Below are positions 1 to 64,000 of a DNA stretch of 64,000 nt, one piece after another. Source of the DNA: a virus; the IMG/VR virus record IMGVR_UViG_3300046665_000548, positions 434,001 through 498,000 of that record; one strand, written 5' to 3'. The translations under genes and the position numbers were made by a program. Each line of letters opens with the position of its first letter. The stretch's first letter is position 1. Below the pieces are notes generated by a model. That model did not search any database and was not told the origin of the DNA. It was given only the letters and a program-made list of their open reading frames with translations.

Positions 1-1604
1 CCACGGCGCGTGTCCTGAATAAGAAAATCGTGAACGTAGTTGAACGCATCGCTAGATTTTACCGATGGTTGAATGTACGTACCCAGAATGGCATCTGCAC
101 TGACGTTATCGCTGAGCGGAATTTCAACGAAGGTTGTCTGGGGTTCCTTGTAGAACATACCATCGTCGGAAAACACGTTGGTGTCTTGATAATTTCCGGT
201 CGGATCGTTCAGATCGATGAAACGCGAATGTCCCGAATAGACTCGATTTACGGCCTTAATCTTGGTCGCAAGGTTGGACTGGAGCGGGAACGCATTGTAG
301 TCCTCACCAGAGACCATGCGGTTCTGTGTCGAGTATACTTGCGGAGCGCGCAGACGAATCTGTTCTTCTGTCTCTGCCGGAGCAGAGTTCGATACAGGAG
401 ATTCCAGACCCAAGGTGATGGTTAGCGTGCGCTGAACGCCGCGACGATTGAAGTAAGGAACATCAATCCTGATCTGCGACATTTCGAACGGACGGATTTG
501 ATACTGCTGGCCATTAGACGAGCGATACCATGCACGAAGACGCCCGACTGGTGCTTCACCGAAACGACCATCACCGAAACGCAGTGTGATCTGATCTTCA
601 TCACGAGTAGTAACGGAGAAAACCTTGCGAATGTCAGCAGGGATCGAGTTGAACGTGATGTTCTCGTTCAACATCAGGGGGACCTTCTCCCACTGTGCAG
701 TGACATCACCGTTGTCGTCCAGCGATTGGACCCAAACGTCTGTATCATTGATGTTTGCCACATCGATATCAATCGTCTGGTTTTCGATTGGGTTCAAAAT
801 GTTATACTGAGCACGCTTCAAGATGCCTTGACGGAAACCCATGAAGAAACCAGTGTCCGCGCTAGCATTGCCGTTTCCGTCAGTGCGATAGAGCATGTGG
901 AGCGCGGCTTCGGTATTCGGGGTACGCTCGGTGATGCCAAGCGTTTCGTCAAAATCGGTATTGATGACTTCGAAATCCATCGTATCGCCGCCAACCTTTG
1001 CAGCGTAAGAAAGATCGAGGTCGGCAAATCGAGAATTGATGCGGTACTGCTGCGTCTTCACACCAGCCAGTGTTCCATTCTTCAATGGGACGCCGAACGG
1101 GTTGGTGGAAACGAACACGCTGTTCAGAACCAGGACGATACGCTCAAACCAATCCGGATCGTCCGGGTTGTTCCAGTTCAGAATTCGATTCTGTAGATTG
1201 TTACCAAGAGCATCGTAAACGTCATCGTCTGTTTGGATCGCCTGAACCTTCAGGAGACCGCGAGCAGCTTGATTACGGCGAGGATTGTAGGAGAGAAAGC
1301 GGGCAAGGCGCAAAATGCTCTCGCGAGCCTCTGCCTTCTCAAGAAAGTTTTCACGGGCATTGATGTCGGTCTTGAACGCAAGAATGCCGGAAAGCCACGC
1401 AAGCAGATCGATAATCGCGATGAACTCGGAAGATTCGATCCAGTCGTTGAAATCTTCAGGATAGTTGACGCGGATGTACTCGCGAAGCGCAGCAGAGATC
1501 GTCTGAGGATCGGAAGAGTTGAAATTGATTTGCGTGAAAGCGCGGTATAGAACCTGCCAGTCTTGGGCAGCGAACAACTCGCTCTGGCGTTGAACGGAAG
1601 ACAT
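1..1604 (-). CDS. 6: Baseplate wedge subunit, T4 gp6-like (3' part beyond window)
   Basis: Structural protein of the baseplate wedge of a contractile tail. The minus frame opens at the ATG at 1604 (MSSVQRQSELF...) and stays open for about 534 codons to the window edge, so the C-terminal part is missing (T4 gp6 is about 660 residues). The N-terminal region with 'IIDLLAWLSGILAFKTD' and the middle region with 'RMVSGEDYNAFP' are what I recognise as gp6/J-type baseplate protein features. It lies 13 nt downstream of the gp25 gene, the order expected in T4-like phages, and an 'AGGAG' sits before the start. Family call is from motif recognition only. Confidence 0.85.
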   Translation of the reverse strand, partial: MSSVQRQSELFAAQDWQVLYRAFTQINFNSSDPQTISAALREYIRVNYPEDFNDWIESSEFIAIIDLLAWLSGILAFKTDINARENFLEKAEARESILRLARFLSYNPRRNQAARGLLKVQAIQTDDDVYDALGNNLQNRILNWNNPDDPDWFERIVLVLNSVFVSTNPFGVPLKNGTLAGVKTQQYRINSRFADLDLSYAAKVGGDTMDFEVINTDFDETLGITERTPNTEAALHMLYRTDGNGNASADTGFFMGFRQGILKRAQYNILNPIENQTIDIDVANINDTDVWVQSLDDNGDVTAQWEKVPLMLNENITFNSIPADIRKVFSVTTRDEDQITLRFGDGRFGEAPVGRLRAWYRSSNGQQYQIRPFEMSQIRIDVPYFNRRGVQRTLTITLGLESPVSNSAPAETEEQIRLRAPQVYSTQNRMVSGEDYNAFPLQSNLATKIKAVNRVYSGHSRFIDLNDPTGNYQDTNVFSDDGMFYKEPQTTFVEIPLSDNVSADAILGTYIQPSVKSSDAFNYVHDFLIQDTRR

Positions 1605-1617
1605 ACGTTAAAACTCC

Positions 1618-2010
1618 TCAGTCGCCTGAATATGCAATGGATTGGTTCTTCTGAAACGTAGCAAACATCGTGTCCACAATACCCCATCCAAGAAACTCAA
1701 GGGTATTTTCAACTCGCACACCCTGGTCAAAATCGACAACAACGGTGCGAACAAGTTTCACACGGGGATCGGACTGACAAATGCGCACGGCATCATCAAT
1801 GATCTCTTGTCGAATGACGGATGTTAGTTGCTCGTCCAGCAAGTCCCAAATGCGCGACCCGAAATTAGGGCGCATCACGCGCTCGCCAATTCTCGTCATA
1901 AAATGATTGAGAAGATCGCGCTTGATGAGATCAATATCCGTCAGCACCCAAGACATGGTGCGTTCGGCGTCAATCGTGCTGAATCCTCGGAAAGATTTCT
2001 GTCGTGCCAT
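1618..2010 (-). CDS. 25: Baseplate wedge protein, T4 gp25-like
   Basis: A 130-residue protein matching the length of T4 gp25 (132). The segment 'RIGERVMRPNFGSRIWDLL' (residues about 42-60) is the signature of the gp25/lysozyme-like baseplate family, and the C-terminal half ending in 'VENTLEFLGWG' follows the family pattern. It acts at the interface of the baseplate wedge and the tail tube/sheath. It is first in a minus-strand structural operon with gene 6 and is preceded by a late-promoter box at 2036-2043. Ordinary length, no damage seen. Confidence 0.9.
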   Translation of the reverse strand: MARQKSFRGFSTIDAERTMSWVLTDIDLIKRDLLNHFMTRIGERVMRPNFGSRIWDLLDEQLTSVIRQEIIDDAVRICQSDPRVKLVRTVVVDFDQGVRVENTLEFLGWGIVDTMFATFQKNQSIAYSGD

Positions 2011-2035
2011 CCAAATTGCCAGATTACTATTGCTT

Positions 2036-2043
2036 TATTTATG
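2036..2043 (-). promoter_or_regulatory. T4-type late promoter box (CATAAATA)
   Basis: Reads CATAAATA on the minus strand, 7 of 8 matches to the T4 late consensus TATAAATA, about 25 nt upstream of the gp25 start codon. One of thirteen similar boxes in this window, most of which precede structural or late-looking genes. Confidence 0.6.
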
Positions 2044-2076
2044 CGCTCTAAAAAACCGCTCTTTTCTACCTTATGC

Positions 2077-2104
2077 TTGACAAAAGAACATTTCGTGGTA
2101 GAGT
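2077..2104 (+). promoter_or_regulatory. Early sigma70-like promoter, 16-nt spacer, extended -10
   Basis: TTGACA (2077-2082), 16-nt spacer ending in TGG, then TAGAGT (2099-2104). It drives the plus-strand cassette of small genes from 2133. Because the box overlaps an upstream ATG at 2073, that ATG cannot be the start of the first gene. Confidence 0.75.
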
Positions 2105-2132
2105 TTGCACCGGAACGCATTGGGAACACTTC

Positions 2133-2342
2133 ATGGCGATCAAGTTTGCGGAAATCATCGGCGCATATGCAACCGCGTACGAGGCGGCTAACGGCAAGCC
2201 TGCGCCGAAAATCAAGTACGAGCAGGGATGGTTCATTTTCCTGTACGATACCGGGTACAAGCCGCGCTACCGGGCCGCCAAGCTTATCGAAATGGGTGAG
2301 CGGTTGCTGCGGACGGCTGCCGAAGCAAAGGCAGGAGCCTGA
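2133..2342 (+). CDS. Small early protein, unknown (69 aa)
   Basis: Not recognised. First gene of the early plus-strand cassette. The start at 2133 is chosen because an in-frame upstream ATG (2073) lies inside the promoter, while 2133 has 'GGGA' about 8 nt before it. The protein begins MAIKFAEIIGAYATAYEAANG and has a central 'WFIFLYDTGYKPRYRAAKL'. The stop overlaps the next start as TGATG, so translation is coupled. Confidence 0.6.
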   Translation: MAIKFAEIIGAYATAYEAANGKPAPKIKYEQGWFIFLYDTGYKPRYRAAKLIEMGERLLRTAAEAKAGA

Positions 2343-2701
2343 TGTCTCTCGCCGGTCAGTATAAGATTCTGTCGTTTCTTTGGAACAACTCCGATGGGCA
2401 CGACAAGGTATGGGGGTACTTTATACTCTCCAGCGATCCCAGCACGTATTACAACTTTTGGGGACGGCGCGGGAAGAAACTGACCTGGAAGGAATACAAG
2501 GACGACGGCGGAATCATGGGGGCGCGAGCAGCCCTCAAGCTCGATAACCTGCGCATTACCAAGTCCAGAGGGAAGGGCTATCGAGAGGTCGCGGTGGACC
2601 AAATAGAGGCGATCACGCCCGGTTTCACGGACGAGTTCGAAAAGAACTTTACGCTGGCCCGGCTTTTCGACAACTTCCACAATAAGGTTCAGGAGGAATA
2701 A
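2342..2701 (+). CDS. Unknown protein with WGR-like segment (119 aa)
   Basis: Residues about 20-50 contain 'WGYFILSS...YYNFWGRRGKKLTWKEYKDD'. This resembles the start of a WGR domain, a fold found with poly(ADP-ribose) polymerases and in bacterial MolR-type proteins, but the match is short and by eye only. The rest is charged and not recognised. It is coupled to its neighbours by one-base stop/start overlaps (TGATG upstream, TAATG downstream). Confidence 0.5.
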   Translation: MSLAGQYKILSFLWNNSDGHDKVWGYFILSSDPSTYYNFWGRRGKKLTWKEYKDDGGIMGARAALKLDNLRITKSRGKGYREVAVDQIEAITPGFTDEFEKNFTLARLFDNFHNKVQEE

Positions 2702-3147
2702 TGCCTCGGCGCTACGATTATGACGCGGATGACATCGCGGCTGTCGAATATGACGGCAAGATACTAACCGACCGCAAGGTTGGTCGTCTGGAAGATAGGA
2801 ACGCGTTCTTCGGTCCGCCGAAATGTATGGGTTGGTTCTATGGCCAGTATCGGGCGTGTATCTACGACACGCCGTTCATGGACGAGGTTTTCGACTGGTG
2901 CGACGAGAATGCGACCGCGCCATGGTACTGGTTCGAACACTCCTGCAATCACGGCCACTCGGTCGAGACGAATGTGTGGTTCAGCAGCGAAGACGACGTG
3001 GGACGGTTCAGGGAACGCTGGGGCGATAAGGGATCGCCACGAGGCAAGAGCGACACGTTCGAGTTCAACAAGACCGCGATACGTCTCAATGAGAATTCAA
3101 TCGAAGCACGCAAGCGCTATGCGGCAAAGATGGAGAAATCGGCATGA
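2701..3147 (+). CDS. Unknown early protein (148 aa)
   Basis: Not recognised. Rich in tryptophan, tyrosine and aspartate, with 'YGQYRACIYDTPFMDEVFDW' in the middle and 'VWFSSEDDVGRFRERWGDK' near residue 115. That last segment loosely recalls the C-terminal motif of the small-paralogue family described in the findings, but it is not C-terminal here. Two Cys/His-containing turns ('EHSCNHGHS') could bind metal, which is a guess. Coupled to both neighbours. Confidence 0.55.
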   Translation: MPRRYDYDADDIAAVEYDGKILTDRKVGRLEDRNAFFGPPKCMGWFYGQYRACIYDTPFMDEVFDWCDENATAPWYWFEHSCNHGHSVETNVWFSSEDDVGRFRERWGDKGSPRGKSDTFEFNKTAIRLNENSIEARKRYAAKMEKSA

Positions 3148-3437
3148 CGTTTCTTAAGCGAATATTGCCGTTGCTGCCGGATGCGGTAACTGGAACTGCT
3201 CCGCGACCCACCCGCGCGCCGTACACCGACAATGAGCGGTCAGTTATTCGGGCCTATGCGAATGGCGATCTGTCCTACCGCGAGCAAGCCCTTATTATTT
3301 TTCGCGGCCATCTTCGCGCCGGGGTGTTTCGCAAGGACCCTTATTTCGAGTTCATGAGCGAGATCGACTCGCCCGTTCCGTGCTGGATCGTGAAAGGCCG
3401 TGCGCGCTCGGCTATTACGGGAAAGCCGTTTCCGTGA
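3144..3437 (+). CDS. Unknown early protein (97 aa)
   Basis: Not recognised. The start overlaps the previous stop as ATGA. Sequence is basic at the N-terminus (MTFLKRILPLLPDAV), followed by 'SVIRAYANGDLSYREQALIIFRGHLRAG', which could be a helical pair. No catalytic motif seen. Confidence 0.55.
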   Translation: MTFLKRILPLLPDAVTGTAPRPTRAPYTDNERSVIRAYANGDLSYREQALIIFRGHLRAGVFRKDPYFEFMSEIDSPVPCWIVKGRARSAITGKPFP

Positions 3438-4051
3438 GCAAGCCAAAGCCAATGAAAATTGGGGAGGTCCGCGTATACGATGTCGCCGGAACGGCGGTCG
3501 AACTCACACGGGTAGACCCGACAACACGTGAGTACAGCTTCCACACGTTCAAGGACCAAAAATCTCGATACGAGGTCCGGGTCGATGGTGTTCTACGAGC
3601 ACACATTCAGTGCCCGGCAGGGTTTGGTAATCCTTGGGAAATCGTCAGCCTGGGGCGGGACGGGATGCACGTCTACGACTTCGAACGTGACGATCCTCAA
3701 CGGGTTTATCCGGAAAAGAACTACCGTATGCGCGGCGCACCTGTTGAAGGACGGGATGAACTTGTTCTGCTCATCCCAGGTTTTATCGCAAACGGTAAGC
3801 TGCCGACGCAGGAAAAAATCATAGCTGATACGAAAGCAGCAGCGGAGCGCGCTAAGCAACGCGAAGAAGAGAGCCGTATTTCTACCGAACGTTCGAAAAT
3901 CGAATATGCTGAACGCCAGCGGCTCCAAGAAGAACATCGTCAGTTTACATTGGAAGGTCTTGAGTCTATACGAGACCGTTTCCAAGGCCAGTTGAGTAAT
4001 ACGGAAACCGAAGCTCTGTTAACCGCAATTGAAAAATGGAAACCAAAATGA
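3434..4051 (+). CDS. Unknown protein with C-terminal coiled coil (205 aa, GTG start)
   Basis: Not recognised. The GTG at 3434 overlaps the previous stop as GTGA and has GGGAAA upstream; an alternative ATG lies at 3452. Residues 1-130 look like a beta-rich domain. Residues about 135-200 are a long charged helix ('KAAAERAKQREEESRISTERSK'-type sequence), very likely a coiled coil. No enzyme motif seen. Confidence 0.55.
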   Translation: MSKPKPMKIGEVRVYDVAGTAVELTRVDPTTREYSFHTFKDQKSRYEVRVDGVLRAHIQCPAGFGNPWEIVSLGRDGMHVYDFERDDPQRVYPEKNYRMRGAPVEGRDELVLLIPGFIANGKLPTQEKIIADTKAAAERAKQREEESRISTERSKIEYAERQRLQEEHRQFTLEGLESIRDRFQGQLSNTETEALLTAIEKWKPK

Positions 4052-4326
4052 TCAACTTTACTCAGAACTTCTGGCACGATCACGGGGTGTTCTTTCTCAT
4101 CTTCATGATGATCTTTCCCCGACTGACGCTGCTGTTCGCAACGTCCGTGACGTTCGGCGTCTTTGCGTGGATCGGATGGCTAATTGGTCCGCGCGTCGTA
4201 GCGGCCTACTACGCGTCTGTGTTTTACTGGGACTCGAACCCATTCCTAGTTGCTATCGCGTGGGTCTTGTCGATCTCTACGCTTCTCGGGTGGGCGGGCG
4301 TGATCAATCGGAAGCTTGGTAGATGA
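4048..4326 (+). CDS. Small inner-membrane protein, two or three TM segments (92 aa)
   Basis: Contains hydrophobic stretches at about residues 13-35 (FFLIFMMIFPRLTLLF...), 35-55 and 66-86 (FLVAIAWVLSISTLLGWAG). The start at 4048 is chosen because it overlaps the preceding stop as ATGA, the usual arrangement in this cassette; an in-frame ATG lies 12 nt earlier. Function unknown. Confidence 0.55.
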   Translation: MINFTQNFWHDHGVFFLIFMMIFPRLTLLFATSVTFGVFAWIGWLIGPRVVAAYYASVFYWDSNPFLVAIAWVLSISTLLGWAGVINRKLGR

Positions 4327-4706
4327 GGACCAAATTCATCGAAGCAACCAACTGCCCTATGAACTGGGGTAAGTTCATGATCGGTGAGTTCACCGCCGAA
4401 GAATGGGCTCTACGATCTCAAGTCGATGATCGGTCAATCATTCGTGGCCGAGGCTGGAGTTCGAAGCACAAACTCGTGCTGGATTTGCAAACCGGGGAGG
4501 GAGCGGTGTTCTCTCCCGGTGGTTACGCAAAGGCCGACTTGGACAAGCACAAGATTTGGGTTTGTCCGCTGTTCGAACCATTCCTAGAGTGGTTTTATAA
4601 GCAGGACCTGTCTGATATCGATGCGCTTCCGACACATGTCGATCTTCCTGACGCTCCGTTCTCGATGTCTGGATATCGTCGTGCCGGGGTCAGGGAAGAT
4701 ACATGA
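4323..4706 (+). CDS. Unknown early protein (127 aa)
   Basis: Not recognised. ATGA overlap with the membrane-protein gene upstream and with the next gene downstream. Contains 'WSSKHKLVLDLQTGEGAVFSPGG' at about 44-66 and an acidic C-terminal third. The repeated pattern of short beta strands suggests a small globular domain, nothing more can be said. Confidence 0.5.
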   Translation: MRTKFIEATNCPMNWGKFMIGEFTAEEWALRSQVDDRSIIRGRGWSSKHKLVLDLQTGEGAVFSPGGYAKADLDKHKIWVCPLFEPFLEWFYKQDLSDIDALPTHVDLPDAPFSMSGYRRAGVREDT

Positions 4707-4975
4707 AACCGAGCGCCGCTACGCAAGCCGCCTATGACGCAGTGAGCGATGATATCAAGAGCGATATCGTTGATGCGGCTAATTGGGCGCGGAATACGCT
4801 GACCAATCTCGAAGGCTCTGGTCACCACATTGTAGTGACCGGAGAAAAATCGACTGGGCTGGTGGTATGCTCGTTCGCCAAGGCATCCTGGGCAGGAGAC
4901 CATAGCGGGCCTGCGATGGAAGAAGGTGCCGAGGCAATCGTCATGGCGGTTTGTTCTTACATGAACGGGCAATAG
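4703..4975 (+). CDS. Unknown early protein (90 aa)
   Basis: Not recognised. Begins with a helix (AATQAAYDAVSDDIKSDIV), followed by 'HIVVTGEKSTGLVVCSFAKASW' that looks like a beta hairpin pair. Coupled to the previous gene by ATGA overlap; a strong AGGAGG follows its stop and serves the next small gene. Confidence 0.5.
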   Translation: MKPSAATQAAYDAVSDDIKSDIVDAANWARNTLTNLEGSGHHIVVTGEKSTGLVVCSFAKASWAGDHSGPAMEEGAEAIVMAVCSYMNGQ

Positions 4976-4985
4976 GAGGCGAGCT

Positions 4986-5141
4986 ATGAAATGTGTTAGA
5001 TTTACTCTGAATGATTTGAAGAACCCAAAGATCGCCCGACTGTCCGACGATGAAGCGGCTGGCTATGTCAGCACTGGGCATTGGAAATACTGCCCAAAGC
5101 ATGAATACAAGACTCTGCATGGGCGCGAGGAGACCAAATGA
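4986..5141 (+). CDS. Very small early protein (51 aa)
   Basis: ATG at 4986 preceded by a strong AGGAGG, the best ribosome site in the cassette. Encodes MKCVRFTLNDLKNPKIARLS..., with one later Cys-x-x-x-His ('YCPKH') and an N-terminal Cys. Its stop overlaps the next start as ATGA. Function unknown. Confidence 0.6.
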   Translation: MKCVRFTLNDLKNPKIARLSDDEAAGYVSTGHWKYCPKHEYKTLHGREETK

Positions 5142-5485
5142 AAATTGAATTACTCGAAAAGCCGATATGGATCGAACGCATCGAAGCTTCGATCAAATTC
5201 ATTTTGGACTATCGGGCCAAGAAGGACAAAGATATGGAGGATAAGGCGGCAGCCTACTACGATTCGCGGTCGCCTCTTCGTCGTTGGTTCTTCGGCCCTT
5301 CAACTCGAACGCCCGATAAGAGAGATTTGTATGTTTCGTGGAGGTACCCCTGCATGTCCGGTTGGAAAAGGCTGGAGCGGCTGCGCCGCATGCAGAATGT
5401 TCTGAACGATCCACTCGTCGGTGTCGTCTATCTAGATGATAATGATATCGATTCGATTCGGAAGACTGGAGATGTCGGTATCTAG
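5138..5485 (+). CDS. Unknown early protein, last of cassette (115 aa)
   Basis: Not recognised. Basic and aromatic, with 'SPLRRWFFGPSTRTPDKRDLY' in the middle and an acidic C-terminus ('YLDDNDIDSIRKTGDVGI'). It ends four bases inside the convergent minus-strand small gene at 5482-5610. Confidence 0.5.
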   Translation: MKIELLEKPIWIERIEASIKFILDYRAKKDKDMEDKAAAYYDSRSPLRRWFFGPSTRTPDKRDLYVSWRYPCMSGWKRLERLRRMQNVLNDPLVGVVYLDDNDIDSIRKTGDVGI

Positions 5486-5610
5486 GACCTAGCCTGATCT
5501 CTTCGGTAAGTATCTTCCCATTTCTTACGAAGCTCTGGCGGAAACTCCGAAATCATGGATGCGCGCCCGAAGGCGCGCAATTCGCGTAGTATGATGCGGA
5601 TGATTTTCAT
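5482..5610 (-). CDS. Very small basic protein downstream of prs (42 aa)
   Basis: ATG at 5610 with 'GAGGGA' overlapping the prs stop, 12 nt after prs ends. Encodes MKIIRIILRELRAFGRA... with an amphipathic basic N-terminal half. It shares its first codons (MKII) with Prs, which may be chance. No family recognised. Confidence 0.45.
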   Translation of the reverse strand: MKIIRIILRELRAFGRASMISEFPPELRKKWEDTYRRDQARS

Positions 5611-5622
5611 CTGAGAAATCCC

Positions 5623-6555
5623 TCAAGAGTACAGGCTGGAGACGCTGAGCCCGCCTGACATTCGCGCAATGGCCTCCCCCAGCAATGGCGAGATCGACAG
5701 GACGCGGATGTTCGGAGCGGCAAGAACCGCTTCGGTTGGCATGATTGAATCGGTGATCACCAGTTCTTTCAGCTTCGAGCCGGAGACGCGTTCGACAGCC
5801 GTTCCAGACAGCACGCCGTGCGAGATGTACGCATAGACATCGGTCGCTCCCTGATCGAGCAGGGCGGCTGCCGCGTTGCAGAGCGTTCCACCAGAATCGA
5901 TCATATCGTCAACGAGGATACAGGTCTGCCCCTCGACGCTTCCGATGATGTTCATGACCTCGGATTCGCCTGCGCGCTCGCGGCGCTTGTCCACGATGGC
6001 CAACGGCGCATTGATGCGCTTCGCGAGAGCCCTGGCCCGGACCACACCGCCCACGTCGGGCGACACAACCGTGGTTGACGTGGAATTCAGACGCTGACGG
6101 ATATCTGCCGTGAAGACCGGAGCACCAAACAGGTTATCGGTCGGAATATCGAAAAATCCCTGAATTTGACCAGCATGTAGATCGAGAGTTAGAACATGAT
6201 CAACGCCAGCGTGCGTGATGAGATTAGCAACCAGCTTTGCCGAGATCGGCGTGCGGGCGGCCGACTTTCGATCCTGCCGGGCGTAACCAAAATACGGAAT
6301 AACCGCAATGATTCGGTTGGCGGATGCACGCCGCAGCGCGTCCGTCATGACCAGTAGCTCCATCAGATTGTCGTTGGTCGGAGCCGACGTTGACTGGACC
6401 AGATAAACATCCTCGCCTCGGACGTTTTCTTCAATTTCAACAAAGATTTCCCCATCAGCAAAGCGGCGAACGATAGCCTTGGTCAGCGGCAACTTTAGGT
6501 ATTCGCCAACGGCTTTTGCTAGAGGGATATTGGAGTTACCAGAAATGATTTTCAT
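5623..6555 (-). CDS. prs: Ribose-phosphate pyrophosphokinase (PRPP synthetase)
   Basis: Makes PRPP from ribose 5-phosphate and ATP in the cytosol. Full length (310 residues; bacterial enzymes are about 310-315). Visible motifs: '[11 protein letters not shown]' (87-97, ATP binding), '[17 protein letters not shown]' (125-141), the '[10 protein letters not shown]' loop (188-197) and the PRPP-binding '[10 protein letters not shown]' (215-224). All look intact. Nearby nadV uses PRPP to make NMN, so this gene probably feeds NAD+ salvage. A member of this family in NARP1-type phages makes ADP-ribose pyrophosphate instead; the conserved ribose-phosphate motifs here favour ordinary PRPP synthesis, but this is not proven. 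Confidence 0.95.
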
Positions 6556-6585
6556 TGAATGACCATGTGAAAGAATAGGGTCTGT

Positions 6586-6613
6586 ATATTACCACAGTTT
6601 TGTGACACGTCAA
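6586..6613 (-). promoter_or_regulatory. Early promoter of prs, 16-nt spacer
   Basis: On the minus strand: TTGACG (6613-6608), 16-nt spacer ending TGG, then TAATAT (6591-6586). About 30 nt ahead of the prs start. Same architecture as the other early promoters in the window. Confidence 0.75.
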
Positions 6614-6673
6614 ATGCTGCGTTGACTTTCCCACAAGTTTGTACCATCAATTGGGCGACTTAGGGAGCCAGTG

Positions 6674-6940
6674 ATGCAGGTCATCGTTCGTAACAATAAT
6701 ATCGATCAAGCTCTGCGCGTTCTGAAGAAGAGAATGCAACGAGAGGGTATCTTCCGCGAAATGAAGCAGCGTGAAGCTTACGAAAAGCCGTCCGAGAAAC
6801 GAATCCGTGAGCGCTCGTCGGCCATTGTCAGAGCCAAGGTATCGGCTCGAAAACAAGCAATCCAGGAGGGCTTAATTCCGCCCCCCAAAAAACGGATCAA
6901 ACCGGAAGACAAAAAACGCGAGACGGCCAATGGCAGATGA
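6674..6940 (+). CDS. rpsU: Ribosomal protein bS21 homologue
   Basis: Small-subunit ribosomal protein S21 helps the 30S subunit bind mRNA near the Shine-Dalgarno helix. The sequence [19 protein letters not shown]...[21 protein letters not shown] is a near-textbook S21 core over residues 1-45, followed by a basic tail to residue 88. ATG 6674 is preferred over the GTG just before it; GGGAG precedes it. S21 is one of the few ribosomal proteins known from phage genomes. It probably replaces or competes with host S21 to favour phage mRNAs. Confidence 0.93.
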
Positions 6941-7085
6941 CGTTGCCGGGGAAACATTTCGGTTCACCATCATGATACCGGAATGGGATACCTCAATCAC
7001 CGGCTACGAATGGTGGAACGACTGTATAGTTGATGTCGAAGTCCCAATTGCCGCAAAGGCTGAGACTGCCGACATCAAAAAATGA
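6930..7085 (+). CDS. Small acidic protein overlapping the S21 gene (51 aa)
   Basis: ATG at 6930 lies 11 nt inside the end of the S21 gene. Encodes [20 protein letters not shown]..., with '[16 protein letters not shown]'; likely beta-rich. No clear ribosome site, so expression may depend on coupling to S21. Ends exactly where the convergent minus gene ends. Confidence 0.45.
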
Positions 7086-7472
7086 TCACTGAAACAGTTT
7101 GGGGATAACCTTGAATGGGATGCGCGGGACTGCATCCCATTTCTTTTCCCGGATCACGTCATTGGACATGGCTGGCTTTGCGCCCTGCTCACGGTCGAGA
7201 GACCATGTGACATGGTAGGTCTTGCCATCCGGTCGCGTGGTAGTGCCGCCAACCTCGCAGACAAGCGCCTGGACGCGTTCGCCATCATTGGCGATACCTA
7301 CCACTACGGCTTGAGTTTCCTCCGGCAGGGGCTCGTCCTCGGTCACCCCAAAGGTGCGCGTGATGTGGTGCGCGACAACATCCGGGTAGACGGCCGGAAA
7401 CAGCGAAAGCAGTCGTGATCGCTCCCCCTCAGGAAGCTCCCATCCATTGTAAAATGACTTTTTCTTCATCAT
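7086..7472 (-). CDS. Unknown protein with two His-x-Thr motifs (possible 2H phosphoesterase)
   Basis: 128 residues from the ATG at 7472, which overlaps the stop of the upstream gene as ATGA. It contains 'AHHITRTFGV' and 'KTYHVTWSLD', i.e. two H-x-T motifs about 51 residues apart. Paired HxT motifs are the hallmark of the 2H phosphoesterase superfamily, which includes RNA 2',3'-cyclic phosphodiesterases, tRNA-ligase CPD domains and the anti-CBASS protein Acb1. Length and spacing are compatible but short. The assignment rests on two tripeptides and is tentative. Confidence 0.5.
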   Translation of the reverse strand: MMKKKSFYNGWELPEGERSRLLSLFPAVYPDVVAHHITRTFGVTEDEPLPEETQAVVVGIANDGERVQALVCEVGGTTTRPDGKTYHVTWSLDREQGAKPAMSNDVIREKKWDAVPRIPFKVIPKLFQ

Positions 7473-7828
7473 GAACAACTACCGCTGTCGCGTTCTGCCG
7501 TGGAGAATGATGAGCCGCAACCGCAGCTACCCACTGATTGAGGATTGTTGAATACAAATCCACCGGAGAAGGTATCTTCGCTCCAGTCGATTACTGTGCC
7601 GACAACAGACGGAACAGCAAATCCATCAATAACAAATACAAGACCTTCGTCCAATACTATTGTCTCGTCTTGTTCAGCAATTTCTTCTGCATCGATCACG
7701 CCCATCTCGTATCCGTTTCCACCGCACCCCTTCGAGTTAACAGTGAAATACGCGGTGGTCTCGTTTTGAGCACGAAGGAACGTTGTTAGGCGTGTCTTCG
7801 CGCTTTCAGTTAGTGTTACAGAACTCAT
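7469..7828 (-). CDS. A-type Fe-S carrier, IscA/HesB/ErpA family
   Basis: 119 residues. The three conserved cysteines of A-type carriers are present: Cys35 in 'NSKGCGGNGYEMG' and the C-terminal C-G-C pair (Cys102, Cys104). These proteins receive Fe-S clusters and pass them to apo-enzymes. HesB-like genes occur in cyanophages and other large phages. The extra C-terminal tail (after residue 106) is Ser-rich with a further Cys. It lies in a minus operon between small unknown genes, coupled by 4-nt overlaps on both sides. Confidence 0.88.
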   Translation of the reverse strand: MSSVTLTESAKTRLTTFLRAQNETTAYFTVNSKGCGGNGYEMGVIDAEEIAEQDETIVLDEGLVFVIDGFAVPSVVGTVIDWSEDTFSGGFVFNNPQSVGSCGCGSSFSTAERDSGSCS

Positions 7829-8055
7829 AGTTTCTCCTCGATCAGCGTGATCTCTGCGTCAGTTTCGATCCACAATTTAGCACCGCATGAGAGCGGCTTA
7901 TCGGGACGATAGACCATACGTGATGGTCCGTGAATTTCGACCTCCATGGCATATCGAATGTGCTTCCCATCTTGCACCCGACACACGGGTTCTGTGCGCC
8001 CATGCTTGGCATTTTGTTGGATCACGTTTCGATTGATGTGGATGATCTTTGTCAT
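7825..8055 (-). CDS. Unknown small protein (76 aa)
   Basis: Begins MTKIIHINRNVIQQNAKHGRTEPVCRVQ. Its stop overlaps the IscA-like start as ATGA. The pattern 'YAMEVEIHGPSRMVYRPDKPLSCGAKLWIETDAEI' looks like a small beta-barrel. It resembles short proteins seen in many phages of alphaproteobacteria, from memory only. Confidence 0.55.
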   Translation of the reverse strand: MTKIIHINRNVIQQNAKHGRTEPVCRVQDGKHIRYAMEVEIHGPSRMVYRPDKPLSCGAKLWIETDAEITLIEEKL

Positions 8056-8059
8056 GTGT

Positions 8060-8305
8060 TCACTCAGGCAAAATCAAACGACGATCTTTGTCCATGCACA
8101 GGACTTGATCCAAGGTGTAGCTGTTCTTTCCCGAACCATGCTTCTCTGTGATACTAGCATTGGCGTATCCATGATCGGTGCACCACGTCCGCTGTTCCGC
8201 GCGAATACGATTAGCCTCACGCTTTTCGGGAATGATAACCAAGAAAATCAGCAAAGAAAACGGGATAACAACACCCGCAACACAGAGCAAAAATAAACGC
8301 ATCAT
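8060..8305 (-). CDS. Small membrane-anchored protein (81 aa)
   Basis: Start ATG 8305 with GAGGA upstream, 9 nt after the ClpP-like gene ends. Residues about 3-23 (LFLLCVAGVVIPFSLLIFLVII) form one strong membrane segment, followed by a soluble part with two cysteines ('TWCTDHGY', 'QVLCMDKDRR'), probably periplasmic or cytosolic depending on topology. Function unknown. Confidence 0.6.
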   Translation of the reverse strand: MMRLFLLCVAGVVIPFSLLIFLVIIPEKREANRIRAEQRTWCTDHGYANASITEKHGSGKNSYTLDQVLCMDKDRRLILPE

Positions 8306-8313
8306 GAAAATCC

Positions 8314-8856
8314 TCAGTATGTAGTAACAATTTTGTCGGCTAAGCCGAGTTTCACTGCTTCCTTCGAGTCTAACCATACGTCTTCCGGAGGCAATAGCTT
8401 TTCTTGAATAACCTTCTCTTTCAGTCCTGTGCACTTTTTGTAGTGCTCCATGATGCGATGCTGAAGAAGACTGAATTCACGCATGGTCGCGAATAGCTCG
8501 TGCTCTTTACCGAATTGGCCCCACGAGTATTGGTGTGAAAGAATGGAGGTGTTTGGTGTAATCACGCGGTGGCCGGGCTTACCGCTAATGAAGAGCAGAA
8601 GACCGCAGCTTGCGATTGATCCGAGACCAACGGTGTGCACGGGAATCTTCGAACCCTTGATCGTGTCGATCAAAGCGAAACAGTCTGGCACGCTTCCGCC
8701 AGGAGAATTAATTACGAAGGTCAGAGATTTCGGGCGTTCATCGCCCTTGGTCAAATTCTTTTCTAGAACAAACCGAATAGCTTTCTCACAGCTACTCGCA
8801 GTGAAATTTTCCATAAACAGGAATACGCCGCTCTTCTCTAAAGGACTGTCAGTCAC
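8314..8856 (-). CDS. ClpP-family serine protease (divergent paralogue)
   Basis: 180 residues with the ClpP fold signature 'VINSPGGSV' (48-56). The catalytic triad is complete: Ser83 in 'GSIASCGLLL', His108 in 'ILSHQYSWG' and Asp159 in 'PPEDVWLDSKEA'. It differs strongly from the canonical ClpP encoded at 61746-62339 and looks like the ClpP-like proteins of phage-type or prohead-associated families. The start is a GTG with GAAAG upstream. Probably cytosolic. Substrate and ATPase partner unknown. Confidence 0.85.
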   Translation of the reverse strand: MTDSPLEKSGVFLFMENFTASSCEKAIRFVLEKNLTKGDERPKSLTFVINSPGGSVPDCFALIDTIKGSKIPVHTVGLGSIASCGLLLFISGKPGHRVITPNTSILSHQYSWGQFGKEHELFATMREFSLLQHRIMEHYKKCTGLKEKVIQEKLLPPEDVWLDSKEAVKLGLADKIVTTY

Positions 8857-8887
8857 TGAAAATCTTTCAAATAAAATAATGATCTAA

Positions 8888-8916
8888 ATCGTACGAGGGG
8901 AAATCGAAAAGGTCAA
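8888..8916 (-). promoter_or_regulatory. Putative sigma70 promoter for the ClpP-like gene
   Basis: On the minus strand: TTGACC (8916-8911), 17-nt spacer, TACGAT (8893-8888), about 30 nt ahead of the GTG start at 8856. No extended -10; weaker than the 16-nt-spacer class. Confidence 0.45.
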
Positions 8917-8918
8917 AA

Positions 8919-9443
8919 TTAAGTGGTCGGCATTACGCCGTCGAACAGGTATACGACTGGTTGGAAATCGACGCTTTCTTCTTCGATGATTTCCGAAATA
9001 ATTTTCCAAGAACCACCAGCTAGTCCTGCGCCGATCAGGGGGAAAGCTACGGTATCGATACGACCAAAGTAGTTGATAGCTCCCTGAACCTGCGATGCTT
9101 TGGCGGTCGCGTTGATCTGCTGCATGACCTTACGAATCGCATCGTAGTCCGCATATCTCACGCCATCTGGTTCGTACGATTTACGATAGGTCTCCTGGGT
9201 GATCGCGTTGATGATGACGTGCTTTTCGCCCATCACCCAAACTGCCGTGCCGAGTGGAATAAACTTCTCACCTCGGGATATCGCTCCTGCGTGAGCATTC
9301 ATATAGAATTCATACGCGGCCGGTTCTTGTTCGCGAACCTGCTTTGCGATCCCCTTGCCCATCTTGCCTTGGGCGTTGCAGCCATGGCAGATGACTCTCT
9401 CGGGTGCGGCGAGCAGATCGCCGGTCTTATAAATGATCTTCAT
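8919..9443 (-). CDS. Macro-domain protein (ADP-ribose binding or hydrolysis)
   Basis: 174 residues forming one macro domain. Motifs: 'HGCNAQGKMGKGIAKQVRE' (20-38, ligand loop 1) and 'PLIGAGLAGGSW' (135-146, loop 2). Such proteins bind ADP-ribose and many remove ADP-ribose from proteins or nucleic acids, or dephosphorylate ADP-ribose-1''-phosphate. The sequence is closest in style to the Poa1/TARG1-like group, but loop 2 lacks an aspartate where TARG1 has its catalytic one. It fits the NAD/ADP-ribose theme of this region. Confidence 0.88.
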   Translation of the reverse strand: MKIIYKTGDLLAAPERVICHGCNAQGKMGKGIAKQVREQEPAAYEFYMNAHAGAISRGEKFIPLGTAVWVMGEKHVIINAITQETYRKSYEPDGVRYADYDAIRKVMQQINATAKASQVQGAINYFGRIDTVAFPLIGAGLAGGSWKIISEIIEEESVDFQPVVYLFDGVMPTT

Positions 9444-9672
9444 GCAAAATCTTCCTATCGCAAATTAGCTTAAACGCGACAGCGCCTTCATTGGTCTGAA
9501 ATGAGACCTTGGTCGTCTGCCAATCGATTATCCGGATGCTTGGATTCTCCGATCCAAGCTCGCCAAGTCGCCAGACTATCTCAAGCAGATTGTTAATGGC
9601 AACATCTAGTGTCCTGTACAGCGAGCTACCATGTTCGTTGGAGTCAACGGTCTCGATGATGAATTCAATCAT
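9427..9672 (-). CDS. Small 'FKL'-motif paralogue (81 aa)
   Basis: Member of the dispersed paralogous family. Conserved element near the C-terminus: 'VSFQTNEGAVAFKLICDR' (about 57-74). The N-terminal part (MIEFIIETVDSNEHG...) contains a possible alpha helix around 'DVAINNLLEIVWRL'. Ends 17 nt inside the macro gene. Function unknown. Confidence 0.6.
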   Translation of the reverse strand: MIEFIIETVDSNEHGSSLYRTLDVAINNLLEIVWRLGELGSENPSIRIIDWQTTKVSFQTNEGAVAFKLICDRKILHEDHL

Positions 9673-9904
9673 TAGAAGCCCAGCCGCCCTCCTCGGGCTC
9701 TTCGAAGACCTCGCGCGTCACGGCATCCATCATGGCGCGCTCCAAACTACTGACGATATCTTTCGGTCCATCCTCGGCATCGCATGCGAACGAGCAGGGA
9801 TCGGCGGTCATCGCATATGCTTGTCCAAGCTTATTGAAGTATACCTCGTGAAGACCGTAGCCTTTGTCGTCGCGATATTTCACTATTCGATAGTGCCATG
9901 ACAT
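9665..9904 (-). CDS. Conserved phage protein, 'WHYRIVKY' type (79 aa)
   Basis: Starts MSWHYRIVKYRDDKGYG and has 'HEVYFNKLGQAYAMTADP' followed by a helical end with 'IVSSLERAMMDAV'. This pattern is common in small conserved proteins of phages and their hosts, where no function is known to me. Last coding step before the divergent promoter region shared with the oxygenase gene at 9937. Confidence 0.6.
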   Translation of the reverse strand: MSWHYRIVKYRDDKGYGLHEVYFNKLGQAYAMTADPCSFACDAEDGPKDIVSSLERAMMDAVTREVFEEPEEGGWASND

Positions 9905-9936
9905 AATAACTACTCTCACTCGATAATGGAAGTTAC

Positions 9937-10833
9937 GTGGACAAAATTAGACTGAAAGACGTTCCCCTTCACCTTACCACATTCTCGTACATCAGAGAGG
10001 TCTCTGACTGGCGCGATGTGGCTCGAAAGTGCAAGCCGTCTCGCAAGTACCCAGACGTTATTGAGTTCGAAGGAACGTGGATCGATTACCCCAAGCTTCA
10101 ACAGTCTGTCACTGAGGGTTTCGAAACCTTTGGTGAGTTCGGATGGATCAGAACATCTGGGGAGAACAACACCTATACGGGCGTCTCGCTGGTCTACAAT
10201 CCGGATCACCAAGATGGCATCAATATCCACCAGTCCACCTTGGGTACGCCGAAGAACGACGTAGGGCAATATTTTTGGAACAAAACCGATGGTCACGCGG
10301 TGAAGAAGAACAGTTACTTCGACACATATGGCTTTCGTATCCCAACCCCTTTCGCGCAGACCGACTATGTGGGAGAGATTCTGAAGAAATTCACCCTCTC
10401 ACCTATTCGGTCGCGCGTCTCAAACATTCACGCCATTGAACCGGTCGTGAAGGTCGCCAATCCGGACGATCCGATCCGGAATCCGATGGGCTACGACAAG
10501 CGGTGGCACAAAGACGAAACCATTTTCGAGAACGTGCGCATGAACATCCCGATCCGGACTGCGCCGGAATTCATGTTCGAGCTTGACGGCCATGACCCAC
10601 AACATCTGGAAGTCGGCAAACTCTATACCTGGGACACCTATAAGGAACATGGTGTATTCGCGTTGGAGAACACCGGAGCCTGTCGCACCCATATGGTGTT
10701 GGGCTTCTCCCCGTGGTGGCGGTACGACGCGGAAGATGAATCCTGGAGCAAAAACGAGTTCTACGGCAAACATCCCTGGGATATGTACCACGATGGGGAT
10801 ATCTGTCCGGGCTTGATCATATCTAATCTGTAA
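9937..10833 (+). CDS. 2OG-Fe(II) oxygenase-like protein (298 aa, GTG start)
   Basis: The C-terminal half carries an iron-binding facial triad pattern: His-x-Asp in 'RWHKDETIF' (about residues 190-198), a distal His in 'TYKEHGVFALENTG', and an Arg in 'CRTHMVLGFSPWW' that would bind 2-oxoglutarate. This resembles the aspartyl/asparaginyl beta-hydroxylase and cyanophage 2OG-oxygenase group. The N-terminal half is not recognised. Substrate unknown. GTG 9937 has GGAAG upstream; an out-of-frame ATG lies just before it. First of three such enzymes in the window. Confidence 0.7.
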   Translation: MDKIRLKDVPLHLTTFSYIREVSDWRDVARKCKPSRKYPDVIEFEGTWIDYPKLQQSVTEGFETFGEFGWIRTSGENNTYTGVSLVYNPDHQDGINIHQSTLGTPKNDVGQYFWNKTDGHAVKKNSYFDTYGFRIPTPFAQTDYVGEILKKFTLSPIRSRVSNIHAIEPVVKVANPDDPIRNPMGYDKRWHKDETIFENVRMNIPIRTAPEFMFELDGHDPQHLEVGKLYTWDTYKEHGVFALENTGACRTHMVLGFSPWWRYDAEDESWSKNEFYGKHPWDMYHDGDICPGLIISNL

Positions 10834-10839
10834 AAACGC

Positions 10840-10867
10840 TTGACGAAACCTCGTTTCCTGGTAGATT
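10840..10867 (+). promoter_or_regulatory. Early promoter, 16-nt spacer, extended -10
   Basis: TTGACG (10840-10845), 16-nt spacer ending TGG, TAGATT (10862-10867). It drives the J-domain gene starting at 10887 and is the clearest copy of the consensus. Confidence 0.8.
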
Positions 10868-10886
10868 GCTAGAAACGGAGAATCAT

Positions 10887-11642
10887 ATGAGCGGCTTTGA
10901 TCTTTTTCAGAATCCCGATGGTGCCGATTTCCAGGCACAGGCAGTTCTTGCCTACTTGCGTGACCGCCTGGGCTCTGGGATCGAGCAGAGTTGGGACCCC
11001 ACGTATCATCGCTACACGGCAGAGCCGAAGGTAACCCGCTACGACAATGGTCGCGAGCAGGGTTACATCGTGTACATGCGTGGCCGCGATTACAGCGATC
11101 AGATCAACATCGCGTTCTACGAACATCGTAACAGCGACAACATCTGCGCGGTCAAGTCGAACCAGCGCACCTTCAACGCGCCTCTCCTTGACGATATTTT
11201 GAAGGTCATGACGGACAAGTACGACACTACTAAGACCGTGGGCGTCGGTCAGGCGTACGAACTCGCCGGATGGATCGCGGATCAGCTTATCGAGTTTTGG
11301 GATGAGACCGAACTGAACGCGGCAGATCGCACGCGTAAGCGTGAGGAAGAAACCCGTAAGTGGGAGGAATCCGCCGCTAACGCCCGCAAGAAGGCTTACG
11401 AGGAAGATACTAAGCGCAAGGAAGGCGCGCATCGCCGGGCACGCTCCACCGCCCGCAGCGCCCCCCGTAGCTGGTGGGAGGTCCTTGGGGTGACCCGGAA
11501 CTGTACCCAGGCCGAGGCAAGGACGGCTTGGCGCAAGCTGGCCATGAAGAACCATCCGGATAGTGGTGGGGACACGGAGACCATGCAGGAGATCAACGCG
11601 GCATGGACCGAAGCTCAGCGAGGATTCAAGAAGGCTGCATAA
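10887..11642 (+). CDS. J-domain (DnaJ-like) co-chaperone with phage N-terminal domain
   Basis: 251 residues. The C-terminal 60 residues form a J domain: 'SWWEVLGVTRNCTQAEARTA', 'WRKLAMKNHPDSGG' with the essential His-Pro-Asp, and 'MQEINAAWTEAQ'. J domains stimulate the ATPase of DnaK/Hsp70. The first 130 residues are an unknown globular domain, followed by a charged helix (about 140-190). The J domain at the C-terminus, unlike DnaJ, resembles DjlA or viral J proteins. ATG 10887 with ACGGAG. A terminator follows directly. Confidence 0.85.
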   Translation: MSGFDLFQNPDGADFQAQAVLAYLRDRLGSGIEQSWDPTYHRYTAEPKVTRYDNGREQGYIVYMRGRDYSDQINIAFYEHRNSDNICAVKSNQRTFNAPLLDDILKVMTDKYDTTKTVGVGQAYELAGWIADQLIEFWDETELNAADRTRKREEETRKWEESAANARKKAYEEDTKRKEGAHRRARSTARSAPRSWWEVLGVTRNCTQAEARTAWRKLAMKNHPDSGGDTETMQEINAAWTEAQRGFKKAA

Positions 11643-11644
11643 GG

Positions 11645-11674
11645 AAAGGGCGGCCCTAGAGCCGCCCTTTTACT
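11645..11674. terminator. Bidirectional intrinsic terminator
   Basis: Perfect 10-bp stem AAAGGGCGGC / GCCGCCCTTT (11645-11654, 11661-11670) with a 6-nt loop; A-tract on the left and T-tract on the right, so it can work on both strands. It separates the J-domain gene from the convergent minus operon ending at 11670. Confidence 0.85.
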
Positions 11675-11882
11675 TGTTGAACCACACGACGTGCGTGGCA
11701 TCAGGTGGCATTTCTTCAATCTTGCTCGGCAACAGATAAACGTCAGGCGCACATTTGCCATTCTTCACCGGATGCCCAAAACCGTCATAGTCGGTGAAGA
11801 AATGATCGCGCACGCTCTCCAGAAAGTCCGCAACCGTGTATATGTCGTCGCCTAGCGTGACCTGTTCGGTGTAGGACGCCAT
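11670..11882 (-). CDS. Unknown small protein (70 aa)
   Basis: Begins MASYTEQVTLGDDIYTVADFLESVRDHF and ends 'PPDATHVVWFNK'. Not recognised; the C-terminal 'ATHVVWFN' is a pattern I have seen in short conserved phage proteins. Start shares one base with the stop of the gene upstream. Confidence 0.55.
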   Translation of the reverse strand: MASYTEQVTLGDDIYTVADFLESVRDHFFTDYDGFGHPVKNGKCAPDVYLLPSKIEEMPPDATHVVWFNK

Positions 11883-12334
11883 TACGCGTCCTCGTCTTCA
11901 TCTTCGTCGGCAGACTCGGCCTTGGAAATGGCCTCGGCCAGGGGCGTATATGTCGGGCCTAAGCGCCGATCCTCGAAGAGAAACCAGCCGCCATCCTTCC
12001 ACACATAGGTGTATTCGTTGAGGTCACCAGCCTTGATAGCGGCTTTGATGCTGTCGAACACCTTGGTGTCAACATCCTCCTCGCCACGATCTCGACCATA
12101 ATAGGTGGTGTATCCTTTCACGGGCTTGTCGTAACTGTGCCCCGGAGGCTTGTCACACATCGGCCCCAGGGAAGAGATATCGCCGGGCGCAACCAGTGCT
12201 TCTGCAAGCTCCTGCGACGTGTAATGATCCCGCAGGATCACGCCATTGTGGGACAGATAGCCGTCCCAATGGCAGTAGATGCGGCGAGCCTTGCCGTCTG
12301 TACATTCTACGATCACATCACTGCGCGTTCCCAT
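11882..12334 (-). CDS. Conserved phage protein, 'MGTRSDVIVE' family (150 aa)
   Basis: Starts MGTRSDVIVECTDGKARRIYCHWDGYLSHNG, a highly recognisable family spread through phages and bacteria with no known function. The conserved 'YCHWDGY' and a later 'TYVWKDGGWFLFE' suggest a ligand-binding beta domain. The start at 12334 has AGGAGAG upstream; an in-frame ATG 15 nt earlier is less likely. The acidic C-terminus is low complexity (DEDEDED). Confidence 0.75.
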   Translation of the reverse strand: MGTRSDVIVECTDGKARRIYCHWDGYLSHNGVILRDHYTSQELAEALVAPGDISSLGPMCDKPPGHSYDKPVKGYTTYYGRDRGEEDVDTKVFDSIKAAIKAGDLNEYTYVWKDGGWFLFEDRRLGPTYTPLAEAISKAESADEDEDEDA

Positions 12335-12351
12335 TTGCTCTCCTGCCAAGA

Positions 12352-12672
12352 TTAAGAATCAAAGACACCGCACAGCTTGGCATGCAAGGTATCTCGGTTG
12401 AAATGTTCGAAATCGCCTTCGAAGCGGTCAAAGCTGACCTCTCGCGTCGCTCGTCTGGACAGCAATGTCAGCTTCCACCGGCCGCATTCGTAGCGAATGC
12501 GGTCGTGAGTTCGACTGTTCTCCCATGACATAAGGAGGGGATCAGTTATCCAGAAGACACGAATAGTGCGCTGATCGGAAATAGCAACGCGCTTGGCTTC
12601 GGTTGGTCCATAGTTGCCGCCGCCCGGTATAACCGAGCGCCAAGACAGGCAAAGGTCCTGATCAGGTTTCAT
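12352..12672 (-). CDS. Small 'FKL'-motif paralogue, divergent (106 aa)
   Basis: Ends 'FEGDFEHFNRDTLHAKLCGVF', a degenerate form of the family motif. The middle has 'RIRYECGRWKLTLLSRRA'. ATG 12672 overlaps the end of the upstream gene by 11 nt. Membership is weaker than for the other copies because only the final 20 residues align by eye. Confidence 0.5.
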   Translation of the reverse strand: MKPDQDLCLSWRSVIPGGGNYGPTEAKRVAISDQRTIRVFWITDPLLMSWENSRTHDRIRYECGRWKLTLLSRRATREVSFDRFEGDFEHFNRDTLHAKLCGVFDS

Positions 12673-12877
12673 CAGAATCAAGCAAGCTCTCCAGAATTTT
12701 TACGGCTTCCTCTTTCGTCTCGTATCCGCGAATACCAAGCTGCTTGCGCGTGTCGAAGAACATCTGCGCCATCTTCGCCACTCCGCCCGTGGACATGTTC
12801 AAAAACACGCTGTTGTGGGCGACCTGTGGGCCTGTGAAATGCTCGGCAATGGCTTCGATGGTTTTCGCGCGGCTCAT
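12662..12877 (-). CDS. Unknown small helical protein (71 aa)
   Basis: Starts MSRAKTIEAIAEHFTG at 12877 with GAGGAA upstream; the in-frame ATG at 12922 lies inside the preceding gene and is unlikely. 'YETKEEAVKILESLL' looks like a C-terminal helix. Not recognised. Confidence 0.55.
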   Translation of the reverse strand: MSRAKTIEAIAEHFTGPQVAHNSVFLNMSTGGVAKMAQMFFDTRKQLGIRGYETKEEAVKILESLLDSDET

Positions 12878-12887
12878 GGGAGGTTCC

Positions 12888-13457
12888 TCAGACGGAGCAG
12901 TACAATGGTTCTTTGCGGGCAATCGCCTTGTCGAGCAGGGCGATCAGGTTTTCGCGCTTGTTAGCGAACATTTGGTGCCATTCTTTGACACTGTTGCCCT
13001 TCTCGTGAAAATTGATCTTGTCCCAGGCCCGGCCCTTCGGGGGCTTGCTCTTCTCCGCCGCCCATGCCTTGACGCGCGCCTCCAAATCGATCTCTTCGAG
13101 ATATTTCTTGAGCCGCTTCATGCTGGTGACAGACATGCGGCGTTGCTTGTTGATCAGCTTGCCGACAGGGGAATGCTTGGAGCCTCCGTTCACGTCCGCA
13201 GCTTGCCACCAGGAAAGCCCTAGGACGCCGAATAGGCTGCTTGCGTTGTAGGAGTCGCGATAGTATCCATCGTCGGGATACATCGCGTCATACGCCTCCC
13301 CAACGGCTTCCTGGAGCTTCTTATAAGCGCGGCTGTTGCCGGAGTTCGGATTCTCCTGTGCAAAGATGTCGCGAGCCGCGCAGGCCGCATTGAACCGGGG
13401 CTCCCACTTTGCTCTGGCAGCGTCCGAAATGCTCTTGAGGTAAATGTCAGCGCCCAT
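12888..13457 (-). CDS. Conserved phage protein, 'MGADIYLKS' family (189 aa)
   Basis: Starts MGADIYLKSISDAARAKWEPRF at 13457 with GGAGAAT upstream. This family with its 'DGYYRDSYNASSLFGVLGLSWW' segment (about 65-90) recurs in large phages; function unknown. The C-terminal half is helical and basic, ending 'ENLIALLDKAIARKEPLYCSV'. Overlaps the upstream gene by 11 nt. Confidence 0.7.
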   Translation of the reverse strand: MGADIYLKSISDAARAKWEPRFNAACAARDIFAQENPNSGNSRAYKKLQEAVGEAYDAMYPDDGYYRDSYNASSLFGVLGLSWWQAADVNGGSKHSPVGKLINKQRRMSVTSMKRLKKYLEEIDLEARVKAWAAEKSKPPKGRAWDKINFHEKGNSVKEWHQMFANKRENLIALLDKAIARKEPLYCSV

Positions 13458-13713
13458 CGTTATTCTCCAGTTTTGCGTACACCGTATCCATGAGGTCGCG
13501 CCAATCACCGTTGGCTTCCGCCCAATCGTAAAAGCCGGATTCGGTCTGGCCAGCAGCAACAGCGTTGCGCCATGCCGTGCGGAGTTCGTTGGCTGCCTGC
13601 TCGTGCGGCGAGTCGGGCTTCAAAGCGGGGCAAGTTTCATCTTCCCCGTATTTGCACGAGCCTAGGTTCTCACCGAAGTTGCAATGTGTCAGATGTACGC
13701 CGTCGCTGGACAT
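13447..13713 (-). CDS. Small Cys-rich conserved protein, possible zinc binding (88 aa)
   Basis: The N-terminus 'HLTHCNFGENLGSCKYGEDETCPAL' holds a His and three Cys in a compact knuckle (residues about 7-31), a pattern recurring in small phage proteins. The C-terminal part is helical ('AANELRTAWRNAVAAGQTESG'). Function unknown; zinc binding is inferred from the residues alone. Confidence 0.65.
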   Translation of the reverse strand: MSSDGVHLTHCNFGENLGSCKYGEDETCPALKPDSPHEQAANELRTAWRNAVAAGQTESGFYDWAEANGDWRDLMDTVYAKLENNDGR

Positions 13714-14141
13714 TATTTTTTGAATACCTTCTTGAACGTCTCGTCCATGCTCTTGAAGGTTTTGTCCATGCTCTCGCCCATGTCCTTGAACACGTCGTCC
13801 ATGGCGGCGAATTGTTCGTCGGCCTGATCCGTGTATTTTTTGATGAAAGCTTCCGGATCATCGACGTTCTCGGACTCGACCACTTTGCCGTTTTCCGTCC
13901 GAACGAACTTGCGCACACCGTTATCGGTGATGCTGATGCTCACGCTTTCGGTTTTATTCACCGCTCCGCGTGTCCACGTGTAAGAGTTTTCTTGTTCGGC
14001 ATGGAGGCGATCCAAGTAATCGTCCTCAGGCGTGGACTTTTTTCCACTGCCTCCGAATACCGAAGCAAAGCCGTTGCCTATAGCGGCAAGGCCGTCACCA
14101 ATGAGGGCCAGTCCGTCACCGATAACGCTGAGAAATTTCAT
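13713..14141 (-). CDS. Unknown protein with repeated N-terminus and helical C-terminus (142 aa)
   Basis: The first 30 residues repeat 'IGDGLALIGDGLAAIGNGF', an amphipathic glycine-rich pattern that could insert in or lie on a membrane. Residues about 115-142 repeat 'DKTFKSMDETFKKVFKK', a lysine-rich amphipathic helix. The middle is a beta-like domain with 'VSISITDNGVRKFVRTE'. First gene behind the promoter at 14175-14202. Confidence 0.55.
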   Translation of the reverse strand: MKFLSVIGDGLALIGDGLAAIGNGFASVFGGSGKKSTPEDDYLDRLHAEQENSYTWTRGAVNKTESVSISITDNGVRKFVRTENGKVVESENVDDPEAFIKKYTDQADEQFAAMDDVFKDMGESMDKTFKSMDETFKKVFKK

Positions 14142-14174
14142 ATGATCACGCCCACGGTTTGAATCAGATTACGC

Positions 14175-14202
14175 ATCATGCCACGGTTTAGACATTCGTC
14201 AA
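14175..14202 (-). promoter_or_regulatory. Early promoter, 16-nt spacer (weak -10)
   Basis: Minus strand: TTGACG (14202-14197), 16-nt spacer ending TGG, CATGAT (14180-14175). Lies at the very end of the upstream gene and 33 nt ahead of the 14141 start. Same layout as the other members but a poorer hexamer. Confidence 0.55.
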
Positions 14203-14642
14203 GCGATTTTTCGGTGGTTCTTCCGGTCTCGAAACAACTTCACAATACAAAGATCGTTTTCGAACTGTCCGAAATCTCCACGAAATCTGATATCTATTAT
14301 GCGCCATCCTTTGGGTGAATTGATCGCGCTATAGTCCACTCGCCAAGACTGTTCTTCATCACTCTTCATCCCAAGAGCGGTATGTTTTACCATGTATTGG
14401 CTCACCCGAAATGAGCGGGTGCCAATCGTTCTCCGGCTTACTAAGTTACTGCGATACTTTTCATAATAGGTGCTCGGTCGGCGCACGAACCAATACAGAA
14501 CATGCACGTGATATTGCTCAAGCTGATGCTCGGTCTTCTTGTGTTGTGATTCGATGAAGCATGTGTTGGGCCACTTTTCTTTACCTAGTGCGAAGCGGCG
14601 CATCATTTTTTGGCTATCCGAGAAATTGGTCGATTTACCCAT
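14199..14642 (-). CDS. 'FKL'-motif paralogue (up to 147 aa)
   Basis: C-terminal motif 'GWRIIDIRFRGDFGQFENDL' followed by 'CIVKLFRDRK'. The N-terminal part has 'ALGKEKWPNTCFIESQHKKTEHQLEQ'. The ATG at 14642 overlaps the -10 box of the promoter at 14638-14665; if that box is used, translation must begin at 14606 (MMRRFALG). Function unknown. Confidence 0.55.
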   Translation of the reverse strand: MGKSTNFSDSQKMMRRFALGKEKWPNTCFIESQHKKTEHQLEQYHVHVLYWFVRRPSTYYEKYRSNLVSRRTIGTRSFRVSQYMVKHTALGMKSDEEQSWRVDYSAINSPKGWRIIDIRFRGDFGQFENDLCIVKLFRDRKNHRKIA

Positions 14643-14665
14643 GCCATAGTTTTGTAAAACGTCAA
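14638..14665 (-). promoter_or_regulatory. Early promoter-like element, 16-nt spacer (weak -10)
   Basis: Minus strand: TTGACG (14665-14660), 16-nt spacer ending TGG, CATGGG (14643-14638). The hexamer is poor, but spacing and flanks match the family and closely resemble the 14175 copy. Confidence 0.4.
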
Positions 14666-14699
14666 GTGTTTTCTATTTGCGTCTTGAACGAAATAGTCG

Positions 14700-14707
14700 T
14701 ATAAATA
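14700..14707 (+). promoter_or_regulatory. T4-type late promoter box (exact TATAAATA)
   Basis: Exact match to the T4 late consensus, 53 nt ahead of the GTG start of nadM. If used, the NAD+ salvage genes would be expressed late as well as, or instead of, early. Confidence 0.5.
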
Positions 14708-14760
14708 ATCACGGATGGCGATAGACGCCTTCCCGTAACATACCGATTAGGAGTCTAATC

Positions 14761-15837
14761 GTGCGCAATAGCACAACAAAAGGCACGCCAGCGCGTGTCG
14801 AAAAACCCCCGTACAATCTCGCCGTCTTCATAGGCCGTTTCCAGCCCTTCCACCCCGGCCATCTGCACGTTTTGCAGAGTGCTTTGGATAGTGCTGACGC
14901 GCTCACAGTTCTGGTCGGCTCCTCGAATGAGCCCCGCACATATCACAATCCGTTCACGTTCGAAGAGCGTAAACGGATGATCGAAGCTAGCCTTGCGCCA
15001 GAGCTTCGGTCACGCGTGCTGATCCTACCCATCCACGATCACATGTACAACAATTCGGCATGGGTCCTGGAAGTGCAGGATGTCGTGAACGAAGCGAAAG
15101 ACCACTTTGGTCTGAAGAATTCAGCCAAGGTCGCGCTCGTCGGTCACAGCAAAGACCACACGAGCTTCTACCTCAAGATGTTCCCTCAGTGGGGAGCTAT
15201 GGAGGTTGGAAATTTCCGCAGCATCAGCGCCACACCGATCCGTGATCTGTTCTTCAATACTCGCACGTACAGTAACTTTTGTCTGTCGGTCGGTGACGAA
15301 CTGGAGCAGCCGGTACTGGACGTTCTCTACAAGTTCGCGAACGAGGAATGCTATCGCGATTTGATCGCGGAGTACGAACACGTCCGTAGACTACAGCAGC
15401 CCTATTTGGGTCTGCCGTATAAGCCGATCTTCCAGACCGTGGATGCCTGCATTGTGCAGTCCGGACACGTGCTGATGATCAAGCGACGCAGCCTTCCTGG
15501 TCGCGGCCTGTGGGCTCTACCGGGCGGGTTCATCAAGGCCGAAGAGACCATCAACGATGGTATGATTCGGATCGTTCGGGACAAGACGAAGATCGAAATC
15601 CCGGAACGTGTTCTTCGGATGTCGATGACGACAAATCGGCGCTTCGATGATCCTCATCGTTCGTCAAGAGGTCGGACTATCACTGACGCTTTCCTGCTTC
15701 GACTTCAGGATAACGTCGAACTGCCTAAGGTGGCCAAGTCAGAAGATATTCAGTGGTGGCCCATCGCGGATGTTCAGCGAAACATGTGCTTTGAAGATCA
15801 CTACTACATTCTGAGCAACCTCCTCAGTATATCGTAA
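14761..15837 (+). CDS. nadM: Bifunctional NMN adenylyltransferase / Nudix protein
   Basis: Joins NMN and ATP to make NAD+. The N-terminal nucleotidyltransferase shows 'GRFQPFHPGH' (25-34) and 'ISATPIR' (155-161), both intact. The C-terminal domain (about 220-358) is Nudix-like, as in the NadM-Nudix proteins of Synechocystis and Francisella and NatV of phage KVP40. Its Nudix box (256-278) is damaged: the catalytic R-E-x-x-E-E reads R-I-V-R-D-K, so ADP-ribose hydrolysis is doubtful. GTG start with TAGGAG. It sits directly before nadV; together they convert nicotinamide to NAD+. Confidence 0.93.
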   Translation: MRNSTTKGTPARVEKPPYNLAVFIGRFQPFHPGHLHVLQSALDSADALTVLVGSSNEPRTYHNPFTFEERKRMIEASLAPELRSRVLILPIHDHMYNNSAWVLEVQDVVNEAKDHFGLKNSAKVALVGHSKDHTSFYLKMFPQWGAMEVGNFRSISATPIRDLFFNTRTYSNFCLSVGDELEQPVLDVLYKFANEECYRDLIAEYEHVRRLQQPYLGLPYKPIFQTVDACIVQSGHVLMIKRRSLPGRGLWALPGGFIKAEETINDGMIRIVRDKTKIEIPERVLRMSMTTNRRFDDPHRSSRGRTITDAFLLRLQDNVELPKVAKSEDIQWWPIADVQRNMCFEDHYYILSNLLSIS

Positions 15838-15927
15838 TCGTTTTCACTATTCCCAATCTACCAGAAGTTCTATAAGACGGCGAGATATACTCGGCGCATG
15901 AACATTACCCCAAAGGAGCCTTTGGCT

Positions 15928-17367
15928 ATGACTAACCTATTTTCTGTTCCCCTACTCGCTCAAGCAACCCGCGCCGAACGCGAAGCATTTGCTCTCGCAA
16001 TGTTCAACAATCCGTGCATCATGACGGACAGTTACAAGGCCAGCCATTACTTGCAGTATCCGCCGAACACCAACTACGTTTATAGCTACATCGAGAGCCG
16101 TGGCGGCCGGTGGGCTAAGACGGTCTGGTTCGGCGCACAGGGCCTAATCAAGAAGCACCTGCGTACGCGCGTGACGCGCGAAATGGTCGAGGTCGCGAAG
16201 CTGTTCTGGGCCGCACACGGCGAGCCCTTTAACTACGACGGCTGGATGTACATCGTTGAGAAATACAAGGGTCGTATCCCGTTGACGATCAAGGCCGCGC
16301 CAGAAGGCATGGTCATCCCGACGCACAACATTCTGCTGTCGGTGATCAACAACGACCCGAACCTCGGCTGGCTCACCAGTTGGTTCGAGACCCTTCTTCT
16401 GCGCGTCTGGCACGCCACGACGGTTTCGACCGGCTCCTGGTACTGCAAGCAGATGATCATGGAAGCTCTGAACGTATCGTCGGATATCCCCGAAGAAGCG
16501 ATCCTGTTCGCTTTGCATGATTTCGGTATGCGCGGTGCGGTCGATTCATCGCTGTCTGGCGCTGGTCACCTTGTCCACTTCATGGGCACCGACAACACCG
16601 AGGGTATCATCGGCGCGATGGCGTTCTACGATGCGCAGATGTGCGGCCTGTCGATCCCCGCTGCCGAACATTCGTCCATCACGTCCTGGGGCCGCGAGAA
16701 CGAGGTCGAGGCGTATCGCAACATGCTTCGCCAGTTCGCCAAGCCCGGCACCATGGTGGCAGTGGTTTCGGACAGCTACGATCTGTGGAACGCCATCGAT
16801 AACCTGTGGGGCGACAAGCTTCGCCAGGAGGTGATCGACAGCGGCGCGGTCGTCGTGGTTCGCCCCGATTCGGGTGATCCGACCGTCGTTCCGATCCAGG
16901 CCATTCAGCGTCTGGATGCGCGCTTCGGTTCGACCGTCAACAGCAAGGGCTATCGCGTTCTCAAGAACGTGAAGGTCATTCAGGGCGACGGCATCACACC
17001 GGACACGATCCCGGTGATCCTGAAGAACCTGCTGGCGGCTGGCTACTCGGCCGAGAACCTTGCCTTCGGTATGGGCGGCGGACTGCACACGGTCGGCATC
17101 GACCGCGACACGCAAAAGTTCGCGATGAAGTGCTCGGCCGCGCTGGTCGATGGTACCTGGATCGATGTGTTCAAGGACCCGGCCACCGATCCTGGCAAGC
17201 GTTCGAAGAAGGGCAAGCTGGCGCTGGTCAAGAACGACGCTGGCGAGTTCGAGACCGTGCCGCTGGAGGGCAACGAGGATCGCGATCTCCTCGTAACCAT
17301 CTACGACAACGGCGACATCGTGAAGGACTGGACCTTCGAAGAGGTTCGCGCCAACGCCGCTGCATAA
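15928..17367 (+). CDS. nadV: Nicotinamide phosphoribosyltransferase (NAMPT)
   Basis: Makes NMN from nicotinamide and PRPP. 479 residues from ATG 15928, close to the usual 460-490. Family features: 'NPCIMTDSYKASHYLQYP', 'HDFGMRGAVDSSLSGAGHL', 'GTDNTEGI', 'VVRPDSGDPT' and 'GDGITPDTIPVIL', all uninterrupted. ATG 15928 is chosen because of the AAGGAG 9 nt before it; an in-frame ATG at 15898 lies 6 nt after a TATACT box and could be an alternative leaderless start. With nadM upstream and prs nearby it completes NAD+ salvage. GC-rich in codon third positions compared with the small early genes. Confidence 0.95.
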   Translation: MTNLFSVPLLAQATRAEREAFALAMFNNPCIMTDSYKASHYLQYPPNTNYVYSYIESRGGRWAKTVWFGAQGLIKKHLRTRVTREMVEVAKLFWAAHGEPFNYDGWMYIVEKYKGRIPLTIKAAPEGMVIPTHNILLSVINNDPNLGWLTSWFETLLLRVWHATTVSTGSWYCKQMIMEALNVSSDIPEEAILFALHDFGMRGAVDSSLSGAGHLVHFMGTDNTEGIIGAMAFYDAQMCGLSIPAAEHSSITSWGRENEVEAYRNMLRQFAKPGTMVAVVSDSYDLWNAIDNLWGDKLRQEVIDSGAVVVVRPDSGDPTVVPIQAIQRLDARFGSTVNSKGYRVLKNVKVIQGDGITPDTIPVILKNLLAAGYSAENLAFGMGGGLHTVGIDRDTQKFAMKCSAALVDGTWIDVFKDPATDPGKRSKKGKLALVKNDAGEFETVPLEGNEDRDLLVTIYDNGDIVKDWTFEEVRANAAA

Positions 17368-17385
17368 ATCATTCATGAAAGGAAC

Positions 17386-17409
17386 AGGGCCGGGATTAAC
17401 CCCGGCCCT
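17386..17409 (+). terminator. Strong hairpin after nadV (no U-tract)
   Basis: 9-bp perfect stem AGGGCCGGG / CCCGGCCCT with a 6-nt loop, 19 nt after the nadV stop. No T-run follows, so it may stabilise the mRNA 3' end rather than stop transcription. Confidence 0.55.
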
Positions 17410-17421
17410 AGCCTCGAATGA

Positions 17422-17727
17422 ATGAATGACTCGCTTCAGCGAATCAAATTTGTCTCAAGACGCAAAAGATTAACCGATGGCAATCTCTACTACGTAGTCG
17501 AGTATATCGATTACTCATTGGCGTTCGGTTACTTTGGCGTCCCTGGTAACTCGGCAGAAGAATTACACACCGAGCTAATGAATTCCGTCTCTGGAAACGT
17601 GCTATCGGAGCCAATTCGATTACAGAGGGTGTCGATGGCTTGCATCATTGGTTGGCGATTCTTTGTTCGCGAAACCAATGATGTCGTATACCTGAAACTG
17701 CTCGGAGACGCCGTTTTCCAACGGTAG
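17422..17727 (+). CDS. Small 'FKL'-motif paralogue (101 aa)
   Basis: C-terminal motif 'GWRFFVRETNDVVYLKLLGD' (about 77-96). The N-terminal half has 'YYVVEYIDYSLAFGYFGVPG'. Follows the nadV hairpin. Function unknown; part of the dispersed family. Confidence 0.55.
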   Translation: MNDSLQRIKFVSRRKRLTDGNLYYVVEYIDYSLAFGYFGVPGNSAEELHTELMNSVSGNVLSEPIRLQRVSMACIIGWRFFVRETNDVVYLKLLGDAVFQR

Positions 17728-17738
17728 GCAGGAGGGGG

Positions 17739-17767
17739 TTGCTCAGGGTTTTTGGCTGGTGTAGATT
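17739..17767 (+). promoter_or_regulatory. Putative sigma70 promoter
   Basis: TTGCTC (17739-17744), 17-nt spacer, TAGATT (17762-17767), ahead of the zinc-finger gene at 17801. Confidence 0.5.
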
Positions 17768-17800
17768 CATGACATTAGTCCTCATGGAGACCCCTAGCTT

Positions 17801-18958
17801 ATGGCCATCCCCCACGGAAGGCGCTGGGAACCGCGCAGAATACGTTTCGGCAATGGTTCAAAGAACATATTTTCATGCACATGTTCTAAGTGCGGATGGA
17901 TAGGGACATTTGATTCCCTACAAAACCTGCCAGACGAAGTTGTAAGCAAAAAGTTCAGCCATTTCGGTTGGCTATTAGGTCGATCCAACGCGCACAATAT
18001 CTGCAAGCGTTGTCTGAGTGGCCAAGCTGGCGTTCAACCCAAAAATGAATTGGCAAACGTATTCAGGGTAGTCGAGAACGGCGTGCCGGTGCCGCCCTCC
18101 AAGGAATTGCGCGCTCGGGTCGCAAAAGAGATCGTCAAACACGATACCGCGAAACGCGCTGATCTCGATGACATTATCAATCGCCATTTCCCCAAGAAAC
18201 CTTTGGAGGAATCTGTGTCTGAAACAGAAACAGAAACAGAAACAGTGGCGAATCCAGAAATCTCAGGAGACCTGTTAGACACGCTGAAGGGTATCAGAGA
18301 GAATATGGGATTGATCGCTTCTGAACTTGGGAATGTTCGTGCTGCGCTCGAACTCCAAGCAGAACAGACCAGCTATATGGTCGCCAACACGAGCAATCAG
18401 ATCAAGGCTCTAACTATCCTTGGACCATTGATCGCCAAGACAACCGAAGCCGTTGGTTCTGGCTTCGCAGACCAGCAGCAGTTTCTTCTCGATATGTTGA
18501 AAAAACTACCGTCGCCATCTCGTCCGGAACCTCAGATCGAACCGCAGCCTGAGCCGTCTCACTCCAATATCTCCCTGTTGAAAAAGGTGTTGAAAGAGCC
18601 TCGACAATATACGCATTCGCCAAAGAAGGCCGTGAAAGGTCGTACAGAAAGCGAAGTGTCGATTTATTCTAATGCGGTGAAGACTGGATCAAGTGCAGGA
18701 CGCAAATGGTCAACTACAATTCGCGTTTCGCGTGATCTGTGGGACGCTGCTGATCTCAACGGCCAGGAACGCGTAGTAGTCACGCAGAAGAATGGCTCGA
18801 TCAAGGTTTCAAAACCCAAGCACGGCGATATCGGAATCAAAGTGAAGAAGCTCAGTGAGATGGTAGCGGTTCTCCAAGTTTCGACACTAGGAGATATCAA
18901 TACCAAGGACATGAGTGCTTCCGTTGGGAACGGGTCTCTCACCCTTCGACCGGCATGA
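17801..18958 (+). CDS. Zinc-ribbon protein with coiled coil, unknown (385 aa)
   Basis: Residues about 26-70 contain two Cys-x-x-Cys pairs ('CSKCGW' and 'CKRCLS'), a likely zinc ribbon. A Glu-Thr repeat (ETETETET) comes from four copies of the hexamer GAAACA at 18221-18244. Residues about 155-235 look like a coiled coil ('LKGIRENMGLIASELGNVRA'), then a Pro/Glu-rich linker, and a C-terminal domain with 'KWSTTIRVSRDLWDAADLNG'. Possibly a nucleic-acid-binding scaffold. Not recognised. GGAG precedes the ATG. Confidence 0.6.
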   Translation: MAIPHGRRWEPRRIRFGNGSKNIFSCTCSKCGWIGTFDSLQNLPDEVVSKKFSHFGWLLGRSNAHNICKRCLSGQAGVQPKNELANVFRVVENGVPVPPSKELRARVAKEIVKHDTAKRADLDDIINRHFPKKPLEESVSETETETETVANPEISGDLLDTLKGIRENMGLIASELGNVRAALELQAEQTSYMVANTSNQIKALTILGPLIAKTTEAVGSGFADQQQFLLDMLKKLPSPSRPEPQIEPQPEPSHSNISLLKKVLKEPRQYTHSPKKAVKGRTESEVSIYSNAVKTGSSAGRKWSTTIRVSRDLWDAADLNGQERVVVTQKNGSIKVSKPKHGDIGIKVKKLSEMVAVLQVSTLGDINTKDMSASVGNGSLTLRPA

Positions 18959-19230
18959 CTTTTTCAATCAAAGAACATTCGAATTCGCTGACGCCGGAGG
19001 AATACAACAAAGGTCTTCGCGACCCTTACTGGTTCGCTACCGTGGTTTTAAAGGGAGATTCTGGACACCCATACGTTCCGCAGTACCTTTGTAGAAAGCA
19101 TCCATTTTATGTGTGGTGTGTTGAGAAGGGGATTCGATTGGAGGTCGTCCACTCGGGAATGGCGACTATGATCTACGGTTACATTCAACATCACACTCAG
19201 GCGGTCGAAGCGAAAATTCGCTTCGGCTAG
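18955..19230 (+). CDS. Small 'FKL'-motif paralogue, divergent (91 aa)
   Basis: ATGA overlap with the zinc-ribbon gene. The C-terminus 'ATMIYGYIQHHTQAVEAKIRFG' keeps the Ala-x-x-(F/A)-K-(L/I)-R-(F/W) core. The rest has two cysteines ('YLCRKHPFYVWCVEKG'). Function unknown. Confidence 0.55.
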   Translation: MTFSIKEHSNSLTPEEYNKGLRDPYWFATVVLKGDSGHPYVPQYLCRKHPFYVWCVEKGIRLEVVHSGMATMIYGYIQHHTQAVEAKIRFG

Positions 19231-19231
19231 T

Positions 19232-19570
19232 TCATCCAATGAACTTTTTGATGTGAGCCAGCGTCATCTTTAATTTCTTAGTGGGGTCTTTCTCGTCCTC
19301 GATTTTCTGAAAGTTACGCAACGCTGCGTCTTGCTTTCGCTTAATCCGATATTCGAGTTGTTTCTTGCTCGGGCCTAAAGACAGGCCATGTTCCTTGCAA
19401 AAAATTCGTACGATATTCTTTGCAATTCCCAAGTTATGATTGTCGTAGTTGCTATAGTTGATTTCTTGACCGGCAGTGTCGATAGACTCCAACACCTGCC
19501 TGGGTGTTCGATACCGATTAACACCTTTGCTATCGGTATAATCGAGGAAAAGCTCTTTCGGATTTTTCAT
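19232..19570 (-). CDS. Unknown basic protein (112 aa)
   Basis: Helical and lysine-rich, e.g. 'LEYRIKRKQDAALRNFQKIE'. The N-terminal 'NPKELFLDYTDSKGVNRYRTPRQVLESI' looks like a small beta domain. Could bind nucleic acid given charge; nothing more. Start overlaps the upstream stop (ATGA). Confidence 0.5.
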   Translation of the reverse strand: MKNPKELFLDYTDSKGVNRYRTPRQVLESIDTAGQEINYSNYDNHNLGIAKNIVRIFCKEHGLSLGPSKKQLEYRIKRKQDAALRNFQKIEDEKDPTKKLKMTLAHIKKFIG

Positions 19571-20043
19571 TCTTCAGGTCTCCAGCTTGGTCCGTCTTCT
19601 GCCGTGCGCACGCCCCAAAAGATGCCCTTGGTCCAGCCCGTGAGACGATCACGTTCGGCATAGCTCAGGTTATGTTCACTGTCTTTTGCGAGTTGTTTGT
19701 CGATGCTGTCCAGATCGTCACCAAAGCCACGGAAGCGCATGTAATCTTCAAGCACCTCCAGCTTGGTCTTAGCTTGCGCGTGGTCTCCGTAAAGCTTGTT
19801 CTTCTCAGCCAGCGCATCATGCCACATATGCACGGGGACGGTCTCTTCCGGATTCATCGCGTTCCGAAGCCAGGAAGCAAATATGAAGGGCCAATACACT
19901 GCGGTTAAAAGCGTGTGCACGACCATTTGCTTCCAGCGCCACCCGGCACTGAAAAAGTAAGCGGCGGCCGACATCGTGCGAAGCAAGCCGATCAGCAAGC
20001 TAAGCACGATATAGACGGCAAAAATAACCAGTGCGGTAATCAT
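19567..20043 (-). CDS. Membrane protein with soluble C-terminal domain (158 aa)
   Basis: Two hydrophobic segments at about 3-21 and 40-60 ('VVHTLLTAVYWPFIFASWL') followed by a charged region with a predicted helix pair ('AQAKTKLEVLEDYMRFRGF'). Function unknown. Coupled to the gene downstream. Confidence 0.55.
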   Translation of the reverse strand: MITALVIFAVYIVLSLLIGLLRTMSAAAYFFSAGWRWKQMVVHTLLTAVYWPFIFASWLRNAMNPEETVPVHMWHDALAEKNKLYGDHAQAKTKLEVLEDYMRFRGFGDDLDSIDKQLAKDSEHNLSYAERDRLTGWTKGIFWGVRTAEDGPSWRPEE

Positions 20044-20055
20044 GTCAAATCCGTT

Positions 20056-20205
20056 CTATCCCAAAATCAATGCACAGATGACGATGCCAACAAGGATAAC
20101 CAAGCCCTGCCATGGTGCCGGGCTCATCGAATTGAGCGGTCCCATCGCATCGTCGGCCAGTATTTGCCCCCACTGTTCGTCAGTGAGGTGCTTCGGCTTG
20201 ATCAT
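20056..20205 (-). CDS. Very small single-TM protein (49 aa)
   Basis: ATG 20205 overlaps the preceding stop as TGATG. Residues 1-28 are soluble (MIKPKHLTDEQWGQILADD...), and 32-49 form one membrane segment (QGLVILVGIVICALILG) at the very C-terminus, as in tail-anchored proteins. Confidence 0.55.
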   Translation of the reverse strand: MIKPKHLTDEQWGQILADDAMGPLNSMSPAPWQGLVILVGIVICALILG

Positions 20206-20663
20206 CAGAGTATCCCCGAAAAGCTGTTGCAAAGCGTGTCTACGTCGATCTTCGGTGCGCCCTCCACCACGTATCGTCCCCAAATGGTTTCGGGAATAAT
20301 GCGAGCCTGAGTGTCTTGGCGTCCGAGTATGTGGGCCTTCACGTATCGATGATGGCCGTCCAGGGTCAGGTGCGATCCATCGTACCAAGTAGCGATCATC
20401 ATCGGGTACTTGTCGAGATCGTCGGCCGTGATTCTTGCGAGACGATGTTGCTCGATGCCGCGTTCATCTCGAAACTGCGCAGCAATCTCCGACAGGACCG
20501 GTATCAGAAAAATCTCCAACGCGAGCATGTCTGGATCGCGCATTAGTCGCTCGACCGCAATAATCGTGATCTCGCCCGAATCGGGGTCCTGGTACGTGTA
20601 TGCGACCTCTCGCTTGCGTACTAACTCTTCAAACTGAGGGCGCATCCTCTTTCCTTCATTCAT
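20205..20663 (-). CDS. ParB/Srx-fold protein (152 aa)
   Basis: The segment 'WYDGSHLTLDGHHRYVKAHILG' (about 94-115) is the core of the ParB N-terminal/sulfiredoxin fold, where 'DGHHR' lines a nucleotide pocket. Such proteins bind CTP or ATP, or act as nucleases. Phage copies are usually of unknown function. The start overlaps the upstream stop (ATGA); a second ATG at 20645 with AGGAAAGAGG is an alternative. Confidence 0.65.
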   Translation of the reverse strand: MNEGKRMRPQFEELVRKREVAYTYQDPDSGEITIIAVERLMRDPDMLALEIFLIPVLSEIAAQFRDERGIEQHRLARITADDLDKYPMMIATWYDGSHLTLDGHHRYVKAHILGRQDTQARIIPETIWGRYVVEGAPKIDVDTLCNSFSGIL

Positions 20664-20890
20664 CCGAACCTCAGTTTAAAAGCGAGCGCCGTATCGGCGT
20701 CTGAGAACCAGAAGTCCCATGCCCCATTACCAGCAGTCCACTTGCCGCGTGCGTTCACATCGTGGTCCAACCAATCCCAAATCCCCTTATCGTATTCACC
20801 TGAGGTACTGGATAGATCGAGTCTGACGCAATGCCACGCGCTCCAGTCGATCTTCCGGATGTCCCAGGTTTCTACGATCTCTCGCGCCAC
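20660..20890 (-). CDS. Small 'FKL'-motif paralogue (76 aa)
   Basis: One of the clearest copies: 'GAWDFWFSDADTALAFKLRFG' ends the protein. The N-terminal part is 'VETWDIRKIDWSAWHCVRLD', with a tryptophan-rich middle. Function unknown. Confidence 0.65.
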   Translation of the reverse strand: MAREIVETWDIRKIDWSAWHCVRLDLSSTSGEYDKGIWDWLDHDVNARGKWTAGNGAWDFWFSDADTALAFKLRFG

Positions 20891-21039
20891 TGGCCCGTAA
20901 CTTTCACGTTGACGATATAGAGAGGATACGCAACGGGATGGTCTCTCAGATAAGCCGCGACAGCACGAGCGTTTTTTCGGCTCATGCCATCAGTCTGCTC
21001 AACCGTGCCGAAGCACGACATGTAGAAGAGATAGCTCAC
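20872..21039 (-). CDS. Unknown small protein (55 aa, GTG start)
   Basis: GTG at 21039 overlaps the stop of the preceding small gene as GTGA, the coupling used throughout this region. Encodes VSYLFYMSCFGTVEQTDGMSRKN..., ending 'YPLYIVNVKVTGQWRERS'. A later ATG (21021) is an alternative. Confidence 0.45.
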   Translation of the reverse strand: MSYLFYMSCFGTVEQTDGMSRKNARAVAAYLRDHPVAYPLYIVNVKVTGQWRERS

Positions 21040-21161
21040 CGCCCGAATATCACCTCTAATATTTTCCAAATTCCGATCATTGCGAGAAGCCAAAACAACA
21101 GCGCGTGCCACCCATCCACGTGGATGTATGTGTTATTGAGCATCCAGCGCAGGGCCTTCAC
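21036..21161 (-). CDS. Very small membrane peptide after tyrS (35-41 aa)
   Basis: GTG 21161 overlaps the tyrS stop (GTGA), with an in-frame ATG at 21143. The sequence 'HALLFWLLAMIGIWKILEVIFG' is a single membrane segment. Its stop overlaps the next GTG start, so it links tyrS and the downstream gene by translation. Confidence 0.5.
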   Translation of the reverse strand: MKALRWMLNNTYIHVDGWHALLFWLLAMIGIWKILEVIFGR

Positions 21162-22309
21162 GCTACGATCTCCACGACGATCTTTTTCTTCGTCAACACG
21201 TGGCGTTCACCGGCCACGAGAGGCTTAGCCCAACCATTTTTGCGGGCCTGCGAGAGGGATGGAAACATACCAATGGCGACGCAGACGGTCGCCATTGATG
21301 CGCCCGGCCCAAGCTCAGCAATCGAGAATCGACGTGTAGCCGGAATTGGCGTACCGTCGTCCTCAAAGGACGTGAATAGGTTTTCCACGTGATCGTGCAC
21401 CAACGTGGTTACCTGATTGGCGAGCATGATTTTAGCGGCGTTGATGTCGCGAGACATGATCTGTTCGATGATGTCGAGCCGAAGCATCGTGAATAGCTTT
21501 AAGAAGCGCTCCACGTCGCGGTCATCGGTATTGCGCCAGAACTGCCAGAACTCAAAGGGGCTCGTTCGCTCGCGATCCAACCAGACGGCCCCGCCTGCGG
21601 TCTTTCCCATCTTGTCACCAGAAGCGGTCTGGATCAGCGGACACGTTAGGCCGAACAACTGCTTACCGTCCATGCGGCGGGCGAGGTCAATACCGTTGAT
21701 GATGTTGCCCCATTGATCGGAGCCGCCCATCTGGAGCGTGCAGTCAAACCTGCGGTTCAACGTCATGAAATCGAATGCCTGGAGAACCATGTAGTTGAAT
21801 TCCAGCAGGGACATCTCCTGCTGACGTTCCAGTCGCCCCTTAACGCTGTCCATGGCGAGCATGCGGTTTACGGAAAAATGCGTGCCGACCTCTCGCAGAA
21901 ACGAGATGAAGTTCAGATGCTGCAACCAATTGGCATTGTCGAGCACCCATGCGCCGGTTGGCTCTGTAAAATCGCGTATCTTGAGGAAGCGCCCGAATAC
22001 CTTACTAAGGCTGTCTTTGTTAGCCTCAATCTGTTCGACAGTCAGAATCTTTCGTGTAGCGTCTTTCCCCGAAGGGTCGCCCACCATGGACGTTCCGCCA
22101 CCCAGCAGGACGACAGGTGTGTGACCGCACTGCTGAAACCAGTGCAGCATCATGATCGGCAGCAGTGAGCCGACGTGCAGCGATGGCGCTGTGCAGTCAA
22201 ATCCGATATAGCCGACTGACGGCTTCGAAAGCTGCGCACGTAGTCCGGCCTCGTCCGTGCACTGATGCACGAAACCACGCTCTTGCATTATAGTCAAAAA
22301 ATCCATCAT
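21158..22309 (-). CDS. tyrS: Tyrosyl-tRNA synthetase
   Basis: Charges tRNA-Tyr. 383 residues from ATG 22309. Class I motifs: 'PSLHVGSL' (HIGH, 45-48), 'QMGGSDQWGNI', and 'KMGKT' in place of KMSKS. A C-terminal S4-like RNA-binding segment ('PSLSQARKNGW...ERHVLTKKK') is kept but short; host enzymes are about 420. The start is placed at 22309 because the promoter's -10 (TAATCT, 22320-22315) lies just upstream and because 'MMDFLTIMQERGF' lines up with the E. coli TyrRS N-terminus. This gives a leaderless mRNA. No tRNA gene is seen in the window. Confidence 0.93.
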   Translation of the reverse strand: MMDFLTIMQERGFVHQCTDEAGLRAQLSKPSVGYIGFDCTAPSLHVGSLLPIMMLHWFQQCGHTPVVLLGGGTSMVGDPSGKDATRKILTVEQIEANKDSLSKVFGRFLKIRDFTEPTGAWVLDNANWLQHLNFISFLREVGTHFSVNRMLAMDSVKGRLERQQEMSLLEFNYMVLQAFDFMTLNRRFDCTLQMGGSDQWGNIINGIDLARRMDGKQLFGLTCPLIQTASGDKMGKTAGGAVWLDRERTSPFEFWQFWRNTDDRDVERFLKLFTMLRLDIIEQIMSRDINAAKIMLANQVTTLVHDHVENLFTSFEDDGTPIPATRRFSIAELGPGASMATVCVAIGMFPSLSQARKNGWAKPLVAGERHVLTKKKIVVEIVA

Positions 22310-22314
22310 GTCGC

Positions 22315-22342
22315 AGATTACCATGTAACAAACTTTTGGCAA
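22315..22342 (-). promoter_or_regulatory. Promoter of tyrS, 16-nt spacer, leaderless
   Basis: Minus strand: TTGCCA (22342-22337), 16-nt spacer ending TGG, TAATCT (22320-22315). Only 5 nt separate the -10 from the ATG at 22309, so the transcript should start at or beside the A of the start codon. Confidence 0.65.
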
Positions 22343-22343
22343 G

Positions 22344-22676
22344 TCACTCGTGGAACATTTTGAACAACGTAGCTAGATGATCGCTCACAAAACCGAAACC
22401 GATCTTCTTGCTATATTGAAAGTCCCAAACCGCGAAATACTCGTTATGAAGGACGTATTCAAAAGACGAGCACGACTGGATAGGATATGATTTGCTTCGA
22501 TCAAGCTGACACTCAATCCAGTAAAGCAAATCCAAGACGGGCTGTTCGTCTCTCTCAAACGGTGGCAGCGGAAGAACGACTAGAAATTTCGGCGGTTCGA
22601 TGCCTCTCCATGCGTTGTTGACCATCATATCCATGATGACTTCAAAACGAATTTCTTTGCGTTCGTCGCGACTCAT
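22344..22676 (-). CDS. Small 'FKL'-motif paralogue (110 aa)
   Basis: Ends 'GFGFVSDHLATLFKMFHE', with 'YFAVWDFQYSKKIG' before it. ATG 22676 overlaps the upstream stop (ATGA). The N-terminal 'SRDERKEIRFEVIMDMM' is helical. Function unknown. Confidence 0.6.
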   Translation of the reverse strand: MSRDERKEIRFEVIMDMMVNNAWRGIEPPKFLVVLPLPPFERDEQPVLDLLYWIECQLDRSKSYPIQSCSSFEYVLHNEYFAVWDFQYSKKIGFGFVSDHLATLFKMFHE

Positions 22677-23383
22677 CCGATGGCCGAGAGAATTCCAACA
22701 CCCAGGAACAGTGCGGGATTGGCGATCATTGCGATTGCCAGACCAACGCAAGCGAGTGCGATCAGGAAGAAGAACAAGACGGACAGGGTGAGATTCAGTA
22801 TGGAGAAGGTCACGACAAGCTGACCATTCTTGATCTCAACTTGCTTGAGCGAAGACTTGATCACCCAGGCCCATTTCATTTCGTCCTTGATCTTGAATAC
22901 TGGTATCTCCTGCAAGGTCGAAATCGCGATGGTCTGCGAGTAACTGATCAGCCATGTCTCGAAACGTTGAGCGAACACTGCTGTCTGTGTGCCAATGGCT
23001 GAGCCAATCACATCGGATGGCTTCTGCCCCTTCCAGTCGATCTGCTCGACGGTTACCGCGTCTGGTTCAAAGAAGAATTCGGCCGTGTTGCGGTTGTATC
23101 GGGGGCGGCCGATGGCACTCACCACGGCATGCATGTTGCCGGTTTTATTCCCCTCGACATCGATAAGGACCTTGACGGCCTGATCGGTCAATTCGACTTT
23201 GGCTGAAGTGACTTTGAACCGATTGAACGCAACTGGCTTCGGCAGCTTTTCATTCACCTTCTGCTGGATGTACTCCTGCGAGAATGTCTTCGTTTGCTCG
23301 ATGCTCAGAAAATGCACCAGCATGATGCCGGAGATAATCAGCGCCGGTAGAACGGCAATCCATACTTTCAATCGGTTAGTCAT
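22673..23383 (-). CDS. DUF1439-like membrane protein (236 aa)
   Basis: An N-terminal membrane anchor (about 7-25) is followed by a domain like DUF1439/YceB: 'FSQEYIQQKVNEKLPKPVAF', 'KVELTDQAVKVLIDVEG', 'FEPDAVTVEQIDWKG'. The bacterial family is periplasmic lipoproteins of unknown role. Here two extra membrane segments lie at the C-terminus (about 195-236, very hydrophobic), which the family normally lacks. Topology probably places the domain in the periplasm. Confidence 0.65.
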   Translation of the reverse strand: MTNRLKVWIAVLPALIISGIMLVHFLSIEQTKTFSQEYIQQKVNEKLPKPVAFNRFKVTSAKVELTDQAVKVLIDVEGNKTGNMHAVVSAIGRPRYNRNTAEFFFEPDAVTVEQIDWKGQKPSDVIGSAIGTQTAVFAQRFETWLISYSQTIAISTLQEIPVFKIKDEMKWAWVIKSSLKQVEIKNGQLVVTFSILNLTLSVLFFFLIALACVGLAIAMIANPALFLGVGILSAIG

Positions 23384-23384
23384 G

Positions 23385-23687
23385 TTAACTCCATCTGATC
23401 TTAAATTCTAAAGCTTCAGTCTCGTCCTTGACGCCGAACGCAAATAACTCCCATGTCTGTATTCGGCTGATCTTGTAGACGGGCGAAATATCAATTCCTT
23501 TTTTCTCGCACCAGTCTTCAAATTCTTCGAATTCGGGAAGGGTCGTGTTCCAATACATGTTCACGACCCAATAGTCTTTACCGCGAACATGAATTGGTGA
23601 GATATCCGTAACTTCGTGTGTTTTTCTCGACATCAGAAAACCCATAATGAAATGGGTCACTGTAAGATGCAGAGGTGCCAGCTTCAA
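23385..23687 (-). CDS. Small 'FKL'-motif paralogue (up to 100 aa)
   Basis: Ends 'TWELFAFGVKDETEALEFKIRWS', a textbook copy of the motif. The TTG at 23687 overlaps the upstream stop as TTGA with GGAAT upstream; ATG codons at 23645 and 23633 (MSRKTHEV) are alternatives. The middle has 'YWVVNMYWNTTLPEFEEFED'. Function unknown. Confidence 0.6.
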   Translation of the reverse strand: MKLAPLHLTVTHFIMGFLMSRKTHEVTDISPIHVRGKDYWVVNMYWNTTLPEFEEFEDWCEKKGIDISPVYKISRIQTWELFAFGVKDETEALEFKIRWS

Positions 23688-24301
23688 CTAATTCCGAACC
23701 TCATAAAAAACGCTCCAGCTTCTTGCTTCTTTCGCATTTCAAGAAACTTGAGATCGTTAATCCCACCTGCGAACTTGTTCTCGTTATTAGAATACTCCAG
23801 CCAAGCCGACTGAACGTTCACCATGCCCACCGGATTTAAGCGATGGTAGTAAACGTCTTCGCGAAGCGGTAAAACCAATTCGAGTAATGTTTTTGCCCGT
23901 GCGAACGCCTCGGGATCACCCCAAAGACGAACCTCGGCAGGGTTGCCATATCGGCTTTGAAACGTGCTTCTCCCCTGGCCATTGTCCTCGACTTCGATGC
24001 GACGAACATACGGATTCCACCGGAAGCTGACTCCCCAATCGTTCGCGCTCAGTTCAAAGAACTCGTTGTTGGGTTTGTGCATGGTGAACGAAGTATCGAT
24101 GATTTCGAAGCACAACTCGAAACCGCATGCATCCAAGAACCATGCCGCGCCGAAGATATTCTTAGGCTGGAAGTCTAGAATGCCCGTCACATACGCCGGA
24201 TTGGTTCGCGTCGAGATACCCATGTCCACACTATTTTCGTGATAGCGTACATGGTCACAAACGCGCAGTACCCAGTCGAAATTGATTTGAATGGGCTCCA
24301 T
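23684..24301 (-). CDS. Unknown protein (205 aa)
   Basis: Starts MEPIQINFDWVLRVCDHVRY at 24301, just after the stop of the upstream gene. Beta-rich with many aromatic residues and 'GMVNVQSAWLEYSNNENKF' near the C-terminus. It may be an enlarged relative of the small paralogues in style, but the C-terminal motif is absent. Not recognised. Confidence 0.5.
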   Translation of the reverse strand: MEPIQINFDWVLRVCDHVRYHENSVDMGISTRTNPAYVTGILDFQPKNIFGAAWFLDACGFELCFEIIDTSFTMHKPNNEFFELSANDWGVSFRWNPYVRRIEVEDNGQGRSTFQSRYGNPAEVRLWGDPEAFARAKTLLELVLPLREDVYYHRLNPVGMVNVQSAWLEYSNNENKFAGGINDLKFLEMRKKQEAGAFFMRFGIS

Positions 24302-24302
24302 T

Positions 24303-24509
24303 TTATTGGATGACGATTTCAGGACGACGCTGCGCGCCGCGAACTGCATCCTCGGCCACACGCCGCCGCTCAGCGCGATAAGCAACGGAAGCTTCATGCG
24401 CGGCCTTGTGCTTGATCTCCCGTGCCTCGCGATGCATCATTGCGATCTTATGCAGAATAGTCCAGACGACCAGAACGACCGCCAGAGCTAAGATCAGATA
24501 ACCGGCCAT
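24303..24509 (-). CDS. Small single-TM protein (68 aa)
   Basis: ATG 24509 with GGAG upstream. Residues about 3-24 ('GYLILALAVVLVVWTILHKIAM') form one membrane segment; the remainder is a basic, Arg/Ala-rich cytosolic helix. A longer in-frame reading upstream lacks a ribosome site. Confidence 0.6.
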   Translation of the reverse strand: MAGYLILALAVVLVVWTILHKIAMMHREAREIKHKAAHEASVAYRAERRRVAEDAVRGAQRRPEIVIQ

Positions 24510-24511
24510 TG

Positions 24512-24907
24512 TTACTCCAAGATTTCCTTGAGATCGCGCTCGGTCATGTTGAGACCGTCGAGGATCGCCTTTTTCTTGCGCAGACGCTCGGCTTCGGCCG
24601 CCTCTGCCGTTTCTCGCTTGCGGTCCTCCGCCTGATGCTCTTCCCACCAGTTGGCGAGATCACGAGCGGTCGCGTCATGTGCGTTATACACGATGGCATC
24701 CCGCTTCTCCGGCGTCAGCGAGCGAAGCAGCTTGCACAGTCCGGTGATGGATTCGCCATTGCTGGCGTATTCGTTGACGGCTTCGCTGGCCACCCACTTA
24801 GGGACAGGCGCACCAAGCTGGGTGAGAACATAGGCCAAGAGGCCAGCAGCCCGCTTAAGCTCGCGCTCGCGGAGGTTCGGCTCCATATAGTCAGAACGGC
24901 AAGGCAT
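24512..24907 (-). CDS. Conserved phage protein, 'MPCRSDYMEP' family (131 aa)
   Basis: Starts MPCRSDYMEPNLRERELKRAAGLLAYVL, a family common in phages of diverse hosts, including the 'ASEAVNEYASNG...LCKLLRSLTPEKRD' part. The C-terminal third is a charged helix with 'NWWEEHQAEDRKRE'. Function unknown. Confidence 0.75.
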   Translation of the reverse strand: MPCRSDYMEPNLRERELKRAAGLLAYVLTQLGAPVPKWVASEAVNEYASNGESITGLCKLLRSLTPEKRDAIVYNAHDATARDLANWWEEHQAEDRKRETAEAAEAERLRKKKAILDGLNMTERDLKEILE

Positions 24908-24933
24908 GGTCGATTCCTTTATTTTGTGATGAA

Positions 24934-25248
24934 TTACTTGGATACGCTGTCGAGAACTTGCAGCATGGCGTTGAACACTGCTGGATCGAACTTTTCGACT
25001 TCCTCGATCAGCACCACCTGGGGCGATTTCCGCTGCAATGCTTCGGTAAGCAAGCCGCCCTTCTCGAAGCCGACGTACCCGGCCGGTGCGCCGATCAGCT
25101 TATTCACGGATGCCGCGTCCGAATATTCGGACCCATTGAGGCGGACCAGCGCGGTATCGTCATCGAACAGATATTCGTGTGTTTCCTTGCCGAGCAACGT
25201 CTTGCCAACGCGGCTCGGCCCGTTCAGGAACGTGATCATCGTGGACAC
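24934..25248 (-). CDS. Truncated ClpA/ClpB-type AAA+ module (104 aa, GTG start)
   Basis: Contains a Walker A 'GPSRVGKT' (10-17), a GYVG pore loop ('APAGYVGFEKGG', 54-65) and a Walker B-like 'VVLIEEVEK' (78-86), lined up as in the second ATPase domain of ClpB. It stops before sensor 1, the arginine finger and sensor 2, so it is only the front half of a AAA+ domain. Walker B has Glu-Glu instead of Asp-Glu. GTG 25248 shares one base with the upstream stop (TAGTG) and has GGAGG. It may act as a decoy or subunit modifier of host Clp machinery, which is a guess. Confidence 0.7.
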   Translation of the reverse strand: MSTMITFLNGPSRVGKTLLGKETHEYLFDDDTALVRLNGSEYSDAASVNKLIGAPAGYVGFEKGGLLTEALQRKSPQVVLIEEVEKFDPAVFNAMLQVLDSVSK

Positions 25249-26660
25249 TATGCAACCTCCGCTGCGATGAACGACTTCTTGGCCTTGGTCGAGCCCCAGG
25301 CCAGCCCGTAGTTGGCGGCACAGGTTGAGCCGTAACCAACCTCGATAGAACGGGCGTCCTTGAGAGGCTTGCGGCAGAACGCGCAGTTGCCAGTCTTGCG
25401 CCCGTATTCGGTAGCGACCTTGACCGGATCGGCCGAGAGCGCCAGCAGGGTATCGTTGAGGCCAACCGGAGCAATCCGGGTGCCGTTGAACGAACCGTCC
25501 AGACCGATGCGACCGAACCACTGATTGTCGGGATACTTGCCCAAATCGGTGACATTGATTGAACCCGGAACCTTGGCCTTCGAACCAGCGACCGTCAGCT
25601 TGATCTCAACCTCATTGCCACGGTCGTTCTGCGTCAGCAGCACGATGGCCGGGTTGCGGAGCTTCGACTTGGCGGTATCGAAGAGTGCGACGATGCCCTT
25701 CATGTCCACGTTGATCGCAGCCGGGCGCGGCGTCGAGCGCTCGATCTGGCGCAGGTAGCAGAAGATGATCGAAGCAGCGATGCCGCCATGACGGGTCTCG
25801 ATCATTTCGCTGTTCGCGATGACCGACACGTTGTGCATGTAGTCGGACAGGTTCGACTTCTCGCATTCAGCCCGGATGAAATCCAGAGCCGCAGCCGCGA
25901 TCTCGCGATCTGCCTCGGTCACCTGAGGCTCGAATTCCTTGTGCGACGGAAACATCGAATGGAACGCGTCTTCGCGAGTGCTGGTCAGATAGACGCCGCG
26001 CTCTTCCGCCTCACGGACGGCCTTCATCGACACGTAGCCCTTCTGCTCACGAACCGAGCGAGCGGCGTGGCTCAGGAACTCTTCCAGATCGATGTAGCGG
26101 CGGTCATTCATGCCGCCGAAGCTCTCATCGAGTTCTTCGAAGCCGCGACCGGTCTCGGTGGCGTAGCTCAGAAGCTCAGCGAAGGCTGCAATCTTCGAAA
26201 CGTCGTGACCGAAGAAATCCACCAGACAGGACGAACCGACCTGCTGAAAATTGCCGGTCGCGTCCTCGCACACCACGAAGGTATCACGGCGCTGGCGACG
26301 CACCTTGCAGTGGTCGCAGTTCGGTTCGCAGTTGCGGTAGCGCTCCGGCAGCTTGACGCCAGAGTTGGGAACCGTGCGGATCAAGGTACCGGCTTCCTGG
26401 GAATGATCGAGGCGGGCGACGAAGGTCCAGCCGTCCACGCGGGGAACCTCGGCGGTCAGCATGACCTGAATGACCTTGTAATCGCGGCCCTTCGAGTCCT
26501 TCTGGTAATCGTAACCGAACACGAACGGCTTGATCTCCTGACCGATCAGCTTCACCGACTTACGGGAAAGCTTCTCGATCTTGGCCGAGAACTTGGCCCA
26601 ATTTGCCTCCGGAATATTGAAGGTGGTGCGGCTCTCTGCGGTGTCGGTGATCTGCGTCAT
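25248..26660 (-). CDS. Unknown protein with two Cys knuckles (470 aa)
   Basis: Found in phages and plasmids, function unknown to me. Two probable zinc sites: 'CEPNCDHCKVRRQRRDTFVV' (about 111-130) and 'NCAFCRKPLKDARSIEVGYG' followed by 'STC' near the C-terminus (DUF6011-like). The middle is helical. Both Cys knuckles are followed by basic residues, so nucleic-acid binding is plausible. Driven by the promoter at 26687-26714. Confidence 0.6.
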   Translation of the reverse strand: MTQITDTAESRTTFNIPEANWAKFSAKIEKLSRKSVKLIGQEIKPFVFGYDYQKDSKGRDYKVIQVMLTAEVPRVDGWTFVARLDHSQEAGTLIRTVPNSGVKLPERYRNCEPNCDHCKVRRQRRDTFVVCEDATGNFQQVGSSCLVDFFGHDVSKIAAFAELLSYATETGRGFEELDESFGGMNDRRYIDLEEFLSHAARSVREQKGYVSMKAVREAEERGVYLTSTREDAFHSMFPSHKEFEPQVTEADREIAAAALDFIRAECEKSNLSDYMHNVSVIANSEMIETRHGGIAASIIFCYLRQIERSTPRPAAINVDMKGIVALFDTAKSKLRNPAIVLLTQNDRGNEVEIKLTVAGSKAKVPGSINVTDLGKYPDNQWFGRIGLDGSFNGTRIAPVGLNDTLLALSADPVKVATEYGRKTGNCAFCRKPLKDARSIEVGYGSTCAANYGLAWGSTKAKKSFIAAEVA

Positions 26661-26686
26661 GAATCGCTCCTGTCGCTGTGATCCTC

Positions 26687-26714
26687 AGAATAACAGAATT
26701 TGATGTTTCGTCAA
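26687..26714 (-). promoter_or_regulatory. Early promoter, 16-nt spacer, extended -10
   Basis: Minus strand: TTGACG (26714-26709), 16-nt spacer ending TGT, TATTCT (26692-26687), ahead of the gene starting at 26660. Confidence 0.75.
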
Positions 26715-26739
26715 GCGTTTTTCAGTACAGGCATTAAAG

Positions 26740-26747
26740 CCTAAATA
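26740..26747 (+). promoter_or_regulatory. Late-type promoter box (CCTAAATA), leaderless
   Basis: TAAATA ends 5 nt before the ATG at 26753. Variant of the T4 late box. Confidence 0.5.
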
Positions 26748-26752
26748 GAGCC

Positions 26753-27358
26753 ATGTACGAAAAAGTTCACGCCTACTTTCAAGATGATGCCGAGCCGGTG
26801 CTCAATGAGATGCACTACAAGGACATCATGGGGGAAATTCTACCCAACAACGTGGCGGGGCAGCCATTAAACAAGCTCCCGTTCCGTGACTGGGCTCCGT
26901 TGATCCCCTTTGTAAAGTACCAAGGCTACAAACAAAACGTCATGAAGTTTTTTGTCCCCAACAAGTTCAATGGTTGGGAGACGTATATCATGTTCGATGA
27001 ATGGACCGAACAGATGCAGGACGCAAACTTGAAAGCTCCTGAGGTGGCTCGCCTTCTCCTATGGGGTGGCAACCTTCGTCTGCATTGCGGCTGCCCAAGT
27101 TTCTCTTTCTGGGGCTTCGAGTACATCTGCACGCAACTTGATGCTGCGATCATTCCTGAGGTTCGTTATCCTCATATTCGCAATCCTGAATTGAAGGGCA
27201 TTTGCTGCAAACATTTGATTCGCACGCTCAAGGTTCTTCCGTTCCATCTTGGCAGCATGGCGTCAGCGATTGTTGAGCAGCGCCGGGCTCTCGGTATTCA
27301 TGGCGCTCAGGCGCAAGACCCGGCGCAATCTGGGCAAGACCAACCCCACGATCATTGA
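26753..27358 (+). CDS. SWIM-like zinc protein (201 aa)
   Basis: The segment 'LRLHCGCPSFSFWGFEYI' with later 'GICCKHLIRTLKVLPFHL' gives the Cys-x-Cys...Cys-x-His order of a SWIM zinc finger (about residues 109-155). SWIM domains bind DNA or protein. The remainder is not recognised; the C-terminus is Gln/Ala-rich. The start codon lies 5 nt after a late-type box, with no ribosome site, so it may be translated leaderless. Likely late. Confidence 0.55.
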   Translation: MYEKVHAYFQDDAEPVLNEMHYKDIMGEILPNNVAGQPLNKLPFRDWAPLIPFVKYQGYKQNVMKFFVPNKFNGWETYIMFDEWTEQMQDANLKAPEVARLLLWGGNLRLHCGCPSFSFWGFEYICTQLDAAIIPEVRYPHIRNPELKGICCKHLIRTLKVLPFHLGSMASAIVEQRRALGIHGAQAQDPAQSGQDQPHDH

Positions 27359-27366
27359 GGCTGAAC

Positions 27367-28125
27367 ATGACGTTCGAACGCGCGATCCGAGAACTCCTGT
27401 CCGAAAACGATAAAGGTGCGGAAGCCCTGTTCCGAGCTTACCTCAAAGAAGAGGGAACTCGAATTGCATCCATGCTTGCGGAAGACGATGACTACAGTGG
27501 CGGTGACAGTAGCGGTGACACCTCATCAGTAAGCGACACGGGAGGCACGGATACGGCCACTTATGCGGATGCGGGCGACACCACCGCGACGACCGAGCCG
27601 TCTCAGCCTTCAGAACCCGCTACGAGCCCGTCTGAGCCCGCTCCAAGCGTTAGCGAGCCCAGCACTGCGCCGAGCGCATCTAACGCGTCCACGGCCCCCA
27701 CAGACACCGCTGCGTCCGCGCCAGCGCCTTCCGCCCCGGCCCAATCAGCGCCCGCATCGACACCTTCGAGCAGCAGTGCTCCTAACTTTGGATCGATGAT
27801 CTCTAGCCTTGGATCAGGTAGCAATCCGATTGGCGGCGCGATCTCCAGTATCGCATCTCAAATTCCTGGCGGTATCGGTAATGCAATCGGCAGCATTGCC
27901 GGTGGAGGAGGCAATCCTATGAGTGCCATTTCCAGCATGATTCCTGGCGGCGCTGGTGGTATCAGTAACGCAATCGGCGGCATTGCTGGCGGAAACCCGA
28001 TGGGCGCAGTTTCGAATATCGCCTCTCAGATTCCCGGAGTAGGTGGCCTCGTGAACAACATCGCTCAGGGCAACATTGGCGGCATGGTCCAGCAGGGACT
28101 AGACTTGGCTAAGCGTCGCCGTTAA
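27367..28125 (+). CDS. Low-complexity protein with Ser/Thr/Pro/Ala linker and Gly repeats (252 aa)
   Basis: N-terminal helical domain (1-40; MTFERAIRELLSENDKGAEALF). Residues about 45-145 are an extended S/T/P/A-rich linker. Residues about 145-235 hold imperfect repeats of 'ISSIASQIPGGIGNAIGSIAG' type. The layout resembles secreted or virion-exposed proteins, or membrane-active peptides. Not recognised. GAGG precedes ATG 27367. Follows the SWIM-like gene in the same late-looking unit. Confidence 0.6.
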   Translation: MTFERAIRELLSENDKGAEALFRAYLKEEGTRIASMLAEDDDYSGGDSSGDTSSVSDTGGTDTATYADAGDTTATTEPSQPSEPATSPSEPAPSVSEPSTAPSASNASTAPTDTAASAPAPSAPAQSAPASTPSSSSAPNFGSMISSLGSGSNPIGGAISSIASQIPGGIGNAIGSIAGGGGNPMSAISSMIPGGAGGISNAIGGIAGGNPMGAVSNIASQIPGVGGLVNNIAQGNIGGMVQQGLDLAKRRR

Positions 28126-28820
28126 ACGGCTCTTGCTTTCCACTTAGCCACTTCTACGTCGTAGTGCTCACGCCAAGTTTCCAACTTTGGAAACCACTTG
28201 TTCAAATCTTGTGAGTTCGTTTCAGCTAGATATCGCTGATAGTCGGTGTGGTACTCAACTGGAAGATCACCCGGATAATTGTCCGGGAGCAAGTCCAACA
28301 CAAAGTGATAACGTAGATTCTTTCCGCCATGCGTGACGGAATGTACTTTCATGTTGTTAATTTCGGCCAGCGTACCTACCGGCATGTGAGCGGTGTGCTC
28401 ATCCGTGAAATGCATGAGCACTTCGGGTTCCGTGACTAGCGGCAAGTGAAGACGATGGCATTCCGTGTAGATCGGATGGATGCCGTCGAAATGAGCCTTG
28501 ATGTCCAAATCGGGATAGAGCCGCGTAAGCATCGCTCGAACGAGTTTGCCCGGCACAAGCGTGCGAATTTGCTCTAATGTATCGAGCGCGAGACGGCCGA
28601 AATTGCTTTCTTCCCAACGCGCACGCTTATCGTAGACGGAGAATTTATCGTACAGGAATGGCGACCACATAAAGTGGAGAGATTCGGTGTGCTGAAAGTT
28701 GCTGAGTCGTTTGCGTCGCCAGTCACTGGCCCAAACCTCATCAGGAACCTCGGAGACGGCCTTTGCGATCTCCGTCACATCGATCTTGCCGAACTCTCTA
28801 ACCCATCCATCAAACCACAT
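28122..28820 (-). CDS. Aspartyl/asparaginyl beta-hydroxylase-like 2OG oxygenase (232 aa)
   Basis: 'IKAHFDGIHPIYTECHRLHL' (about 107-126) carries His-x-Asp and the family's 'R-L-H-x-P-L' strand, followed by the distal His and 2OG-binding Arg in 'MKVHSVTHGGKNLRYHFVLD'. These are the iron and cosubstrate ligands of Asp/Asn beta-hydroxylases. Substrate unknown; phage copies may modify virion or host proteins. Has GGAGG and a late-type box (28844-28851), so late expression is likely. Second of three oxygenases. Confidence 0.78.
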   Translation of the reverse strand: MWFDGWVREFGKIDVTEIAKAVSEVPDEVWASDWRRKRLSNFQHTESLHFMWSPFLYDKFSVYDKRARWEESNFGRLALDTLEQIRTLVPGKLVRAMLTRLYPDLDIKAHFDGIHPIYTECHRLHLPLVTEPEVLMHFTDEHTAHMPVGTLAEINNMKVHSVTHGGKNLRYHFVLDLLPDNYPGDLPVEYHTDYQRYLAETNSQDLNKWFPKLETWREHYDVEVAKWKARAV

Positions 28821-28843
28821 AACCGGCCTCCATTAACACCGGT

Positions 28844-28851
28844 TATTTATC
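28844..28851 (-). promoter_or_regulatory. T4-type late promoter box (GATAAATA)
   Basis: 24 nt ahead of the oxygenase start at 28820, which has its own GGAGG. Confidence 0.6.
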
Positions 28852-28852
28852 G

Positions 28853-29314
28853 TCATCCGGCTCTCATTGCCTCGAACAGCCCGACGTGAGCGATCTCGGT
28901 GATCTGTCCAGGTTTATGCGCCTGGATATCCTCGACATGTCGCTCAAGAACCTTGATCCGTTCAACGGGAAAGCTCCATCCCACGGAATTGACCGTCGTG
29001 AGGTCAGCGATTTCTTCTCGGCATGCGTTGAGCGCATGATCACGGACTTGATCGGGAATGGTCGCGCCAGTTGCCAAATAGGCAGCGGCGATCACCAACC
29101 ACTCTTCGGTGCTCCAGGGAACAGTTTTCCCTCGCAGTACCTTACCCGCGATGATCTTAGTTTCGCTCGCTTCCAAGCGCGAACGCACCTTTCGCGTCTC
29201 CGAAGGGTTGAAGTCAAGCGGATACAAATCATTGACACCAATCAGTCCTTCGATGTCGATGATCGTATCCATCGCACCATCGCTACCGAGGATATCAGGC
29301 GACCACGTTCCCAT
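28853..29314 (-). CDS. DUF4259-like protein (153 aa)
   Basis: Starts MGTWSPDILGSDGAMDTIIDIEGLIG, matching the 'MGTW...DxAxD' opening of DUF4259. The rest is helical with 'EEWLVIAAAYLATGATIPDQ'. Function unknown. A late box (28844-28851) lies just beyond its stop. Confidence 0.6.
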   Translation of the reverse strand: MGTWSPDILGSDGAMDTIIDIEGLIGVNDLYPLDFNPSETRKVRSRLEASETKIIAGKVLRGKTVPWSTEEWLVIAAAYLATGATIPDQVRDHALNACREEIADLTTVNSVGWSFPVERIKVLERHVEDIQAHKPGQITEIAHVGLFEAMRAG

Positions 29315-29585
29315 GTTTCTTCCCCAGTTTGATGTGAAATTCGGAGATCATTCTATCCACCACGTCTGGCACATTTGGGCCGTTATGGCAAACCTCGGCG
29401 GCATGATCATCATCGTCATCGGTAATCGTGAATGAGACCACGCCGTTGACCAGTTCTTCACACTCGAACCAGTATCCGGCGTTGATGATATCATTGGCCA
29501 TCTGCTCGATCTCGGCCGGGCGGGAGATAGTTACAGGTTTCTTGCGCCCATCGGGGCGTAAGTATTGGGTAAACGGAATAGGCAT
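29295..29585 (-). CDS. Unknown acidic protein (96 aa)
   Basis: Overlaps the next gene by 20 nt. Contains 'FECEELVNGVVSFTITDDDDD', a beta strand followed by an acidic run, and one Cys-His pair ('VCHNG'). Not recognised. Confidence 0.5.
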   Translation of the reverse strand: MPIPFTQYLRPDGRKKPVTISRPAEIEQMANDIINAGYWFECEELVNGVVSFTITDDDDDHAAEVCHNGPNVPDVVDRMISEFHIKLGKKHGNVVA

Positions 29586-29954
29586 TCAGGTGGCTCTCAG
29601 CAGGGTAACGGTCAATCCTTGATCGGGATTAGCTTCGCGGCGCTTCTCAAATCCCTTATCGGAAAGCTTGTTGCACACCCGGTGGAAAAAGTCTCCCCAA
29701 TACTTGCGCTGATCATCCGGCAACGCAGCAACCGGCAGCAAAATGGACGAGAGAGGCGCAGCGCCGTTCTTTCCGATGACCTTGCAGGTCCAATCCGGCG
29801 CACCCTTCAAAGTAAATTCGTAATCGCCCTCCTGGATGATCACGCCGTCCAGATAGTCCTCGGTCGGAGCGAAAGACGGCCCTACTGGAATCCACAGGTC
29901 AAACATGTGAGCATTATATGCGTCACCATCGAACAGTTGCGCTTCCATACTCAT
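29586..29954 (-). CDS. Unknown protein (122 aa)
   Basis: Alpha/beta mixture with 'LWIPVGPSFAPTEDYLDGVII' and 'KYWGDFFHRVCNKLSDKGF'. Ends directly before the next gene. Not recognised. Confidence 0.5.
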   Translation of the reverse strand: MSMEAQLFDGDAYNAHMFDLWIPVGPSFAPTEDYLDGVIIQEGDYEFTLKGAPDWTCKVIGKNGAAPLSSILLPVAALPDDQRKYWGDFFHRVCNKLSDKGFEKRREANPDQGLTVTLLRAT

Positions 29955-29957
29955 GCA

Positions 29958-30140
29958 TCACCAACCCAATGATTTGGAAATCTCCGGCGAAAAACCGCCG
30001 AGATCATCAAAGAACCGTTTCTTGAAGTAGGAACCGGCATCGCCCGACAGCAGGGGATGGCCCGAGTCGGCAAAGCGCCACAGCTTGGCCATGCCGTAGC
30101 GATCCATGCCGTCGATTTGCGCTTTCTGTTCCGGCGTCAT
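29958..30140 (-). CDS. Conserved small phage protein (60 aa)
   Basis: From ATG 30140 (overlapping the upstream stop, ATGA): MTPEQKAQIDGMDRYGMAKLWRF, 'DAGSYFKKRFFDDLGGFSPE', 'ISKSLGW'. I recognise this pattern from many phage genomes; function unknown. The longer in-frame reading upstream is not supported. Confidence 0.65.
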   Translation of the reverse strand: MTPEQKAQIDGMDRYGMAKLWRFADSGHPLLSGDAGSYFKKRFFDDLGGFSPEISKSLGW

Positions 30141-30769
30141 CACGCCACTGCCTCCAGCGTGGCGAGCAGGTCGCGCGTGATCCGGACGCGGCAATTGTCC
30201 GGACGGCGAAACACGATCCGCTGGCCCTTGCGCTCGATCAGCGTCAGGGTGTCGGTTTCGCTGCCGTCATTCCATCGGACCATGTGGGGAAGCTTGTAGG
30301 TCACGCCCACGGTCAGAGTCTTGCGGCCCTCCGCCCTCTTGCGGCTAGCCGCGCGCCAATCACGCGCTGAAAGCGTGGGGTGATAGAAAAATTCTTCCTT
30401 GGGATGGGCGGCGCGCTTGGCCTCGGCCTCGGCAATGGCCTCCGGCTTGAACGGCGATAGCATGTCGAGCAGCTTGAGCGGGCACTTGGCCTCGACAGGA
30501 CCCGAGAACTCGCTCATGTCCTTGTAGCCCCAGTTGTAATCGTCGCCGCGAACCCACTTGGTGAGCAGCACCAAGCACAGGCGAACGTTGCCGTTTTCAT
30601 CCGGAACCAGGGAGGTCTCTTCATGGGCAGGGATTTGGATAACGACATGCGTCACGCCGAGCGACGACGACACCGCGACGATCTTTTTGGAATACTCCGC
30701 GCCAAACTGGCGCTCGATCCAGGAGCATTCGGTGTAGCCCTTCGGCCGATGCATGAAAAGCCAACCCAT
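30140..30769 (-). CDS. Conserved phage protein, 'MGWLFMHRP' family (209 aa)
   Basis: DUF6927-like: starts MGWLFMHRPKGYTECSWIERQF and contains 'LVLLTKWVRGDDYNWGYKDM'. This family is common in phages of alphaproteobacteria and their hosts. ATG 30769 has AGGAGAC. Behind a strong early promoter at 30795-30822. Function unknown. Confidence 0.7.
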   Translation of the reverse strand: MGWLFMHRPKGYTECSWIERQFGAEYSKKIVAVSSSLGVTHVVIQIPAHEETSLVPDENGNVRLCLVLLTKWVRGDDYNWGYKDMSEFSGPVEAKCPLKLLDMLSPFKPEAIAEAEAKRAAHPKEEFFYHPTLSARDWRAASRKRAEGRKTLTVGVTYKLPHMVRWNDGSETDTLTLIERKGQRIVFRRPDNCRVRITRDLLATLEAVA

Positions 30770-30794
30770 CGCGTGCGTCTCCTGTTGTCGATTC

Positions 30795-30822
30795 AATCTA
30801 CCACGAAAATGGTGAACGTCAA
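30795..30822 (-). promoter_or_regulatory. Early promoter, 16-nt spacer, extended -10
   Basis: Minus strand: TTGACG (30822-30817), 16-nt spacer ending TGG, TAGATT (30800-30795), the consensus form. Confidence 0.8.
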
Positions 30823-30824
30823 GC

Positions 30825-31646
30825 TTAAAGCTCGACGGACAACATCTTGCGCACAGAGACAAGGCGCTCTTGGAGTTCAACCGCCTTGAACAGGCCATCG
30901 CCGTTCAACGCAGCGATCACCTTATCTCGAATGTCGTTGAGACGCTTCAATTCCACCTGTTCCGCGTTGGGCTTGGGCGGCGTCAAATCGATTGCGGGTT
31001 CGCCACGAGGGTCCTTTGCGCCCTGCACGCGTCCAGCCTCGAACATGTTCGAGAAATTGGGACGATAGGGCTCGCCCTTGCGAATCGTCGTGACATGATG
31101 GCCCTCATGAAGATTGCCGTCAGAGCCGATGCGTGGCAGGTCGTGGGCCTTCCAGTTCCCGACCAGCGCGATTGGGCGCATCATCTTTTCGCCCTTGTAG
31201 TCAACGATCTCGCCGCGCACAAACTCACCGAAACCGTTGCTGTAATGAACGATCTCACCGAGCTTCCTGGCCGCCCACCAGCGACCATGGTCGGAATCGG
31301 CGTCGGTGCCGAACAGCTTGGACATCTTTTCCAAGCTTTCGATCCGCGCAATGATTGCTGACTTGGGCAAGAAACCAACATCCCGGCTGGAATAGGCGTC
31401 GCCGTACGGCAGATGAATGAGGATACCGCTTCGACCCTTGTCGCCAACCATATAGCTGGCATGGCCGTCCGCCACGGGAGTGCTGAAAATCTTGCCCGTA
31501 TACGGGCCGTTGTAGCCGTTGGCGCGAAGCCATTCAGCCAGCTTGACCTGATGCTCTTCTTCGCGCTTTTGCTCGACCTTGGCGTCGTAGTTGCGGAAGT
31601 CTGGCGTCGGGGCAGGAACGGCATCCGGGCACGAATAGACCTTCAT
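30825..31646 (-). CDS. Unknown protein (273 aa)
   Basis: Not recognised with confidence. Contains 'YMVGDKGRSGILIHLPYGDA', 'HGRWWAARKLGEIVHYSNGFG' and a C-terminal helical pair ('VELKRLNDIRDKVIAALNGD'). Possible alpha/beta enzyme, no catalytic motif seen. Its end sits just beside the promoter at 30795-30822. Confidence 0.55.
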   Translation of the reverse strand: MKVYSCPDAVPAPTPDFRNYDAKVEQKREEEHQVKLAEWLRANGYNGPYTGKIFSTPVADGHASYMVGDKGRSGILIHLPYGDAYSSRDVGFLPKSAIIARIESLEKMSKLFGTDADSDHGRWWAARKLGEIVHYSNGFGEFVRGEIVDYKGEKMMRPIALVGNWKAHDLPRIGSDGNLHEGHHVTTIRKGEPYRPNFSNMFEAGRVQGAKDPRGEPAIDLTPPKPNAEQVELKRLNDIRDKVIAALNGDGLFKAVELQERLVSVRKMLSVEL

Positions 31647-31655
31647 GTTATTCTC

Positions 31656-31994
31656 CTATACTGCACGATGAAGAAGGGGACGCCCGGAAGGCGAGAACCC
31701 GGTGATCTCGAAATGCTCTTCGAAGCGGGCGATATCCGACAGCCTGTCGAAGATGATGAAAAAGTCCTTGTCGGCCGGGTTGTTAAGCACAACCCCATCG
31801 AAGCCGTTACCAAAGCGCGGCGTGCCGGTGGCCTCAGCGAGAAGCCAATTCGTGATGTTGGTGCGGAACATGAGCGCGTCCATACCAGCATGACCAGTCA
31901 GCTTTACACGAAAGCAATACCCGTTGCCGCGCAGGCCCTCGTAGGCGATCTTAATTTGACCGCGCCGCAAGTCCCTATCGTAAGGGTTCTTCAT
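31656..31994 (-). CDS. Unknown protein, distant relative of the 'FKL' family (112 aa)
   Basis: From ATG 31994, overlapping the upstream stop (TGATG). Contains 'DFFIIFDRLSDIARFEEHF' near residue 90, similar in position to the family motif but without Phe-Lys-Leu. The N-terminal part has 'GLRGNGYCFRVKLTGHAGMD'. Not recognised. Confidence 0.5.
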   Translation of the reverse strand: MKNPYDRDLRRGQIKIAYEGLRGNGYCFRVKLTGHAGMDALMFRTNITNWLLAEATGTPRFGNGFDGVVLNNPADKDFFIIFDRLSDIARFEEHFEITGFSPSGRPLLHRAV

Positions 31995-32233
31995 CAGGTG
32001 TTCAGGGCGTAAGCGACGAAATGACCGAGCGAGTCTCCCGGTGCGGCCTTCCACTCGTAAAACGAGTGTTCCGTAAGCTGCTCGCGCTGTACAATCGACA
32101 TGATCGCACCCTTCGCATTGCGCAGCGGTTTCAAGTGAACACGGATTTCGGTCTGCGACCGAATCGTGACCAGTTCCACAGGCATAGTCATGTGGCGCTC
32201 AAGCTGGGTCTTGATCTGATTGGCGTCGAGCAC
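31994..32233 (-). CDS. Unknown small protein (79 aa, GTG start)
   Basis: GTG 32233 with AGGAGAA upstream; first gene behind the promoter at 32256-32283. Beta-rich: 'PVELVTIRSQTEIRVHLKPL'. Not recognised. Confidence 0.5.
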   Translation of the reverse strand: MLDANQIKTQLERHMTMPVELVTIRSQTEIRVHLKPLRNAKGAIMSIVQREQLTEHSFYEWKAAPGDSLGHFVAYALNT

Positions 32234-32255
32234 TGGCGTTCTCCTGTGTGGGTTT

Positions 32256-32283
32256 AATCTACCACGATTCGGACGAACGTCAA
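32256..32283 (-). promoter_or_regulatory. Early promoter, 16-nt spacer, extended -10
   Basis: Minus strand: TTGACG (32283-32278), 16-nt spacer ending TGG, TAGATT (32261-32256). Consensus form. Confidence 0.8.
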
Positions 32284-32287
32284 GCGT

Positions 32288-32590
32288 TTAGTCTAGGGTA
32301 AAATCCTCTGGCAGGTAGCCATTTTGGATTAGAGTTGAGACGAACGTATCCGTAATCGATGCCATAGCTTCGGGCATATCTCCGATTTTGTCGATAAGTT
32401 CTGGTTCGTAATTGAACCCATCTCTAACCATGATTTCGCACATTTTCTTGACCAGTCCCTGGACTGGAACTTCGAGGATGTCCTTTTCATAGAACACTCC
32501 GGCGAGATGCCGAGTGATTTTCAAACCCAATTTGTCTAGAGCTTGATGACGGAGTGCTTGTCGAGATGTGAATGAGATAATTTCGACCAT
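32288..32590 (-). CDS. Unknown helical protein (100 aa)
   Basis: Helix-rich: 'QALRHQALDKLGLKITRHLAG', 'LVKKMCEIMVRDGFNYEP'. Not recognised. Ends beside the promoter of the next block. Confidence 0.5.
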   Translation of the reverse strand: MVEIISFTSRQALRHQALDKLGLKITRHLAGVFYEKDILEVPVQGLVKKMCEIMVRDGFNYEPELIDKIGDMPEAMASITDTFVSTLIQNGYLPEDFTLD

Positions 32591-32597
32591 CCAATAT

Positions 32598-33152
32598 TTA
32601 CTCTGGATGAGTAGCTACCGTTAGATCAACTAGCACGCCGTATGTTGCCGCGCGAGGATTCACGCTGAGCCAAACATCATTGTCTTGTGCGGACACCACG
32701 GCAGCGCCGTCGTACTGGTTATGCCCTTTGTAGAGTACAAGCGCGTGGTATGGGGGAATAATATCTGACTGGTAAATCGGATCGCCCAGTAGCTTTCGGC
32801 GTATGAGATGCAAGGGCGCTGTCCCGCCGTGAGTAATGATGACGTTCCCTTTACCTCGCTTGGAAATCGTAGCGATGCGTAAGCTACTAGCATTCAAAAC
32901 GAACGGGATACCTTCCTCTTTATTGATCGGTTCTCCACCATAACGATGTGCATGTTGAACCATAAATTTGAGGAAGAAATCTTCCGCCTCAGGAATGCTT
33001 CCAAAGTGGTTCTCTGGAATTGCATGCTCTAGTCGGAACTGTGATTCGTCCGAACCGTGCACTTTACCAACGACCAAATGGTGAACTACAAACACACCTT
33101 TGGTCCCACCAGGAGCAGGATTTTGTACGCAAAAATACGGATGCTCGTTCAC
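32598..33152 (-). CDS. Unknown protein (184 aa)
   Basis: Not recognised. 'VHGSDESQFRLEHAIPENHF' and 'PFVLNASSLRIATISKRGKG' suggest a mixed alpha/beta domain; 'YHALVLYKGHNQYDGAAVVS' may be a beta sheet. ATG overlaps the upstream stop (ATGA). Confidence 0.5.
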   Translation of the reverse strand: MNEHPYFCVQNPAPGGTKGVFVVHHLVVGKVHGSDESQFRLEHAIPENHFGSIPEAEDFFLKFMVQHAHRYGGEPINKEEGIPFVLNASSLRIATISKRGKGNVIITHGGTAPLHLIRRKLLGDPIYQSDIIPPYHALVLYKGHNQYDGAAVVSAQDNDVWLSVNPRAATYGVLVDLTVATHPE

Positions 33153-33670
33153 TTCAGGAATTCACCAATCGAGAGACCATACCTGATTGGATCGATCTTA
33201 TGCACGCCGATTCTGTACAGGACATAACTGGCCACGGATGATCCACGACCGACGCCCCACACGATCTTGTTTTGGCGGAAGTGATCAACGAGGCACATCA
33301 TCGTCTGTAGAAGCGGAACAAGACCCCTCACCTCGAACAGGTCCATCTCTTCGTTGACGCGAGTCTTCTGATCGTCTCTCTCACAAAGACTCAATATGAA
33401 TTCACGCACGTCTACATCACGAAGATGCTCGCAAACAAGCCATTCGCTTCTCCGTCTGGCATGCTCCTCTTCGGGAGTACACGCCATCGGGCCAGGAGTG
33501 TGAAGGACGAACTCAGAACGATCCTGAGAGCGGCAGAGCGCATTGAAACGCTCTACAGCCTCGGAAGGATCGACCAGAACTCCTTGGATATCACCACCGG
33601 CATAGAGAATGCTCTCGATGTCGGCCAACTCAACAATCGTCCGACCCCAGGCATCAACTCTAGTCATCAA
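33149..33670 (-). CDS. DNA polymerase III alpha-like fragment (173 aa)
   Basis: The C-terminal 40 residues match the family C polymerase palm region: 'VWGVGRGSSVASYVLYRIGV' then 'HKIDPIRYGLSIGEFLK', equivalent to DnaE's 'GRGSAAGSLVAY...DPLRYGLLFERFL'. The rest, with 'ADIESILYAGGDIQGVLVDPSEAV', is helical. No PHP domain or catalytic Asp-x-Asp is present, so it is not a polymerase on its own. T4-like phages of cyanobacteria carry similar small proteins, from memory only. Confidence 0.6.
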   Translation of the reverse strand: MMTRVDAWGRTIVELADIESILYAGGDIQGVLVDPSEAVERFNALCRSQDRSEFVLHTPGPMACTPEEEHARRRSEWLVCEHLRDVDVREFILSLCERDDQKTRVNEEMDLFEVRGLVPLLQTMMCLVDHFRQNKIVWGVGRGSSVASYVLYRIGVHKIDPIRYGLSIGEFLK

Positions 33671-33672
33671 TA

Positions 33673-34371
33673 CTACTCGTCTTCTTTCTTCCCGCCGTCG
33701 ATGATCGTTGGCTTAAATGCTGGCCTAACGATCTCGGCTTCGTCCTTCTCAGTCTCGACCATCGTATCCAAACTGAATGCCCACTTCGGCGTCTTTGTCA
33801 GATCAGCATCCTCTGGCGGGATAACGTCCAATGTAGACGAATCATCCCTATTCCACCATGGCTTGTCAAAATAGTTTCGCTCTCCCATCCAACGATCCAT
33901 CGACGGAAGTAACTTGGTGGCGTCTCCTACGAAGGTGAAGCTCAAGCCAATGGGATTGTCAGACTTTATTTCGACCAGTCCGAATTCTACAGCATCCCCG
34001 CCAAGAGCGTTGAGTTTTGCCTGAAAAAGCGCTGCTAGAACATCATCGGTAGGATCGCCCGGCGTAATCATCAGAACGTTTGCTGTTCTATTCTTGCCTT
34101 CATCGTTGATGACTATTCCTAGTGCCTCTTCATTGTCACTCGAAAAAGCAATACTGCGAGAAACGATGCTATCGAACCAAAACTTCACCTTTGTCATGAC
34201 ATTGTTGAGTTGTGCTTCAGTCACGTCATCGTTGGGACAAACGTCAGCACGGATATGAAGCCGCGACGGCAGCATTACATTATCCGCAAGTCTAATGAGA
34301 CTTATGCGAGTATGAAAGCTAATGAATAGAGCTTCGCCATCATCATCGTCATCAATTGGGATCATTCGCAT
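33673..34371 (-). CDS. Conserved T4-like myovirus protein, unknown (232 aa)
   Basis: Starts MRMIPIDDDDDGEALFISF at 34371, with AAGAAAG upstream, overlapping the preceding gene by 20 nt. Contains 'VMTKVKFWFDSIVSRSIAFS' and 'FGLVEIKSDNPIGLSFTFVG'. I believe homologues occur in cyanophage genomes, unverified. A virion or assembly role is possible given the late box upstream. Confidence 0.55.
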   Translation of the reverse strand: MRMIPIDDDDDGEALFISFHTRISLIRLADNVMLPSRLHIRADVCPNDDVTEAQLNNVMTKVKFWFDSIVSRSIAFSSDNEEALGIVINDEGKNRTANVLMITPGDPTDDVLAALFQAKLNALGGDAVEFGLVEIKSDNPIGLSFTFVGDATKLLPSMDRWMGERNYFDKPWWNRDDSSTLDVIPPEDADLTKTPKWAFSLDTMVETEKDEAEIVRPAFKPTIIDGGKKEDE

Positions 34372-34750
34372 CTTTCTTCTTGTCGGCCCCTGGACCGAAC
34401 GTGTGATTTTCTTCAACAGGTCTATTAGAACGCGTGATCACAGGCTTAGGTCTGGACGCAGGAACGATCTTGCCCTTCGTGACAGGCTCTTGTTCTCTTC
34501 CTGCATTCGCCAGATCAGGGTCAGACTCGATAACGTCTGGGAACATGTTGCTCCGTTCCGTCACGATGAACCTGACTACTCGCTCCTGGCGCTCAAATTC
34601 AATCATCGCCAGTAATTCTTGCAACCGCGTGATGATCTCTGCGCCACCAAAACGATTGGCCCACACGAGACGAGCGTGAATATCCATGCTCTTTTGCATG
34701 AGTTCTTCATCACTCATCCCGGTAGGGTCGAAACCAAATAATCCAAACAT
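34352..34750 (-). CDS. Conserved T4-like myovirus protein (132 aa)
   Basis: Begins MFGLFGFDPTGMSDEELMQKS..., which I recognise from T4-like cyanophages. It has helix 'RLQELLAMIEFERQERVVRF' and a charged low-complexity C-terminus. Its ATG lies 5 nt after an exact late box (34756-34763), implying a leaderless late mRNA. Confidence 0.6.
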   Translation of the reverse strand: MFGLFGFDPTGMSDEELMQKSMDIHARLVWANRFGGAEIITRLQELLAMIEFERQERVVRFIVTERSNMFPDVIESDPDLANAGREQEPVTKGKIVPASRPKPVITRSNRPVEENHTFGPGADKKKDANDPN

Positions 34751-34755
34751 AACTG

Positions 34756-34763
34756 TATTTATA
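34756..34763 (-). promoter_or_regulatory. T4-type late promoter box (exact TATAAATA), leaderless
   Basis: Exact consensus; 5 nt separate TAAATA from the ATG at 34750. Confidence 0.65.
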
Positions 34764-34956
34764 GGCGTTCAACGCGGGAGGCCCCGCCTGTTTCGCTTGA
34801 ACGTTGTGGGACAAAGTACCACCACGCGTCATCACCCCGAAGCTTCGCTTCCATGACCCATCGCTCTCGTACTTCTTGTACGTAGTCGGTAACCCTGAGC
34901 GCAGGCATGTTGCCTATGTCTACATAGACCACGAAGCGTTCTTTGGGTGGGGTCAT
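34759..34956 (-). CDS. Unknown small protein (65 aa)
   Basis: ATG 34956 overlaps the stop of the MazG-like gene (ATGA). 'RFVVYVDIGNMPALRVTDYVQEVRERW' and 'DAWWYFVPQRSSETG' recall short phage proteins; not recognised. Its end overlaps the late box. Confidence 0.5.
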   Translation of the reverse strand: MTPPKERFVVYVDIGNMPALRVTDYVQEVRERWVMEAKLRGDDAWWYFVPQRSSETGGASRVERL

Positions 34957-35396
34957 TTGGTCTTTGCGAGGCGAGCGATAATTCCCTTGATATCGGGTTT
35001 CGAATAGTTCGGACCCTTCAGCACCTTGCCGTCTTCGCGATAGATCGGCTTGCCGTCTTCGCCCAGCTTGGACATGTTGGAGCGCTGAATCTCGTTGAAG
35101 ATTTCATCCATCGGCAGGCCGTATGCGACGCCTGTTCCGTAAGCGATATAGATGATGTCGCCCAATGCGTCTGCGATCTCGACCAGATCGTTGTTCAGTT
35201 CGCCGTTGAGGTATTCCTGGTATTCTTCTTCAAGAAGGTCTTTGCGAAGCTCGCGCATGGCCTTGTCGGGTAGACCTGGAGTTTTGGTTCGGATGAGGTT
35301 GTAGGTTTCGTGAAACTTCCAAACGTCATGAAACGGGTGGGCTTGGGACTTAGAAATGTAAACATCTTCAAGCATAGAAATTGGTTTGTCGGTCAT
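34953..35396 (-). CDS. MazG-like nucleotide pyrophosphohydrolase (147 aa)
   Basis: Hydrolyses NTPs or related nucleotides to monophosphates and pyrophosphate. The metal-binding pattern is visible: 'LLEEEYQEYL' (E-E-E-x-x-E) and 'EIADALGDIIYIAYGTG' (E-x-x-D), as in the all-alpha NTP-PPase superfamily. The C-terminal 'EIQRSNMSKLGEDGKPIYRE' followed by 'KVLKGPNYSKPD' is typical of phage MazG-like proteins. ATG 35396 (MTDKPISM). Phage MazG proteins may lower (p)ppGpp or trim the nucleotide pool. Confidence 0.85.
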   Translation of the reverse strand: MTDKPISMLEDVYISKSQAHPFHDVWKFHETYNLIRTKTPGLPDKAMRELRKDLLEEEYQEYLNGELNNDLVEIADALGDIIYIAYGTGVAYGLPMDEIFNEIQRSNMSKLGEDGKPIYREDGKVLKGPNYSKPDIKGIIARLAKTK

Positions 35397-35454
35397 AGTA
35401 AATGCCTTGAGCAAGTTATAACCAAATCTAGCACTCTGCTTTCCAATACTACAA

Positions 35455-35483
35455 AATAAAAAGGCGGGCACTTGGCCCGCCTT
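35455..35483 (-). terminator. Intrinsic terminator between tail-fibre gene and MazG-like gene
   Basis: 9-bp stem AAGGCGGGC / GCCCGCCTT with a 5-nt loop, followed on the minus strand by TTTTAT. Placed after the stop of neither minus gene but between 35396 and 35502, it ends transcription of the tail-fibre operon. Confidence 0.7.
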
Positions 35484-35501
35484 AGTGTTCACGTTTTGTT
35501 C

Positions 35502-38500
35502 TTAGTGGCGTTGGATGGCGATTTCGATAATGCCTTGACCGGTCGTTGTCTTGTCTTCCAGAGCCTTGCCGATGATCGATCCCATAGTGAAAGCCGTTGA
35601 AGCCTTGGCGAAACCAGGAGTGGTGCTAGTCGTCAGCATCTGGCCCTTCTTGACCTTGCCGATAACCTTACACGGAACACGTCCAACGAGAGCCACATAC
35701 GGATGGGTCTCATCTGTTCCGGCATTAGCGTTGAGCATCGATCCTGGAGCGGTCGAGATAACACCTGCAACTGCCTGATCGTCCGCGACGGTCGATTCGG
35801 TGATCTCCTTGTCGCCACCGTAGCTGACAACAGTTCCTGGTTCGTATGGCATGTCCGAGCAATAACGCTCGGCCAAGTCGGCGTATTGAGCCGCAGTCGC
35901 CGTGCCGTTCATCACGTTACAGTAAATGCTCGAATACTGAGTGCCAGTGTAGCCAGTCTGACGGAAATGGAACGTGCCGTCAGAGTGCATGGCCATCGTA
36001 GCCTGCGTACGGCCCGACCAGTTGAAGTTCACGGCCGGAGCGTAGTTGTAGCTGCTTTGAGCAACGCCTACCTGTCCGATTTCACGAATAGACACGCCAG
36101 AGTTGGCCTGATCCGCACCTGCCGTGCTCGAACCGATGATGAGCGTACCAAGCTGAGGAGTAGCGTCGATGCGAGCAAAGTTTGAGCCCGAGACGCCGTT
36201 GATTTGAGACGCGCTGGTAGCCGTGGTAGCGTTTCCGGTCAGAGCCGCCGTGATAGTACCTGCCGAGAAATTACCAGAAGAGTCACGGAGGACGATAGTC
36301 GATGCAGTGTTTGCGGCAGTGGCGTTCGAAGAAATCGTGATCGCCGCTGTTTCCGATCCAGAGCCGCTAACAGTGATACCCGCACCGCTGCCCACAACGG
36401 TGGCCACATAGTTGCCAACCGTATGAGTGCCAAGCGTGATGGAATCATTTGCGAGTGTTGCGTTGAGCGTAGTGTTGCCCAAATCAGTGACAGTTGCTGT
36501 TCCAGTAAGTGCACCTGATAGGGTGATCGTGAAATCGTTCACGTCGAAGCTAAGCTTACCGCCGCCCGTACCACCCGTCCCGGTGTCATCGTAAACGACC
36601 GAAATACCCTTCTGCGAACCGATGCTACCAGAAGGGGTGACCATGCCACCAACAATATCCTGGACCGCTTCAGCGAGAGCCGTGCTGGCTGCGTCGATAG
36701 CCAGGGTGATTCCCGTACCGGCTCCGGCAGCGCCGGTCACCTGAATGCCGCCGCCGCCCGACACTGTAGCGACGTAGTTGCCCGAGGTATGAGTACCGAG
36801 GGTCACAGCGCCAGCCGCGATGCTTGTGGTGATAGACGTGTTCGCCAGATTGGTAACGGTGGCCGTTCCCGTGATCGGACCAGCGAGTGTGATCGAGAAG
36901 TCATTCACGTCAAAGTTCAGCTTACCGACGCCTACGACTGGATCATCATAGTAAGTGACCGAGATACCAGCGGATGTGTTGCTGGTGACCATGCCGCCAA
37001 CCACGTCCTGCACGCCTTCTGCGAAGTTAGCTGAGCCCGTATCGAGAGCGACAGTCCACTGTGCGCCATTGTTTCCAGTGATACCATTCGTGAGAGTGAT
37101 ACCAGTTCCGGCAGTCATGGTCGCAACATAGTTGCCCGTCGTGTGCGTACCTAGAGTGACGGAAGAGTTCGGCAATGTAGTCGAAATAGTAGTGTTGCCG
37201 AGATTGGTCATCGTGGCGCTACCCGACACGGCACCAGAGATGGTGATGGTCGGATCGTTGACGTTGAAGTTCAGCTTGCCGTTCGTGTCGTCATAGATGA
37301 CCGCAATACCAAGCTGTTGAGAAATACCAGAGACCATCGTACCAACGAGGTCCTGCATGGCTTCAACGAAACCTGCTTCGTTAGTATCCAAGTTAAGCGT
37401 ATACGCAGCGCCTTCGGCTGTGCTGGAGGCATTTGTGAGACCGAGACCAGTACCGGTAGCCAACGTAGATACGTAATAGCCAGTCGTATCCGTGCCAAGG
37501 GCAACAGCGTCCGTGCCGACCACCGTGTTGATAGTTACGTTACCGAGGTTCGTAACAGTCGCGGTGCCCTGTACGTCGCCCTGAAGGGTGATCGTGAAAT
37601 TCTTGGTCTGGTAGTTGATCTTTCCGTTAGCACTGTCGTAGGTGACGGTGATGCCGTTCTGAGTGCTACCAGTGTTGAGTGCGCCAACAATGTCCTGAAC
37701 CTGAGAGGTCGTGAGACTTGCAGGGACGTTCAAGGTTACAAGCGATGGATCAGTACCATCGGCTACAAGTGTAGCACCGCCTGTGAAATTGATCGTCTTG
37801 ATACCGTTCGAAACACCGACCGTTGACGAGTTCAGCTTAGTCGTCAGCTTAGTCGTGTGCTGGCTGTTTTCCCACTTTGACGTGGCGCTGTTGTACAGGA
37901 GCGAATCGCCATTGGTCAGATTTACAATCGACAAATCCGACAGGTTGGACAGACCAGCGGCAAGGTTCAACGTGATGTTGCTGCTAAGTGCACCGCCGCC
38001 AGAAAGACCTGTGCCTGCGATAACCTGACGGGCTACCGGAACAGCGCCAACATCAGTAGCGGTCGGCATTGAGTGAATATGATCAGCGCGCGCAACTTTA
38101 TTCGATACGCCAACGTAAGCCGATCCCAGATTGGAAGGGACCGTGCTGGCAAAGTCAGCAGCAAGCGTGAAACCACCGCCAGCACCGCCGTCATTTGCCG
38201 TAATACCGAGGCCAGCCTGTAGTCTTCTCTCATTAGTGAGAGTTCCGTTAAGGCTCACAGTCAAATATGTGGCGTCGAGGGGCGCTCCATCTCCGGTGCC
38301 ACCACCACCGGTGCCACCTGAGATACCGGCTGCGGCTGCCTTTGCGGCGAATGTCGAATTGTCAATGTTAGTCAAGTCAACACGAGCTACCTCGTAACCG
38401 CCCTGCGTAACGCCATCGTGAACATGGAGAGACTTATGGTCAGTGTTGACAGTCAACTCGGCGTTGGCACCAACGAATGTTGCGTGTTCGGTGTCCGTGC

Positions 38501-38528
38501 CTCTACGAAGCTTTAGCTCATTAGCCAT
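35502..38528 (-). CDS. Tail fibre protein (1008 aa)
   Basis: N-terminus 'ANELKLRRGTDTEHATFVGA' is like the attachment module of T4-like tail-fibre and Mtd-type proteins. The middle has at least five repeats of about 130 residues, each with 'GTATVTNLGNTTI...LGTHTTGNYVATM', 'GTGITL' and 'VQDIVGGMVT'. The C-terminal 'YADLAERYCSDMPYEPGTVV...IGKALED' part is typical of T4-like cyanophage fibres and likely folds as a knob. Binds the host surface. ATG 38528 chosen over the TTG at 38540. Late. Confidence 0.85.
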   Translation of the reverse strand: MANELKLRRGTDTEHATFVGANAELTVNTDHKSLHVHDGVTQGGYEVARVDLTNIDNSTFAAKAAAAGISGGTGGGGTGDGAPLDATYLTVSLNGTLTNERRLQAGLGITANDGGAGGGFTLAADFASTVPSNLGSAYVGVSNKVARADHIHSMPTATDVGAVPVARQVIAGTGLSGGGALSSNITLNLAAGLSNLSDLSIVNLTNGDSLLYNSATSKWENSQHTTKLTTKLNSSTVGVSNGIKTINFTGGATLVADGTDPSLVTLNVPASLTTSQVQDIVGALNTGSTQNGITVTYDSANGKINYQTKNFTITLQGDVQGTATVTNLGNVTINTVVGTDAVALGTDTTGYYVSTLATGTGLGLTNASSTAEGAAYTLNLDTNEAGFVEAMQDLVGTMVSGISQQLGIAVIYDDTNGKLNFNVNDPTITISGAVSGSATMTNLGNTTISTTLPNSSVTLGTHTTGNYVATMTAGTGITLTNGITGNNGAQWTVALDTGSANFAEGVQDVVGGMVTSNTSAGISVTYYDDPVVGVGKLNFDVNDFSITLAGPITGTATVTNLANTSITTSIAAGAVTLGTHTSGNYVATVSGGGGIQVTGAAGAGTGITLAIDAASTALAEAVQDIVGGMVTPSGSIGSQKGISVVYDDTGTGGTGGGKLSFDVNDFTITLSGALTGTATVTDLGNTTLNATLANDSITLGTHTVGNYVATVVGSGAGITVSGSGSETAAITISSNATAANTASTIVLRDSSGNFSAGTITAALTGNATTATSASQINGVSGSNFARIDATPQLGTLIIGSSTAGADQANSGVSIREIGQVGVAQSSYNYAPAVNFNWSGRTQATMAMHSDGTFHFRQTGYTGTQYSSIYCNVMNGTATAAQYADLAERYCSDMPYEPGTVVSYGGDKEITESTVADDQAVAGVISTAPGSMLNANAGTDETHPYVALVGRVPCKVIGKVKKGQMLTTSTTPGFAKASTAFTMGSIIGKALEDKTTTGQGIIEIAIQRH

Positions 38529-38536
38529 AGTATTTG

Positions 38537-41422
38537 TCAAACTCCATCTGTGAGAAGGCCCATATTGGGGGCAGTTTCGATGATGCCAACGCCAATATCG
38601 CCAAGGTCAATGCTGTTGCCGTATTTATCTGTGATAAGTCCGCAGTCAATTATCGGCTTTCGGTACCAACCATCCATCAGACTATACATCTGGATGACTA
38701 CCTTGTTGTTTTCCACATCGTCTTCTAGCACTGCTGTAATTTGCTGAGTGCTGACAATATCCATAATCGCGCGTTCAGCTATCAGTTCTCCATTGTAGAG
38801 AAACTGGCTCTTTGCAATGATGGCATCGCTCTGGGCGCTAATGGTGACTGTGCCGCCAGGACCGCCGTCGTTGATGCTGATGCCGGTACCAGCCGAGAGA
38901 ACTCGCGCGTTGGGGACGTTCTCGCTGCCGTTATCAAGTACGATAAATTTTTCGTTGCCCGGTGAGTTCGGAATAAAAATCGTAGCAAGCTGACCATCGA
39001 CCGTAACCGCGCTGGTTACGCCGCCGCCAACGAAGTTGATCGAAGAAACCGCAGTACCCTTGACGTTGCCTTCGTCGCGAACCTCAAGACCAGAACCGAA
39101 TGCGCTTCCAGATGTGACCATCAACAACTTGCCGTCGTTCTGGCCACCAGTGAAGGAGATAGTTCCAGTACCTTGAACGGCTCCCGTGAGAGTCAGCGTA
39201 ATCGGCTTCGTCTGAAACTTGATCTTCTGGTTAGGCGAATCGTAAGTAACATCGACGCCGAGTTGAGAGCCGGAAATCAAGTTAGTAACGATGCCGCGAA
39301 CTTCGCCAGCATCGAGGTCTGGTATGACCGCAATATTAGCCGTGTCACCGACGACGGTTGCCGTGATTCCGCTTCCGACAAAATTGATAGACTTAACCGC
39401 TGCGATATCGCCCGAGCGAACGCCTTCGTCCAGAATAGTGACGCCGGTAATACGATCTGATGTCGTATTGATTGTAACATCTCGAAGCTTAGAGACTTTG
39501 GCCGTACCTGTGACAGCGCCTGCGAGGTTGATGTTAAATTCGCGGACGCCAAGTTCTACGATGTTGTTTCCCGCATCATAATTGACGGTGACGCCGGTTT
39601 CTGTTTCCAGATTAGAGTTTGCCTCGCGGACTGTTCCCTTGATCGTCGTACCGATTGTGTTACGAACATCGGTGACGGTGATTGCTTGTGGAATGTCAAC
39701 TGTAGCGACACCTCCCGACTGGGAAACGGTGACGCCTGAGCCTGTGAAATTGAGGCTTTGTACGGACTGATCGAGGCCAATAGTGTTCCCGTGATCTTTT
39801 ACGGTGACACCCTTGATGAGGTCAGTAGATGTAAAGATATTGATGTCACCAAGGCGCGATGAATGACCCGTGCCGGTCACTGCGCCAGTAAGATTGACAT
39901 CGAACTCTTTGACGCCGATTTCGAGAACGTTGTTGGTCGCATCGTAATTCGTCGTAATACCGGTTTCGGCAGGCAACGTGACATTCGGATCACGAACAGT
40001 ACCGCGCACAAAGGTGCCGACGATATCCCGGACTTGCGACGGCAACAGTCTGCTGAATGTGAGGTCAACCTGATTTCCGTTTTGGACGGCGGTGATCGCG
40101 TCTCCCAGCAGATTGAATACCTTGACCGTTTCTGGATCACCAAGTGGGGTACCTGCTGTAAGGATTTGGACGCCCTTGATACGGTCCGATGTCGTATTGA
40201 TAACGATATCCTGGAGACGCTTGCTGTGGCCCGTACCTGTGACGGCACCGGTCAGCGTTACGTCGAATTCTCGAACACCAAGCTCGACCGTATTATTTGA
40301 TGCGTCGTAATTAGTCGTGATGCCAGTTTCGGTCTCAAGTTGTGTGTTCTGATCACGAACCGTTCCCTTAACGGTTCCGCCGATCTGATCTCGAACATCA
40401 CGCGCCGTCAGGATAGCCGGGATGTCGATGATCGACACCTCTCCTGTCTGAGTGACGGTTACTCCACTGCCAGTGAAATTTAGGAAGTGAGTGCCATCAA
40501 CAGGGCTTACGTTGACTCCGCTCTTCTGAACCGTGAAGCCGCTTCGGAAATTGCTCGTCGTGTTGATCGTGACATCAGAGAGATGCGAAACAGTAGCGCT
40601 ACCCTGGACAGTACCGGCCAGCGTGATCGTGAAATCTTTCGCTGAAAGGTTGACCTTGCCGCGAGTACCGTCGAAAACCGCGTTAATGCCTTCTTCAACG
40701 TTGTCATCGAATGCAGATGCGAGAATACCAGCCGAACCGTTATTGATCGGAAGATCGCCCAGACGAGCGTTCAGATAGGCTAGATTGATTACGTCTGTCG
40801 GACCAACTGGATTGTTCTCAATCGTCAGAGACTGGGTGATTTCGGCGCGACCGACACGGAGAGCCCAACGATCCTGAGAGAAGAACTCCCATACGTTTTG
40901 GTCGTTATTGTATCGGAACGTTCCTGATACTGGATTGACCGGACGAGTGTTTGTCGTTCCTTGCGGAGCACGGATATAGTCGCTGGTGACAATGAGCGGA
41001 GCGGAGACCTGAACTGCGTCTCCAACAAGAAACTTGTCTTTGCTCTGATAGCTGACGTTCAGACCATTGTTGACCCTAGCACCGAGGGTGAAAAGAGAAA
41101 TCCAATCGGTGCCGTTGTAATATTGAACAAGGCCCTCATCGTATCGGAGCATACCAGGACGAACAGTGGTCGTCGGTGCTCCCTGTGGCAACGTCAAAGA
41201 GTTGCCAGTATAGCTCGCCTTGAAGTATACATGACCGCCAGCGTCACCGATGACGGGAACGACTTCGATTACGCTTCCATCTAAGGGTGTAGCGGTCTGC
41301 AAGTTTTCGATAGCAGCCTTAATGACCGTGAAATTGTCACGGAATTGCTGAGAAGGCTGCGTTACACCTGGAACTGGATAGTTCGGATCGTAAGTTTGTG
41401 GAAGACCCGTATCAATAGCCAT
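38537..41422 (-). CDS. Tail fibre or structural repeat protein (961 aa)
   Basis: N-terminal 'TGLPQTYDPNYPVPGVTQPS' is followed by several repeats of about 95-100 residues with 'GVREFDVTLTGAVTGTGHS', 'INTTSDRIKGV' and 'LETETGITTNYDASNN'. Repeats alternate with 'SINFVGSGVTVTQSG...VDIP'. Beta-solenoid fibre likely. Starts 21 nt after the 41444 gene stops; late box at 41451-41458. Same repeat style as the next gene, so they may form one fibre. Confidence 0.8.
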   Translation of the reverse strand: MAIDTGLPQTYDPNYPVPGVTQPSQQFRDNFTVIKAAIENLQTATPLDGSVIEVVPVIGDAGGHVYFKASYTGNSLTLPQGAPTTTVRPGMLRYDEGLVQYYNGTDWISLFTLGARVNNGLNVSYQSKDKFLVGDAVQVSAPLIVTSDYIRAPQGTTNTRPVNPVSGTFRYNNDQNVWEFFSQDRWALRVGRAEITQSLTIENNPVGPTDVINLAYLNARLGDLPINNGSAGILASAFDDNVEEGINAVFDGTRGKVNLSAKDFTITLAGTVQGSATVSHLSDVTINTTSNFRSGFTVQKSGVNVSPVDGTHFLNFTGSGVTVTQTGEVSIIDIPAILTARDVRDQIGGTVKGTVRDQNTQLETETGITTNYDASNNTVELGVREFDVTLTGAVTGTGHSKRLQDIVINTTSDRIKGVQILTAGTPLGDPETVKVFNLLGDAITAVQNGNQVDLTFSRLLPSQVRDIVGTFVRGTVRDPNVTLPAETGITTNYDATNNVLEIGVKEFDVNLTGAVTGTGHSSRLGDINIFTSTDLIKGVTVKDHGNTIGLDQSVQSLNFTGSGVTVSQSGGVATVDIPQAITVTDVRNTIGTTIKGTVREANSNLETETGVTVNYDAGNNIVELGVREFNINLAGAVTGTAKVSKLRDVTINTTSDRITGVTILDEGVRSGDIAAVKSINFVGSGITATVVGDTANIAVIPDLDAGEVRGIVTNLISGSQLGVDVTYDSPNQKIKFQTKPITLTLTGAVQGTGTISFTGGQNDGKLLMVTSGSAFGSGLEVRDEGNVKGTAVSSINFVGGGVTSAVTVDGQLATIFIPNSPGNEKFIVLDNGSENVPNARVLSAGTGISINDGGPGGTVTISAQSDAIIAKSQFLYNGELIAERAIMDIVSTQQITAVLEDDVENNKVVIQMYSLMDGWYRKPIIDCGLITDKYGNSIDLGDIGVGIIETAPNMGLLTDGV

Positions 41423-41443
41423 TAATTAACTACCCCTGGAGAT

Positions 41444-43672
41444 TTAGAGGTATTTATTCGGCTCTAGTAACTGACCGTCGAACACTGTTTGGAAGGTGAT
41501 ATCGGAGCTATCGAACGACGTAATCGTACCATCGAAGGCCGTTTGCTTGACGATCAGATTGACTGTCGCGACGTAGCGGTCGAATGTAAACACGTGTCCA
41601 TCGTTCATTAGCTCGTCATCATGGACCCGCAGCGTCTCAAGAAGATTGGCTCCTTGTCCGGGTTGCAAGTGGGCAATTACGATGGAAGGAACATATCCCA
41701 AGACGCTGGATGGCACATTGCGAACCTGCTCTGCGCGCATCCACAATGGAAGACCTTCCGGCCCGGATGGTCCCAAAGTCGTAGTCTCCAGAAGATTGAC
41801 TGCTGGAAACTGAATATCCTTCGCAAGGTCTTTACGGATGTTTTCAAGGCTGATCGGATAGATGTACTCAATCGACTTCGACTGCGGATAGACGACCTTT
41901 TCTTCTATTGGAGCATTGTTCGTTCGGCTGAAACCACCTGAACCGGTATTAGGATCGTACACGTCTCGATATAGGACCTCATATGCTACGGCCCCGGTTT
42001 GATCACGAACAACCGCAATTTTATGATCTCCCAAAATGAGATCGAGCGAGCCATGATAGTCCGGATTCATAAGATGTGGGCTACCATCACCGCTTGTTGC
42101 GGTCTGGAGGCTCACTCCGTTAGCATTCAACCCGCGCACCACGTATACTCGCGGCTCACGCACCATACCGAAGTTGGCATCGTCTGCTCTGAATAGCATA
42201 TTCGTGTTGATGAAATCTCGGTAGTTCCTAAGAAAGTTATATCGATTAACCACCATCAGTTTCAGACCGATGTCGTAGAACGTGCGAGATGTAATTCTAG
42301 ATTTTAGAGTCAAAGAAAATGTTCTATCTACGAATGTCGGACCAGATTCGGCTCTGACCGTAAAGCTATACTTGCTGTCATAAGTGACAAAGCCGTTGAT
42401 CCCGCGAATTTCGCCAGTGCTTTGCACTATAATCAAACCGGGCGGCAAGCCGCGTGAGCTTGGGGCCATAGAATAGGTTATGACTGCATTATCTTCGCCG
42501 CCAATGATCTGTGCTTCGATCTTCAAGAAGCACGGCTCGGCCGAGTAAATCGTACCTAGATCGGTTTGAGTGATCCAATTGATCTTAGGGGTGGCTTCGA
42601 GTTTACTCGCAAGTTCATACAGTACCTCGATCATAAACGTGAAGACCGTCGTGTTGTCGTTGGTCTTCAATTGAAAGAAATACTGCCCGGCAGGGATCGA
42701 TGGATCGATCATGCCTTCGATCTGATAGCCGTTCAGCTTGAGACCTGTCGGCATACCGCCAAAATATTCACCGATGTCGGGGAGACCCGTAACCTTCTTG
42801 ACGAAAAGCGTCGGATGATCTCCGTCAGGATCGATAACGTCGAGTGTATACGCGAAGCTCTGACCACGCTTCAATCGTGCAAGGCGACGATATTGAATTG
42901 TTGTGTCGGGTAGAGTTTGAAGTGCCGGTAGTGAGCGCGATTCATACGTCGTCGGATAGTCCACACCAGTTACCGCAATACTAAATGTGCGGTCACGCGA
43001 CCGAAGACCGTTGGATGCACGTACAGTGAATCCATAGGTAGTAAGCTCGGGAGGATTCACATTGCCGACCGTGCCCACGATTTCACCGGTCTCTGGAGCG
43101 ATACCAAGTCCAGGCGGCAATGCCCCATTCAATATAGTGTAGGTCAGACGATTAGTCGTATATACCTCAATTACGGAAATAGCCGGAAGAGGATCAAATA
43201 GAATCGATCCCGATCCCTTCGTAAATGAAATCGCGTCTCCGTTCACGACTACACTATTGACATACGTTACTACATTCGTAGGCATAGTAATGAACGCCGT
43301 TCCTGCCGGAACAATCGTCGTTAGTACATCAACCGCGTCTAGAAAATAGGATGCCTGCTCGCCTTCTTGAGACGTTAAAAGAAGAGAGGATGGAGTTTGC
43401 CAATGAGGAACGAAACCTTCATGGGAAATATTGTTGAAGGACGTGAACTCCCGAATTGAGTTACTGGCCGATCCAACGATAAAGACGCGAAGATTAGAAT
43501 TGCCCGTGATAGGAGCGAGGGTAGAAGCGACCACGCCTCGAACGGGCAGTTCGCTATCCACTTGTTGCGTCAGCAAACCGATTGGATCGTTTCCAGACAG
43601 AGAAACCAGAAGGTACGCTGCGGATTCCGTCTCTAAATTGTCATACGTGTTAGTAGCGGAACCTACCGGCAT
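41444..43672 (-). CDS. Tail structural protein with Ig-like (He_PIG) domains (742 aa)
   Basis: Contains two putative cadherin/He_PIG-type Ig domains: 'YTILNGALPPGLGIAPETGE' with 'TYGFTVRASNGLRSRDRTFS' (about 180-240), and 'ITYSMAPSSRGLPPGLIIVQ' with 'YSFTVRAESGPTFVDRTFS' (about 395-460). The N-terminal 180 residues are beta-rich. Function is probably adhesion or baseplate/fibre connection. AGGAG before the ATG; late box at 43698-43705. Last of three adjacent structural genes. Confidence 0.75.
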   Translation of the reverse strand: MPVGSATNTYDNLETESAAYLLVSLSGNDPIGLLTQQVDSELPVRGVVASTLAPITGNSNLRVFIVGSASNSIREFTSFNNISHEGFVPHWQTPSSLLLTSQEGEQASYFLDAVDVLTTIVPAGTAFITMPTNVVTYVNSVVVNGDAISFTKGSGSILFDPLPAISVIEVYTTNRLTYTILNGALPPGLGIAPETGEIVGTVGNVNPPELTTYGFTVRASNGLRSRDRTFSIAVTGVDYPTTYESRSLPALQTLPDTTIQYRRLARLKRGQSFAYTLDVIDPDGDHPTLFVKKVTGLPDIGEYFGGMPTGLKLNGYQIEGMIDPSIPAGQYFFQLKTNDNTTVFTFMIEVLYELASKLEATPKINWITQTDLGTIYSAEPCFLKIEAQIIGGEDNAVITYSMAPSSRGLPPGLIIVQSTGEIRGINGFVTYDSKYSFTVRAESGPTFVDRTFSLTLKSRITSRTFYDIGLKLMVVNRYNFLRNYRDFINTNMLFRADDANFGMVREPRVYVVRGLNANGVSLQTATSGDGSPHLMNPDYHGSLDLILGDHKIAVVRDQTGAVAYEVLYRDVYDPNTGSGGFSRTNNAPIEEKVVYPQSKSIEYIYPISLENIRKDLAKDIQFPAVNLLETTTLGPSGPEGLPLWMRAEQVRNVPSSVLGYVPSIVIAHLQPGQGANLLETLRVHDDELMNDGHVFTFDRYVATVNLIVKQTAFDGTITSFDSSDITFQTVFDGQLLEPNKYL

Positions 43673-43697
43673 TCAACTATCACTCCTCTTGAGCAAG

Positions 43698-43705
43698 TAT
43701 TTAGC
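43698..43705 (-). promoter_or_regulatory. Late-type promoter box (GCTAAATA)
   Basis: TAAATA 25 nt ahead of the structural gene starting at 43672, inside an inverted repeat (43699-43722, 8-bp arms, 8-nt loop). Confidence 0.5.
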
Positions 43706-43739
43706 GGTTCGAAACGCTAAATCTGCACATGGAGTGAGC

Positions 43740-44474
43740 TTAAAGGCTCAAGCCTCTATCTTGAGCTTGCGTCCTAGCATCACGAAGGCGATCTAGGTAA
43801 CCCAGCGCCCTGAGGCTCTTGAAGGCAAGGTTCTCTGTTGAGAATTCACCACCATCCCGGAGTCCGCTTTGGCGCATTTCTCGTAGGCGGCTCATCAGCG
43901 CGGAAAGTCGATCCATATCTGGCTGGCCATCTAACAGAGCATCTATCTCGTCTGCTAGATGTTCGGTTTTGGCGAGCACGGCGGCGTCGTCATAGGACGG
44001 TTCGACAGGTTCGGGATGATTCAACCAGCTACCGCGAAGAATACTGAATACCCCATTGGAGTAAGCGGGTGAGCGCTGGTCTTCGACGTACATCTCGATC
44101 TTGAAGCCACGCACCGAAATGTCGTGGCTGACGTTCCAGAGGGTTTTCTTTGCAGAGAAAAAGTTCTCCGCCAACTTCGGACACGTGGTTTTGCTGTAAT
44201 CCACGATGAGATGGACATCGATGTCACTCAAATCGGTGTAATTGTATGCGGCGTTCGATCCGGTAACCACAACGTCGGACAACTTCAATTCAGGCATTTC
44301 GAGAAAATCGTAAAAAGCCATCGCTGCTTTAAGCAGGCGCGCTCGCACGGGTAGCAACATATCGTCGCTTTCGTCCCACAAGCCTGGGTTCAAGCGATCA
44401 TGGAATGCGATGTTTTTGGAGACGGCTGCCGGATCAATCCGTGCCTCAAGCTCAATTTCTCGACTGCGAATCAT
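43740..44474 (-). CDS. Nucleotidyltransferase-fold protein (244 aa)
   Basis: 'VVVTGSNAAYNYTDLSDIDV' (about 69-88) matches the polymerase-beta-type nucleotidyltransferase signature G-S-x9-S-D-x-D. The flanking regions are helical. Members transfer nucleotides to RNA, proteins or antibiotics; phage copies are mostly uncharacterised. ATG 44474 lies 5 nt after TAAATA (44485-44480), so the mRNA may be leaderless and late. Confidence 0.7.
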   Translation of the reverse strand: MIRSREIELEARIDPAAVSKNIAFHDRLNPGLWDESDDMLLPVRARLLKAAMAFYDFLEMPELKLSDVVVTGSNAAYNYTDLSDIDVHLIVDYSKTTCPKLAENFFSAKKTLWNVSHDISVRGFKIEMYVEDQRSPAYSNGVFSILRGSWLNHPEPVEPSYDDAAVLAKTEHLADEIDALLDGQPDMDRLSALMSRLREMRQSGLRDGGEFSTENLAFKSLRALGYLDRLRDARTQAQDRGLSL

Positions 44475-44837
44475 GCGCGTATTTACACAAACTTCCGCAA
44501 ATCAAGCGTTCTTTTGATGGCCTCACGAACTCGTGATAATCGACCAAAACGCGCGAGTAAAATTCCTACCAAAATCGGTTTTTTCTGTTTATTGAACCAC
44601 GATAAGCCCTTGAATTAAATCATAAAGGCTTGAAAAGAATGACATTCATAGATTCGACACATGCCGGTAAATTGAAAATCGAGGCTATTTACGCCTAAAT
44701 TTGGTATCCGAATTTCGACCTCAAATGATGCTATTTTGGTGCTTTTCGTATCAAGGCTTGCAGGGGTAAGCCATTGTGCATATTATGCTTCTTAACGGCG
44801 ACCCTACCTAGAAGTCGATCACGCACGGAGTACCAAA
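44475..44837. other. 363-bp gene-free region
   Basis: AT-rich stretch between the divergent genes at 44474 and 44838. It holds a late-type box (TGTAAATA, 44480-44487, minus) and a sigma70 promoter (44758-44786, plus). An internal GGCTATTTACGCCTAAAT segment carries two inverted TAAAT elements. No coding sequence, RNA gene or repeat array seen. Confidence 0.5.
44758..44786 (+). promoter_or_regulatory. Sigma70 promoter for the 44838 gene
   Basis: TTGCAG (44758-44763), 17-nt spacer, TATTAT (44781-44786). Confidence 0.65.
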
Positions 44838-45698
44838 ATGTTCGCGATCACATTGAACAAACCAGCCCACCATAGTTTTTTCCGCGAAGAACGAGCGCGG
44901 GGAATGCGGGTCAAAATCACGCCGAACAAGACCGTCCAATTTCAGCCGGTCCATGACACCAAAGAAGATGACGTGATCCCGTTAGATTTCAGATCAAGAG
45001 GGGGTCTCGGCGGGACCATCGAAGGTTCCATGGCCGAAGAACTCCAGAAGTACCTTACGAACCCTAACGGGAATCCATTCTTCACTATCAAGCGCGTTAG
45101 GGACGGATGGTATGCCCTGAAGCCAGCATCAAGCCAGCCATCCCGCTTCACACCGCACCTTCGTATTTGGTCGAAGGACGGCACTACATCTGCTCGGCCT
45201 TTGGACCACTCTCGTATTCTTGAGGAAGTCCGTGAAGCTAAGGCCATTATCTACGATCACGAAAATCAGCGAAACACCAAAGCGACGAAAGCCGGAAGGC
45301 CGCCGCGCGAGGTCACTGATGCACGCGCCAAGCTTCAGGCTGTTGCCGAGGCGGCCCGTGAGGTTCTACCGGTGGATGAGATCAAGCGAGCTTGCTCGAT
45401 GCTGATCAACTACCTGGAGGGACCTTCTCCGTCCATAGATGCGGTAATGGAAGCCGGTAGGCTTCTCGGCGTTAAGCCATCCGCCAGTGCCTCTTCTCGA
45501 ACTGGCGTGACCACCTTATCTCGAACCACGATCAAGCAAGGAAGACACAAGGTCACCCTTAGCCGAGCCAACGTCGATCCAGACTCGGATCAAATTGCCT
45601 CAGCAGCGGCTTCCAAGCTTGGTTTCAAAAATGATCCCCTACCGGTCGTAGCTTCATCGAGGCGGCGATCTCAGCAACACGCAGTCGCGGCCTACTAA
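44838..45698 (+). CDS. Unknown protein (286 aa)
   Basis: Not recognised. N-terminal 'TLNKPAHHSFFREERARGMR'. Residues about 55-130 look like a compact domain with 'YLTNPNGNPFFTIKRVRDGW'. Residues about 130-190 are helical. The C-terminal 60 residues repeat Ser/Thr/Arg ('SRTGVTTLSRTTIKQGRHKV'). Ends before a strong terminator. Sigma70 promoter upstream, so probably early or middle. Confidence 0.5.
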   Translation: MFAITLNKPAHHSFFREERARGMRVKITPNKTVQFQPVHDTKEDDVIPLDFRSRGGLGGTIEGSMAEELQKYLTNPNGNPFFTIKRVRDGWYALKPASSQPSRFTPHLRIWSKDGTTSARPLDHSRILEEVREAKAIIYDHENQRNTKATKAGRPPREVTDARAKLQAVAEAAREVLPVDEIKRACSMLINYLEGPSPSIDAVMEAGRLLGVKPSASASSRTGVTTLSRTTIKQGRHKVTLSRANVDPDSDQIASAAASKLGFKNDPLPVVASSRRRSQQHAVAAY

Positions 45699-45729
45699 TA
45701 GGCTTAGGCTCGTCATCTTTTCTATCACA

Positions 45730-45758
45730 ACGCGCGGCTCTGGGGCCGCGCGTTTTTT
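45730..45758 (+). terminator. Strong intrinsic terminator
   Basis: 9-bp GC-rich stem ACGCGCGGC / GCCGCGCGT, 6-nt loop, then TTTTT. Just after the 44838 gene. Confidence 0.85.
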
Positions 45759-45774
45759 GTTGTCCACAGAAAGA

Positions 45775-45782
45775 GATAAATA
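45775..45782 (+). promoter_or_regulatory. T4-type late promoter box (GATAAATA)
   Basis: 7 of 8 matches to consensus, 24 nt before the 45807 start; opens a late plus-strand cluster. Confidence 0.6.
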
Positions 45783-45806
45783 ACTGGAATTTTCCTGAGA
45801 GTATCA

Positions 45807-46379
45807 ATGCTTGATATCGAAAAACTAGAAGACTCCCCGCATCTTCTCGATCTGCTGGTTCAGATGGAAGACGTGCTCGACTCCATGGACGTGTACGTTT
45901 TTAAGAACTGGATCGATGGAGAGATTGTTGAAGGGCCGAAGGTTCGACGCTATTGGCTCGACATGACCCTCAAATATCCTTACGACAAGATGCCCGATCC
46001 GCGTGCAGGTCTTCGTCTGCTCAAGCACGGCGTGCGAGTTGATTTTAGCAAAGCCCACGAAGACGACAGCGGAGACGCAAAACCCGTCGAGGGCGAAGGC
46101 GAGAAGGACAGCATGGTCTGGCTCGTTCACGTTTCAATTCCTCGTCGTCTGATTGTTGAAATCAATGCTGGTCAGCTTGACTTCTATGATGATGAAATCG
46201 ACAGCGAGGACGTTGAGGACGCACAGGACTCCGGCGTAACCGACGAGACCGGATATACGGCTCCCGAAGAAGGTGGCCTGCCTCCTCCTGGTGGACCCGA
46301 AATGGCCCCACCAGCGCCGGGAGGTCCAGGTGGCCCCCCACCGGCACAACCGCCAATGGGAGGACCGCCGCGTGGCTAA
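45807..46379 (+). CDS. Late protein with Pro/Gly-rich tail (190 aa)
   Basis: N-terminal 130 residues form an alpha/beta domain ('LLDLLVQMEDVLDSMDVYVF', 'MTLKYPYDKMPDPRAGLRLL'). The last 50 residues are Pro/Gly/Ala-rich. I recall related proteins in T4-like cyanophages, next to the following gene; not verified. Behind a late box and terminator, so a virion or assembly role is likely. Confidence 0.6.
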   Translation: MLDIEKLEDSPHLLDLLVQMEDVLDSMDVYVFKNWIDGEIVEGPKVRRYWLDMTLKYPYDKMPDPRAGLRLLKHGVRVDFSKAHEDDSGDAKPVEGEGEKDSMVWLVHVSIPRRLIVEINAGQLDFYDDEIDSEDVEDAQDSGVTDETGYTAPEEGGLPPPGGPEMAPPAPGGPGGPPPAQPPMGGPPRG

Positions 46380-47088
46380 TCTATTTGAAGGAATGCGCCA
46401 GGGCGATCTGGAGGACATGCTCCTCCCGCTCATTTCTGTGGATGAATACGAAAGCAAAATCGATAAGAGTGCGGTCGTGATCGGTTTTTACGTTGGCGAC
46501 CAAGATGCGGCAGAAGATTTGAACAGGTTTATCCAACGGTCTCCCGTTGAAATCCTCGACACTGAAATCTCGCCCGCGCCAGATCAACAGGGATACTATA
46601 TGGTATTCGTTGAATTGTTGAACAATGACAAACTGGCGGGGAATATCGAAGACCTATTGAAGGAGATTCAGCCTCTCAGTCAGGTCGATAATTGGCAGAT
46701 GCATATTCGCGGGGAGCCCGATCTTGTTCCTTTCTCTGACAAAGCGATCTCTAAGCATGTATTGCCGCCATCCGAAGAAAAAGTTGAGGAAAGCATTCTT
46801 GCATTCTTGACCAAGAGCGTTCTTCGTGATGCACATGTAGACAATAATCAAGTGGTCCTGGAGGGTGATTCGGGTCGGTTTGAGCTTAGCTATGTTGGGC
46901 TTGGACCTTATCAGGAGACGATGTGCGAACACGGCCTAGAAGAAGCCGCTGTTGGATTGAGTCTGCAAGACGCTGCTCGCAGTTCTAAAATCCAGACAAT
47001 GCTTGGCGAAGGTTGGTCTGTATCTCGGGTTGGTGATTGCGATGTCTTGCATCGCCTTGACACTGATATGGTCTTAATTCTATCATAA
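46372..47088 (+). CDS. Conserved T4-like late protein (238 aa, GTG start)
   Basis: Starts VANLFEGMRQGDLEDMLLPL at 46372 with GGGAGG upstream, overlapping the previous gene by 8 nt. 'ISVDEYESKID', 'AEDLNRFIQRSPVEILDTEI' and 'YYMVFVELLNNDKLAGNIED' are a pattern I recognise from T4-like cyanophages. Function not known; position in a late cluster points to a structural or morphogenetic role. Confidence 0.65.
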   Translation: MANLFEGMRQGDLEDMLLPLISVDEYESKIDKSAVVIGFYVGDQDAAEDLNRFIQRSPVEILDTEISPAPDQQGYYMVFVELLNNDKLAGNIEDLLKEIQPLSQVDNWQMHIRGEPDLVPFSDKAISKHVLPPSEEKVEESILAFLTKSVLRDAHVDNNQVVLEGDSGRFELSYVGLGPYQETMCEHGLEEAAVGLSLQDAARSSKIQTMLGEGWSVSRVGDCDVLHRLDTDMVLILS

Positions 47089-47140
47089 CGTTGTTCGAAT
47101 CAGGACACAATTGCCCCCTTAAACATACTTCTGAATAACG

Positions 47141-47506
47141 ATGTTGGAATCGGGCGTACTCGATTACCCAGTCACGTGGCGACACATGAAGTCAGGGTTC
47201 CTTCTAATGGGAAAGCCAAAGGGCTTTTTTCCAGATATCACCGATCTTGTCCAAAGGGGCGTTGAGCCACCGATCTCCGACGAAGAGAAAATGTTCAACG
47301 TTGTGATTTTTCCAGAACCAAATTTGATTTCCGAACTGCGTGAATGGTTGTCAGAAAATACAGACATGCAGGTCGGAATGTTCGCCCGATTTTCATGGGT
47401 CACACAGAAATATCGTATCGACCGAGAGTATCAAGGTGTACGTTTTGTGTTCGAAGATATGAACGTCGCGGTTCTTTTTAAGCTGTTTTGGGCACAAGGT
47501 TCTTAA
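47141..47506 (+). CDS. 'FKL'-motif paralogue (121 aa)
   Basis: Ends 'GVRFVFEDMNVAVLFKLFWAQGS', one of the best copies. The N-terminal half has 'YPVTWRHMKSGFLLMGKPKG' and a helix 'ISELREWLSENTDMQ'. Inserted between late genes. Function unknown. Confidence 0.6.
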   Translation: MLESGVLDYPVTWRHMKSGFLLMGKPKGFFPDITDLVQRGVEPPISDEEKMFNVVIFPEPNLISELREWLSENTDMQVGMFARFSWVTQKYRIDREYQGVRFVFEDMNVAVLFKLFWAQGS

Positions 47507-47560
47507 TGCCTGGGTTTTGCTAAATACCTGCAAGTAGAGCAGAAAAGAGTAAAACCCCCA

Positions 47561-47812
47561 GTGTTTGAAAGTATCATTCAGAAATTGTTAGAAGCCATGC
47601 TTGCGGGTGGACCGCAGGCGTTTGTTGCTATTCTGGCTCTTATTGTTGCTCTCCTTCTATTGGAGAGGCGTCGTCTCGTTGCCGACATCCAGAAGAAAGA
47701 TGACAAGATCGAAAAGATCATTGATGACTATTACAAGGGCAACCTAAGTCTGTCTGAAGCGCTGACCCATCTGAAGCTAGTTCTGTACGAAATCAAAGGC
47801 AGAATCCAGTAA
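47561..47812 (+). CDS. Small membrane protein with coiled coil (83 aa, GTG start)
   Basis: Residues about 18-37 ('PQAFVAILALIVALLLLERR') form one membrane segment; the rest is a charged helix. Preceded by a late-type box (47519-47526). Could be a holin-like or spanin-associated protein, or a partner of the PAS protein that follows; sequence does not decide. Confidence 0.55.
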   Translation: MFESIIQKLLEAMLAGGPQAFVAILALIVALLLLERRRLVADIQKKDDKIEKIIDDYYKGNLSLSEALTHLKLVLYEIKGRIQ

Positions 47813-47834
47813 TCGGCGTACGAGGATGTGGTCC

Positions 47835-48677
47835 ATGTTTTTCAAAACAAAAAAGAGACAGAAGGAAGCTCTGACAGCCGCGAAGATGGCAGAGAGCCAA
47901 CTCACTTTGATCCAGGCCGCAACCGATACTGCGGAAGCCGCACGAGATGTCGCGGCTTCGCTAAAATCAAAAATCGATGATGCGTTTACGCAGCTAGAAA
48001 ACACCGCGCGCATTATTAACGATGCTCTTTTTCTTTGTAGCGAGGATGGGAGCATTGTTACGAGCAATACGGCGGCGACCGCCATGTTTGGATACGACGC
48101 TCAAAACGTTCTTGAAGTATTTGACATGGCTGGCGCACCGCTCCCTGATGCGGCAACTCTTTGGGATCATATTCAACACACCTCGTCCTGGATGCCATCT
48201 TCAAGAAGACCTCTTCGATGCAAAAGGGATAATGATCTTATTTGGGTCGAACCGAAAATGTCTCGCCTTGTGTGGTCTGACGGTTCCAAAAGCATCCTCG
48301 TCTTAATCCGAAGCATTGACAGCCTCGTAAAGATTCAAAAATCCGCTCAAGAGGCGCGCAAGCGATATCGCGCTCTAATGGACAAGTCGGTAGATGGAAT
48401 ATTGGTCATTCAGCACGATTTGATCATTGCCGCAAATCCCGCCGCTCGTAAAATTTTCGGTTATGAAATTCAGGAACTCCTCGGTCAGCCGATAAGTTTT
48501 CTGTTTCATGAAAGCGATCACGATTTGATCATCGAACACGAGGTTGTCCACACTATCGTAAAGGGTGTGCATGATGACAATACAACCGTGGATTTACTTT
48601 TCACGGCGGTGCCCATTGAGTGGCACGATGAACCTGCCAAATTAGTGACGGTTCGCGACACCTTCACTCCGAAATAA
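47835..48677 (+). CDS. Twin PAS-domain protein (about 280 aa)
   Basis: Residues about 10-60 are a coiled coil. Two PAS domains follow: 'INDALFLCSEDGSIVTSNTA' with 'AATAMFGYDAQNVLEVF' (about 60-95), and 'SVDGILVIQHDLIIAANPAA' with 'ARKIFGYEIQELLGQPISFLF' style residues (about 180-225). PAS domains sense ligands, redox or light and mediate dimerisation. No kinase or cyclase domain follows, so output would be by protein contact. ATG 47835 has GAGG 10 nt upstream; ATG 47826 is an alternative. Sits in a late cluster after a membrane protein. Confidence 0.75.
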   Translation: MFFKTKKRQKEALTAAKMAESQLTLIQAATDTAEAARDVAASLKSKIDDAFTQLENTARIINDALFLCSEDGSIVTSNTAATAMFGYDAQNVLEVFDMAGAPLPDAATLWDHIQHTSSWMPSSRRPLRCKRDNDLIWVEPKMSRLVWSDGSKSILVLIRSIDSLVKIQKSAQEARKRYRALMDKSVDGILVIQHDLIIAANPAARKIFGYEIQELLGQPISFLFHESDHDLIIEHEVVHTIVKGVHDDNTTVDLLFTAVPIEWHDEPAKLVTVRDTFTPK

Positions 48678-48690
48678 CTCCCCAAAACAG

Positions 48691-48718
48691 TAGACATATT
48701 TTCGTTTTCTGGTAGATT
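48691..48718 (+). promoter_or_regulatory. Promoter of cca, 16-nt spacer, leaderless
   Basis: TAGACA (48691-48696), 16-nt spacer ending TGG, TAGATT (48713-48718). Six nt separate the -10 from the ATG at 48725. Confidence 0.7.
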
Positions 48719-48724
48719 GATTCA

Positions 48725-49858
48725 ATGCAATTGATTCATATCCCAGAGTTGGTACATCTGCGCAATACCTTCCAGAAGTCGGGCTTCGATATCCGACTGG
48801 TTGGTGGTTGTGTGCGCGATATGCTGATGGACATTCAGCCCAAGGATATTGATCTGTGCACGGATGCCTCGCCTGACGAGCAGATCGCTCTGTATAAGGC
48901 TGCCGGTGTTCGGTTTGCTGAGACCGGTCTCCAGCATGGCACGATCACTGCAATCCTGCCGGAGGGCGTCTACGAGATCACGTCCCTGCGTACCGAGACG
49001 GAGCACGATGGCCGCCACGCGACCGTCAACTATACCCGTGACTGGAACGAGGACCTGGGCCGTCGCGATCTGACCATCAACGCGATGGCTATGACCTTCG
49101 AGGGGCAACTGCTGGACCCGTTCGGCGGGCAAGAGGATTTGAAGGCCCGTAGGCTGCGTTTCGTCAATGATCCGGATCAACGTATGCAGGAAGATTACCT
49201 GCGTATTCTGCGCTGGCTGCGGTTTCAGGGTCGAATTGCCCCCGGTCAGCAACTGGACCAGGATACCTGCGCCGCCGCAATGCGCAATGCCAAGGGTCTG
49301 GAGCGTATCTCGCGTGAGCGTGTCTGGTCCGAGGTCTCCCGGATGCTGTCCACGGACGGCGGTCCGGAGATGCTGGATGCTATGTGGAATTTGGGTCTGG
49401 CCGATCCATGCGGTCTGCCACGCGGGTATAGCGCCGAGGTTCGGCGCGTGCATCAGTATACGCGCGATCCCGTTGCACTGATGGCTACCTTCATCGGTGA
49501 TTCGGAAACGATGGCCGCGCTGGCTCGCGCGTGGAAGTGGAGCACCGATGAATCGAAGCTGGCGCAGTTTCTGACCAAGAATCGTTTCCGCAAGGACTTG
49601 GACTTCAAGCGGATGGTCGCGCTGAACGGCGTCACCAAGGATGCGATTTTTGCCCTGTCTATCCTGGAGGATCGCAGGGTGGAGGGTGAGGCCGTGATGG
49701 GCTGGGACGTACCCGTGTTCCCGGTGACCGGCAACGATCTGATCGCGGCTGGCATTCAGCAGGGTAAACAGATTGGTGAGACCAAGACTCGTCTGATGAA
49801 CCTGTGGGCCGATTCGGAGTTCAATATGTCCAAGGACGACCTGATGGGGGCAATCTAA
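48725..49858 (+). CDS. cca: CCA tRNA nucleotidyltransferase
   Basis: Adds or repairs the 3' CCA of tRNAs. 377 residues. Class II features: '[12 protein letters not shown]' (24-35, G-G-x-V-R-D), the metal-binding D-x-D in '[11 protein letters not shown]', 'HGTITA', '[11 protein letters not shown]' (about 113-123) and '[14 protein letters not shown]'. Helical C-terminal body present, so length is near normal (bacterial enzymes about 390-420). The ATG lies 6 nt after the -10 box and has no ribosome site: leaderless. Works with tyrS, S21 and RNA ligase as a translation-support set. Confidence 0.93.
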
Positions 49859-49860
49859 CC

Positions 49861-50028
49861 ATGATGCGTTTCCTGCGACGCTTGCAGCGCTATTTCAAGA
49901 AGGAAGATCGTTCGTCTATAGCGTACATGACGCCAATCGTTGGCGTCATGCTCGTTATCAACGGCCGAAGCATCACCCCAGCAGCGACCAGATATGAACG
50001 AACCATTTCTCATCGAATTGGAACGTGA
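49861..50028 (+). CDS. Possible small membrane peptide (55 aa)
   Basis: ATG 49861, two bases after the cca stop. Basic N-terminus (MMRFLRRLQRYFKKEDRSS) and a short hydrophobic stretch (IAYMTPIVGVMLVI). The DNA for that stretch is an inverted repeat (10-bp arms, 49927-49949), so the reading frame may be incidental. It overlaps the next gene by 35 nt. Confidence 0.35.
   Translation: MMRFLRRLQRYFKKEDRSSIAYMTPIVGVMLVINGRSITPAATRYERTISHRIGT
49927..49949 (+). repeat. Perfect inverted repeat, 10-bp arms, 3-nt loop
   Basis: ATGACGCCAA / TTGGCGTCAT around TCG. Could fold into a tight hairpin in mRNA; no T-tract follows. Confidence 0.5.
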
Positions 50029-50257
50029 TCCGTCTCTCTATGGGGAGATTAACGCGCAATTTCGAATATTCGAAATGCGTTGGGTCGAGGTCACTCGTAT
50101 AAAAATGATGGAGGAATGGTGCGCCTCCATGTTTGGTGTCGATCCACGCATGGAGAACGATAAGCTTCCCATCGAGCGCTGGAGTAGAATGGGACCACGC
50201 TGGTATTTTAGGGACGAGACCGACGCCCTTGTCTTCAAAATGATGTGGACGACTTAA
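49994..50257 (+). CDS. 'FKL'-motif paralogue (87 aa)
   Basis: Starts MNEPFLIELERDPSLYGEIN; ends 'GPRWYFRDETDALVFKMMWTT', matching the family core closely. 'MEEWCASMFGVDPRMEND' in the middle. Its end overlaps the convergent minus gene at 50235. Function unknown. Confidence 0.6.
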   Translation: MNEPFLIELERDPSLYGEINAQFRIFEMRWVEVTRIKMMEEWCASMFGVDPRMENDKLPIERWSRMGPRWYFRDETDALVFKMMWTT

Positions 50258-50468
50258 TCCGGTAATCCGTAACGATGCTTCCCGGAACCAATGGAACAAG
50301 CACTCTCTGGTACATGATCCAGGTTTCGCGAATTCCCTTGACGGGATATCGCTGAACCCAATCGTCAAAATCCACATCAACCTCAGTGGCTGACACCAAA
50401 ACAACCGTGCCTTCGTCGTACCAATCGTTGTGGTCGTAAACGCGAAGTTTATCGCCTTCGTTGATCAT
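50235..50468 (-). CDS. Small Tudor/SH3-like protein (77 aa)
   Basis: MINEGDKLRVYDHNDWYDEGTVVLVSATEVDVDFDDWVQRY: pattern of a five-strand barrel such as Tudor or SH3. ATG 50468 with TAGGA upstream; an upstream ATG (50522) lies in the terminator hairpin and is unlikely. Function unknown. Confidence 0.55.
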   Translation of the reverse strand: MINEGDKLRVYDHNDWYDEGTVVLVSATEVDVDFDDWVQRYPVKGIRETWIMYQRVLVPLVPGSIVTDYRIKSSTSF

Positions 50469-50508
50469 CTGTCCTACCAAGCTACTAATTAATAGCTTTA
50501 GGACAAAC

Positions 50509-50544
50509 GATTTCCTGATCAACCCGTATCAGGAAATCTTTTTT
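50509..50544 (+). terminator. Intrinsic terminator on the plus strand
   Basis: 11-bp stem GATTTCCTGAT / ATCAGGAAATC, 8-nt loop, then TTTTTT. It would stop plus-strand transcription from the cca unit. The stop codon of the minus-strand 50529 gene lies inside the right arm. Confidence 0.75.
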
Positions 50545-52295
50545 GCGAAGAGTTCCGCAGCGTGCGTTGGATCAAATCCTTCGCGAACTCGGCTCATGAT
50601 TTCGTGCACGACCTCATCGGACGAGGCTTGCGCTTTCCATTCCATCGCATCGGATAAGTTGGCATCGCGCCGACGTTCAGCGGTCTCGTCATCATTGAGA
50701 GTGTCCCAATCACGAGCCTCGCGAACGTCGTAAACGTCACCGAGATAGTCTTCGTCGTGCTCATCAGATGCAGTGACCATAGCGATCAGATCGTGAGCGG
50801 ACACGCGAAGCTGCACAGGAGCATCCCAGTCGCGCCCGACATGGGCGTGCTGCCAGCGACCCTTAAATGCCCAACCAACATCCACATAGGTCTGGATGCG
50901 GTTCTGGAGGGCCTGGAGATCATTGTGGCTGAGCTTGGCTGATTCGTTCACTGCCGCAACCATCTCTTCATAGAAGTGGCTCTCACGAAGACGGGAACCC
51001 GCAAGACGCATGGCGGCTTCGAATCGGCTGTCGTACTGAGGGACCGCCCTCACGCCCATGGCCATCATGACCTTGGCGTATTCTTTCGGGCTTAGCTTGA
51101 CGAGGATGTTACGAATGTCTTCGTCAGTAAGATTTTCAACAGGATGAATTTCATGAGCGCGACCGGAATAGATCGCAAGCATCTCTTCAAGGAGATGATC
51201 CTTGATGGCCTGAGCGAAATGATCCAGGTCCGAATATTCAGTGATGATGAACTCTTTCGCGTCAGACGTTAGCTCCAACACGGGCGGCTTGATAGATTCG
51301 CTCTCCAGAAGTTCAACGAGGCATTCTTGAACACGAGGGTCCTCAACGCCGAAGCTCTTATACATTGCCCACAGGCCGCCCAATTCCGGCTTCTCAGCAA
51401 GCAGACTATCGAGAACGTCACTCTCCAGATCAGACAAACGGAAGTTATGCTCCGGCGACGTGCCGCCACCCTTGATGCCGTGAACGAGAGGCAGGCGAAG
51501 AAGCGCAACGATCTCGTTATAATACTGAGGGTCTGGGCGCTGATTGAAGCGTCCCTTCATTTCACCGAGCATTCCGTTTTTATCGAGAATGAAAGTCAGG
51601 ACCGGCTTCATCATAGTCCGACCATCTTCGTGATACATTTCACGGAGGCTCAGGATCGTGTCGCCAGACATCTCACGCGGCTTGTTGCCGGAATGACCCA
51701 TTGCCTTTGCTTCTAGCGGACAGTGAGCACGACCGAGATTGAACCAAGCAAGGCCGTTTGCAAACTTCAAGATAGCGGTAGACGAAGGGTCTTCAAAAGA
51801 ATCCTTCTGATCATGCTGCCAACGAGTTTCGAACTTGCGGAAATTAGCAAGGATACGCTCCGGATCATCGAAGCGGAAAACATGACTCTGGATTGACGGG
51901 ATCGGCAAAGAGAAAAGCTGCTCAAGCGTAGCAAGTAGAGTGTGATCCTGGTAGACCATCCAGCCTTGGCTCAACGCTTCAGTTGGTGTGCAATGAGCGC
52001 GGCGCGCATATTCGTTGGCAAGCTTCTCAGCAACATGTGGAGCTACGATCTCGGGGAAACGCTTTGACTGCGCATCCATGAAACCAATCTTCCAGAGGCG
52101 AAGCCACCACGTTACGCGGTCATTCTTCTTGAGCTTCGCACGAGCCTTGGCAATCTCAGCCTCGATCTCTGCCGGTCGCTGACCAGAAAATGCGCGAGTA
52201 ACATCGCTGAACATCTCGGCGTAACTCACAGTCTCCGTGAGGAGCCCATTGAGCACACGCACGTCACGATCAAAAATGTCATTCAATAGCGACAC
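50529..52295 (-). CDS. PcfJ-like phage protein (588 aa, GTG start)
   Basis: The middle region 'AHCPLEAKAMGHSGNKPREM' with 'TILSLREMYHEDGRTMMKPV' and 'LTFILDKNGMLGEMKGRFNQ' (about 190-260) recalls the PcfJ domain of conjugative elements and related proteins of large phages. The rest is helical and not recognised. Late-type box at 52325-52332 and CGGAGA before the GTG. Possibly a virion or injected protein; unproven. Confidence 0.55.
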   Translation of the reverse strand: MSLLNDIFDRDVRVLNGLLTETVSYAEMFSDVTRAFSGQRPAEIEAEIAKARAKLKKNDRVTWWLRLWKIGFMDAQSKRFPEIVAPHVAEKLANEYARRAHCTPTEALSQGWMVYQDHTLLATLEQLFSLPIPSIQSHVFRFDDPERILANFRKFETRWQHDQKDSFEDPSSTAILKFANGLAWFNLGRAHCPLEAKAMGHSGNKPREMSGDTILSLREMYHEDGRTMMKPVLTFILDKNGMLGEMKGRFNQRPDPQYYNEIVALLRLPLVHGIKGGGTSPEHNFRLSDLESDVLDSLLAEKPELGGLWAMYKSFGVEDPRVQECLVELLESESIKPPVLELTSDAKEFIITEYSDLDHFAQAIKDHLLEEMLAIYSGRAHEIHPVENLTDEDIRNILVKLSPKEYAKVMMAMGVRAVPQYDSRFEAAMRLAGSRLRESHFYEEMVAAVNESAKLSHNDLQALQNRIQTYVDVGWAFKGRWQHAHVGRDWDAPVQLRVSAHDLIAMVTASDEHDEDYLGDVYDVREARDWDTLNDDETAERRRDANLSDAMEWKAQASSDEVVHEIMSRVREGFDPTHAAELFAKKIS

Positions 52296-52324
52296 AAACA
52301 GTCTCCGACAAAATATTCTTTGTC

Positions 52325-52332
52325 TATTTAGG
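52325..52332 (-). promoter_or_regulatory. Late-type promoter box (CCTAAATA)
   Basis: Upstream of the PcfJ-like gene, inside or beside the end of the next gene. Confidence 0.45.
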
Positions 52333-52333
52333 C

Positions 52334-52639
52334 TTAAAGGTAGTTGCGGAGATTCGGCTCGTCGCCGTACCGAATAAGATGAAACTCTACCTCAGCAATG
52401 GCCTGTTCCACACTCAACTTAAACCATTCTCCGTGAGAACGACGATATTTGAGTGTCTTGTGGATCATCTGTTCCATCAGCTTGGCTTGTTTAGGAGAAA
52501 ATTCCTGCTGATGCCAAAGAGTGAGAGGCTTGGGATATCCCGTTTGGAGTTCTTTGAGGCGACGATTGGGATCGTTGCTGAATCCAATTTTAACTGGACC
52601 CTGCTCGTCGGCGGCAATGACATAAATGAAAATTTCCAT
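52334..52639 (-). CDS. T5orf172/GIY-YIG-like protein (101 aa)
   Basis: MEIFIYVIAADEQGPVKIGF-SNDPNRRLKELQTGYPKPL is the hallmark of the T5orf172 branch of the GIY-YIG nuclease superfamily (YVI...VKIGxSxDPxxRLxxLQTG). The His/Glu end of the domain ('MIHKTLKYRRSHGEWF') is also there. May cut DNA or serve as a regulatory domain; stands alone here. Confidence 0.75.
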   Translation of the reverse strand: MEIFIYVIAADEQGPVKIGFSNDPNRRLKELQTGYPKPLTLWHQQEFSPKQAKLMEQMIHKTLKYRRSHGEWFKLSVEQAIAEVEFHLIRYGDEPNLRNYL

Positions 52640-52688
52640 GGCGATAGCTCACCATGGAGTAGGAATATCTTCTTGTCAAAAAAGAAGT

Positions 52689-53114
52689 TTATTCCGGTAG
52701 AAGATCGCTCCAAAGCGGCGTCTCGATGTTGAAATTCGGACGGTGATCGTCGTAGGCGCTGATTCGAACCAGCATCCTGACCGGCTTATCCAGCTTACGG
52801 GCCATTTCCATTTCCATGCGCATGCCCTCAGAACGATCCCATCCGTCGAGAGGAAAAATCCAATACTCATCGCACTTTTCCACCATCTTGACCGAATAGT
52901 TGAGCCAAAACTGGCGATCCGAATGGGCGGTGCCATATTCGGGGATGTAATCCATGAGATTGGGAGAGACGACGAAGCCAAGCCCGTTATTGTGAATCCA
53001 AAAAGCAGCGCGCCGCGTCTCATCGAGACGAATGTCGATGACTGACCGATCAGGGTCATAATAGGGCGCACCCAAGAGGATGAAGGGGCGGTTCGGAATA
53101 GATGATACAGGCAT
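52689..53114 (-). CDS. DUF1937-like protein, deoxyribosyltransferase fold (141 aa)
   Basis: Opens 'PFILLGAPYYDPDRSVID', continues 'GLGFVVSPNLMDYIPEYG' and 'VEKCDEYWIFPLDGWDRSEG', then 'MEMARKLDKPVRML': the layout of DUF1937 and the nucleoside 2-deoxyribosyltransferase-like fold. Enzymes of this fold cleave or exchange N-glycosidic bonds of nucleotides. Function here unknown; a link to the NAD-related genes is only a thought. Confidence 0.7.
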   Translation of the reverse strand: MPVSSIPNRPFILLGAPYYDPDRSVIDIRLDETRRAAFWIHNNGLGFVVSPNLMDYIPEYGTAHSDRQFWLNYSVKMVEKCDEYWIFPLDGWDRSEGMRMEMEMARKLDKPVRMLVRISAYDDHRPNFNIETPLWSDLLPE

Positions 53115-53170
53115 GAGACCTCAGAGAGACGGAAGAATTTTGGCGACGATTGACGGGGCTCGCCGCATCA

Positions 53171-53467
53171 TCACGCATCCGCCTGATTGAAAAGGATTTC
53201 GGTCATGGCGGCGACCTCAGGCGATGTGGCCTTGGCCCATGCAAGAGCCCGGTCGCGTTGAGTGGAGGTACGAGAGAGTTCGATAAGAGCTTGGGGGATG
53301 CCCATCATCACATGAGGGCCAAATGATTCGCCTTTAATCGAGATACCGGCCAGGATCATGGCGGCAAGGCGGTGGGATTCTTTCTCGTTCGCGTCCAAGA
53401 TGCGCATATGCGGCATCTTGCGGCGAGCGGATTCTACCAATTCGGCAGGTGTCGGACTTTTCTCCAT
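53171..53467 (-). CDS. Unknown helical protein, leaderless (98 aa)
   Basis: Starts MEKSPTPAELVESARRKMPH at 53467, 5 nt after a TATTCT box; an upstream ATG (53482) overlaps that -10 box and so cannot be used with it. Helical throughout ('AALAWAKATSPEV'-like C-terminus). Not recognised. Confidence 0.55.
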   Translation of the reverse strand: MEKSPTPAELVESARRKMPHMRILDANEKESHRLAAMILAGISIKGESFGPHVMMGIPQALIELSRTSTQRDRALAWAKATSPEVAAMTEILFNQADA

Positions 53468-53472
53468 GGCTA

Positions 53473-53500
53473 AGAATACCATGGAGAATCATTTTGGCAA
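53473..53500 (-). promoter_or_regulatory. Promoter with 16-nt spacer, leaderless
   Basis: Minus strand: TTGCCA (53500-53495), 16-nt spacer ending TGG, TATTCT (53478-53473); ATG follows after 5 nt. Confidence 0.7.
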
Positions 53501-53507
53501 GCGTTTT

Positions 53508-54194
53508 TTAGCTAGCAAAAAGCGCTTCGAGCTTGTCTGCATCCATCCAGCCGCAGACCTTCAGGACGAATGCCGTTTCCTCACCGGCAACCATACCCCA
53601 GGCATTGTGATCCTGGAAAAAGTATGCGGGCGCGGCCAGATCAACGATCTTATCGTCAATCAGCGCCTTGGTCTTCTCGCCGGGGGCAATAACGAACGAA
53701 AGGGTAACGTGTCCGGCATTAGCGAGGCCCTGGCCCGGTGAATCGTAGTGGGGCACGTGCACGCCGTGTGCGGGCAGCATGATGATACGAACGATATCGA
53801 TATCGGTGAACGGAAGGCTTTCAACGAACGCCTTGATTTCCGGAATGTGGCTGAGCATCTGCGTGCGCCAAACCCATTTTCCACGCAGGGTGCCACGGTA
53901 GATAAACTGTCCGTTGCGTGTGGGCTTGTTACCCGGAATTTCAGTCAGGCTGAAACCATGCGCACACGGTAGTTCGCGCTGATCGAGATGGAAACGACCA
54001 TTAATGTCGTAGTCGCCACGAGTTACGCGATCCAAATCGGTTTGCGATACTATTTCGAATGGCGGAGCGAAAAAATACGCCTCGGATGCAGCCTGTCTTT
54101 CACTCAAAAGAGCAGGAGCCAAATCTTTTACCTCAGTGATAACCGAGGCTGGAATTTCAACGTTCAAAGGTTGATATAGCGGAAGTTCAGACAT
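53508..54194 (-). CDS. 2OG-Fe(II) oxygenase-like protein (228 aa)
   Basis: 'PAHGVHVPHYDSPGQGL' holds His-x-Asp and 'HVTLSFVIAPG' the following strand; the distal His is in 'YFFQDHNAWGMVAGEETA'. The cosubstrate-binding residue seems to be Lys ('VLKVCG') rather than the usual Arg. Similar to Asp/Asn hydroxylase-type phage enzymes. ATG 54194 with GGAGAAC. Late-type box (54219-54226) upstream. Third oxygenase of the window. Confidence 0.7.
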   Translation of the reverse strand: MSELPLYQPLNVEIPASVITEVKDLAPALLSERQAASEAYFFAPPFEIVSQTDLDRVTRGDYDINGRFHLDQRELPCAHGFSLTEIPGNKPTRNGQFIYRGTLRGKWVWRTQMLSHIPEIKAFVESLPFTDIDIVRIIMLPAHGVHVPHYDSPGQGLANAGHVTLSFVIAPGEKTKALIDDKIVDLAAPAYFFQDHNAWGMVAGEETAFVLKVCGWMDADKLEALFAS

Positions 54195-54218
54195 TGAGTT
54201 CTCCAAGAGAGTTATGTC

Positions 54219-54226
54219 TATTTATT
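54219..54226 (-). promoter_or_regulatory. T4-type late promoter box (AATAAATA)
   Basis: 25 nt ahead of the oxygenase start at 54194. Confidence 0.5.
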
Positions 54227-54233
54227 CGCAACG

Positions 54234-54262
54234 AAAAAAGGCGGGGAAAATCCCCGCCCTTT
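54234..54262 (-). terminator. Intrinsic terminator
   Basis: 8-bp stem GGCGGGGA / TCCCCGCC with a 3-nt loop, TTTTTT on the minus-strand side. Ends transcription of the membrane-protein gene at 54281-54898. Confidence 0.75.
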
Positions 54263-54280
54263 GTTTTGATCGAACGCTGT

Positions 54281-54898
54281 TTACTTGCGAATGTATTCTG
54301 GTTTGACCCGCGCCTGCGCGCGGTCTGCGATAGCTTGAAGCGTGCTGGAAATCTGCTGGTACGCGTAGATGTAGAAGCTGCGAACTGGGTCCTTGAGCAG
54401 TGTCCAAAGTCCAACAATCGGCCAGAATGTCATCCACGTAGTGATGCGGGCCTTGTGCTGATATAGATGCAGCGGGTAGGCGAATTGATTGCCATTGGTC
54501 ACGTATCGAACGGCCGAATCGATATAGCTGTTCTTCTCCGATTCACTGAGTTGGTCGAACGTCTTTCCATTTTGGAGAAGCATCGTATCGATATTCTCCT
54601 CGTAGTCGTGGTTCAGATTCACCGCGAAACGCCACCACTTGTAGATTCCTACTCCGATCCCCGAGATCAAGAACAGGACAGCGTATCCGAGCGCAGTGGT
54701 CGGATGCTGATAGGCTAGAGTGAATGGATGAAAGTCTGTGCACGTTTGAAGGAAGAGCAGGGTCACCAAGACGGTGAAGCTCGCCCATCCAGCATGACTG
54801 TTTTCGACCAGATACAGAAGACAGGCGGCCCACGCCAACAGGAACACGGACCACATAAAGAAGTTGCCGAAGAATTCGAATGCAGGGACGAATCCCAT
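54281..54898 (-). CDS. Integral membrane protein (205 aa)
   Basis: Four or five hydrophobic segments (about 12-32, 40-55, 68-88, 150-168) around a soluble region with 'ENIDTMLLQNGKTFDQLSES'. Not recognised. Ends in an intrinsic terminator. No signal peptide. Confidence 0.6.
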   Translation of the reverse strand: MGFVPAFEFFGNFFMWSVFLLAWAACLLYLVENSHAGWASFTVLVTLLFLQTCTDFHPFTLAYQHPTTALGYAVLFLISGIGVGIYKWWRFAVNLNHDYEENIDTMLLQNGKTFDQLSESEKNSYIDSAVRYVTNGNQFAYPLHLYQHKARITTWMTFWPIVGLWTLLKDPVRSFYIYAYQQISSTLQAIADRAQARVKPEYIRK

Positions 54899-55462
54899 TT
54901 AAAGTCTCCTAATGGTTGGAATTTCAGATTTAAGACCAATTTCGGTTAGCACTCTTGCGGCGATTTTGCTAGGGGCTTCATCATCTCCCAGCATCTCTAT
55001 TACTGGCATGTGCTTCCGACCTAGCTCCAATAGTTCAAGCGAAATTTCGTTAGCCTCTTCCTCGCTCTGGTAACGCCCGATAGGGTCGTAAGCGTGCGCG
55101 CGATGGAGGAAGAAAGTCAGGCCGCCGAGAGCCTTCCAATGTTCGGCCACGAGCGTATCAAAAATGGCAGGATATCGGCCGGGACAGTTACGCAGATTGT
55201 AATAACTGGAAAGTATGAGCGGGCTATCTGTCACGATGACATCCACCTCTCCCATGAGGCTTTCCATGTTCTTTAGCTGCTTGCCGTAGATATACGGCTG
55301 GCACGTCAGAGCTTTTTTGCGGTGTTCGAATACGAAGCTTTTAGCAACTTCGTTGCAGTATTCCACGCTGACACCCTTGACTCGGAGGTCACAAGTCGTG
55401 CGCATTGCCGCAATACTTTTGCCCGCGCTCGGTGCCCCCAGGATGTTGACAATAATCGTCAT
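54899..55462 (-). CDS. P-loop kinase/ATPase, AAA_28/NadR-like (187 aa)
   Basis: From ATG 55462: 'IVNILGAPSAGKSIAAMRTT' gives a clear Walker A (GAPSAGKS, 9-16); 'DVIVTDSPLILSSYYN' supplies the Walker B-like Asp. Layout resembles nucleoside-kinase-type P-loop proteins such as the NadR kinase domain and phage AAA_28 proteins. Substrate unknown. A nicotinamide-riboside kinase role would fit this phage's NAD theme but is not shown by the motifs. Confidence 0.65.
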   Translation of the reverse strand: MTIIVNILGAPSAGKSIAAMRTTCDLRVKGVSVEYCNEVAKSFVFEHRKKALTCQPYIYGKQLKNMESLMGEVDVIVTDSPLILSSYYNLRNCPGRYPAIFDTLVAEHWKALGGLTFFLHRAHAYDPIGRYQSEEEANEISLELLELGRKHMPVIEMLGDDEAPSKIAARVLTEIGLKSEIPTIRRL

Positions 55463-55507
55463 GAAAGAGCTTTCTGTTAAAAACCAAATTCTAGTCTCGT
55501 GATTCGC

Positions 55508-55536
55508 TTGAAAGCAAATTGAAACTGGAGTATACT
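55508..55536 (+). promoter_or_regulatory. Sigma70 promoter, leaderless
   Basis: TTGAAA (55508-55513), 17-nt spacer, TATACT (55531-55536), 5 nt before the ATG at 55542. Confidence 0.6.
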
Positions 55537-55541
55537 GAAGT

Positions 55542-56003
55542 ATGACCTTTCCTATTCTTGCACAGCACGACGCCATTGGTTGGGACTTTGACGAGACTTT
55601 GGCTCGTCATGGGAACAGCGAGGCGATGCACGCCTTCATTAAGGCGCACCCCGATAAGCGCCATGTCATCGTGACCTTCCGTACGCACGGAATGCAGGAT
55701 GGCGTGTTTGATGAGCTTTCGGTGTATCCGAATGCGCCTGGGCCGGAAGCGTTCGAAGCCGTGCTGAATATCGAGGATGAGGCTTGGGAGAGGTTTTCCG
55801 CTCATCGTCACGCCCGTCAGCGCGGGGAGATCGGTGCCGCGTTAACCGAGGCCGAAACCTATTATCTGGAATGGAAGGGCGCGATGTGCCGCAAGCATGG
55901 ACTAACCGTGCTCGTGGACGATATGGTTGATCGCGTGAAGGACGGCTGCGAGAAGAACGGGATCGTCTACATCAACCCGGACGACCTGATCCCAAATGGC
56001 TAG
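55542..56003 (+). CDS. HAD-superfamily phosphatase-like protein (153 aa)
   Basis: Motif I 'AIGWDFDETLARHG' (D-x-D-x-T/E-L, about 11-24), motif II-like 'HVIVTFRTHGMQDG', and motif IV 'TVLVDDMVDRVKDGCEKNGI' are consistent with a compact HAD phosphatase, perhaps a 5'-nucleotidase or kinase-phosphatase type as in T4 Pnkp's phosphatase part. The substrate is not visible. Start codon 5 nt after the -10 box, no ribosome site. Confidence 0.75.
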   Translation: MTFPILAQHDAIGWDFDETLARHGNSEAMHAFIKAHPDKRHVIVTFRTHGMQDGVFDELSVYPNAPGPEAFEAVLNIEDEAWERFSAHRHARQRGEIGAALTEAETYYLEWKGAMCRKHGLTVLVDDMVDRVKDGCEKNGIVYINPDDLIPNG

Positions 56004-56223
56004 ATATTTCGTGGTGCGGCCGGATCAAGTTAAGGCGTACGCCCCTATCCGTGATATGCACCATGAGCGCGACGGCTGGAGAATCATGACCGAGGTCAAA
56101 ACCCGGAAGGGTACTCGGTATGGCAGGGTGCTAGAACAAGAGGCAAACGGCAATATACGCCACGCTCGTTTTACGAGCGAGGCTGAGGCCGCTGCGGCAA
56201 TCCCTGAGGTATCTCGCCGTTAG
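55996..56223 (+). CDS. Unknown small protein (75 aa)
   Basis: Overlaps the HAD gene by 8 nt. 'MARYFVVRPDQVKAYAPIRD' and 'KGTRYGRVLEQEANGNIRHA' suggest a small beta domain. Not recognised. Confidence 0.5.
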   Translation: MARYFVVRPDQVKAYAPIRDMHHERDGWRIMTEVKTRKGTRYGRVLEQEANGNIRHARFTSEAEAAAAIPEVSRR

Positions 56224-56942
56224 GTCATCAGCTTGGTCACGAGCGCGTCCAGATCGGCTGCGCGCTCTGACGCACGACCGTGTAGCACATGGTCGAAGCT
56301 TTCATCACGGATAGATTCTGCGCTCTCCAGATTGCTGAGGACCGTAGTTGCGTAAGAGGACTCTGCGATGTCGCCAATGTCGATAACCTGACCACTGGTT
56401 CCAATCACGACCAGCACGTCTTCCTTCGTGAGCGATTCGATAATCTTCCACAGCTTGGGGTATTCTGGCGCGATCTCGTTGAAGAACACGACATTTGGCT
56501 TCACGCCCTTGAGGGAATTGCAGGCCGGGCAACGACCCTCTTTTGCGGACCACTCGGCATAGCCAATGTCCCAGGTAGGACAGCCCATGGCGGTGCACTG
56601 CATCTTCTTGAGATCGCCATGCGCGTGGATGACGTTCGCGCACCCGGCGCGCTCGAAGAGATCGTCAATATTCTGAGTGATTACCTTGGCGTCGTAGCGC
56701 TTTTGCCAGTCCGCAACCACGAAATGCGCCTTATTGGGCTCAACATTCGCCAGTTGGGTGCGCCGCTCATTGTAGAAACGGTGAACAAGTTCCCGATTCT
56801 GCTTCCACGTCAATAGGTTAGCAACAGCATCAACGCTGTGGTTCTCCCAAAGACCATCCTTGTCGCGAAAGGTTTGGATACCCGAATCAGCACTGATTCC
56901 GGCCCCGGTGAAGACGACTAGATTGCGGTGAGTTCTATCCAT
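56220..56942 (-). CDS. Sir2-family NAD-dependent deacylase (sirtuin, 240 aa)
   Basis: Removes acyl groups from lysines using NAD+. Motifs: 'FTGAGISADSGIQTFRD' (11-27, NAD binding), 'TQNIDDLF' (89-96), catalytic His108 in 'HAHGDL', and a zinc site of Cys116, Cys121, Cys138 and Cys141. 'FYNERR' (56-61) keeps the Y-x-x-R pair seen in CobB/SIRT5-type desuccinylases, so short-chain acid acyl groups are possible substrates. Full length. ATG 56942 lies 6 nt after a TAAACT box, so the mRNA is probably leaderless. Another NAD-using enzyme in this phage. Confidence 0.9.
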   Translation of the reverse strand: MDRTHRNLVVFTGAGISADSGIQTFRDKDGLWENHSVDAVANLLTWKQNRELVHRFYNERRTQLANVEPNKAHFVVADWQKRYDAKVITQNIDDLFERAGCANVIHAHGDLKKMQCTAMGCPTWDIGYAEWSAKEGRCPACNSLKGVKPNVVFFNEIAPEYPKLWKIIESLTKEDVLVVIGTSGQVIDIGDIAESSYATTVLSNLESAESIRDESFDHVLHGRASERAADLDALVTKLMT

Positions 56943-57247
56943 GGACCCAGTTTACCACGAGAACAGCCGAAACGCAACTTGAATAGCACGGCCGAGTGGT
57001 CGTCTTCAAAGCGGAACAGTGCTCCGGTACAGACCCCGGTCTCCGCATGAATAACGTTCTTAAAGGCCCATTTTCCTATCGAGTACGCAAATAGCCAGTG
57101 GACTATTCGTCCCTCATCATTTGATGGGAGAAAGTTCGCGGCTGCCACCTCATATCTAAGGGTGTCAAAATCAGCAACTCGCACACGCAATAATTGTAAT
57201 TCAGTTATCCAGTCCAACCATGACTCCACATACACGCCATTGTCCAA
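56918..57247 (-). CDS. 'FKL'-motif paralogue (up to 109 aa)
   Basis: Ends with the core 'GALFRFEDDHSAVLFKLRFG' (about 75-94) followed by a short tail. Upstream: 'WLFAYSIGKWAFKNVIHAET'. The longest frame starts with TTG at 57247, inside the agmatinase gene; a later GTG is equally possible. Overlaps the sirtuin start and the agmatinase end. Function unknown. Confidence 0.55.
   Translation of the reverse strand: MDNGVYVESWLDWITELQLLRVRVADFDTLRYEVAAANFLPSNDEGRIVHWLFAYSIGKWAFKNVIHAETGVCTGALFRFEDDHSAVLFKLRFGCSRGKLGPWIELTAI
56949..56977 (-). promoter_or_regulatory. Promoter of the sirtuin gene, leaderless
   Basis: Minus strand: extended -10 TGG-TAAACT (TAAACT at 56954-56949). The -35 is weak: TGCGTT at exactly 16 nt or TTGCGT at 17 nt. 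The ATG at 56942 follows after 6 nt. Confidence 0.55.
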
Positions 57248-58110
57248 AGTAAAGTCGCCGCCGTAAGTGCAGTGGTGCCAGTTGGATCATAAGGTGGGCT
57301 CACTTCGACCAAATCCATACCGATGAATTGATCACCCGTTAACCGATCAAGAAAATTGAGCACAAAATGCGGATTAAGCCCGGCAATTTCTGGCGTCCCC
57401 GTTCCTGGTGCATACGCGGGGTCCAGAGCATCGATATCGAAGGATAGATAGATGTTCTGTTTCTCGGAAAGCTTTCTCGCAAGACTATCGCCGCCTCTAC
57501 TCAAAGCATCACGCGCAGATACCACCGTACCGCCTCGGTTGCGTAACCACTCTCGCGTGACAGGATCGACTGGCGATCTAACGCCGATCTGAATAACGTT
57601 TTCGGCTTTCACGAAGCCACGTTCGACTACATTTCGAACCCAGGTGCCGTGCCCAATAGGGTCGCCAAAATGGTCAGCCCACGTATCGCAGTGTGCATCA
57701 AAATGTAGAAGGGTGATGTCTTTGTATTTTCGCGAATATGCTTCGAGCAAAGCCAGTGAGATCGTGTGATCGCCGCCCATAAACATTAGTTTGGCTGTAT
57801 CCAACAGGAACATTGGATGATTACATACGCTCTCTACAATCGTGTTCAGGCTCTTCTGAACATCAATGTTAGATACAGAAATGTCTCCGAGGTCCGTTAC
57901 ATACGGAACGGGATCAACTCCAAGAATCGGATGAGCCCCGTCCGTGAGCATCATGCTGGCTTCCCGAATTGCTTTCGGCCCGAAGCGTGTCCCAGGCCGA
58001 AAGCTATTTGATCCATCGTATGGAATACCGAACACGCCGATCCTACGAGAGAGATCGCCAATAGGGCTCTTCAAGAACGTAGCAAAACCTTCGTATGGCT
58101 TTTCGAGCAT
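57205..58110 (-). CDS. speB: Agmatinase/arginase-family ureohydrolase (301 aa)
   Basis: Hydrolyses a guanidino group: agmatine to putrescine and urea in the best-known members. All metal-binding motifs are present: 'GGDHTISLAL', 'LLHFDAHCDTWADHFGDPIG' and 'SFDIDALDPAYAPGTGTPE'. Length typical (about 300). The N-terminal 'IGVFGIPYDGSNSFRPGTRF' is that of agmatinases rather than arginases. Polyamines neutralise packaged DNA in T4-like heads, so a role in putrescine supply is possible. Substrate not proven; guanidino acids are also used by this family. Confidence 0.88.
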   Translation of the reverse strand: MLEKPYEGFATFLKSPIGDLSRRIGVFGIPYDGSNSFRPGTRFGPKAIREASMMLTDGAHPILGVDPVPYVTDLGDISVSNIDVQKSLNTIVESVCNHPMFLLDTAKLMFMGGDHTISLALLEAYSRKYKDITLLHFDAHCDTWADHFGDPIGHGTWVRNVVERGFVKAENVIQIGVRSPVDPVTREWLRNRGGTVVSARDALSRGGDSLARKLSEKQNIYLSFDIDALDPAYAPGTGTPEIAGLNPHFVLNFLDRLTGDQFIGMDLVEVSPPYDPTGTTALTAATLLWTMACMWSHGWTG

Positions 58111-58122
58111 CAGTCTCTCTCG

Positions 58123-59346
58123 TTAGTCGTCTAGTTGAACGTTGCGATCTCGGTAATTGTCCCACGATAGCCCATTTACGGCCCATCGCGCGGATTCCAC
58201 TTTAGTGCGAGTGTGCATATTCTTGGACAAGAATTTTCGGACTACTTCTACCGGTTCGATCTTATCCCAGATCGCAAACAGTAATGCACTATGCTCTTTC
58301 GGTTGAGTCAAAACTGCTTCGGTAGCGAAACGCTTTTTATCACCAGCAAGCTCGATTCGCTTCAACTCTACGAAAGCTTGTAGTCTTCCGGCTGTCAAAG
58401 CGATTTCAGTCTCGAAGTCGTTTACGTATCGTTTAACGCGATCTTGATCTGCATCATCCATGAACGCAAGAGCATCATCCATCCGTTCTTCTAGGATTAG
58501 CGCCCACACATCCTTTTCCTGTTGCAGCAAGTCTTTGGTGCTGTGGATTTGACAATACCATGCGCCTTTGACCTTCAGCATGTGGCCATTATCGAAGCGG
58601 ATCACATAACCCTCCGAGCCCTCAAGATCGCGAGCTTCCGCCATGAACGTTTCGATACTTTGGATCGAACCGGGTAGCGCTCGGACAACTGGAATTGAAA
58701 ACTTTCGTCCCAGTTTGATAAGCTCGCCATGCGAAAGATACGATCCGTCACCGTTATTGCGGACTGCGGTTAGGATCAAAGCATCTTCAGGATAATCGAT
58801 CACGATCTTCTGCTTGCGCGAACACCACTCGAAAATTGGTGTACGCTCTTGCGTCAGTTCAGACATCGCGTAATTTACGTAGCCCAAATTTTTCGCGATA
58901 AAATCTTCGACAGGCAGCGCTACGTCAGTCAACCCCATTTTCGTCCCCCAACGTAGACAACTATCCGAGATGAAAGGCGTGATCATCGACCCGTCTAGTT
59001 TCTCCAAGACGTGATGTGGCGCACTCCAATCTACCAGATTTGCCTGCGTGAAAGGTTTTTCATTGACGTTGAAAAACTTATGATACCGACGCGCAAGTAT
59101 ACGGCCTGTTTTTTTACATACGATCAAGCCTCGGCATTCTCGCAAAATAGAATACTGTCTGTTTAGCGACTGATCATCCGTATCTGGCTGTGGGAATGAA
59201 CCATCAAACGCGACGATGTAATTGAAGACGACATGATCTCCACGGTCGGCTTCAATAAACGCAGTAGTTCCGGTCCTTGCGTTATGCTCTGTGATTACAG
59301 ACCTAACCTCTTCAAGCGACAGTTCGCTTGGAAATTCGTAAAACAT
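58123..59346 (-). CDS. rnlA: RNA ligase, T4 Rnl1-type
   Basis: Seals RNA ends with ATP, normally to repair cleaved tRNA. Nucleotidyltransferase motif I 'VLEKLDGSM' has the catalytic Lys116 (T4 Rnl1 Lys99); motif III region 'TPIFEWCS', motif IV 'EGYVIRFD' and motif V 'MLKVKGAWY' are in order. 407 residues; T4 Rnl1 is 374. A C-terminal helical domain of Rnl1 type is present. No phage polynucleotide kinase is seen in the window, though the HAD protein at 55542 could supply 3'-phosphatase activity. Confidence 0.9.
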   Translation of the reverse strand: MFYEFPSELSLEEVRSVITEHNARTGTTAFIEADRGDHVVFNYIVAFDGSFPQPDTDDQSLNRQYSILRECRGLIVCKKTGRILARRYHKFFNVNEKPFTQANLVDWSAPHHVLEKLDGSMITPFISDSCLRWGTKMGLTDVALPVEDFIAKNLGYVNYAMSELTQERTPIFEWCSRKQKIVIDYPEDALILTAVRNNGDGSYLSHGELIKLGRKFSIPVVRALPGSIQSIETFMAEARDLEGSEGYVIRFDNGHMLKVKGAWYCQIHSTKDLLQQEKDVWALILEERMDDALAFMDDADQDRVKRYVNDFETEIALTAGRLQAFVELKRIELAGDKKRFATEAVLTQPKEHSALLFAIWDKIEPVEVVRKFLSKNMHTRTKVESARWAVNGLSWDNYRDRNVQLDD

Positions 59347-59376
59347 TGATGCTTAAAATCACTTAATGAAAGCACC

Positions 59377-59382
59377 AATCTA
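59377..59382 (-). promoter_or_regulatory. Possible -10 of the RNA ligase gene
   Basis: GGG-TAGATT on the minus strand about 30 nt ahead of the ligase ATG at 59346. The -35 is not convincing. Confidence 0.35.
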
Positions 59383-59491
59383 CCCGTTAGAACTGGCCTA
59401 TACCAAAATCTATTTTTTGGTCCGTCTTGCATTCTTGGTCGGAAGTTGGTAAAACGCTGCACCTACCGACATCAATTTGAGAGGCAAACCT

Positions 59492-60256
59492 ATGGTCGAG
59501 ACAACGGCGAGTGAAAAAATCGGCTCCGATGAGCGGAAAGAGACGGCAATCGCAGCCGCGACAGCCACGGTAACGGCAGCAGCAGCGGCAATCGCCGCAG
59601 CCCCAGGAAAGCCCGAAACGGATTCGGAGATCGATCCTCCGGCTTGTAAATTGGCGCTGAACGGCGTCATCGAGGCCGGTCAGCGATTGGACACTGCCAA
59701 GGAATCCATGCAGAAGATCGCGAAGGAACTTTCCGATCTTCGCGTTAACCTCGACTCCAGTCCCCCGGACAAATTCATCGACTCGAATATCGTCGGCGTA
59801 CGAGTTCCAGTCACGTCCAAGGTGGCACTACTCGCGAAGCGCGCCGAACTCCAGAGAGCGTCGGATGATGTCCGGGAATGCGTGGAGAACCTGATGGACC
59901 ATCAGGCTCGCCTCGTGGCCACTGCGCATCTCCCCGAGCCCGAGGAAGAGCACCCAGTGGCATCGTCACCACCACGGTCGATCTTCCAGCCCACCGAAAC
60001 AGAAGAACCGGACGCGCTACAGGCGCTGTCAGACGTGATCGCAATTGAGTTGGCGGAGACCGTCGCAGGCGTCGAAAGGGACCGCCAGCAGCCACCGGAA
60101 CGCTATGTGCCGCGCCAACCACTGCGACCTCAGCCTCAGCCCCCGGCATTTCTGAGGCAGGTTGTCGAGCGTAACGAAAGCCCGGACGATCCCCAAGAGA
60201 CCGGCATCCTGCGCAACATCTTCAAGACGCGAAGGGCAGAAGCCGTAGACGGCTAG
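59492..60256 (+). CDS. Ala/Pro-rich protein with helical core (254 aa)
   Basis: Residues about 22-45 are almost all Ala/Thr ('AAATATVTAAAAAIAAA'), possibly membrane-active or disordered. Residues about 65-145 are helical ('VALLAKRAELQRASDDVREC'). The C-terminal 100 residues are Pro/Gln-rich. Not recognised. ATG 59492 with GAGAGG; 145 nt of non-coding DNA lie before it. Confidence 0.55.
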   Translation: MVETTASEKIGSDERKETAIAAATATVTAAAAAIAAAPGKPETDSEIDPPACKLALNGVIEAGQRLDTAKESMQKIAKELSDLRVNLDSSPPDKFIDSNIVGVRVPVTSKVALLAKRAELQRASDDVRECVENLMDHQARLVATAHLPEPEEEHPVASSPPRSIFQPTETEEPDALQALSDVIAIELAETVAGVERDRQQPPERYVPRQPLRPQPQPPAFLRQVVERNESPDDPQETGILRNIFKTRRAEAVDG

Positions 60257-60567
60257 AACATCCACGAAACTAGTGGCTTATCATTGAGGATCGCTTTCCA
60301 GCGATCCTCATAATATCCGTACTCGTTGCTGATTTTGAACAGAACGGCGTCTCGTTCGTCTTCAAACGAAACAGTCATGTAGTAGTCGGCAAGCTCGATA
60401 CGCCAGAGACCATGACAGTTCTTTTGGCACCAAAACTCAATAAACCTACAGAGCAGTTCGGCCCTCACCTCATCAATGCCCGCGCGGATGAGGTTCAGCG
60501 AGGTCACGAAGTGCTGGTCGTTCACCGCGCCAGCGTCGAAGCGGGCAAAGGCTGTGGAGTGTGCCAT
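60253..60567 (-). CDS. 'FKL'-motif paralogue, leaderless (104 aa)
   Basis: Core motif 'YYMTVSFEDERDAVLFKISN' (about 62-81) lies internally, with a 24-residue tail after it. Start codon 6 nt after TAAATA (60579-60574), GGATGG in between. Function unknown. Confidence 0.55.
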   Translation of the reverse strand: MAHSTAFARFDAGAVNDQHFVTSLNLIRAGIDEVRAELLCRFIEFWCQKNCHGLWRIELADYYMTVSFEDERDAVLFKISNEYGYYEDRWKAILNDKPLVSWMF

Positions 60568-60573
60568 CCATCC

Positions 60574-60581
60574 TATTTATG
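60574..60581 (-). promoter_or_regulatory. T4-type late promoter box (CATAAATA), leaderless
   Basis: Six nt upstream of the ATG at 60567. Confidence 0.5.
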
Positions 60582-60599
60582 GATAGTTTGACCGCTTAA

Positions 60600-60950
60600 T
60601 CAAGTGGGCGGAATGACGCTGAGATCAATCTCGCCGCAGAAGCCTGGATGAATAAGCGTGTAAGCCACACGACCGTGCGGCTTCTTCGAGCTTTCCGACA
60701 TACGCAGGCAATTGCCTAGAATGCCCCCTACCGCGCCTTGGATGACCGTCACTAACTCGTCGGCGGTACAGGCATGGTCTGCCCAAGCAACAGCCACGAG
60801 GTCTATGTCTCGTTTGAGACTACCATGGACGGCAACGGCGTATCCCTGGAAACGTGCCGCTTCTCGAATCGCAGGAAGAATGCTGTCAAGGATCGACTGA
60901 CAGAAAGCTCCCTGGGCCTCTCTGATAGCGGGGTTCATAGGATTCTTCAT
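60600..60950 (-). CDS. Nucleotidyltransferase-like protein (116 aa)
   Basis: 'AVAVHGSLKRDIDLVAVAWA' (about 38-57) has the G-S...D-x-D of the polymerase-beta fold, and 'GRVAYTLIHPGFCGEIDLSV' carries the third Asp-containing strand. A compact minimal nucleotidyltransferase, common in phages with unknown target. Second small NTase in the window. Confidence 0.65.
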   Translation of the reverse strand: MKNPMNPAIREAQGAFCQSILDSILPAIREAARFQGYAVAVHGSLKRDIDLVAVAWADHACTADELVTVIQGAVGGILGNCLRMSESSKKPHGRVAYTLIHPGFCGEIDLSVIPPT

Positions 60951-61342
60951 AGATGGTTCGCGATCACGAGAAGACCGATGTAGGTGATCTGATGTAGAAA
61001 CTGATCAAATCCGGTGAGCCACCAGAACTGCGGATGCGTGAGTGGACCCCAACCGGTCTTGGCGTTGAGGCTCATCTTCGACCAATCAACATGATAGTGG
61101 ATCACAAAATCTAGCAATGCTAGGACGAAAGCGTTGCCGATGCTAATCGATCCACTCAATCCAATGTATAGCGCGAGACCTGTACCAATCGCGTTCTTAC
61201 CAGCGTGACGAATGCCACCGAAATGACCGTAGGTGCCTTTGTTGGACCATTCATACTTGGGCTGCCAGCACCAATCTATAATCAGATGCTTGACTTGAAG
61301 AAGAAATAGAGTCCAAAGGAAAAGATCGATACCCATTCGCAT
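60947..61342 (-). CDS. DUF3307 family membrane protein (131 aa)
   Basis: 'HLIIDWCWQPKYEWSNKGTY' then 'GHFGGIRHAGKNAIGTGLAL', 'DFVIHYHVDWSKMSLNAKTG' and 'FDQFLHQITYIGLLV' are the DUF3307 pattern. Three or four membrane segments with conserved His/Asp pairs facing the membrane. Function unknown. ATG 61342 (MRMGIDLF). Confidence 0.75.
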   Translation of the reverse strand: MRMGIDLFLWTLFLLQVKHLIIDWCWQPKYEWSNKGTYGHFGGIRHAGKNAIGTGLALYIGLSGSISIGNAFVLALLDFVIHYHVDWSKMSLNAKTGWGPLTHPQFWWLTGFDQFLHQITYIGLLVIANHL

Positions 61343-61344
61343 GT

Positions 61345-61554
61345 TTACTCTGCTTTGTTGCTTCTCAACTGCCAGAACATTTTGACAACTGAGGGGAGAA
61401 AATACAAGCACGTTACTGCATTCAGACCGAGACCTAAGAACGTCAACGCGCCAGGGCTCGTCAGCGAATGAGTCGTGAAATAGATTTTCGAACCGTTGGC
61501 GAGAAGGAAGAACAGGTTTGTACTAAAGAGGATAAAACGAAGAACTGAGAGCAT
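61345..61554 (-). CDS. Small membrane protein (69 aa)
   Basis: Two hydrophobic segments (about 5-22 and 35-60, 'GALTFLGLGLNAVTCLYFLP'). Just upstream of the DUF3307 gene; they may act together. Function unknown. Confidence 0.6.
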   Translation of the reverse strand: MLSVLRFILFSTNLFFLLANGSKIYFTTHSLTSPGALTFLGLGLNAVTCLYFLPSVVKMFWQLRSNKAE

Positions 61555-61557
61555 TAC

Positions 61558-61749
61558 TCACCTCAATGACTTAATGTACGCGTCAATAGCCGCGCGAGCT
61601 TGGCGCATACTGTGACAATTTTTTATCGTGCAAGGGCGAGGTTCCTTGTCGAGACAATAAGAAGGCCCGCTGTCTGCTTCACATATAGCTCGGCCAACGA
61701 CGCGCACCCTTTTATGATGCGCGTCTTTGCGGGTTTTCTTCTCGGTCAC
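61558..61749 (-). CDS. Small basic Cys-rich protein (63 aa)
   Basis: Four Cys ('[14 protein letters not shown]', '[11 protein letters not shown]') and many Lys/Arg, suggesting a small zinc or disulfide domain. Start overlaps the clpP stop (ATGA). Not recognised. Confidence 0.55.
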
Positions 61750-62339
61750 GCGATATCGGAACGGCTCGCAACAACCTTATCGATGAGACCAAATTCCATG
61801 GCCTCCTGTGCCGACAAGAACGTGTCGCGATCCATTTTCGACTCAATGACCTCAAGCGGCTGTCCTGTGTTATCGGCAAGCATCTGATTGAGCATTTCCT
61901 TGAGGCGCTGAATCTCTTTGTAGGAGATTTCAATATCCGAAGCCATGCCGCGAGCGCCACCAGAAGGCTGATGGATCATGATGCGGGAGTTCGGAAGGGA
62001 GATACGCTTGCCCTTGGCACCAGCAGAAAGTATCATCGCTCCCATCGACGCGGCCTGACCGATACATACCGTGCACACGTCCGGCTTGATAAAGTTCATC
62101 GTGTCGATGATGCCGAGACCTGCCGTAACCACGCCGCCCGGCGAGTTAACGTACATGTAGATGTCCTTATCGGCGTCAACACTTTCGAGGTACAGAAGCT
62201 GCGCCTCGATGAGGCTAGCCATACCGTCTTCGACCTGATCAGCACAGAAAATAATGCGGTCGCGCAGCAGTCGGGAGTAGATGTCAAACGAACGTTCGTT
62301 GCGACCGTCGTTTTCGAGAACCATGGGCACGAGAGCCAT
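61746..62339 (-). CDS. clpP: ClpP protease, canonical
   Basis: Self-compartmentalising serine protease subunit. 197 residues. Triad complete: Ser98 ('[10 protein letters not shown]'), His123 ('[12 protein letters not shown]') and Asp172 ('[12 protein letters not shown]'). '[12 protein letters not shown]' is intact. This looks like a normal bacterial ClpP and should assemble into rings, possibly mixed with host ClpP. It differs strongly from the ClpP-like protein at 8314-8856. No ClpX or ClpA gene is seen; the ClpB fragment at 24934 is the only related ATPase. Confidence 0.95.
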
Positions 62340-62340
62340 A

Positions 62341-62562
62341 TCAGTAAACCTTTTTACGCAATGCGTCTTGGATTGAAAATAATGAAGCCAAGATCAAAAG
62401 AACCACGATCCCAGCAATGTAAAATGCTCCTACCAGAAGAACCGGAACAATTGGTATCCAAACCGGAGTAAGGACCCAGAACCAAGACCAGTTAATAAAA
62501 CCGGCAAGCTTCAATGAAATCGATAAAACTGAAAGAAGTAAGAAGAACCTTCCGTAAGTCAT
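62341..62562 (-). CDS. Small membrane protein, TM_FragileX-F-like (73 aa)
   Basis: Two long hydrophobic stretches; '[20 protein letters not shown]' is the signature of the so-called transmembrane Fragile-X-F-associated family, common in phages. Located between clpP and an 'FKL' paralogue. Function unknown. Confidence 0.65.
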
Positions 62563-62600
62563 GAACGAATACTACAACCTCCTGGTTTCGGCAAACAATA

Positions 62601-62921
62601 TCAGAAATAATTCTCTCGACCGCTAAACGCTTCGTTCTCACCGTCCATCAATTTGAACATGAGACCATCGTTGATCTGCTCGAACAAAATGACGAACTGA
62701 ATGCTACCGCCAGTGTATTGGCTGTAAGAACCCCACCGACCGGTGATGTTTTTTTCAAGCCAAGCATCGAGAGTTTTGAGATTTGCTCTGCCGTCGTATT
62801 CGCGAGAAAACTGATGGCGGACCCAATCCAATGGGTACGCCCCGTCAAATTTCTTACGCGGCGTTAGGATGTCTCTCGGAGCAAGGGAGAGATCAGTAAA
62901 ACGAACAGTTTCTGGCAACAT
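62601..62921 (-). CDS. 'FKL'-motif paralogue (106 aa)
   Basis: C-terminal core 'GSIQFVILFEQINDGLMFKL' followed by 'MDGENEAFSG'. The middle, 'LDAWLEKNITGRWGSYSQY', is the Trp/Tyr-rich stretch typical of this family. Function unknown. Confidence 0.6.
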   Translation of the reverse strand: MLPETVRFTDLSLAPRDILTPRKKFDGAYPLDWVRHQFSREYDGRANLKTLDAWLEKNITGRWGSYSQYTGGSIQFVILFEQINDGLMFKLMDGENEAFSGRENYF

Positions 62922-62976
62922 CTAAAATGACCTAAAAGTTAATTACCAATGCGAAAATATGCACTGGTGGAGTAGT

Positions 62977-63057
62977 ATTCAGGCGGCGGGGAAGCCCTGG
63001 GTTCCCCAAGGCTCGACCTCTCCTGTGGGTAGAGGGCTGGGATCGCGCCGCCTGAAT
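62977..63057. ncRNA. Structured 81-nt element, possible non-coding RNA
   Basis: Closed by a perfect 12-bp stem ATTCAGGCGGCG / CGCCGCCTGAAT. Inside lie two smaller hairpins (GGGGAA/TTCCCC and CCTCT/AGAGG) as in a three-way junction. It follows the stop of the vWA gene and has no T-tract, so a simple terminator is unlikely. No tRNA or ribozyme signature is seen. Strand of action undetermined. Confidence 0.4.
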
Positions 63058-63062
63058 TATTA

Positions 63063-64000
63063 TTAAGCCGCCTTCTGAGCGAACGACTTCTTGTCCTTCG
63101 GATCGTAATAGCAGGTGATGCCGAACGGAGCCTTGAGGTTGTGGTTCGAACCATGAACGACGAACAACGTGTCGCAATAGTTCGGATCGCCCCAGGTGCC
63201 GCCTGGATAGCCGTCCGTGAACATCACGAAGCGCTGCGGCTCGATGCCCTCACGTTTCATGTGCTCCCAGTTGCACTCGAACATGGTGCCACCGCCGCCA
63301 GCCATACCGTATTCATCGATCTCGTGAATGTTCTCGGCGGTGAATTCTTTGTAGTTGTAAATCTCGGTATCGAAGACCCACAGACGTACCTTGAAGTCGC
63401 GGAACGTAGTCATGATGCCCTTGACCTCAGAGAGGAAATCCCTGAGCATTTCCTCCGACATCGAGCCCGAACAGTCGATGGCAGCCGCCACATCAACGGT
63501 GTCCATGAAATCCTGCGCCGGAAGCATTGGGACAACACCCGCTCCGAATGCATCGAACACGTCATCCACGGAGTTTGCGCCGCCGTCGAAACGGTCGGTC
63601 AGACCGTCAGCCGCTTCCTTGGCAATCGACCACGTACGACGCGAAATGCGCGAGAAGGTGTAGTCGTCCTTGATCGAGCTACGAATGTGAGCATCGAGCA
63701 GCGAACGCCAATCCATCTTCGGGGTCAGCAGTTCATCGATCATGCGGCGAACGCCAGCCGGTACCTTACCGGCACCAACCTGCTGGGCGCTCTGGATGAC
63801 CGCAGCCTTGATCTCCGAGCGGATACGCTGGATGTCGTCTTCCGACAGCTTCGGCGGGCCGTTCTTGCCAGTCACGGTCACATCGACGTACTGACCATCA
63901 CCGTCGCCATCGCCATCCTGATCATCGCCGTCAGCACCAAGCTCCAGGTGCTCGTCCAGCGGCATGCGGATGGTCACCGAATCCTTCTGGAGCAGCGCGT
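63063..64000 (-). CDS. vWA-domain protein (5' part beyond window)
   Basis: Contains a von Willebrand A-type domain with the MIDAS metal site: 'AAIDCSGSMSEEM' (D-x-S-x-S), 'GGGGTMFECNW' (Thr) and 'FTDGYPGGTWG' (Asp). Related to DUF2201/CoxE-like proteins that pair with MoxR-type AAA+ ATPases. A helical domain precedes it ('LTPKMDWRSLLDAHIRSSIK'), and a long acidic D/G repeat lies near the N-terminus. The frame is open to the window edge. An AAA+ partner gene would be expected just outside. Confidence 0.82.
   Translation of the reverse strand, partial: ALLQKDSVTIRMPLDEHLELGADGDDQDGDGDGDGQYVDVTVTGKNGPPKLSEDDIQRIRSEIKAAVIQSAQQVGAGKVPAGVRRMIDELLTPKMDWRSLLDAHIRSSIKDDYTFSRISRRTWSIAKEAADGLTDRFDGGANSVDDVFDAFGAGVVPMLPAQDFMDTVDVAAAIDCSGSMSEEMLRDFLSEVKGIMTTFRDFKVRLWVFDTEIYNYKEFTAENIHEIDEYGMAGGGGTMFECNWEHMKREGIEPQRFVMFTDGYPGGTWGDPNYCDTLFVVHGSNHNLKAPFGITCYYDPKDKKSFAQKAA

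Follow-up and report, generated by a model that had tools for sequence, protein, structure and literature searches.

A truncated ClpB-type D2 ATPase gene in a huge phage genome, possibly a lineage-specific relic

Organization of the locus

The window analyzed here, a stretch of 64,000 nucleotides, spans positions 434001 to 498000 in a virus record of 607,744 bases. Inside a cluster of co-oriented genes it carries an orphan gene of 104 amino acids (24934..25248, minus strand), which its translation and its Pfam, PHROG and PDB matches identify as encoding a truncated ClpB-type D2 AAA+ large subdomain (further referred to as the D2 fragment). The gene begins with GTG (25246-25248, minus strand) and ends with TAA (24934-24936, minus strand), and translation of 24934-25248 on this strand gives 104 codons with no internal stop. 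The upstream gene (25248..26660, minus strand; Pfam and PHROG searches) encodes 470 amino acids with a DUF6011 C-terminus and belongs to phrog_2319/4046. Downstream, 26 bases separate the stop of the D2-fragment gene from the start of a gene of 131 amino acids (24512..24907, minus strand), assigned to phrog_11759 by the PHROG search. The phrog_11759 protein is common to alphaproteobacterial phages (Rhodobacter RcXuper, Ruegeria and Caulobacter CbK-like phages), a distribution hinting at an alphaproteobacterial host.

The preliminary description of this locus had credited the gene with its own start, a GTG served by GGAGG, and the sequence agrees: a Shine-Dalgarno-like GGAGG (25256..25260, minus strand) is located 7 nt 5' of the GTG, within the 3' end of the upstream gene, whose TAG stop (25248..25250, minus strand) shares one base with the GTG (TAGTG). 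This overlap makes translational coupling of the D2 fragment to the upstream gene probable. The codon score of the gene is 0.263 per codon, compared with 0.195 +/- 0.085 for 102-codon stretches of the other window genes, and exceeds the 99th percentile of wrong-frame scores (0.18). Its GC3 (0.752) matches both neighbors (0.786 and 0.712), within a span of 0.49-0.79 among the window genes, so the gene does not appear to be a fresh import. The homology occupies the gene from codon ~5 until 4 codons ahead of the stop, and both its edges coincide with the start and the stop of the gene. The gene is real and probably translated.

Domain content of the D2 fragment

Residues 8-101 of the D2 fragment match positions 8-101 of the 166-position Pfam AAA_2 profile (E 2.2e-27), positions 501-593 of 764 in PHROG 4871 'ATP-dependent protease' match the fragment with E 1.9e-32, and its best sequence relatives in PDB are ClpB D2 segments (E 1e-25). 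Judged from these alignments the kinship with AAA_2 and ClpB D2 is far beyond chance, which bears out the initial view of a separate gene encoding the first portion of a D2 of the ClpB type. Residues ~9-101 are ~45-58% identical to residues 594-686 of Thermus thermophilus ClpB (1qvr), in its D2/NBD2. The elements common to the D2 of ClpB/Hsp100 proteins and the D2 fragment are Walker A, the pore loop and the VEK...VFN..LQVLD segment; unlike those proteins, the fragment has no D1, middle domain, sensor 1, Arg finger or small domain, and the Asp of its Walker B is replaced by Glu.

The alignment places Walker A at residues 10-17 (25198..25221, minus strand); its sequence, GPSRVGKT, meets the pattern GxxxxGK[ST], with GKT intact and the conserved Gly13 replaced by Arg. 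The pore loop GYVG (residues 57-60; 25069..25080, minus strand; alignment) is intact and the VEK motif is also retained. Walker B, located by alignment and pattern scan at residues 78-83 (25000..25017, minus strand), reads VVLIEE, in which Asp82 is replaced by Glu and Glu83 is kept; it does not meet the pattern hhhhDE, the Asp of which is invariant among 97 nonredundant relatives. The protein extends no further than the helix behind Walker B, ending 4 codons past the last conserved Asp and at position 101 of the 166 AAA_2 positions, and it lacks the sensor 1 strand (TSN), the Arg-finger region and the D2 small domain (PF10431). The early reading that Walker A, pore loop and Walker B-like segments are kept and the rest is missing thus agrees with the motifs GPSRVGKT, GYVG and VVLIEE and with the absence of a D2 remainder downstream.

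The strand order of the AAA+ sheet is 5-1-4-3-2. Strand 4, flanked in the sheet by the strands of Walker A and Walker B, is missing, so the isolated fragment should have an incomplete core. As the Walker B Asp, sensor 1 and the Arg-finger region are gone, together with the D2 small domain and two sheet-completing strands, the fragment would be unable to hydrolyze ATP as D2 does; from its missing parts it is predicted to be catalytically dead.

Predicted structure

AlphaFold2, run with 50 sequences, gave a D2-like arrangement of the fragment with pLDDT 80.1 and pTM 0.67, in which the first strand hardly takes shape. The control, the equivalent segment of an ordinary ClpB, reached pLDDT 82.3 and pTM 0.70. 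The confidence of the model was therefore dropped as proof of independent folding, since the control scores the same or slightly better. Nothing in the model suggests that the fragment has adapted to existing alone or compensates for its incomplete core. Among the matches listed, a fold search with it returned only the D2 domains of ClpB, ClpC, ClpA and Hsp104.

Clp proteins encoded by the same phage

The record contains five AAA_2 matches: one in a ClpB-like protein of 736 amino acids, two in a ClpA-like protein, one in ClpX (416 amino acids) and one in the D2 fragment. The ClpA-like protein (758 amino acids) has a Clp_N domain and its two AAA_2 matches represent D1 and D2. In the ClpB-like protein (record about 11501-13711, plus strand) the Walker A of D1 is degenerate, GPEGVGTT without the Lys, and D2 is complete. 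At least 8 other virus records contain relatives of 54-66% identity, and on sequence grounds the protein may be a marker for a lineage of huge phages. It is 50.5% identical to the D2 fragment over 91 amino acids and, unlike the fragment, possesses the D2 small domain. The whole record contains exactly three ClpB_D2-small domains, each in a complete protein, and no complementary C-terminal half of a D2 was found in its 607.7 kb. A programmed frameshift or a split gene that would restore a complete domain can be dismissed for this genome, as there is neither a D2 remainder nor a fourth D2-small domain.

The phage also encodes a canonical ClpP (61746..62339, minus strand) and a second, divergent ClpP-fold protease (8314..8856, minus strand), so that one phage carries two ClpP-fold proteases beside ClpA, ClpX and the ClpB-like protein.

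Search for relatives of the same length

The preliminary description proposed to look for homologs of the same length in related phages, and none was found in the phage records, in the IMG/VR scans (among the matches listed) or in 16 records sharing the ClpB-like gene. In a tblastn search against 50,697 phage records 142 matched the D2 fragment, with at most 58% identity where most of the query was covered, and the ten matching records that were read out all continue for at least 160 residues past the break point of the fragment. The IMG/VR scan with the single protein gave no match; the scans with the alignment and with the phage's own ClpB-like protein gave at least 160 loci. In a pool of homologous ORFs taken from loci of phages, IMG/VR and genomes (n=166, matches listed), only the one from the window ended at the match; the 165 others extend by ~155 residues or more, save three cut by contig ends. 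Only full-length AAA_2 domains occur in the 16 virus records that also carry the ClpB-like gene, among which are two of 518 and 490 kb. No same-length homolog is thus present among the matches listed, which come from relatives ~45-66% identical in the ClpB-like protein, and the absence of conservation, named at the outset as an observation that would speak against a functional half-domain, was found among the relatives available.

A scan of genome contigs returned just three epsilonproteobacterial Clp proteins (46-47% identity), and no closely related phage came up in a DNA search at near identity. No IMG/VR contig matched the 'EE' Walker B pattern. The pattern of a stop 4 codons after LQVLD gave one chance match, with no AAA ORF at that site. 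Records holding relatives of the 131-amino-acid gene or of the DUF6011 gene contain no AAA_2 fragment, and a literature search retrieved no description of such a ClpB D2 fragment. The record of one relative encodes two complete Clp-type ATPases (377046-377528 and 314896-315378) in frames of 716 and 760 amino acids.

The Clp ATPases of Vibrio phages VnaP and qdvp001 have SEYSD, VNKLIG and GGLLTE in common with the D2 fragment (54-57% identity over 67-88 amino acids) and, unlike it, are full-length proteins of about 725 amino acids.

Sequence constraint and origin

In an alignment of the 97 nonredundant relatives 32 columns within residues 10-100 are conserved at ≥90%, and eight of them are altered in the D2 fragment (G13R, D38N, M39G, K45A, P56A, P75S, D82E and A87F). 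The 25 relatives about equally diverged elsewhere carry 0-4 such changes and the maximum over all 97 is 6. Within the fragment the conserved columns are changed at a rate of 25%, compared with 47% for the other columns. The ATPase constraint on the D2 fragment seems, from these substitutions, to have been relaxed for a while, which makes it look unlike a gene broken only recently or a product of misassembly.

In a 58-row tree the D2 fragment is the longest tip (0.88; median 0.21) and lies loosely beside Clp ATPases of the Vibrio phage type, in the same loose group as that of VnaP. Descent by recent copying from the ClpB-like protein or ClpA of this phage was considered: neither is nearest in the tree, yet grouping with the ClpB-like protein (p-AU 0.196) or with ClpA (p-AU 0.251) is not rejected.

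Neutral decay was simulated taking the extra changes as post-truncation and the indel rate as an assumed value. At one indel per 10 substitutions the frame stayed intact in roughly 3-24% of cases, 3-7 changes in the 32 columns leaving an open, indel-free frame with a probability of 0.24-0.03; with fewer indels the proportion rose up to ~40%. The argument that a gene with its own start is not a chance remnant therefore does not hold, as simulated remnants retain an intact frame at these rates. The simulation is suggestive of some constraint on the frame, not decisively.

Interpretation of the D2 fragment

We give about even chances to the D2 fragment being a lineage-specific relic, dead as an ATPase and without a function in Clp systems; such an origin and lack of function are the most likely explanation. 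Truncation of a ClpB-like D2 would have left a piece spanning strand 1 with Walker A to the helix after Walker B, and this piece would be translated owing to its position, coupled to the upstream gene, and would be tolerated while slowly diverging. This reading is supported by the absence of a same-length relative among the matches listed and of a complementary half, by the eight altered columns of 32, the longest tip in the tree and the lack of an 'EE' Walker B elsewhere, and by an AlphaFold2 score no better than that of the control ClpB piece. Against a relic stand the tidy gene with its well-placed start, a codon score in the coding range and GC3 like that of the neighbors, as well as the lower rate of change in the conserved columns and the low probability (only 0.03-0.24) of an intact frame under neutrality. 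A 607-kb phage may also keep lineage-specific small effectors without known relatives. If the fragment is a relic, it shows how pieces of genes survive in huge phage genomes with their start, stop and codon usage intact, and that they may look purposeful.

A modulator of Hsp100 proteins, which would dock on or insert into ClpB or ClpA rings of the host or the phage and cap or poison their assembly, is rather doubtful; poisoning of Clp/Hsp100 hexamers had been suggested in the preliminary description. The retained GKT, GYVG and VEK motifs would preserve the D2 surfaces at Walker A and the pore loop, the gene is coding-like and well initiated, and control of Clp machines plausibly matters to a phage that owns ClpB-like, ClpA, ClpX and ClpP proteins. 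Much of the contact between Hsp100 subunits is made, in established structures, by the D2 small domain and the Arg-finger side, and both are missing from the fragment. Strand 4 of the sheet is also absent, the conserved D38, M39, K45 and A87 are altered, and there is no conservation among the matches listed. We consider it unlikely that an ATPase-dead D2 piece inhibits Hsp100 rings of the host or the phage in trans, or regulates their assembly. ClpP, ClpA, ClpX and a ClpS adaptor are known from jumbo phages (PMC7824862), which favors a role in this direction, and the phage-encoded ClpS adaptors are small proteins whose presumed targets are the Clp machines of the host (PMC7824862). Unlike the D2 fragment, ClpS is not an AAA+ fragment, and nothing in the present data points to an adaptor function of the fragment. 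A functional fragment would represent a regulator that a phage derived from the amputated motor domain of the very Clp/Hsp100 machines it acts on, a protein directed against protein quality control in a phage that itself encodes ClpA, ClpB-like, ClpX and ClpP proteins.

Recruitment as a small protein for another task, such as partnering the DUF6011 protein, with the AAA+ ancestry as mere raw material, is likewise a tentative and rather improbable reading. It would explain the intact frame and the altered catalytic residues together: the frame is open despite eight altered conserved positions, the start overlaps the stop of the DUF6011 gene and GC3 is as in the neighbors. The AlphaFold2 model gives no structural sign of a re-formed fold, and records with relatives of either neighboring gene hold no AAA_2 fragment, which weakens the case. 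For a singleton in a record from a metagenome collection one could suspect that an error of assembly or sequencing, by way of a frameshift or a chimeric join, had disrupted a complete ClpB. Such an artefact is very improbable, given the lack of a downstream D2 remainder or orphan D2-small domain in the record, the homology ending at the start and stop of the gene, and substitutions of invariant residues not expected in a merely misassembled functional copy.

Other genes in the window

An arginase-family protein with no PHROG match (57205-58110, minus strand) gave a Pfam Arginase hit with E 9e-76. The window also encodes cytidylyltransferase-like/Nudix (NMNAT-like), NAMPT, PRPP synthetase and SIR2-family proteins (14761-15837 and 15898-17367, plus strand; 5623-6555 and 56220-56942, minus strand), which by their annotation look like an NAD+ salvage set. 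Such sets have been described for phages countering NAD-depleting defense.

Follow-up and report, generated by a model that had tools for sequence, protein, structure and literature searches.

Among 50,697 phage records, one family of small transmembrane (TM) proteins is represented in Sinorhizobium phage Phosso and Agrobacterium phage Atu_ph07 and in no others, and in both phages the TM gene is followed by an overlapping gene whose product is composed of PAS domains (Phosso XYS97610/XYS97609; Atu_ph07 gp048/gp049). The motif ATAAATA lies upstream of the Phosso pair and TAAATA upstream of the Atu_ph07 pair. Phosso XYS97609 is annotated as a "PAS domain S-box protein" and has three PAS domains; Atu_ph07 gp049 is a 536-residue multi-PAS protein named "multi-sensor signal transduction histidine". 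Tandem PAS domains are otherwise familiar from the oxygen sensors FixL and DosP, which carry their own histidine kinase or EAL output together with a haem-ligating histidine in helix F-alpha. A phage-encoded PAS receptor is also described in vibriophage VP882, where VqmA lets host-cell information control phage behaviour, although that phage is temperate and VqmA is a transcription factor that binds DNA and has no TM partner (PMC8284805). A literature search on PAS domains in jumbo phages gave no relevant hits.

The window described here is a 64,000-nucleotide stretch corresponding to positions 434,001–498,000 of a 607,744-base virus record, and it contains the same gene pair in the same order. 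The two open reading frames reported in the initial annotation are both present, the first encoding an 83-residue TM protein (47561–47812, rightwards) and the second a tandem-PAS protein of 283 residues (47826–48677, rightwards). The TM protein is 57% identical to that of Phosso but only 33% identical to that of Atu_ph07, and the PAS protein shares only about 23% identity with its Phosso counterpart and has fewer PAS domains than gp049. The genomic locations also differ, with the Atu_ph07 pair at another site and the Phosso pair situated between opposite-strand genes, towards primase/helicase.

Upstream of the pair are two rightwards-transcribed virion structural genes, a 121Q gp62-like gene (45807–46379; phrog_12928 match) preceded by ATAAATA at about 45776, and a gp63-like gene (46390–47088; phrog_13138 match) whose product matches gp63 of Escherichia phage 121Q and one Phosso protein. 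Judging from these two matches, the phage is a relative of the Rak2/121Q/Atu_ph07 jumbo phages. Between the gp63-like gene and the TM gene is a rightwards-transcribed 121-residue reading frame with no assigned function (47141–47506), a member of a syntenic family (c3, in 9 loci) that often occupies this position in relatives. Its C-terminal end resembles those of the 49940–50257 product and of a leftwards-transcribed gene elsewhere in the same virus record, outside the window (L005:507–827), and these small proteins of about 105–121 residues perhaps form one paralogous family. Directly downstream of the pair (48725–49858) is a gene for a tRNA nucleotidyltransferase of the CCA-adding type (phrog_2244, E=1.4e-60), and a homologous gene is downstream of the pair in the relative L011 as well. 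Other genes in the vicinity include a leftwards-transcribed gene (41444–43672) whose 742-residue product contains three Ig-like He_PIG repeats and matches a virion structural entry (phrog_13911), and, beside the pair in a related phage (L008:7220–8953, leftwards), a 577-residue reading frame that by eye resembles an acetolactate synthase-type thiamine-diphosphate enzyme.

The TM protein has a single hydrophobic stretch (residues 16–34) followed by RRR, and its predicted structure is entirely helical (residues 2–15 and 18–82), giving a short N-terminal helix, one TM helix (about 16–34) and a long basic tail. The single-TM partner noted initially is thus borne out by both composition and model. 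The tail is likely cytoplasmic, as positively charged residues follow the TM helix (positive-inside rule), and it carries the conserved motif KKDxKIxKIIDDYYKGNLxLxEALxxLKxVLxEIKxK. The family has no Pfam match and no convincing PHROG match, and the window phage's genome contains one copy of the TM gene, beside the PAS-only gene.

The 47826–48677 product matches Pfam PAS_9 (E=6.5e-19) in two stretches and well above the gathering cut-off. An AlphaFold2 model built with 13 homologues (mean pLDDT 83.0) consists of a long helix (residues 3–65), PAS1 (67–163), a linker helix (165–187) and PAS2 (191–278). Foldseek places it closest in the PDB to FixL (tandem PAS; E=2.6e-12) and DosP, the same two proteins that are recovered by a sequence-based PDB profile search. 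The two PAS domains initially proposed here, a proposal to which a structure prediction lacking the PAS fold would have been fatal, therefore have the expected fold. Combining Pfam with the model, PAS1 can be assigned to residues 66–164 (48021–48317, also found in the profile search) and PAS2 to residues 188–279 (48387–48662). Translation probably begins at the ATG at 47835 (280 residues) rather than at 47826, because a GAGG sequence abuts the first ATG but precedes the second by 9 nt, and because MFFKTKKR fits the N terminus of the family. The N-terminal segment (47826–47879; MWSMFFKTKKR) is rich in aromatic and basic residues, with at least two W/F in residues 1–8 and at least three K/R in residues 4–16. 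This composition is found in 20 of 22 PAS homologues and in one of 150 neighbouring reading frames, and it resembles that of an in-plane membrane anchor, a role we regard as putative. It is followed by the long helix proper (residues 19–65; 47880–48020), the best conserved part of the protein and a candidate docking or signalling helix, in which S24, A31, A32, T35, A39 and T60 are invariant.

A scan of 13 PAS-only family members, in which only PAS-type families recur, revealed neither a kinase, cyclase or phosphodiesterase domain nor one that binds DNA, in agreement with the original description of two PAS domains without an output domain. Membership of the sensor histidine kinases was rejected as HisKA/HWE and HATPase domains are absent from these 13 proteins, and the name given to the Atu_ph07 homologue is misleading for the same reason. 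A different gene of the window phage (record 200,578–202,074; L005:1324–2820) codes for a 498-residue protein that likewise has two PAS domains but differs in having an HWE kinase domain (E=2.7e-28) and no accompanying TM gene of the pair's family; by its domain content this is a phage-borne sensor kinase. Elsewhere in the record, a 133-residue open frame on the minus strand contains a receiver-domain match (569,882–570,190, in L050; PF00072, E=8e-9) and is possibly a stand-alone response regulator.

The TM gene is preceded at a distance of 34 nt by CTAAATAC (47520–47527, rightwards; TAAATA at 47521–47526), a T4-type late promoter core. The related jumbo phage CBB has ATAAATA before structural genes, likened by its authors to the T4 late promoter TATAAATA (PMC5259590), and one Atu_ph07 gene product resembles a late sigma factor (PMC6102473). 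With a TATAAATA-like core near its start, the TM gene has the hallmark of late genes in Rak2/T4-type phages. TAAATA ends 8–48 nt upstream of the TM gene in all 23 homologous loci. For 15 of these loci the joint chance, calculated from local hexamer frequencies, is ~1e-26 when the phages, which are in fact related, are treated as independent; even so, the degree of conservation is striking. Within the window, 14 of the 16 TAAATA sites are 10–59 nt before the start of a reading frame; sites include 14702, 26742, 45777 and, on the minus strand, 43703 and 41456, and these T4-type cores offer a means of mapping the phage's late transcription units. In the window no second TAAATA separates the TM gene from the PAS gene, so the two are likely co-transcribed. 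The motif at 47520 and the ATAAATA that precedes the virion gene starting at 45807 support late expression of the pair and agree with its earlier placement in a late cluster.

In a search of viral contigs, 23 distinct genomes or contigs of large phages, the window among them, proved to carry the TM gene, and a gene for a PAS-only protein is downstream in all 22 loci in which the contig continues. The two genes overlap or are no more than 29 nt apart in 19 of these 22. The exceptions are L034, which has an opposite-strand reading frame between them, and two loci with longer gaps (335 nt in L011, 123 nt in L031). The PAS-only proteins contain two to four PAS domains each, and in nine of ten relatives scanned the PAS-only gene accounts for all PAS_9 matches. 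The pair occurs in at least three genomic contexts: at the gp63-like virion gene in 15 genomes, where that gene is the upstream neighbour (15/23), at a Phosso/Atu_ph07-type site in six (Phosso, Atu_ph07 and L042–L045), and elsewhere in L021 and L034. It is therefore the pair and not its genomic place that is conserved, and the TM and PAS genes constitute a conserved unit. The TM protein was the productive probe, as a single-sequence PAS query of the viral contigs returned no relatives because the PAS sequence is too divergent. With tblastn the tail alone gave matches and the full-length window TM protein gave none, probably as a consequence of low-complexity masking. TM relatives were absent from 84,980 species genomes (in pattern-limited scans) and from 72,556 plasmids, and neither a cellular origin nor the existence of prophage copies is supported by these searches.

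The proximity to virion structural genes, together with the late promoter, would suit a role in which one or both proteins are packaged in or attached to the particle, functioning during entry or as minor components of its structure. Atu_ph07 gp048 and gp049 moreover fall within CDS 31–76, the source of 29 of the 131 virion-associated proteins identified by mass spectrometry (PMC6102473). We nonetheless consider a virion location very unlikely, as a TM anchor is unusual for a structural protein of a tailed phage, and in both Atu_ph07 and Phosso the cluster around the pair is encoded on the other strand, as if the pair had been inserted there. The "virion structural protein" labels in the RefSeq record of Atu_ph07 were rejected as virion evidence; the same genes are each a "hypothetical protein" in the submitters' GenBank record, and the labels are thus later additions.

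Conservation is unevenly distributed along the two proteins. Mean pairwise identities among 22 genomes are 60% for the TM tail and 33% for the TM anchor, and 46%, 32% and 30% for the N-terminal helix, PAS1 and PAS2 of the PAS protein, respectively. The TM protein as a whole is better conserved than the adjoining gp63-like virion protein (54% versus 40% in the same 11 genomes). Distances between tails correlate with those between PAS-protein helices (r=0.78; partial correlations of 0.61 given PAS2 and 0.44 given PAS1), whereas the tail-to-PAS2 correlation given the helix is -0.02; these values fit a contact between tail and helix, as a weak signal drawn from related phages.

This pattern also bears on the earlier suggestion that the pair might time lysis by redox or energy state. 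In such a timer the TM protein would be holin-like or antiholin-like and gated by the PAS protein. A late promoter and a small single-TM protein with a basic, putatively cytoplasmic tail would be compatible with such a timer, the lysis mechanism of Atu_ph07 is unknown (PMC6102473), and in another phage the PAS protein VqmA of VP882 does control the lysis-lysogeny decision (PMC8284805). However, a TM segment less conserved than the tail is the opposite of what would be expected of a pore, and no endolysin or spanin is recognised beside the pair in the loci examined. A weak match to the Pfam BhlA holin family (PF10960) is seen in one of 14 TM members (E=0.089), but the consensus of the family matches no holin at E≤10 and membership of the BhlA-type holins was rejected. 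With no lysis gene linked to the pair, lysis timing is a conjecture that we regard as decidedly improbable.

The initial annotation further named haem and flavin as ligands worth testing. At the level of the family, sensing through either is not supported, since neither an F-alpha histidine nor a LOV cysteine is conserved. Haem-binding PAS domains are characterised by an invariant haem-ligating histidine in helix F-alpha (PMC10468136). In PAS1 the position of the FixL haem histidine aligns to a residue other than histidine and, as read by eye, to a position that is acidic in the profile of the family; each histidine of the window protein is kept in at most nine of the 22 homologues. The proteins thus do not qualify as a family of FixL/DosP-type haem sensors; single members may possibly have a haem site. 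Nor do they belong with the LOV flavin photosensors, since the adduct cysteine (GRNCRFLQ-like) is not conserved; the equivalent stretch of PAS2 is GQPISFLF, and the only partly conserved cysteine, C71 (13/22), is in the first strand of PAS1, away from the adduct site. PAS domains of the FAD type (NifL/Aer) have FAD-binding Trp, His and Asn residues (PMC10468136); W266, which may or may not be equivalent to the Trp of that type, is invariant in the 22 homologues.

No cofactor residue was found to be conserved, and the PAS modules may therefore act as scaffolds and not as sensors. The repeats would then be oligomerisation modules that organise a platform at the membrane late in infection, serving assembly or takeover of the host, consistent with a PAS copy number varying from two to four, with the lack of a conserved haem or LOV ligand, and with a position beside head genes in 15 genomes. 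Set against this, the PAS core residues N81, F88, N204, G212 and W266 are kept in 22/22 homologues, such that the domains are maintained as folded modules, although ligand binding is not thereby proven. We view a purely scaffolding role as unlikely, if still plausible.

The reading we favour, with a little more confidence than doubt, is that the pair forms a late inner-membrane PAS sensor or adaptor complex that acts by protein contact. The two genes would constitute a late operon producing this complex in the infected cell. The small protein would span the membrane once and offer its conserved helical tail to the cytoplasm, while the PAS protein would rest on the membrane through its aromatic/basic N terminus and pair with the tail through its conserved N-terminal helix. 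The two to four variable PAS modules would respond to a cue in the cytoplasm or else engage a partner protein. Because no enzyme or DNA-binding domain is present, output would be by protein contact, either through a change of conformation relayed to the TM tail or through late recruitment of a host or phage partner. We infer the physical complex, its topology, its membrane binding, sensing and action by contact from the sequences. The infected-cell sensor first suggested for this locus is well supported as an architecture, in the conserved pair, late promoter, putative anchor and PAS modules, and the sensing itself is conjectural. A more specific version, which is possible but unlikely, is a two-protein membrane sensor dedicated to lytic megaphages in which the PAS modules would read the state of the infected cell and the conserved TM tail would itself be the output. 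Lysis, assembly or another late step would then be adjusted with no kinase, cyclase or DNA-binding domain involved.

The pair would represent PAS signalling in a form that is unusual in being output-less and membrane-paired. The analysis corrects the "histidine kinase" annotation of the Atu_ph07 homologue, and the pair is compact and present in two isolates with cultivable hosts (Phosso and Atu_ph07), such that it is open to experiment. Obligately lytic phages are usually pictured with a fixed late programme. A conserved, late, membrane-linked PAS module in phages with genomes of up to about 600 kb suggests that these phages may monitor the cell late in infection.
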